Origin: a virus
DNA: 22,595 bases
IMG/VR virus record: IMGVR_UViG_3300021963_000706
Location: 1 to 22,595 of that record
Strand: one strand, 5' to 3'
The notes under the pieces were generated by a model, which was not told the origin of the DNA, did no database searches, and worked only from the letters and a program-made list of their open reading frames with translations. This document shows, in pieces, positions 1-22,595 of the stretch. Each line of letters starts with the position of its first letter. The stretch's first letter is position 1. A program made the position numbers and the translations under genes.

Positions 1-275
1 CAGGGCTGCTCATTATCCGCTGGATCTATTCCGCCATCTATTTTGATATCTGCATCAGTTGCCCCAGTATAAAAGTTACCAGAATCATTTGCATCAAAGG
101 TATTAGGAATTATTTTATATTTATTAGAAATATCTTCTGTAGGTCTATATCGATAATTTCCTATTCTAAATATATTATCAGCAATATTCATATTCCATTC
201 AGCAATGACTGCAGATTGGGTTTTTATTGTGCTTGATGACTCTAGATGAGCCTTTAGTTCATCATTCTGAAACAT
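1..275 (-). CDS. Minor tail protein, N-terminal part (runs off the left edge)
   Basis: An open frame begins with ATG at 273-275 and stays open for 91 codons to the window edge. The ATG overlaps the stop of the preceding gene as TAATG, and an SD-like AAGAGGT lies just upstream, so translation is probably coupled. The visible N-terminus reads MFQNDELKAHLESSSTIK, then a stretch containing AVIAEWNMNIADNIF and RIGNYRYRP. The phrase 'AEWN' followed by short beta-type segments is typical of minor tail or tail-tip proteins of actinobacteriophages, and the place two genes after the tape measure fits a tail-tip or baseplate component. That family link is from memory and position, not from a search. The total length, domains and any receptor-binding role cannot be judged because the rest of the gene is missing. 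Confidence 0.8.
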   Translation of the reverse strand, partial: MFQNDELKAHLESSSTIKTQSAVIAEWNMNIADNIFRIGNYRYRPTEDISNKYKIIPNTFDANDSGNFYTGATDADIKIDGGIDPADNEQP

Positions 276-916
276 TATACCTCTTCCAGGCTAACGCTAA
301 TATTCCAGAAATCAAAATTGCTACCGCCTCTTTTTACTACACTGTAATTAAAATCTGTAAAATACATTTGTAGTAATTGATTATATTGTGGTAAATGTGC
401 ATATGCATTTGAGTCTTTCCCAAAGTTTGAATACTTGTCATATGCAAGATATACCCAGAATGGACCCTGGTGTGTTTCATACCAGTCTAATAGTTCTACT
501 CCGCCTGCACCGCCGTCAGTTGTATACTCCAGGTTATTTGATCCAGCGTGTGGAGATACTCCTGTTGTTGCATTAAATTCAGGAACTGTAAAATATGATC
601 TTGATGGAAGCATTTGCCAAGAAGTGTTTATCTGAAGTTTGTCTGCTATGTGATAAGAGCGCATTCTTCCATTAATCATTCTTTCTCGTTTTTCAATTCT
701 GATAGGTTTAAAATCAATATCTTGTCTGTTATCATCAGATAATATTAAAAACTGGTTATAAAGCGAAGTATCTGTTTCTGATCCTGGATCTTGACCTACT
801 TCAAGGCCATTTGGTATATATACACCGTCAACTAATGTGCCAGAGTTATTAGACCACAACATGGACTGAGGACGTTGATATTTACGTCTTCCTGTAATAT
901 AACTAGCACTTGACAT
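275..916 (-). CDS. Putative tail-tip / minor tail protein (213 aa)
   Basis: This 213-residue protein starts at ATG 914-916, overlapping the tape measure stop as TAATG, with AAGGAGC about 12 bases upstream. It has no signal peptide or membrane segment. It is rich in aromatic residues and short polar stretches, as expected for a beta-rich virion protein. The C-terminus (about residues 165-213) runs through YFTDFNYSVVKRGGSNFDFW and ends ISVSLEEV, which resembles the closing strands of distal tail and minor tail proteins. The gene directly after a tape measure usually encodes the distal tail protein (Dit or lambda M/L-like), which joins the tube to the tip. I therefore infer that role by position, without a decisive motif. 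It could instead be a smaller tip accessory protein. Confidence 0.75.
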   Translation of the reverse strand: MSSASYITGRRKYQRPQSMLWSNNSGTLVDGVYIPNGLEVGQDPGSETDTSLYNQFLILSDDNRQDIDFKPIRIEKRERMINGRMRSYHIADKLQINTSWQMLPSRSYFTVPEFNATTGVSPHAGSNNLEYTTDGGAGGVELLDWYETHQGPFWVYLAYDKYSNFGKDSNAYAHLPQYNQLLQMYFTDFNYSVVKRGGSNFDFWNISVSLEEV

Positions 917-3900
917 TATATTCTATTGCTCCTTATTCGTTTTGAATCTACCTGCTTGATTTGTGTCATTACAGCCCGTGCAATTTCATCAGGGTTTGCA
1001 TCAGACCTTACATTTACTGCAACACTATAATTATACACTGAAGCATCTGCATAACTTCCATTGTTGATAGCCTTCATTTTATCAACACCATAATTTTGAA
1101 CAGCATATCTGCTCATAATAAACTCACCTGGTGTCAACATTGAAGGAACTACATCTGTTCCTATTACTGGACCACCTACAGCATATCTTTTAATTAAACC
1201 TCCAGAAGATTTTCCTGTTGGCCAATTTGCAAACTGTGATGCGGCTATTGCATTACCACCAAATCTCTTAAGGTCTGCAGCAGCCTTTGCCTTTGCGGCT
1301 GCATCTGCCTTGGCTTTTGCTGCTGCTGCTGCTGTCGTTGCCTTTGTTGAAGAAGCCATTACTTTATTGGCTGCATTAATTACTTTTTTATCTTGTGCTG
1401 CTAAAGCATGCCCAAAGTCACTTGGAGTTGAGTTTTTCTTTGTATCTTGAATTACTTTTTTATCTGCTGCAGCAAGTGCGTGTCCAAAATCACTTGGAGT
1501 TGATCCAGCAACCTTAGACTTTTCTACTATTTGATCATATGCAGCCTTTGCTGCTGTACCAGGCTTTGAAATTTCTGCTACCATTGCATTGTATTTATTT
1601 TTTTCATCTACTAAATTAATAGCATTAATTACTTTTTGATCTGCTGCAGCAAGTGCATGGCCCCAATCACTAGGAGATGTTCCTGCAGTTTTAGATACGG
1701 CAACCAATTCATTGTATTCTGACTTTGCCTCATCTAAATATTGTGTAAACCCATTTTTAGGTCTTCCAGTATAGTCTGTTCCGCCTGAGTCAGAGGTAGC
1801 AGTAATTCCATCGCTACCACCTGTAGACCCACCTGTAGACCCACCTGTAGATCCACCTGTAGACCCACCTGTAGATCCACCTGTAGACCCACCTGTATCG
1901 CCACCTGTATCGCCACCTGTATCGCCACCTGTGTCTCCGCCTGTATCGCCACCTGTAGATCCACCTGTAGACCCACCAGGGGATCCAATATTTTCATAAA
2001 CAGTTACTACTTTATGTGTAGTTACAAATTCTTTTTCAAGACTCTGCCAATATTTTACAATGCTATCAACAATGTCTAGTGCTGCCTGCATAGCAACTGT
2101 ATACTCATCGCTTGCTGTCTTTGCAAGATCAATTCTATTTTTAATTTCTTCCCATTGAAGTTTTGTTCTACCAAGAACTGTGAGGGACTGGATTAACTCT
2201 CTCTTTTTTGCCTCTTCAATACGAACTCGTTCTTGTGCAGGCTCTAACTCTTTTTCCTCAATATTAAATATTTCATCACGAAGTGTTTTTATTTGTGTTT
2301 CAATTTGAGAACGTGTATAGCCTAAAGTATTTCTAACATTAGCCAACTCATTTTCTTTTGCAGCCTCTAGTGATTTTTGTTGAGCATCAATTGCATCACT
2401 AGCCTGTTGTGCACGAATATCCTGTGCAGCACGAGCAGCAGCAGAAATGTCACCCTGAGATAAAGCATCTGCTAGTGTAAGTTGGCCCTTTTGTTGTCTA
2501 GAAATTTGTTCATTAATAGATCTAATCTCATCTAAAGCCTTAAATTTAGCATCATACTTATCATTAATTTTTTCTTCTTGTTTTTCTATATCTACTAATT
2601 GCGCTTCCCAGTCATCTATCTGATACTGAAGTCCCGCAATTTTATCTTGAGCCTTTTCAATTACATCTTGATCGCCAAGTGTTGCCTTTTGGAAATCAAT
2701 TTCAATTTTTGTTTCCATTGCAGAGAACTTTTCCATAGCCTTATCAAAGCCATTCTGGAATACAGACTCTTTAAATTCTATGCTATCAAATATCTGCTGT
2801 AATCTCTTTTTGAAATCTATACCCCAGTCACCATTTTTAGCCATTTCAGTTAGACCAGCATCGGAGAGTATAGCCATTTCTTCCATAGTAGAAAAGCCCT
2901 TTTGTCTTATAGCAGTCTTAACATCAATATCACTTTTAGCAGATGCGAAATCTTCCTGAACTCTCTTTTTTGCTTCTGATTTTAATCTTTCTGCCTGAAC
3001 TTGTTTATAAAGTTTAATTAATTTTTCAGCGCTTTTACTGTTACCTTCACTAGCAATCATTGCAGCCAAAGCAGTATCAGCAATTAGTTGATGGGCTTCA
3101 GAGACTCCAACTCCAGCCTCTCTAAGTATGTCGTATGCCTTGGCTTGATCTTTTAACTCTTGTTGTTGTCTTAATAATGATGACTGAAAATCTCCAGCAA
3201 CAATAGAATTTAATGCTTCTTGAATTGTTTTGGCATCACGCTTAAGTTCAATAATGTTTCCCTTATTGTCAAACTTAAATAATGACTTTTTGCGTTTTTC
3301 ATACTCTTTAGGGTCCATGCCAACTATTAACTCAATAAAGTTACCTTTGGCTCCTAATCTTGTAAGGTCTTGTTCTATACCGCCGAAGAAATCAATAGTC
3401 TTTTTACCACCAAATAGGTTATCCAAAACCTTTCTAGAAGCAGACCAACCCTCAGTTACTTGTATCTGATTTTTACGAACATCTCTTAATTTCTTTACAA
3501 GGTCATCAAGAGGAGATGAAAGAGTTTTTCCTGATGAACCTGGCCCCTTGTTGCTAGACTTAAGGCTTGTATCTGTTGACACCTGAGTAACCTTTTGTGC
3601 ACCCATTATCATGTAATCTGCAGGAGTTTTTCCAGGATTTTGTTTTAACCAGTTTTCTAACTCTTCTTTATTATTTCCTTCAAGGTTTGCAATTGTAGTT
3701 AATGTTTGTAAATAAACTTTTTGTTGAACTGGATCTAAAGAATTGAAATATTCTTGATCCTTTCTTAATGCTTCCATTTCTTCTGCGCCTAGGATAGTTG
3801 CAGCAACTTCTAAGGATATTTTTCCTTTTTGCTCATTAATCTTATCAATAACTGCTTGTAGTTCTGCTGCTGCCTTTGGATTATCCTGATAGTATTTTAG

Positions 3901-6900
3901 TGCAACATCAATATCCAATACATTAGAAACCTTAGCAATGTCAGAGAATAAATCTAAATGCTTTCTTGCTTCTTCTGGACCTTTTGTTTCTATCTCGGCA
4001 ACAAACTTACCAGCAGCCTTTTTATTCTTAAACATAGAAGCAATACCTTGAACTTCATTTGCAAATGTACCGCCAAACTTACCAATAATATTTAGCATAG
4101 CATTCATAGACTTCTTGCTCTTACCAAACATTTCTATCATATCCATTAACTGTATTGGGTCAATATTTCCTGTTGCTAATTGCATTTTAAGAGTATATTG
4201 TTGCTCTGACTTAAGGCCAGAATCCTCAATCATTGTTTTGGCTAACGGGGCTACGTCTTCTAAGGCAGTTCCTTTGTACTTCTTTGTTATTGCTTTGTCT
4301 ACACCAGTTTCTAAGGCTTTTCTTGTTGCACCCTCTGATTTTGCAAACTGCTGCTGTATTTGATCTACAGTCTTTTTGTTTTCTGCAAGAAGTCCATTTC
4401 TTTGTTGCAAATAAAGATTAGTTAATCTTTCTGCTTCTGCCTGATTTCCTGCAGCCTTTGCTGATTCAATTTTCTTTTCATATTCTAAATCAAGAGAGTC
4501 AATCATTTGCTGCTGTTGCTCAAGTGCTACCTTGCTCATTGCAACAGATGCTCCAGACGCTTCGCCAATTCTTTGCATTCTTTCTTTTCTACCAAAGAAA
4601 TTACCTGCGATTGCTCCTACTCCTGTACCAAGTACTGCACCTATAGCAGTTCCTATTCCAGGAAGAATTGCACTTCCTATCGCTGCACCAATTCCTGCGC
4701 CTACGCCTGCGCCTGCAAATGTAGATCCTACGGCTTGTGTTAAATCACTTACACCTAAAATGTTAGATTTTCTTCTACCTCTAAATGCTCCAGCCTGACC
4801 TGCTCCTTGTGCAGCAAGATTCATTCTTCCACGAGTTTCTTCAATCATCTTTACTCTTATAGACAATGGATCTTTAACCAAATTTTCACCATTTGGCCCA
4901 AGTAATTCTATCAACTTTGCATTTACCTGAATTCCGAATCCGTAATCTCCAAGTTCCTTGCCAATGTTTCCAGCAATGGATCTTGCCTGTGCTGGTGTTA
5001 ACGAACCAGAAATTACACCAGTAACTAATTGATTTGTTAAATCTGCCTGAGCCTGCTTTTTACCAACTGCCTTTATGTTTTGACCTACTCCAGATAATGT
5101 TGCTTTACCTAAATCTGATTGTACAAAACTTTCACCAAATGTTGTTTTTCCAGACTGTACTTCAAATGGAGAGAATCCCTGTTCTCTTCTTCTTCTCATT
5201 ACCTCGCCAGCACTTACTGTACCCGCAAACTTACTTAATTCTGTTATGGCTTGATTGCTTGACTGGGTGGCCTCTGCCATTTTCATTGCTGCATCTTGTG
5301 CTTTGTCAAATGCCATTCTTGTAGATGTTATTGCATATATTAAAGCACCTAGGGCAACAATAGTTCCGCCAATTTTTGCAGGCATCATTGCAAGCATAGA
5401 TAGTGCCATCAAAGGCATCATTAATTGCTGAGATACTTCTCCAACTTTGCCAGGTGCCATAGAGCCAGCCATAGCAGCCATAGAGAGGCCCATAGCCGCT
5501 CCACCTGCACTCATTCCACGCTTAGGGTTGTCTGGGTCTACTGGCTGCCGTCTAAACCTTCCAAAGAAGCCTCCACCCTTTCCTCCTCCACCACCAGCGT
5601 TTCCTCCAGTTCCTGCACCGCCTGCAATAAACCCAGTTACTGAAGACTCCTTTAGCATTCTCTTTGTAGCAAGATCTTGAAGTCTTGCCTGCTTTTCTAT
5701 TTGTCTACGTAATGATTTTTGAACTGGATCAGTTGGTCCTGTTCCGTATAGTGCTGCTCTTGATGCTGCTGCCTTTTGTGATTGTGTGCCCTGAACTGCA
5801 GCAGCACCTAATTGTTGTCCCGCTGCCTTTGCATCGTCTACATATTCCTTAAGTCCAACAATTGCACCAGATGCAATTTCTCCACCAATCTTTTTTGTAA
5901 CCTTTGACGGAGAGGCAACTTGTGCTCTCTCGGCCATTCCTTCTACTAATCCCTTTTCTGCTAAGTCTACTAAACTAAAGCCTTTCTTCTTGTAGAATGT
6001 AAATCTATCTCCACCTCTACGAATCTTCATTCCATTAACATCTACAGCACCCTTACTTCCTCCACCAGGGGCTGTTGCTAGTCCCGCCATTTTTTGTGCT
6101 GCTTGAGAAATATTAATTCGTGCTTCACCAGCAGTGAGTGCTAATTGATCAAACGACTTAACTAGTCTATTTTCAGCCCCCATTTTTCTACGACCATAGT
6201 CGTATGCTTCTTTAACATGAACATCTGTTATTCTTGTATTTGCATCAAGGCTTGTTAAATAATCTTTCATGTGTGCATCTAGCATAGACAAATCTTGTGT
6301 TGCATCTTGCATTTTTATTCCAGCATTCTTTAATGCAATTCTCCACCTTGAAAGACCTCTTTGATCCCAATCTTGCATAAATTCACCCTTAGCAACACCA
6401 CGACCACCTGGTTTCATTAAGTTATTCATAGAAACTTGTCGTCCATCTACATTAGACATACCAGTTGTTATTCCAAGTTTGCCATAGAGGTTTATCTTTA
6501 GTGTGTTAGCAAACTTCATGGCAACTGCCTCAATTGCTTGCATTGCTCTAGCGCTAACTATTCCTGCAGGAAGTTTCTTTAGCATGGTTGCCAAATCTAG
6601 GGCACCCATTACTCTTGGATTTCCTATATGAGAGAAATCTCCTGCTCCTGGAGTTCCTATTGCAAACTGACTCATTACTCCTCCAGCAATCATGTGTGAG
6701 ATTGCTGGCTTATTTCTTGGATCTTGTGCTGGACCTGCAGGTATTACTGCTTCTCCAGGAGTAAGCATTGCTGGAACTGTATCGGTACCTCTTGCAAAAT
6801 AAAATGGCTTTACCTTCTTGGTTCCAGATGCAAATCCTTTTCTACCCTTACCTACTATTGGACCACCAAAACCTCTTTGTGCTGCTATTGCTCTATTGTA

Positions 6901-8814
6901 AGCATTTACTAATGCATTTAGTGCAGCAATTTCAGAAGTAAAGGTTTGTGAAAGTTGTGTATGAACCTGATTCAACGAAGACGCTACTGCTGCTGCCTTT
7001 AACTGTTCTGATGTAAGATAGTTTGTTTGGTTGCCCAAAATAGTAGATGACTGGCCAGCCCTATTAAATACGCTCTTTATATTTACAAATAGTTTAATAA
7101 TATTAGCCAAACCATTAGCCAATAAACCAAATGTCATTAAGAATATAGGACCTATAGCACCAAGTAGGGTAGTTAATATGACTATGAACTTCTTTGTCCC
7201 GTCGCCTAGATTATTAAACTTTTCTAATACCTTGCCAACAAACTCTGCAATTGGCGTGATTGCCTTTAAGAACTCTTCTCCTATTGGAGCAATTGCAACC
7301 TTAAGGTCTTCTACTGTTTTCTTAAATTTATAGGTGGTAGACTCTTCTACTCTTGATAATTCTCGCTCTGAAAGAATTGCAAGTTCTTCAGTTGTTGCTT
7401 TGGTAAGTGTAAGAACTCTACTTGCTTGATTTCCTTCTTGAATAACATTTTGGAATAAAGTTGAAAGACGAGCAAACTGGAATTTTCCAAACAATTGTTC
7501 AATTGCACGTGCACGATTTAAAGGATCTAATGTATCTAGTGCAGCAGCAAACTGAATAACTGTTTCCTTAACATTACCCTGACTTCCCTCAACAATACCT
7601 TTAATATTAATTCCCATTTCAGCAAGCATCTTGCTTGCTTTTTCTGTTGGGTTAATTAAAGATGCAAGACCAGACTTTAATGCGTTTGCACCTTCAGATG
7701 CATTAATTCCACCTTCCTTCATAGCAGTTAAGAAGAAAGCAAGATCTTCAACATCTCCACCTAATTGTTTAACAACTGGACCAGCCTTTGGAATAGCAAC
7801 AGTTAAATCTTCAATAGATACAACTGTTTGGTTTTCTACTGAGTTTAAGAAGTCAATCTTTTTTGTTAAATCTTCTGCTGCAACACCAAATGCATTAGTT
7901 AAAGAAATTGTAGTTTCTAGTGCCTGCTCTTGTTCAACACCACCAAGTACTGAGAGTCTAGTTGCTTGATTTATTTGTGCAAGAAGATCTGCACCCATCT
8001 TACCCATTGCAGCAGCGTCTGCAGCCATAGACATAGTTTTTTCAACGCTAACGCCATACTTTGTAAATTCTTTTGCCAACAACTTAATTTCTTTAAGCAT
8101 TGCATCTGTTTCTTCGCCTGTGGTAAATAATTCACCATATACACGCTTAAATCTAATTGCCTGCTCTTCCATTGCCATAAATGTTTTAGCAGCAGTAGTT
8201 CCTAAATAAGCAAGAGGAATAGTAAAACCAACCATTAACTGACGACCAGCCCACTGAGTATTCTTACCAAAGTTGAGCATATTTGTTGCACCTTGCTTTA
8301 ATAATTGATTAAGCAAGGCTTGACGCTGAGAAGCAATAGCAGTTTGTGTTCCAAGATTTTGCATATCAAGAGCAAGAGGTCTAACTGCAATAGCCTTCAT
8401 TGCTCCATTTGCATCACGACCCATCTTAATATACTGGGTCTGTAAATCTTTTACTCTTTCTCTTGCAACTTTATTTACAGTATCAAATTCAGATTTAAAA
8501 AATCTTCCAAATGTTTTTGTTGCACCCATAGAATAGCGGTAGTAATCCCGCATTGAAAGTTTATTCTTCTCAAGGGCATTAGTAAAAGATTCAGTAGTTG
8601 TTTTTACATTTTGCATTGAGGCAGAGAATTTGCCTGTAGCATTAAGAGAATTAATTAAGTTTTGTTGCATATTGGCGGAGACGGCTGCAGCAGCAGCACC
8701 ACTCTTCGCCATTGAGGCATGGAAGGCTGATATTTGTTTTTGTAAAAGTTTGATACTGGCTAACGCCTCGGACGTATCTATATTTACATGAATATTGGAT
8801 TGAACATCAGCCAT
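916..8814 (-). CDS. Tape measure protein (2632 aa, TP901-1 core type)
   Basis: This is the largest gene in the window. The tape measure sets tail length during tube polymerisation and is released with the DNA at infection. ATG 8812-8814 has AAGAGGTGC upstream. Visible layout: an N-terminal helical region (1-210); a TP901-1-type core at about 215-430 (from MEEQAIRFKRVYGEL); a hydrophobic pair of segments at about 542-578; a TPGE motif (GTDTVPAMLTPGEAVIP) near 675-690; an ASPSK motif near 965; hydrophobic Met/Ala-rich stretches at about 1105-1168; a glycine zipper at about 1358-1408; charged coiled-coil at about 2040-2110; a GGST/GGDT low-complexity tract at 2280-2333; three PSDxGHALAA repeats at 2379-2480; and a second TPGE motif near 2552-2569. 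I see no peptidase or lysozyme motif. Assignment is secure from length, core, hydrophobic segments and position after the chaperones. Confidence 0.97.
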   Translation of the reverse strand: MADVQSNIHVNIDTSEALASIKLLQKQISAFHASMAKSGAAAAAVSANMQQNLINSLNATGKFSASMQNVKTTTESFTNALEKNKLSMRDYYRYSMGATKTFGRFFKSEFDTVNKVARERVKDLQTQYIKMGRDANGAMKAIAVRPLALDMQNLGTQTAIASQRQALLNQLLKQGATNMLNFGKNTQWAGRQLMVGFTIPLAYLGTTAAKTFMAMEEQAIRFKRVYGELFTTGEETDAMLKEIKLLAKEFTKYGVSVEKTMSMAADAAAMGKMGADLLAQINQATRLSVLGGVEQEQALETTISLTNAFGVAAEDLTKKIDFLNSVENQTVVSIEDLTVAIPKAGPVVKQLGGDVEDLAFFLTAMKEGGINASEGANALKSGLASLINPTEKASKMLAEMGINIKGIVEGSQGNVKETVIQFAAALDTLDPLNRARAIEQLFGKFQFARLSTLFQNVIQEGNQASRVLTLTKATTEELAILSERELSRVEESTTYKFKKTVEDLKVAIAPIGEEFLKAITPIAEFVGKVLEKFNNLGDGTKKFIVILTTLLGAIGPIFLMTFGLLANGLANIIKLFVNIKSVFNRAGQSSTILGNQTNYLTSEQLKAAAVASSLNQVHTQLSQTFTSEIAALNALVNAYNRAIAAQRGFGGPIVGKGRKGFASGTKKVKPFYFARGTDTVPAMLTPGEAVIPAGPAQDPRNKPAISHMIAGGVMSQFAIGTPGAGDFSHIGNPRVMGALDLATMLKKLPAGIVSARAMQAIEAVAMKFANTLKINLYGKLGITTGMSNVDGRQVSMNNLMKPGGRGVAKGEFMQDWDQRGLSRWRIALKNAGIKMQDATQDLSMLDAHMKDYLTSLDANTRITDVHVKEAYDYGRRKMGAENRLVKSFDQLALTAGEARINISQAAQKMAGLATAPGGGSKGAVDVNGMKIRRGGDRFTFYKKKGFSLVDLAEKGLVEGMAERAQVASPSKVTKKIGGEIASGAIVGLKEYVDDAKAAGQQLGAAAVQGTQSQKAAASRAALYGTGPTDPVQKSLRRQIEKQARLQDLATKRMLKESSVTGFIAGGAGTGGNAGGGGGKGGGFFGRFRRQPVDPDNPKRGMSAGGAAMGLSMAAMAGSMAPGKVGEVSQQLMMPLMALSMLAMMPAKIGGTIVALGALIYAITSTRMAFDKAQDAAMKMAEATQSSNQAITELSKFAGTVSAGEVMRRRREQGFSPFEVQSGKTTFGESFVQSDLGKATLSGVGQNIKAVGKKQAQADLTNQLVTGVISGSLTPAQARSIAGNIGKELGDYGFGIQVNAKLIELLGPNGENLVKDPLSIRVKMIEETRGRMNLAAQGAGQAGAFRGRRKSNILGVSDLTQAVGSTFAGAGVGAGIGAAIGSAILPGIGTAIGAVLGTGVGAIAGNFFGRKERMQRIGEASGASVAMSKVALEQQQQMIDSLDLEYEKKIESAKAAGNQAEAERLTNLYLQQRNGLLAENKKTVDQIQQQFAKSEGATRKALETGVDKAITKKYKGTALEDVAPLAKTMIEDSGLKSEQQYTLKMQLATGNIDPIQLMDMIEMFGKSKKSMNAMLNIIGKFGGTFANEVQGIASMFKNKKAAGKFVAEIETKGPEEARKHLDLFSDIAKVSNVLDIDVALKYYQDNPKAAAELQAVIDKINEQKGKISLEVAATILGAEEMEALRKDQEYFNSLDPVQQKVYLQTLTTIANLEGNNKEELENWLKQNPGKTPADYMIMGAQKVTQVSTDTSLKSSNKGPGSSGKTLSSPLDDLVKKLRDVRKNQIQVTEGWSASRKVLDNLFGGKKTIDFFGGIEQDLTRLGAKGNFIELIVGMDPKEYEKRKKSLFKFDNKGNIIELKRDAKTIQEALNSIVAGDFQSSLLRQQQELKDQAKAYDILREAGVGVSEAHQLIADTALAAMIASEGNSKSAEKLIKLYKQVQAERLKSEAKKRVQEDFASAKSDIDVKTAIRQKGFSTMEEMAILSDAGLTEMAKNGDWGIDFKKRLQQIFDSIEFKESVFQNGFDKAMEKFSAMETKIEIDFQKATLGDQDVIEKAQDKIAGLQYQIDDWEAQLVDIEKQEEKINDKYDAKFKALDEIRSINEQISRQQKGQLTLADALSQGDISAAARAAQDIRAQQASDAIDAQQKSLEAAKENELANVRNTLGYTRSQIETQIKTLRDEIFNIEEKELEPAQERVRIEEAKKRELIQSLTVLGRTKLQWEEIKNRIDLAKTASDEYTVAMQAALDIVDSIVKYWQSLEKEFVTTHKVVTVYENIGSPGGSTGGSTGGDTGGDTGGDTGGDTGGDTGGSTGGSTGGSTGGSTGGSTGGSTGGSDGITATSDSGGTDYTGRPKNGFTQYLDEAKSEYNELVAVSKTAGTSPSDWGHALAAADQKVINAINLVDEKNKYNAMVAEISKPGTAAKAAYDQIVEKSKVAGSTPSDFGHALAAADKKVIQDTKKNSTPSDFGHALAAQDKKVINAANKVMASSTKATTAAAAAKAKADAAAKAKAAADLKRFGGNAIAASQFANWPTGKSSGGLIKRYAVGGPVIGTDVVPSMLTPGEFIMSRYAVQNYGVDKMKAINNGSYADASVYNYSVAVNVRSDANPDEIARAVMTQIKQVDSKRIRSNRI
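1379..1679 (-). repeat. Three dispersed copies of a PSDxGHALAAxDKKVI motif in the tape measure gene
   Basis: Three similar segments of about 52 bases lie at 1628-1679, 1451-1502 and 1379-1430. They encode TPSDWGHALAAADQKVI, TPSDFGHALAAADKKVI and TPSDFGHALAAQDKKVI, at about residues 2379-2396, 2438-2455 and 2462-2479. The last two are almost adjacent, and the first is separated by about 40 residues of helical sequence. This suggests internal duplication of a short helical module near the end of the tape measure. Its function is not known to me. Confidence 0.8.
1817..1977 (-). repeat. 12-bp tandem repeat encoding GGST/GGDT tract in the tape measure
   Basis: About thirteen tandem copies of a 12-base unit (plus strand CCACCTGTAGAC with variants CCACCTGTATCG and others) encode alternating Gly-Gly-Ser-Thr and Gly-Gly-Asp-Thr, at about residues 2280-2333. 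The unit keeps the reading frame, so copy-number changes would alter length in steps of four residues. The tract is probably a flexible linker between the coiled-coil body and the C-terminal region. The variants are arranged in blocks (Ser, Asp, Ser), which points to expansion by slippage or unequal recombination. Confidence 0.9.
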
Positions 8815-8841
8815 CCATTTGCACCTCTTTTATATTTTTTA

Positions 8842-9171
8842 TTATGCGTTAACTAGATTGCCAACTAAAGATGCTGCTTCTGATAATTTAATTCCAGAAG
8901 CCTCTTCAACAATCTTGTAAACGGTTGGAAGATCTAGGTTTTCCTCAAGGGCAGCCATGTCTTCCGATAACTCTGGCTTATATTGTTTCATTGCAATAGC
9001 AACGCACTCCATAAGCAAAGTCATAGACTTTTCATTATCATCTGCCACTCCTGCGATTCCTTCAAACTTAGCCATGAAAGGTCTAAGCAAAGAGATCTTG
9101 AGTGGTCTTACTTTGATTTTTGTGCCGTCAATCAATGTGATTTCTTTTTCTTCGTGCACAGTTGTAGCCAT
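8842..9171 (-). CDS. Tail assembly chaperone, short form (109 aa)
   Basis: This 109-residue protein matches the N-terminal domain of the gene just upstream (9216-9902). Both share MAT at the start, then LIDGT, PLKI, LR, FM and FE in register over about residues 11-35, and YKI...GIK near residue 95. It corresponds to the lambda gpG-type chaperone, which coats the tape measure before tube assembly. It lies 27 bases before the tape measure gene, as expected. ATG 9169-9171 has a strong SD (AAGGAGGA, 4 bases before the ATG), and an extended -10 promoter lies further upstream at 9198-9206. Here the short form is a separate gene, not the pre-frameshift product of a shared one. The chaperone family is inferred from position and the paralogy. 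Confidence 0.88.
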   Translation of the reverse strand: MATTVHEEKEITLIDGTKIKVRPLKISLLRPFMAKFEGIAGVADDNEKSMTLLMECVAIAMKQYKPELSEDMAALEENLDLPTVYKIVEEASGIKLSEAASLVGNLVNA

Positions 9172-9197
9172 TTATTCCTCCTTATAAGGTTAAAGTA

Positions 9198-9206
9198 ATT
9201 ATACCA
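9198..9206 (-). promoter_or_regulatory. Extended -10 promoter before the short chaperone gene
   Basis: On the minus strand the site reads TGGTATAAT, a perfect TGnTATAAT extended -10. It lies in the 44-base gap after the long chaperone stop, 26 bases before ATG 9171. The predicted leader of about 20 bases would include the SD AAGGAGGA. No good -35 hexamer is visible, which is normal for extended -10 promoters. It would give the short chaperone and the tape measure their own transcription. Confidence 0.6.
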
Positions 9207-9215
9207 TAGTGGCTT

Positions 9216-9902
9216 TTATTTTTTAGTCATATCTACATAATCAAGGCCCATTCCAATTCCAAACCCTGCTTTTTGTGCGTTGACTCCTTGTAGGGCTGTT
9301 ATGTCGTTAGCATTCTTTGCCTTGCCCTTACTGAATACCCTGGCTTTCATATCTTCCCAGGCGTTGCTCTTATTAGCATTTTTATCTAGGTCCACTCCTT
9401 GAATGGCTGCTAAAAACTTCTTTTCTGAATAATCTAATTCTCTTTTTATATTAAGTGTTGCAGTTAATTCTGGCATAGACATTGACGTTTCTAGTTCTTC
9501 ATAGTCTTTCCAAATACCTAATAAAAATACTTCTGATTCTAATTTTACTAAGTCTAAGTCACTCCAAGATGCCCCACTTTCTGTTGCCTGCTGCCTAACT
9601 TCTTCATCTGAATCTCTATCTATTTTAATTCCAGCAGCGATATCTAAAATCTTATATATAGTCTTTAAATCAACACTATCTTCTAAATCTTCTATCGTAT
9701 TAATCTTAGGATAATACTGCTGCATTGTTATTAATGCACATTTTGCCAGCGCACTGATTGCTTCAGCATCTCCGTTTGCATTTTTAACATTTTCAAATTC
9801 TTTCATAAATTGACGAAGATATTTTATTTTTAATGGAGTAATGTATATAGAAGTTCCATCAATTAAATTAATATAGGTACTTTCGTATATTTCTGTTGCC
9901 AT
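9216..9902 (-). CDS. Tail assembly chaperone, long (GT-like) form (228 aa)
   Basis: The N-terminal 105 or so residues are paralogous to the 109-aa protein encoded next. An extension of about 120 residues follows, with WSDLDLVKLESEVFLLGIW (about 113-131), SMSMPELTATL and KKFLAAIQGVDLD. This Trp/Leu/Glu-rich pattern resembles the T part of GT-type chaperones, which normally is made only by programmed frameshifting. Here both parts are in one uninterrupted frame. I chose ATG 9900-9902, giving MATEIYESTYINLIDG, because it aligns with the start of the short paralog. The frame also permits a TTG at 9930-9932, but that would begin in the terminator hairpin. There is no SD. An extended -10 lies exactly 6 bases upstream, so the mRNA is probably leaderless. 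The role, helping tape measure and tube assemble, is inferred from family and position. Confidence 0.85.
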   Translation of the reverse strand: MATEIYESTYINLIDGTSIYITPLKIKYLRQFMKEFENVKNANGDAEAISALAKCALITMQQYYPKINTIEDLEDSVDLKTIYKILDIAAGIKIDRDSDEEVRQQATESGASWSDLDLVKLESEVFLLGIWKDYEELETSMSMPELTATLNIKRELDYSEKKFLAAIQGVDLDKNANKSNAWEDMKARVFSKGKAKNANDITALQGVNAQKAGFGIGMGLDYVDMTKK

Positions 9903-9908
9903 GTAATC

Positions 9909-9917
9909 ATTATAGCA
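9909..9917 (-). promoter_or_regulatory. Extended -10 promoter for a leaderless chaperone mRNA
   Basis: The minus strand reads TGCTATAAT, a perfect TGnTATAAT, then six bases (GATTAC) and ATG 9902. The usual distance from -10 to the start site places +1 on or beside the A of the ATG. This agrees with the lack of any SD for this gene. The 5' end of the element overlaps the T-rich tail of the upstream terminator. Confidence 0.65.
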
Positions 9918-9948
9918 AACAGAAAAGCCCAACCTTTTGGGCTGGGCT
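9916..9948 (-). terminator. Intrinsic terminator after the major tail protein gene
   Basis: On the minus strand a 9-bp stem (AGCCCAGCC / GGTTGGGCT, with one G-U pair) closes a CAAAA loop and is followed directly by TTTTCTGTTT. It lies 20 bases after the tail tube stop. Stem, tight loop and T-run make a textbook rho-independent terminator. It would limit transcription from the abundant tail tube mRNA into the chaperone and tape measure genes, which are needed in far lower amounts. Confidence 0.88.
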
Positions 9949-9968
9949 ATCTGTATTATTAAATTGTA

Positions 9969-10589
9969 TTATGCTGGGATAGTACGATCTACGATCTTAC
10001 CATACGATGCATTGTCATTTGGAAGAAGGCGGAATGAAACTTCAAACATTGTAGCCTCATCACGCTTTGCAGATACGGTTACGTTCTCAATTGAGAGCGC
10101 ACGATATGCTACATAAACTCTTTCAATCTGATCAGATGCAGCACAATCTCCAGTTCCTGGACCAACTGCTACCAAACCACGCTCGACTGGGCATTCGCCG
10201 ATGTCTCCTGCAGAAAGATTTAATGTTGGGTTGCCAGATACCGTTGTCAAATCGCCATCGTTATTAGCGAGAGCGAAGAGAAGGTTCTCAAGTGTTGATT
10301 CAGCAAATGTAGTATTTAGGTTAACCTGCATACCTTGCTTGAACAACTTAGCAACGTCAAGAACCTGGTCTACCTGTACTTCACCGAAGTCAGGCTGGAA
10401 TTGAATCTCAAGACCATTCATTGTGTAACCAACGTTACGGAAGTCTGCATCATCTTCAAGGGTATCCTTGTAGGATGTGCCTGCTACGTACGCTGGTAAA
10501 TCACCATCAGCAAGAACTCCTGCCTCATATGTGAAGAGGGCAGCAGCACCAACGATAATGTTATTGCTTGTACCACGAGTATAAGCCAT
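9969..10589 (-). CDS. Major tail (tube) protein (206 aa)
   Basis: The protein begins MAYTRGTSNNIIVGAAALF and has no signal peptide. Alternating short strands, a loop rich in Asp and Gly, and a C-terminal part (about 165-206: YRALSIENVTVSAKRDEATM, then FEVSFRLLPND) match the single beta-sandwich fold of siphovirus tube proteins. Position between the tail terminator and the chaperones is the standard place for this gene. It should assemble as stacked hexameric rings around the tape measure. ATG 10587-10589 follows GAGGTGA at good spacing. The 70-base gap upstream holds a probable promoter, and a strong terminator follows, so this gene seems to be a separately controlled, highly expressed unit. 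The identity rests on size, position and fold-like pattern. Confidence 0.88.
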   Translation of the reverse strand: MAYTRGTSNNIIVGAAALFTYEAGVLADGDLPAYVAGTSYKDTLEDDADFRNVGYTMNGLEIQFQPDFGEVQVDQVLDVAKLFKQGMQVNLNTTFAESTLENLLFALANNDGDLTTVSGNPTLNLSAGDIGECPVERGLVAVGPGTGDCAASDQIERVYVAYRALSIENVTVSAKRDEATMFEVSFRLLPNDNASYGKIVDRTIPA

Positions 10590-10620
10590 TTATTTCACCT
10601 CTTTTATTTTCTAGAAATTA

Positions 10621-10652
10621 AAGCGGTTTGTTTCCTCGCTATAATTATACAG
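10621..10652 (-). promoter_or_regulatory. Probable promoter and small leader hairpin before the tail tube gene
   Basis: In the 70-base gap, minus-strand TATAAT (10644-10649) is preceded directly by TG, and lies 55 bases before the ATG. The -35 is poor (TTCAAT at 17 bases). Downstream, AGCGAGG and CCGCT (10621-10640) can form a weak stem with one bulge, followed by TTTAATTT. This could be a leader structure or weak attenuator. The SD GAGGTGA is outside the hairpin. Confidence 0.4.
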
Positions 10653-10659
10653 CCCTTTA

Positions 10660-11202
10660 TTAACCTATTGAATCTATAATATCTTGCATTTGATGGTAGT
10701 CATAGTCGATGATTATCTTATTACCTGCATAGGTTCTGGCTGTACCAAAATCTACTATGTCCCGTGCCTCTTCTAACTGATATATCTTGAAATTATGGAA
10801 GTAGAACTTGCATTCCATACCGCCAATACTACCCTTGGTCTTAGCCCAAGCATTCAATTCTTGAGCACTCTCGTCTCCACGATCTAATAACCTCATAACT
10901 AATTCCTGTATTTTAACCATTTTAACTGTCGGCTCATTTGCCTGTGCATAAAAATAATATAAAACTTGCTCACATTTTATGTGTGGGAATGGCCCCCTAC
11001 GCATTCTAAACATTCTGTCCCAAACAGCCATGACGCCACCCTCTGGAAACTGTTTTTGCAAAGTTTCTAATGTAGACGGACCTGATGGGAAAAAGGGAAC
11101 AAGGTCATTTGTATCTAGATTAATTATTGCAGAAAGTTTTTCCTGTAGATATGTATTAATCCATAACACTGGTGTATTTAATACTGATGTTGATTCTGTC
11201 AT
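10660..11202 (-). CDS. Putative tail terminator protein (180 aa)
   Basis: I place the start at ATG 11200-11202 (MTESTSVLNTPVLWINTYL). It overlaps the upstream stop as ATGA and has CAGGAGT seven bases before it. A TTG nine codons further upstream lacks such signals. The N-terminal helix (VLWINTYLQEKL), a middle containing FPHIKCEQVLYYFYAQ, and a helix with KIQELVMRLLDRGDESAQEL fit the small alpha/beta tail terminator or tail-tube-capping family (lambda gpU, HK97 gp11-like). That protein stops tube growth and forms the joining surface to the head. The place between the gp10-like gene and the tube gene supports this. No single diagnostic motif is visible. Confidence 0.72.
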   Translation of the reverse strand: MTESTSVLNTPVLWINTYLQEKLSAIINLDTNDLVPFFPSGPSTLETLQKQFPEGGVMAVWDRMFRMRRGPFPHIKCEQVLYYFYAQANEPTVKMVKIQELVMRLLDRGDESAQELNAWAKTKGSIGGMECKFYFHNFKIYQLEEARDIVDFGTARTYAGNKIIIDYDYHQMQDIIDSIG

Positions 11203-11873
11203 CTTCCAACTCCTGCGTTTGCTATCCAACGATATCCTACTTCATATCCTTTAGCCTTCCCGCCCTTTTTGCCAGCACGAAGATTCTTTTTATAGGATAC
11301 TGGATTAGAGAGATATTGTGCTACGCCACTTACTCTTAAAAATGCTTGTGTAAAATATCTGTTAAAAAATGATTCAAAAGTCTTTTCAAAACCACCCTCA
11401 ACTTCATCTCCTCCAGGATTTAATACTTCTACTGGTTGTCTTGTAAATATCTCTTCACCATTTATATCAAATGCTAATGCTTGTGCTCTTACTGGACGAA
11501 TGGTTACTGGTATTCCATCTTCCATAATCTTTGCTTTATTATAAAACGGAACACGAGATCCATTTTTTATAGAGGTAGACTGCTTAAATGTTGACATAAA
11601 AGATAGTCCAATGTTACTCACTGTGTAATTAATATCAAACAGTCTTGCATCTGGACTTCCAGTCTGATGCCACTCATAAACATGATGTAGCATTTGTGGA
11701 TTTACTCTAGCATTTGAGTCAATATATTCTTTCATTAATTCTACTGTCTCTAAACCAAGAGTACTTAAAAACGCTTTTTTGCCACCCTGTATTCCATTTA
11801 CATATCCGATAGAGTAATCAATAATGTTATTCATGTCTCTACGAAATGCTTTATTGTTAAATATAACTTTCAT
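11199..11873 (-). CDS. HK97 gp10-like neck / tail completion protein (224 aa)
   Basis: The start ATG 11871-11873 overlaps the preceding stop as ATGA, and an AGGCGGT sequence lies upstream. The protein opens with basic and hydrophobic helices (KVIFNNKAFRRDMNNIIDYS) and has a long helix around residues 30-55. The middle carries beta segments (YTVSNIGLSFMSTF, PFYNKAKIMEDGIPVTIRP). The C-terminus is strongly basic (KKNLRAGKKGGKAKGYEVGY). A basic, helix-then-beta protein of this size between head closure and tail terminator corresponds to the HK97 gp10 / lambda Z position, which finishes the tail end that binds the neck. At 224 residues it is longer than many gp10 proteins. The role is inferred mostly from gene order. 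Confidence 0.68.
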   Translation of the reverse strand: MKVIFNNKAFRRDMNNIIDYSIGYVNGIQGGKKAFLSTLGLETVELMKEYIDSNARVNPQMLHHVYEWHQTGSPDARLFDINYTVSNIGLSFMSTFKQSTSIKNGSRVPFYNKAKIMEDGIPVTIRPVRAQALAFDINGEEIFTRQPVEVLNPGGDEVEGGFEKTFESFFNRYFTQAFLRVSGVAQYLSNPVSYKKNLRAGKKGGKAKGYEVGYRWIANAGVGR

Positions 11874-12319
11874 ACATCTACCGCCTGATTTTCAGATCTA
11901 CGGATTACTAACTTATAGTATTCAGTGTTACCAAAAGGCCCAACAAATGGGTCTTGAGTTGCTATCTCAAATATTGTAGACTTTCCAGCACGTGGTCCTG
12001 AAGTTTCTAGATAAATTTCATTACAATTTTTGTCACGAATATTAGTAATTATAACGTTTGTAATAGAGTTTCTTGCCTCTAAACTTGAAATCCTAATATC
12101 AGTTTTAGCACGTCCAAGAAGTATTTTATCTTGAGTAATATTTATATTTGGCACTATTTCTTCTTTGAGTGCTGTTCCTGATGCAGTGAAAGAACAAGCA
12201 ATTGTTCTATCTAGAATCCAAGTCTTTTTAACTTCTCCATATATGCCCTGCTCAACTATTGGGTGATATACATCTGCTTGCATAGGAAATGCGAAGTCTG
12301 GAGTTTCGCATACTACCAT
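11870..12319 (-). CDS. Putative head closure (stopper) protein (149 aa)
   Basis: ATG 12317-12319 overlaps the adaptor stop as TAATG, and TTGGAGT lies upstream. Visible features are an N-terminal strand region (ADVYHPIVEQGIYGEVKKTW), ILDRTIACSF, then a long beta-rich body with ISSLEARNSITNVIITNIRD and a C-terminal TEYYKLVIRRSE. Such small beta-barrel proteins with a 'YGEVKKTW' strand after a short N-terminal arm follow the connector gene in many siphoviruses (SPP1 gp16-type stopper). They close the portal channel after packaging. The assignment is by order, size and strand pattern; no catalytic residues are expected. It might instead be a generic head-tail joining protein. Confidence 0.68.
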   Translation of the reverse strand: MVVCETPDFAFPMQADVYHPIVEQGIYGEVKKTWILDRTIACSFTASGTALKEEIVPNINITQDKILLGRAKTDIRISSLEARNSITNVIITNIRDKNCNEIYLETSGPRAGKSTIFEIATQDPFVGPFGNTEYYKLVIRRSENQAVDV

Positions 12320-13197
12320 TACAATACTCCAACAAACTCAATCGGTTTACGATATTTATCAAGTATCTTATCTACAATGAGATTTCCAGTACCTTCAAAT
12401 ACTGCCTTATCAAATTGAATTCTAAATTGATCTGTATTATATGAACCAACATATCTCTTATAATAATCTAATTTACCACAATCAATATCATGAATCAATA
12501 ACTCTGTTGCTCTTTTTATGTCTTGTGGTACTTTATGATATCCTACCTCAAAAGTAATCCTATAGTCCCATCCCTTGGGAAATCCTCGTGCAGAATAATC
12601 TAGTTCTGCTATATCTGTTGGCGAAGCAGGTAACAAAATACGTGCAGATTCGTCTCTATTGATTGCATCATTGTATTGCATCGTTATTGCTGAACCGTCT
12701 TGTGTTAATTCAAAAATTGTTGGAGAATTTTCTAAATCTGAAGCATCATAAAGAAGTACGTTATTTTCATAAACCTTAATTACATCTTTTGCATCTACCC
12801 ATACTGGGATATAGTCTACTCCAAGGCCTGTTGTTTCAACTACCCTCTTTTTAAAATAAAAATCTACATCACAGATAGAGTCAATTATTGCTCTTGCTAA
12901 CTCTTCATTTGATGCATACGCAGAAATCTCACTTGCTGTTGTTCCGTGTTCGTTTGGATCTACATATGGACGAACTACATCAACATATGTGTCTTCACCG
13001 TCTACTGTTATTTTATATTGTGTATCATACTTTGATGATAATGATATCTCTACCTTGCTGCTAGAATCAGAGGTAACTGTTTCAGTAAATTCTGAAAAGT
13101 CCGCCATATCCACAATAGTATACTCATACTCTGTGGCTGCACTAGAAACATCTAGTGTAACACTTAAGTTATATGGCGGAACTCTCAAAATTTGCAT
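12319..13197 (-). CDS. Head-tail adaptor (connector) protein with extra N-terminal beta domain (292 aa)
   Basis: The stop of the upstream gene and this ATG (13195-13197) are directly adjacent (TAAATG), with AAGGAGT about 14 bases upstream. The C-terminal part (about 215-292) contains VPQDIKRATELLIHDIDCGK, DYYKRYVGSYNTDQF and a final helix DKILDKYRKP. This matches the helical adaptor proteins (HK97 gp6 / SPP1 gp15 type) that form a ring under the portal. Residues 1-90 are unusual: YNLSVTLDVSSAATEYEY, TETVTSDSSSKVEISLSS and YKITVDGEDTYVDVVRPYV look like an Ig-like or fibronectin-like beta-sandwich added to the adaptor. A middle beta segment (YIPVWVDAKDVIKVYENN) follows. The protein is much longer than a simple adaptor (usually about 100-150 residues). 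Confidence 0.75.
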   Translation of the reverse strand: MQILRVPPYNLSVTLDVSSAATEYEYTIVDMADFSEFTETVTSDSSSKVEISLSSKYDTQYKITVDGEDTYVDVVRPYVDPNEHGTTASEISAYASNEELARAIIDSICDVDFYFKKRVVETTGLGVDYIPVWVDAKDVIKVYENNVLLYDASDLENSPTIFELTQDGSAITMQYNDAINRDESARILLPASPTDIAELDYSARGFPKGWDYRITFEVGYHKVPQDIKRATELLIHDIDCGKLDYYKRYVGSYNTDQFRIQFDKAVFEGTGNLIVDKILDKYRKPIEFVGVL

Positions 13198-13698
13198 TTA
13201 GCGACCAAACTCCTTGGCTACCTCTTCTGGTGTAGCAAGTCTGATATGACTACGAGTTAGCCATTTTTCAGATTGCTCTGGCGTAACAATGTTATATCCA
13301 CGATACACCTTGCCTACTCCAGTCCAACTAACATTCTTTGTAGAATGAATAGCAACCGTTTTATTTGATTTCTTTGCAGATGTTACCTTTGCAGACTTAA
13401 CTGGACGTGGTGTTTCTGCAACGCCAATAACACCATTAGCAACTGATCCAATACCCTGAACTGTGTCAGAACTTGATCTGCTGAAATCTGATGTTGTAAT
13501 TGCATCTGTAGACTCTTGAGCCTCAGAAATTGAAGCCTCAATGTTATTTTCTACTGCTACCTCTTCAACCTTAGTTTCTGGCATAGGAGCCTCAACAACT
13601 GGTTCTTCAGCAACTGGTGCTTCAACAGGGGCTTCATGTGCAATAAGATTATCTACTGATACTTCTTTGCTTTCGTTATTTAAATTATTTTCTTCCAT
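13198..13698 (-). CDS. Acidic low-complexity protein with compact C-terminal domain, downstream of capsid gene (166 aa)
   Basis: I do not recognise a named family. Residues 1-70 are disordered and acidic, rich in Glu, Val, Ala and Pro (EAPVEAPVAEEPVVEAPMPE). Residues 70-110 are Ser/Thr/Lys-rich. Residues 112-166 look folded: KTVAIHSTKNVSWTGVGKVY, RGYNIVTPEQSEKWL and ATPEEVAKEFGR. The C-terminal part resembles small domains encoded after the capsid gene in actinobacteriophages, so a virion role such as capsid decoration or neck association is possible. ATG 13696-13698 has a strong SD (AGGAGGTT), and an extended -10 promoter lies 22 bases upstream. A hairpin separates it from the capsid gene, so its expression is set apart. 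Its acidic tract looks like that of the scaffold, which may reflect similar composition only. Confidence 0.8.
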   Translation of the reverse strand: MEENNLNNESKEVSVDNLIAHEAPVEAPVAEEPVVEAPMPETKVEEVAVENNIEASISEAQESTDAITTSDFSRSSSDTVQGIGSVANGVIGVAETPRPVKSAKVTSAKKSNKTVAIHSTKNVSWTGVGKVYRGYNIVTPEQSEKWLTRSHIRLATPEEVAKEFGR

Positions 13699-13720
13699 TA
13701 TTTAACCTCCTATGTGAACT

Positions 13721-13729
13721 ATTATAACA
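13721..13729 (-). promoter_or_regulatory. Extended -10 promoter downstream of the capsid gene
   Basis: The minus strand reads TGTTATAAT, a perfect TGnTATAAT, 22 bases before ATG 13698. The predicted mRNA would start about 15 bases before the ATG and still contain the AGGAGGTT ribosome binding site. No convincing -35 is visible. It follows a strong hairpin, so the head-neck genes can be transcribed independently of the capsid gene. Confidence 0.6.
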
Positions 13730-13775
13730 GAATACTAAAGATAAGAGGGGGAGGAGATTAACCCCTGCCCCCTCT
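13730..13775 (-). terminator. GC-rich hairpin after the major capsid gene, probable partial terminator
   Basis: On the minus strand, AGAGGGGG pairs with CCCCCTCT (13768-13775 with 13744-13751). The inner AGGGG pairs with CTCCT with one G-U pair, closing a five-base TTAAT loop with one bulged C. That is about 13 base pairs. The tail is TATCTTTAGTATTC, T-rich but not a clean T-run. It lies 19 bases after the capsid stop. Partial termination or mRNA protection, keeping capsid mRNA above neck mRNA, is likely. Confidence 0.6.
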
Positions 13776-13794
13776 CAAAGGTACTGTTTACAGA

Positions 13795-14922
13795 TTATGC
13801 ATCTGCAGCAGCGTCTGCCCAGGCGATAGCATCTTCTTCTTCCCATTGAATACCGAAGCGAACGAATACAGTGTATTCGATTGTATCTTTCTTCGCAACA
13901 TATTCACGGTTTACGACGATATCACGCTGGAAGCCCCATACACGGTTCTGTGGGAATGTCAAATCGACATATCCTTCAGGGTAGTAAGGAACTTCTTGTA
14001 CATCGATACCTAGAACACGAGTTGTACGTGCTCCACCGAATGTCTGGCCTTGACCATCAAGGTATGCCTGTGTATTTGCATAGGTGTTACCATTCTTACC
14101 AAGTGCCTCAGCGATTGCATCAGACAATGTACCGTTATTCTTAACGATACCTGCGAATGCATCTGTACCTGCATAGAACTTAAGATTATTCTTAAGTGCA
14201 CGATACTTACGTGGCATAGCAAGGATGATTTCTTGCATCTTTTCTGGAGTCCATGCATTATCTACAACAGTAACTGCTGCTTCATGTGAATCTCCATTTG
14301 TCTGGTGCTTGTTAATAAAGCCAGGCATAATTGAAAGGAATGGCGCTGTTGTGCCATCACCATTAATTGCTAGATCTTCAATGTCATTAGCAAATGCATT
14401 TGTCATCAAGCGAACGAGATGATCTTCTAATGCACCCCCCTCGACATTGTCTTCTAGTGCTTCAGCAGAAACTTCCCAATCCAAACGGATTTTCTTTGTG
14501 GTAAGTTCTACCTTAGAGAAGGTTGCGCCAGTGTTTGTGTAATTTCCGAGTGCTTGTGCAGCAGAACGAATAACACGCTCACCAACATTAATCTTCTCAA
14601 GTTCCATGGTGTTTGCTCTCATCGTCACACGACGACCATCTTGGGCGAGAACGGTTGCATCCCATACGTAGTCAATAAAACGACGTGCCTGTTCAGGGCG
14701 TAGGATTCCGCTTGCAGCATCACCCGAAGGATTAACGGCATTTGGACCAGATGTGACACCAAAGTTAGCGTTAGGGATGTTACCAAGTGTATCTGCACCT
14801 GGATCTGTTACACCACCAACACCGCCTGAAGCGAAAGCACCTTGACCTTGATAAAGACCTGGTGTTGTTCCGCCTAGTTCGCCAGATTCTCCTGGCTGGT
14901 TTTTCTTAATCTCTTCCGACAT
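13795..14922 (-). CDS. Major capsid protein, HK97 fold (375 aa)
   Basis: This is the main shell protein. Residues 1-70 are Gly-, Ala- and Pro-rich and probably disordered (GELGGTTPGLYQGQGAFASG). An ARRFIDYVWDATVLAQDGRR segment follows. The HK97-type body runs from about 95: ERVIRSAAQALGNYTNTGAT, WEVSAEALEDNVEGGALEDH (the P-domain helix region), DIEDLAINGDGT, FYAGTDAFAGI and VLGIDVQEVPYYPEG. It closes with RVWGFQRDIVVNREYVAKKD and FVRFGIQWEEEDAIAW, the usual final strands. ATG 14920-14922 has the best SD in the window (TAGGAGGTGA, seven bases away), as expected for the most abundant virion protein. It lies directly after protease-scaffold. No separate delta domain is obvious, which fits a scaffold supplied by the upstream gene. 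Confidence 0.95.
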   Translation of the reverse strand: MSEEIKKNQPGESGELGGTTPGLYQGQGAFASGGVGGVTDPGADTLGNIPNANFGVTSGPNAVNPSGDAASGILRPEQARRFIDYVWDATVLAQDGRRVTMRANTMELEKINVGERVIRSAAQALGNYTNTGATFSKVELTTKKIRLDWEVSAEALEDNVEGGALEDHLVRLMTNAFANDIEDLAINGDGTTAPFLSIMPGFINKHQTNGDSHEAAVTVVDNAWTPEKMQEIILAMPRKYRALKNNLKFYAGTDAFAGIVKNNGTLSDAIAEALGKNGNTYANTQAYLDGQGQTFGGARTTRVLGIDVQEVPYYPEGYVDLTFPQNRVWGFQRDIVVNREYVAKKDTIEYTVFVRFGIQWEEEDAIAWADAAADA

Positions 14923-14945
14923 ATTGTCACCTCCTAAGTGATTAC

Positions 14946-15530
14946 TTAATTAAATAAGTCGGCTGTTTTGAGGAAACGTCCGCCCCATAGGGATTTTTCA
15001 ACCATTTCTGGTTGTTCCTGCACGATCTCGCCTAGATCGCCAGACTTTCGGAATGCTGTATCTGCTTCTACTGCGTCAACACGCTTTCCAAACTTACTAA
15101 CTTGTTCTACTGTTGCAGCAATGTCTTTGGCGACTGCATCAAGTGAACTCTTTACTGCTGCTGTATCTACTTTTGAAGACTTAAGCATTTCTACTTCTGC
15201 CTGCAAAGATTTTACAGTTTCAACTAAATCGCTAAAGGCTGATGTAATTGTATTCTTGATTTCAGCAACTGCTTCAACAATTGCCTCATCTGATTTAGAT
15301 ACTTCTGCTGCTACTTCTGCTGCAGGTGCCTCAACTGATTCCTCAGCCTTAGCAACTTCTTCAGTTTCTGGAGTCTCTTCAGACTTTTCAACAACTTCTT
15401 CAGTTGCTGGAGTCTCTTCAGACTTTTCAACAACTTCTGCAACAACAGTTTCAACTACTGCATCTGCCTCTGGAGCGATCTCTTCTGACTTTGCAACTTC
15501 GACTTCTTCAGTCTTTGGTTTTCTTGCCAT
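14946..15530 (-). CDS. Probable separate scaffold protein from an internal start (194 aa)
   Basis: Within the protease gene, in the same frame, ATG 15528-15530 (residue 251 of the long product, MARKPKTEEVEVAK) is preceded by AAGGAGGA (15538-15545, minus strand), seven bases from the ATG. This is one of the strongest ribosome binding sites in the window and has no reason to exist inside a coding region unless it is used. The 194-residue product would contain only the acidic, coiled-coil scaffold part. The known parallel is lambda, where scaffold Nu3 is made from an internal start in protease gene C. Scaffold is needed in large excess over protease, so the arrangement makes sense. Usage is inferred, not proven. 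Confidence 0.68.
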   Translation of the reverse strand: MARKPKTEEVEVAKSEEIAPEADAVVETVVAEVVEKSEETPATEEVVEKSEETPETEEVAKAEESVEAPAAEVAAEVSKSDEAIVEAVAEIKNTITSAFSDLVETVKSLQAEVEMLKSSKVDTAAVKSSLDAVAKDIAATVEQVSKFGKRVDAVEADTAFRKSGDLGEIVQEQPEMVEKSLWGGRFLKTADLFN

Positions 15531-16280
15531 AGGATTATCCTCCTTCGTTATCTTAGCATCAATGCCTTTAGCACTATCTACTAAGAATTTGACTATATCT
15601 GTTTTTTCGTTGTCTTCTTTTTCAACGAAACCTATATTTTTCATCTGCTCTCCAGTTACTGGACTTACTGCAGATTCTTGATCTGAAACTATAACAATTC
15701 CAGATTCTTGATCATAAAAAACATTTTCTAATTCAACATCTTGACCTTTGACAACTTCAATACCATCAACCTTTTCGACATGCATTATATTTGCAAATTG
15801 ATTTGCTGGAGAGTCTACTAATGAGAGTTCTACAAGATCATAATCTTTAATAATTCTAATTGTGGAATCTGATTTCTCATCATAACCATCATCCCACTTA
15901 TTCATACGGCCACCAATTGAAAATCCTGTTAATGTACCGTCCAAAACTTTTTCCCATGTATCCTGTGCACCTTTTGAAACATATGCAGATACAAAAACAC
16001 CAGAATAAAACTTCTTAGATTCTGGATCAAAATATCTATCTTCTTTAAAATTTACCATCTTGCCAACAGCAAGTGGCTGATGCATTTCACGAATATTTCC
16101 ACGAAACTTTGAAAATGCTTTCATTGATGCTTCTGCTGTAACTATATCGCCTTGTTTATCAATGTTGTCAAGGGATGCAAAGCCTGATACAATACGGCGT
16201 TCTTTATCTACCTTCGCAAAAGGAAGGGAAAGGCGAACATTCTCGCCCTCTGTATTCCAATGGGCTTTTGATATAGTCAT
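14946..16280 (-). CDS. Prohead protease fused to scaffold (444 aa)
   Basis: The N-terminal half is an HK97-type (U35/S78, herpesvirus-protease-like) prohead serine protease, which cleaves scaffold and capsid during maturation. From ATG 16278-16280 the signature runs VDKERRIVSGFASLDNIDKQ then GDIV; candidate catalytic residues are H67 (REMHQPLAVGK) and S121 (LTGFSIGG), with an acidic residue in VELSLVDSPAN (about 151-156) as a possible third member. After about residue 250 the protein becomes acidic and helical (MARKPKTEEVEVAKSEE), with a predicted coiled coil near 345-380 (DLVETVKSLQAEVEMLKSS). It ends in EKSLWGGRFLKTADLFN and looks like a scaffold. A TTG eleven codons further upstream is possible, but that would start inside the promoter and DnaA-box region. 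The ATG lies ten bases after TATAAT and has no SD, fitting a near-leaderless mRNA. Confidence 0.92.
   Translation of the reverse strand: MTISKAHWNTEGENVRLSLPFAKVDKERRIVSGFASLDNIDKQGDIVTAEASMKAFSKFRGNIREMHQPLAVGKMVNFKEDRYFDPESKKFYSGVFVSAYVSKGAQDTWEKVLDGTLTGFSIGGRMNKWDDGYDEKSDSTIRIIKDYDLVELSLVDSPANQFANIMHVEKVDGIEVVKGQDVELENVFYDQESGIVIVSDQESAVSPVTGEQMKNIGFVEKEDNEKTDIVKFLVDSAKGIDAKITKEDNPMARKPKTEEVEVAKSEEIAPEADAVVETVVAEVVEKSEETPATEEVVEKSEETPETEEVAKAEESVEAPAAEVAAEVSKSDEAIVEAVAEIKNTITSAFSDLVETVKSLQAEVEMLKSSKVDTAAVKSSLDAVAKDIAATVEQVSKFGKRVDAVEADTAFRKSGDLGEIVQEQPEMVEKSLWGGRFLKTADLFN
15361..15438 (-). repeat. 39-bp tandem duplication in the scaffold region
   Basis: Two adjacent 39-base units, 15361-15399 and 15400-15438, are identical except for one base (TTTC versus TTGC in plus-strand reading). 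They encode two copies of EVVEKSEETPxTE. It is a recent in-frame duplication in the acidic, disordered part of the scaffold, where length changes are likely tolerated. Confidence 0.92.
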
Positions 16281-16290
16281 ACTAGTATAT

Positions 16291-16320
16291 ATTATAGAGC
16301 CTTTTTTACACAAATGTTAA
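16291..16320 (-). promoter_or_regulatory. Near-consensus promoter upstream of the protease gene
   Basis: The minus strand has TTAACA (16315-16320, one mismatch to TTGACA), an 18-base spacer, and a perfect TATAAT (16291-16296). The ATG at 16280 is ten bases after the -10, so the transcript would begin about three or four bases before the ATG. This is the only site in the window with both good -35 and -10 hexamers. It sits among three DnaA-box-like sequences. Confidence 0.6.
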
Positions 16321-16346
16321 TAAATTGTGAATAAAGTTGTGGATAA
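16304..16346. promoter_or_regulatory. Cluster of DnaA-box-like sequences between portal and protease
   Basis: Two perfect matches to TTATNCACA lie on the minus strand, TTATCCACA at 16338-16346 and TTATTCACA at 16326-16334, in the same orientation and separated by three bases. A relaxed match TTTTACACA (TTWTNCACA) lies on the plus strand at 16304-16312. The surrounding gap is very AT-rich. The first box abuts the portal stop codon, and the third lies in the spacer of the promoter. This could be a DnaA-bound replication or regulatory site. The consensus match is directly visible; binding is inferred. Confidence 0.5.
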
Positions 16347-17936
16347 CTATTGGGTTGATCTACCCTCGCCTTTTGGATTCCTACCAGTTAAAGTGGCAGG
16401 TCCGTCAGACTGATTGTTAACTCTTTCTCCATCCCGTGCACGTTGAGCAGTGTCTTCTGGCTTAGGGCTGAAAGGCTCGTCTCCCCCCTCTCTTTGTGGA
16501 AGTCCAAGTGCTGATCTGGCTTCATTTGGAAGCATGACCTGTGCCTTTACATATCTTTCTAAAATCTGAGACTGTGCTATTTCATCTGTTAATGTAAGTT
16601 CTTTAAACTTTAATACCAGAACATCTGTTTTTTCTTTAACTATCTTATTAATAATTTTTTCTAGTTCTCTTTGTGCTGGACGAGATACTTGTTCTTTAAA
16701 TGTACGGTCTTGAGCAAGTGCTGCTGCTATAGCGCCAGAGTCCCCTCCACCTATTTTTGAAAGAGGTACTTGATGTGCAATTAATATGTCGTCACGATTC
16801 TGTTTGCGATATTTTTCAAACGAACCTTCTTGGACACCATTCTCTATAGGCTCCATCTTAAACTCAACCTTATTTGAATCAGTATCTCCTGGAAGAGGGA
16901 TATATAAGGTTCTATGAGATTGCCCCTTAAGTCCTGTTTGTAAAAATCTAAACATCTTATCTTCTGCATCTGCAGATAATTTTGCACCCTTTAGTGTCAC
17001 AACATAACGAGGGACAGCCTTATTGCTAAAGTAGTCAATGTTATATTGTGACGCTAACTGGTCTCCATGGAGCGAGTTTATTGCCGACATTATATCTGGT
17101 ACACCATAAAAAGTATTTAAAGGCGAGTACTGTTTAAAGTGTATGATTTCATTTGGCCTTGGATCCGATGTAACTGGATTTGGATTTTTTGCACCAAAAT
17201 TTCTAAAATAAACAACCTTGCTTCCTATAATTTGTACATAGCCATCACGTAGTCTTCGTACACGCATTGTAGTTGCTGGAATATGACCTATATAACCAAT
17301 CTCTCCACGTGTTGTACGACCAACTTCAAGATAACCATTTCCAACTGCCTGTACATCTGTATATACCTTCATCATTGTTGTTGTAAATGAATCATCATCA
17401 TTTAGTGATTCAAGCCATTCGTGCATCTCTATCTTTGCACGTTCAATTCTGTTTCTTGCTCTTTCTACCTGTCCAGAATCTTTATTTGATTCAAGTCTTA
17501 GCATTGTGCTTGGCGATACTTCAAAGTCATAGCCCAAACCAACAATGTTTTCTACCTTGGCATCAATTGCAGCATGATTAGCAAATGATGTATCATAATA
17601 ATTTGCCAACTCATATACATTCCATGGTGGTGTGATTACATCGAATAGTCCGTAGCCATTTCTATATACCGTGCCAGGATTAATCTCTTTTGACTTTGCA
17701 TCTCCCAATCCATGTTGCTCTGCTCTTGCGCTATCAATATATCCTTGAGTTGGGTCATTGGCAGTTGCTTTTTCAATTAAGCGAGATGTTCTTCTTTTAA
17801 AATTATTATCTAATCCAGAATATGACTTTAAATCTGTCCAAGATTTGTTAAATGGGTCTGCTGCTTTAAATTCGTCTGATGCTCCAACTGGGGTGTCTAT
17901 TCTGGCACCAATTAAATATTCTCTTTCTTCTGACAT
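16347..17936 (-). CDS. Portal protein, HK97/PBSX family (529 aa)
   Basis: The portal forms the dodecameric ring at one capsid vertex through which DNA is packaged and released, and where the terminase and then the neck dock. Recognisable blocks are the stem and clip region from about residue 240 (EIIHFKQYSPLNTFYGVPDI), the following helix (MSAINSLHGDQLASQYN), YFSNKAVPRYVVTLKGAKL, DDILIAHQVPLSKIGGGDSG near 400, and a long C-terminal helix with AQRELEKIINKIVKEKTDVL. The last 50 residues are polar and probably disordered. The length of 529 is usual for the family. ATG 17934-17936 overlaps the upstream stop as TAATG, with GGAG ten bases before it. The terminase large subunit, normally just upstream, is absent here. 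Confidence 0.95.
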   Translation of the reverse strand: MSEEREYLIGARIDTPVGASDEFKAADPFNKSWTDLKSYSGLDNNFKRRTSRLIEKATANDPTQGYIDSARAEQHGLGDAKSKEINPGTVYRNGYGLFDVITPPWNVYELANYYDTSFANHAAIDAKVENIVGLGYDFEVSPSTMLRLESNKDSGQVERARNRIERAKIEMHEWLESLNDDDSFTTTMMKVYTDVQAVGNGYLEVGRTTRGEIGYIGHIPATTMRVRRLRDGYVQIIGSKVVYFRNFGAKNPNPVTSDPRPNEIIHFKQYSPLNTFYGVPDIMSAINSLHGDQLASQYNIDYFSNKAVPRYVVTLKGAKLSADAEDKMFRFLQTGLKGQSHRTLYIPLPGDTDSNKVEFKMEPIENGVQEGSFEKYRKQNRDDILIAHQVPLSKIGGGDSGAIAAALAQDRTFKEQVSRPAQRELEKIINKIVKEKTDVLVLKFKELTLTDEIAQSQILERYVKAQVMLPNEARSALGLPQREGGDEPFSPKPEDTAQRARDGERVNNQSDGPATLTGRNPKGEGRSTQ

Positions 17937-18346
17937 TATTCTTCGTCTCCATACTTTGCAATTGTATCTTTTGCTGCCTGAACTGCTCCAAGGTCATTTA
18001 GGTTAGGAATTAATCCAGCCTTCATTCTATCTACTTGTTCGCTGTACTCTTCATCAGTAACTCTTCCCATGCCTGCAAAAAAATATGGCTCCCCATCTGG
18101 CTCTCCATAATATGCTGCTGCTTGCTTTAATTCTGCAATTCTTGCAAGATCACCCTTCATTGATGGAATATTTAATATATTACCGTTTCCATCAGTAAAC
18201 CACTTACCGTTAGACTTTTTCCAAACATAAATGCCCCAGTCATATTTTTTATCTATTACAGTAACCTTAGTTTCGCCTATTTGGCCTGGCATACGTGGCT
18301 TTCCATCTTTACCAAAAAGAGGCTGATCTTTGTGTTTCATAACCAT
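17936..18346 (-). CDS. Unknown 136-aa protein encoded before the portal
   Basis: I cannot name a family. The protein is soluble-looking and has no signal peptide or membrane segment. Its N-terminus is Lys/Gly/Pro-rich (KDQPLFGKDGKPRMPGQIG). Residues 25-60 read TVIDKKYDWGIYVWKKSNGK, then WFTDGNGNILNIPSM, a beta-hairpin-like stretch. The C-terminal half is acidic and helical (DEEYSEQVDRMKAGLIPNLN). Two starts are possible, ATG 18346 and ATG 18340, in the same frame. TGGTATACT (18348-18356) is an extended -10 that places the transcript start near 18341, so the second ATG may be used without a leader. The stop overlaps the portal ATG, so it is co-translated with the portal and may act in head assembly or packaging. 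That is inference only. Confidence 0.78.
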   Translation of the reverse strand: MVMKHKDQPLFGKDGKPRMPGQIGETKVTVIDKKYDWGIYVWKKSNGKWFTDGNGNILNIPSMKGDLARIAELKQAAAYYGEPDGEPYFFAGMGRVTDEEYSEQVDRMKAGLIPNLNDLGAVQAAKDTIAKYGDEE

Positions 18347-18347
18347 T

Positions 18348-18356
18348 AGTATACCA
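18348..18356 (-). promoter_or_regulatory. Extended -10 promoter before the 136-aa gene
   Basis: Minus strand TGGTATACT matches TGnTATAAT with one change. It lies in the 12-base gap after the LamG-like gene. The expected start of transcription is about 18341, one base before the second in-frame ATG (18338-18340) and after the first (18344-18346). There is no SD for either ATG. Confidence 0.42.
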
Positions 18357-18358
18357 TA

Positions 18359-21300
18359 TTATAGCGCATCTGATATCTGAGACTGCCAAGATATATCTTT
18401 AAATACCGCATACTCGTAGTCTTTAAAACTAAAAACCCTTGTATCGTCAACTATTATTTTATTAGTTCCAGTATATGCTTTATATAAGTCTGATGGATTA
18501 ACACCGTAATAACTGACTGATGACTGGACTAATACACCTTGCCAAATAAAATAATTGTTCCAATACTCCCAGTCAAACAATCCGTCAGCAGCAAATTTTA
18601 CCCTTGCCCAAGGCCTCTTAGTCACTGTCTGAATCGCCTGTAAGTTTGTTGTTTGATAATAAGACAAACTATTAAATATTATTGGTCCGTTAATCATTAT
18701 TGATCCAGAATAAGACTTAAAGTTTAATATGCTTGGAAATCCTATTCCTAGCATTACCCATTCATTAATATTTATCACTGGCTCTTTTACAATTTTGCCA
18801 TTTACATAAAATGATATTCCATTGTATAAAGATCCAGTATTTCCATCTATTGCATAGATTTTTGCTCGTTTACCAGTTGGATGGTTGGCGACCATGTAAA
18901 ATTTAATTACTTTGCCCTTAGAATTTATTTGCATTATTTTTGTTGGAGCATATGGGAAGAAGTCCTCATTAAATCTGATTAAAGACTGCATTGCCATGAC
19001 TTCATAATTTGCATCTTTATTTGAGTTTATTGGAATAGCAACACCTCTGTTTATTAAAGGATCATAACTGCCACGTAACTCTAACCCAGAGTGCCTTGTC
19101 AAATAAAGATAAGGGGATGATCCTTTATATATAGAAAAAGGATTTTTGGCTTTATAATTATAATAATAACCATTATTAATATATGGATATACGTTAGTTC
19201 CAAATCTTGTGCCGATGTTGTTTGCTGTATTATAATTAAATGCTTGTGATGCTAATTGTAGATTTTTAATTTTTATTGGTTGATACTTAATTCCATCTAC
19301 TAAAAATTCAAGGTGCACTACAATTGCAAGTTTGTTAAAATCAGTTCCTTTTGGAGGATAAATAATTGTATTATCTACAACTTCATATTTAGTATTAATC
19401 CACTCGCTACCTGGTGAAATTACACCGTTTTTTGGAACATCTTGAGTATTAATAAAAAATCCACTTGAAGCATTGGCCCCTGCTTCAATATACTCAAATG
19501 TAATATATGTTTTTAATATAGAATCTGAAGTATCATATGAGTATGACTTAATAGATTTTTCTGATAAATCTTGATAGTCTACATAACCTGTATATAGGTA
19601 GTTGTCTAGCGATTCATAAGTTCTTTGTGATGGATAAGAGTATTGAGCAGCCAGTTCACTATAAAGCCATCCATCTTCATCAATTACCTCTGTTTCCTTA
19701 AACTTTGCTGGTGCTGGATAGTTGACATTAAACTGAATGAAGTCTAAGCCAAACTTCGAATCACCATATTCGTCTGTGATGTACTGACCAAAATATGATA
19801 ATGGAATATAATCTTTCCACGACCCCTTTATATCTAAGTCTAAGTAAAAGTTATCAAAATAATTTTTTGGAGTTATAGAACAACTTGCTACATGGTTTTC
19901 TAACTCTAAAGTTAAAAACGATGAAACATCTCCTCCATTTAAAATAAATGACCAAAAGTCTTGATCTGCATCTCCTCCATCATAATCAACTCCAGGACCA
20001 TATAAATTAAAAATGTTTTCATAGTCTTTTGGAACTCCCAATTCATTAAACAAATTAGAAATTTCTTTAACATTTTTTTCAGAGCATAGAGCAACCTTAT
20101 ATATATTGCCAGTAAAGGTTTTTTCAAACTCTTTAGTTCCACCAACGTACATCTTTAAAGATGAAGATCCATTAAAGAATGAAACCAAATTTCCACCATA
20201 GTAGTCTCTAAAAATATCTATATCAATACCTACAGCAAAGATATCATTTTCTGAAACTGAAACAGACTCATATATAGTTTGAGCAGGACTTTGTCCATAT
20301 TTTAATATATATCTAACATCTGCGCCTATAGACTCTATTGACAAATAATTATTTGAATTATCTTCGATTCTAATAAGAACTTGATTATCAGAATTTCCAA
20401 TTTCTTTTTTAAACAAACCGTAGAACGCATTAGTCCTTTGATTTAGAAGATTAAAATTATCAAAATAAAGATAAGACTCTGTGCCATCCCAGGCTGGAGA
20501 AGATGGTTTTAAATTAATAAATAAAGAATTTTCATTTTGAATTACTGCACACTGTTTTAGTAATTCTTCACTATTGTTAATAGCATTATTAGTAATTATT
20601 TCTGGAATTAATAAATCTGGAGTTTTTAAATAGTTGTCTTCAATTACTATATTATCTAAAAGCCCTTGTGACCAAGATCCTAGGTCTGGGTAATTATAAT
20701 TTTTTGTATAGTCTGCAAATGAATAATCAAATAAAACAGTACTACCGCCGTATGATGCATTAAGGTTTTCTGGGTACTGAACTCCTTGACCATATACAAA
20801 TCTGCGTTTTGCTACAAGAGTTGGAACTACGTATGGATAAAGAGCAACGCAGTCTATTTCAATGGGCTGAATATCAGAGTATGCATAAAATCCTATCCAG
20901 TCTTGACTTTTGCCAAGTTCTGTTTCATTTTGTGGCAAAGTTATGGTTGCACTATCAATAGGTAAATTGACTACCTCTTCACCATTAATTAATATAGTAG
21001 AGAGATTATTTGAATATCTCCAGTGAATCAGCATTGGCCGTTCCCATTGACCTACATAGTATGACTGATAACTATTATTTATTTTAAGAATTAAAAATGG
21101 TCCGTCCAAGTATATTCCATCAGAGGACGCTATTGGGCCAACTATTCTTTTAGACTCTGATGATGAGTTATTTGTTCTTAGCCAAAACTCTAACGTAAAC
21201 TCCTTATAGCGACCTCCGTTAGACATCATTCCATTTGAAGGCACAATTAGGCAAGGGTCTGTATTGTTATCATACAGTTTAGTAATATTTTGAGATCCAA

Positions 21301-22054
21301 AAACCATAGGTATGCCAAAATTTTTAGCAACTAGTGCATTATTATTTATAAAATAATATCCAGAAGAATCAGATAGCCCATAGGCTTTAGCCTCAATCAC
21401 ATCTACAGAATCTAATGCAATATTAGTTGGAAGAGTTATTGTAGATACTCCAAGGGAACTAGACTGAAATTCTTCAGACCATTGGCCAAATGTTATTCCG
21501 TTGACATAAAGTATGTAATCTGTTAATGTTGAAGATGTTCCCAAATAGTTAATTTTTATAACTAACTGTATTGGCAACAATGTATCATTTGGACTAAAGG
21601 TCTCTGATAAAAAATACCATCTATCCTTTAAGGTAGCGTCGTATGACTTTAAAACATCTACGTATGACTCAAGAGCGTCATCATAGTATCTGTACCCAAT
21701 CTCTATACTGAGTGTATATGGACTTGATGTATAAAAATATGATCCGATTGAAAATGTTTTTAGGGTAGAATTAAGTTGATCTACTGTAATTAATTCTGGG
21801 CTAACTAAAGTTGTAGAAAAGGTTTCACCCAAAACTGCATCTGGTGTAATCTTATTAATTATGCTATTGGGGAATGGTGCGTCTAGTAATTCTTCTGTTT
21901 CAGTAGATGATCCGTTATCAATATCCCATAAAGATATTTCTCTATTGGCTTCAGAAATTAAAGAAACATAATCAGCCTGATCGTCTAATGCCCACAAAAA
22001 CTGCGGATGTTCCGCATATATTTTTTCTGCATAAAGATTTGATGGACTAGACAT
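18359..22054 (-). CDS. Large LamG-like (concanavalin-type) virion protein (1231 aa)
   Basis: The protein begins MSSPSNLYAEKIYAEHPQFL followed by WALDD, like the 'adenP.awWrLdd' starts of LamG-containing phage tail proteins. Three jelly-roll-like regions can be seen: about 285-410 (FTLEFWLRTN, then IHWRYSNNLSTILINGEEV), about 525-660 (YLYFDNFNLL, then SLKMYVGGTKEF), and about 1015-1140 (MAMQSLIRFNEDFFPYAP, then GISFYVNGKIV). These have the strand-and-turn pattern of laminin-G/concanavalin domains that often bind glycans. It has no signal peptide or membrane segment and is rich in Tyr, Asn and Ser. A role in host surface binding as a tail fibre or head fibre is likely but inferred. Its place, upstream of the portal and next to a nucleotide reductase gene, is unusual for a tail protein. 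No SD is seen; TGATAAAAT lies nine bases before the ATG. Confidence 0.82.
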   Translation of the reverse strand: MSSPSNLYAEKIYAEHPQFLWALDDQADYVSLISEANREISLWDIDNGSSTETEELLDAPFPNSIINKITPDAVLGETFSTTLVSPELITVDQLNSTLKTFSIGSYFYTSSPYTLSIEIGYRYYDDALESYVDVLKSYDATLKDRWYFLSETFSPNDTLLPIQLVIKINYLGTSSTLTDYILYVNGITFGQWSEEFQSSSLGVSTITLPTNIALDSVDVIEAKAYGLSDSSGYYFINNNALVAKNFGIPMVFGSQNITKLYDNNTDPCLIVPSNGMMSNGGRYKEFTLEFWLRTNNSSSESKRIVGPIASSDGIYLDGPFLILKINNSYQSYYVGQWERPMLIHWRYSNNLSTILINGEEVVNLPIDSATITLPQNETELGKSQDWIGFYAYSDIQPIEIDCVALYPYVVPTLVAKRRFVYGQGVQYPENLNASYGGSTVLFDYSFADYTKNYNYPDLGSWSQGLLDNIVIEDNYLKTPDLLIPEIITNNAINNSEELLKQCAVIQNENSLFINLKPSSPAWDGTESYLYFDNFNLLNQRTNAFYGLFKKEIGNSDNQVLIRIEDNSNNYLSIESIGADVRYILKYGQSPAQTIYESVSVSENDIFAVGIDIDIFRDYYGGNLVSFFNGSSSLKMYVGGTKEFEKTFTGNIYKVALCSEKNVKEISNLFNELGVPKDYENIFNLYGPGVDYDGGDADQDFWSFILNGGDVSSFLTLELENHVASCSITPKNYFDNFYLDLDIKGSWKDYIPLSYFGQYITDEYGDSKFGLDFIQFNVNYPAPAKFKETEVIDEDGWLYSELAAQYSYPSQRTYESLDNYLYTGYVDYQDLSEKSIKSYSYDTSDSILKTYITFEYIEAGANASSGFFINTQDVPKNGVISPGSEWINTKYEVVDNTIIYPPKGTDFNKLAIVVHLEFLVDGIKYQPIKIKNLQLASQAFNYNTANNIGTRFGTNVYPYINNGYYYNYKAKNPFSIYKGSSPYLYLTRHSGLELRGSYDPLINRGVAIPINSNKDANYEVMAMQSLIRFNEDFFPYAPTKIMQINSKGKVIKFYMVANHPTGKRAKIYAIDGNTGSLYNGISFYVNGKIVKEPVININEWVMLGIGFPSILNFKSYSGSIMINGPIIFNSLSYYQTTNLQAIQTVTKRPWARVKFAADGLFDWEYWNNYFIWQGVLVQSSVSYYGVNPSDLYKAYTGTNKIIVDDTRVFSFKDYEYAVFKDISWQSQISDAL

Positions 22055-22063
22055 TATGGGTCT

Positions 22064-22072
22064 ATTTTATCA
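22064..22072 (-). promoter_or_regulatory. Possible extended -10 promoter before the LamG-like gene
   Basis: The minus strand reads TGATAAAAT, one change from TGnTATAAT, in the 20-base gap after the reductase stop. ATG 22054 follows after nine bases, so the transcript leader would be two or three bases. This fits the absence of an SD. It is the weakest of the proposed promoters. Confidence 0.35.
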
Positions 22073-22074
22073 TA

Positions 22075-22595
22075 CTAGGCTATTTTTATTTCACAAGCGT
22101 CTGTAGTACAGTACATTTCGCCTTGTGCCTCAAGATTTTCTGCTCCATCGTAGATGGCAGACCAGTCGATCTTTTTAATTTGGCCAATATATGAGTTATA
22201 TTCTTCTTCTGTAATTTCAGTATATGGTTGTTGTGGATATACTTTATTTCCCATCGGCAAGAATGAAACTGCTTTTAACTGTCCTTCGTACATATGAAGT
22301 GCAGGCGCAATGTGCTTTGATTCAGTTTCTTTGTCAAATGAAAGAGTTACAGACACTCCGTTATCAGACCAATATTTCTGAGCAGTAGCAGCAAGCGCAA
22401 TCTTTTCAAATAACGTTACATCTTTTTCAGATCTTGCGTGTCCAGAGTGTACTGGGAAATATACGACGGTTGTATTCGCAGATACAAGGTCTGCCTCCAT
22501 CTTATATCCAGCAGCCTTGAACAAGTGAATCATTGGGTCAGTATTTCCAAATCTGATTGCTCGTAAGAAATAGTTTCCACCAGGCGCCCAGTGAA
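22075..22595 (-). CDS. Class II (adenosylcobalamin-dependent) ribonucleotide reductase, C-terminal end (runs off the right edge)
   Basis: The frame is open from the edge for 172 codons to TAG 22075-22077, so the gene starts outside the window. An internal ATG at 22533 is only methionine within the frame, as conserved sequence (HWAPGGNYFLRAIRFGN) lies upstream of it. Typical segments are VVYFPVHSGHARSEKD, KYWSDNGVSVTLSFD (the WSDN-VSVT strand of class II enzymes), and KAVSFLPMGN, followed by YPQQPYTEI. The end is MYCTTDACEIKIA, where the Cys-x4-Cys pair matches the C-terminal redox cysteines (C731 and C736) of the monomeric Lactobacillus ribonucleoside-triphosphate reductase. The enzyme makes dNTPs from NTPs using coenzyme B12 without oxygen dependence, supporting phage DNA synthesis. 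Monomeric triphosphate type is favoured by the Cys pair. Host supply of B12 would be needed. Confidence 0.9.
   Translation of the reverse strand, partial: HWAPGGNYFLRAIRFGNTDPMIHLFKAAGYKMEADLVSANTTVVYFPVHSGHARSEKDVTLFEKIALAATAQKYWSDNGVSVTLSFDKETESKHIAPALHMYEGQLKAVSFLPMGNKVYPQQPYTEITEEEYNSYIGQIKKIDWSAIYDGAENLEAQGEMYCTTDACEIKIA

Follow-up and report, generated by a model that had tools for sequence, protein, structure and literature searches.

DnaA, the host replication initiator, is already known to act as a transcription factor, both on host genes and in the replication of lambda. In E. coli, box pairs are high-affinity DnaA sites, DnaA prefers pairs 2 or 3 bp apart with a fourth base strongly reducing binding, and the double boxes of the DnaA regulon need both boxes (PMC11317965). 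Boxes of the TTTT type bind E. coli DnaA well only when they carry C at position 5 (PMC5835720). The nrdAB genes of E. coli can be activated by DnaA and are repressed by high DnaA-ATP (PMC8203912), and the region upstream of nrdA contains TTATCCACA-AAG-TTATGCACT followed directly by a -35-like TTGCAA. For phage lambda, DnaA-stimulated transcription is attributed to Szalewska-Palasz et al. 1998, as that work is cited in PMC8203912. In the literature searched, no promoter of phage structural genes was described as controlled through a double DnaA box. The box rules applied here are those of E. coli.

Layout of the portal-protease gap

The window, i.e. the whole stretch of DNA analysed, is a 22.6-kb IMG/VR fragment with portal, protease and capsid genes on its minus strand. 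The portal protein gene (16347..17936; phrog_12, E=1.4e-52) lies upstream of a predicted promoter, which is followed first by the head maturation protease gene (14946..16280; phrog_9427, E=2.6e-116) and second by the major capsid protein gene (13795..14922; phrog_1623, E=2.9e-71, with phage matches annotated as major capsid protein). A gap of 66 bases (16281-16346) runs from the portal stop to the protease ATG and reads on the minus strand TTATCCACA-ACT-TTATTCACA-ATT-TATTAACA-TTTGTGTAAAAAAGGCTC-TATAAT-ATATACTAGT-ATG. DnaA box 1, TTATCCACA (16338..16346, minus strand, centre at about -58), abuts the portal stop codon and is followed by the 3-bp spacer ACT (16335..16337, minus strand) and by box 2, TTATTCACA (16326..16334, minus strand, centre at about -46), with both boxes kept across the 48 long-gap alleles described below. 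These are the two perfect same-orientation boxes, 3 bp apart and directly after the portal stop, that an earlier note on this DNA had reported, and their presence is confirmed. Both match TTWTNCACA on the same strand, their separation falls within the 2 or 3 bp of a double DnaA box, and the pair stands just upstream of a sigma70 -35 element, the nrdAB-type arrangement.

Box 2 ends 5 bp from the -35 hexamer TTAACA (16315-16320), which is itself included in a box-like third repeat, TTATTAACA (16315..16323, minus strand), and the -10 element TATAAT (16291..16296, minus strand) lies 10 nt before the protease start codon. This promoter, TTAACA-18-TATAAT, is the best sigma70-like match among 43 promoter-like matches in the 10.6 kb scanned, bearing out the earlier proposal of a near-consensus promoter for the protease and capsid genes within the gap. 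The box centres assume a transcription start 7 nt past the -10 element, which would place the start codon at about +5, and the head-gene mRNA is probably near-leaderless, given that TATAAT is found 4-10 nt before the start codon in 96 of the 96 alleles compared. A relaxed box, TTTTACACA, had also been noted as facing the pair from 14 bases away. It is present on the plus strand (16304..16312) within the -35/-10 spacer, at a distance of 13 bases, and as a third DnaA box it is doubtful. The motif is intact in 41 of the 48 box-pair alleles, but all 7 deviations lead away from the consensus, so that it finds no support as a functional DnaA box and is probably promoter spacer sequence.

Frequency of boxes and box pairs

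The supposition that perfect boxes are rare by chance, and two together more notable, held only in its second half: single TTWTNCACA boxes are not rare in the window (5 vs 3.9 expected), but two boxes on one strand, with starts separated by 9-40 bp, turned up in just 4 of 400 versions of the window simulated with a first-order Markov model. Across 12 long relatives (contigs of 93-123 kb, approximately 1.34 Mb in total), single relaxed boxes were not enriched (217 vs 230 expected), and TTATCCACA itself was enriched approximately fourfold (75 vs 18.6 expected), with 3-10 sites per relative and few per locus. Same-strand pairs with starts 11-13 bp apart numbered 23 in these relatives, compared to approximately 0.03 expected, with many of the 23 being homologous between genomes and hence not independent events. 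Start distances of up to 60 bp fell at 11 bp (5 pairs) and 12 bp (18 pairs), with none at 13 bp and six singles scattered elsewhere, and 300 permuted motifs never produced more than one pair at 11-12 bp in the same 12 relatives. Genome G001 alone contains three pairs at three places, compared to none in 30 shuffles.

Conservation of the box pair

Relatives were collected by a capsid search and by a promoter-sequence search of viral contigs, and 96 distinct sequences upstream of the protease start codon were compared. Upstream of the shared -10 element, these were of four kinds, with 48 carrying the box pair, 18 short and box-less, 13 carrying TGTCC repeats, and 17 others. The pair is retained in all 48 distinct long-gap alleles, in every one of which box 1 is TTWTNCACA or a variant of it at position 1 or position 6; two boxes are perfect in 40 of these alleles, one in 7 and none in 1. 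The -35 TTAACA is retained in 42 of the 48, and in L140, L158 and L180 box 2 is located on the -35 position itself. Variation is almost confined to TTWTNCACA positions 1, 3 and 5 and to the spacer: mean diversity across the 48 alleles is 0.010 at the six core box positions, but rises to 0.34 at positions 3 and 5, where the motif is degenerate, and to 0.52 in the inter-box spacer, the sequence of which is free, while fourfold-degenerate sites of the flanking genes show a diversity of 0.30-0.44. Spacer length is 3 bp in 41 alleles and 2 bp in 7, and never otherwise. In 26 of 26 perfect boxes that begin with TTTT, position 5 is C, whereas TTAT boxes take T, C, A or G there. Judged from these alleles, the pair is under clear constraint where present and follows DnaA's own base and spacing rules, as both the pattern at positions 3 and 5 and the 2-3 bp spacing match the E. 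coli data. This natural variation over approximately 50 alleles constitutes an independent test of the E. coli spacing and base rules.

The 18 short alleles (39-40 nt), which belong to close relatives, keep the same -10 region and promoter without the boxes. When the portal and protease ends were placed on a tree, alleles with the boxes were scattered among the short ones, and well-supported branches forced a minimum of three changes of box label; the pair therefore behaves as an optional upstream module that can come and go while the promoter persists. Conservation of the gap, a further point raised in the earlier note, is thus found as constraint within the 48 box alleles but does not extend to some close relatives, which have no boxes; by the standard that the note itself had set, this absence counts in part against the finding. 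Close relatives that differ in having or lacking the boxes amount to a natural experiment. In another 13 alleles (L031, L043, L055 and ten others), a tandem TGTCC-N4-TGTCC replaces the DnaA boxes at the portal-protease gap; these alleles have no good -35 element (best score 2.85 of 6), and the same repeats are also found in early regions of other relatives.

Box pairs and host-type operators elsewhere in the phage group

The phages of this group are large, come from fresh water and probably have actinobacterial hosts. WhiB, which is indicative of such a host, was found in 11 of the 12 long relatives and in phage Jada, and among cultured phages the nearest are Streptomyces phages of Stanwilliamsviridae (portal approximately 46% identity). 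In Jada, Ankus, Annadreamy and DekoNeimoidia there is a conserved noncoding region with a TTATCCACA pair whose starts are 12 bp apart and with a third box approximately 255 bp from the pair (L216:3118-3410; L217:2991-3265, minus strand; L254:411-686; L257:401-676). This Stanwilliamsviridae element, which the pair and the third box flank, had no Rfam match in L216, and its inner part is common to the tectivirus Forthebois and the Arthrobacter phage Amigo. As Stanwilliamsviridae have a pair elsewhere, and as the portal gene of Jada leaves no space for boxes behind it, the comparison indicates that DnaA-box pairs are an old feature of the group and that their use at the head promoter is the feature of one clade.

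The other pairs in the relatives occur mostly in one noncoding region, referred to here as region A, or upstream of early genes. Region A contains a double DnaA box beside three AGTGG repeats with a 10-bp period and many AAACC/AAACCAT repeats, and was located at G001 5677-5760 (L084), G002 67273-67355 (L093), G018 near 40969-41050 (L232) and G012 4967-5049 (L103). The 26-base AGTGG motif lies exactly in front of an apparent mraZ gene in a deltaproteobacterial MAG, the protein start of which is MraZ-like by eye, and on this basis region A looks like an MraZ-type operator next to a double DnaA box; it may act as the origin of the phage or as a decoy that captures host regulators. A Chitinophagaceae MAG contig (L212, CANGYR010000020.1) also carries the phage double-box/MraZ region, and is probably a misbinned phage contig. 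CRP-like palindromes of the form TGTGA-N6-TCACA are represented by 45 sites in the 12 long relatives, compared to approximately 2 expected, and the GGCGTGTCG motif (42 vs 0.8 expected) and TGTCC-N4-TGTCC (36 vs 2 expected, both strands) are likewise enriched. Early regions, e.g. G001 near 16261 and 18362 (L084), contain perfect CRP/GlxR-like palindromes and GGCGTGTCG motifs, some near DnaA boxes. Rfam returned only tRNAs in the stretches searched. A tentative generalization, which we consider possible rather than probable, is that these large actinophages wire their promoters to host cell-cycle regulators through DnaA double boxes, MraZ operators and CRP/GlxR-like palindromes in intergenic places that are conserved, with DnaA occupancy, shifting as phage copies titrate the protein, switching capsid transcription.

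Proposed regulation of the head promoter

It is reasonably probable that host DnaA binds the double box, most likely activating an internal head promoter and coupling capsid output to replication. Binding to the pair would be cooperative and would place DnaA immediately before the -35 hexamer of an internal promoter of the sigma70 type, predicted to drive the protease and capsid genes; from -62 to -42 DnaA would most likely help RNA polymerase. Owing to several other high-affinity DnaA sites in each genome, occupancy at the head promoter would change as phage copies accumulate, and this change would couple capsid output to replication. We infer the binder, the activation and the coupling from what was observed of the sequence, its selection, its layout and its recurrence. 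The favoured effect is activation, since the pair occupies a position at which activators touch polymerase, and since in a clade whose -35 element is poor the corresponding place is taken by another repeat module; the position suggests activation and falls short of proof. DnaA does not appear to be essential at the promoter, since box-less sister alleles keep it. DnaA domain IV (PF08299) was not found in the genomes of 6 relatives, nor were MraZ (PF02381) and CRP-type HTH (PF13545) in the 12 relatives and Jada, so that the proteins binding these sites are presumably the host's. The phage sigma factor domain PF04545 was not found in the 12 relatives, with one sub-threshold match in Jada. The earlier suggestion of host DnaA control over the head genes is therefore retained in part: the pair is selected and belongs to the protease/capsid promoter, and DnaA-linked control is the best reading of it. 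If this is true, these phages sense or exploit the host replication initiator to time virion production.

The main rival to activation is repression relieved by titration, which we regard as rather unlikely. DnaA on the double box would block the region contacted by the polymerase alpha subunit, and phage replication, by multiplying the DnaA sites, would titrate the protein away and so free capsid expression late. The distance of only 5 bp between box 2 and the -35 element, and the alleles in which box 2 overlies it (L140, L158, L180), are consistent with such a block, as are the 3-10 TTATCCACA sites in each of the 12 long relatives and the repression of nrdAB by high DnaA-ATP (PMC8203912). 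However, the boxes stand outside the polymerase core footprint, on the upstream side where activators are usually found, and the TGTCC repeats found at the same place alongside a poor -35 element (2.85 of 6) suggest activator modules. The approximately fourfold enrichment of TTATCCACA (75 vs 18.6) could instead indicate that the sites are mainly a DnaA sink, blocking new initiation on the host chromosome and placed at the promoter only incidentally, and pairs are indeed high-affinity sites in E. coli (PMC11317965). This is quite unlikely, as there are few pairs per genome, a sink need not sit at promoters, and the head pair keeps a constant distance from a single promoter and is either retained or missing as a unit.

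The pairs might also be bound by a phage-encoded regulator with a DnaA-like sequence preference and not by host DnaA. Many proteins of these phages are unannotated and 11 of the 12 relatives encode WhiB, but DnaA domain IV was absent from the 6 genomes searched and the permitted variation and spacing match DnaA itself, making this slightly less probable still. A phage replication origin within the gap, offered as an alternative in the earlier note, would be in keeping with perfect DnaA boxes inside an AT-rich gap. It is nonetheless very improbable: there are two boxes only and no other repeats, the GC skew does not turn at the gap, boxes are absent in close relatives (18 alleles), the Jada gap has only a few bases at the portal end, and larger box-bearing noncoding regions elsewhere are better candidates.

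Comparison with known systems

The 2-3 bp spacing is shared with double boxes of the E. coli DnaA regulon (purH, polA, mutH/DARS2, mioC), a set defined with E. coli as host and having no phage promoter among its 16 bound regions (PMC11317965). Clustered high-affinity boxes also recall a datA-type titration locus, unlike which the window has a single pair fixed at a promoter. In phage lambda, where the promoter concerned is pR, DnaA is used for origin transcription and replication genes, whereas in the window the promoter belongs to structural genes and has a tandem pair ahead of its -35 element. The likeness to lambda lies in host DnaA serving a phage as a transcription factor. The nrdAB arrangement recurs here, with two same-strand boxes, TTATCCACA first, a 3-bp spacing and a -35 element just beyond the second box. 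Unlike nrdAB, which is a chromosomal ribonucleotide reductase gene and in E. coli has its boxes approximately 6 bp closer to the start site, the pair in the window appears to serve a phage capsid operon, from a promoter much better than that of nrdAB and with almost no 5' leader.
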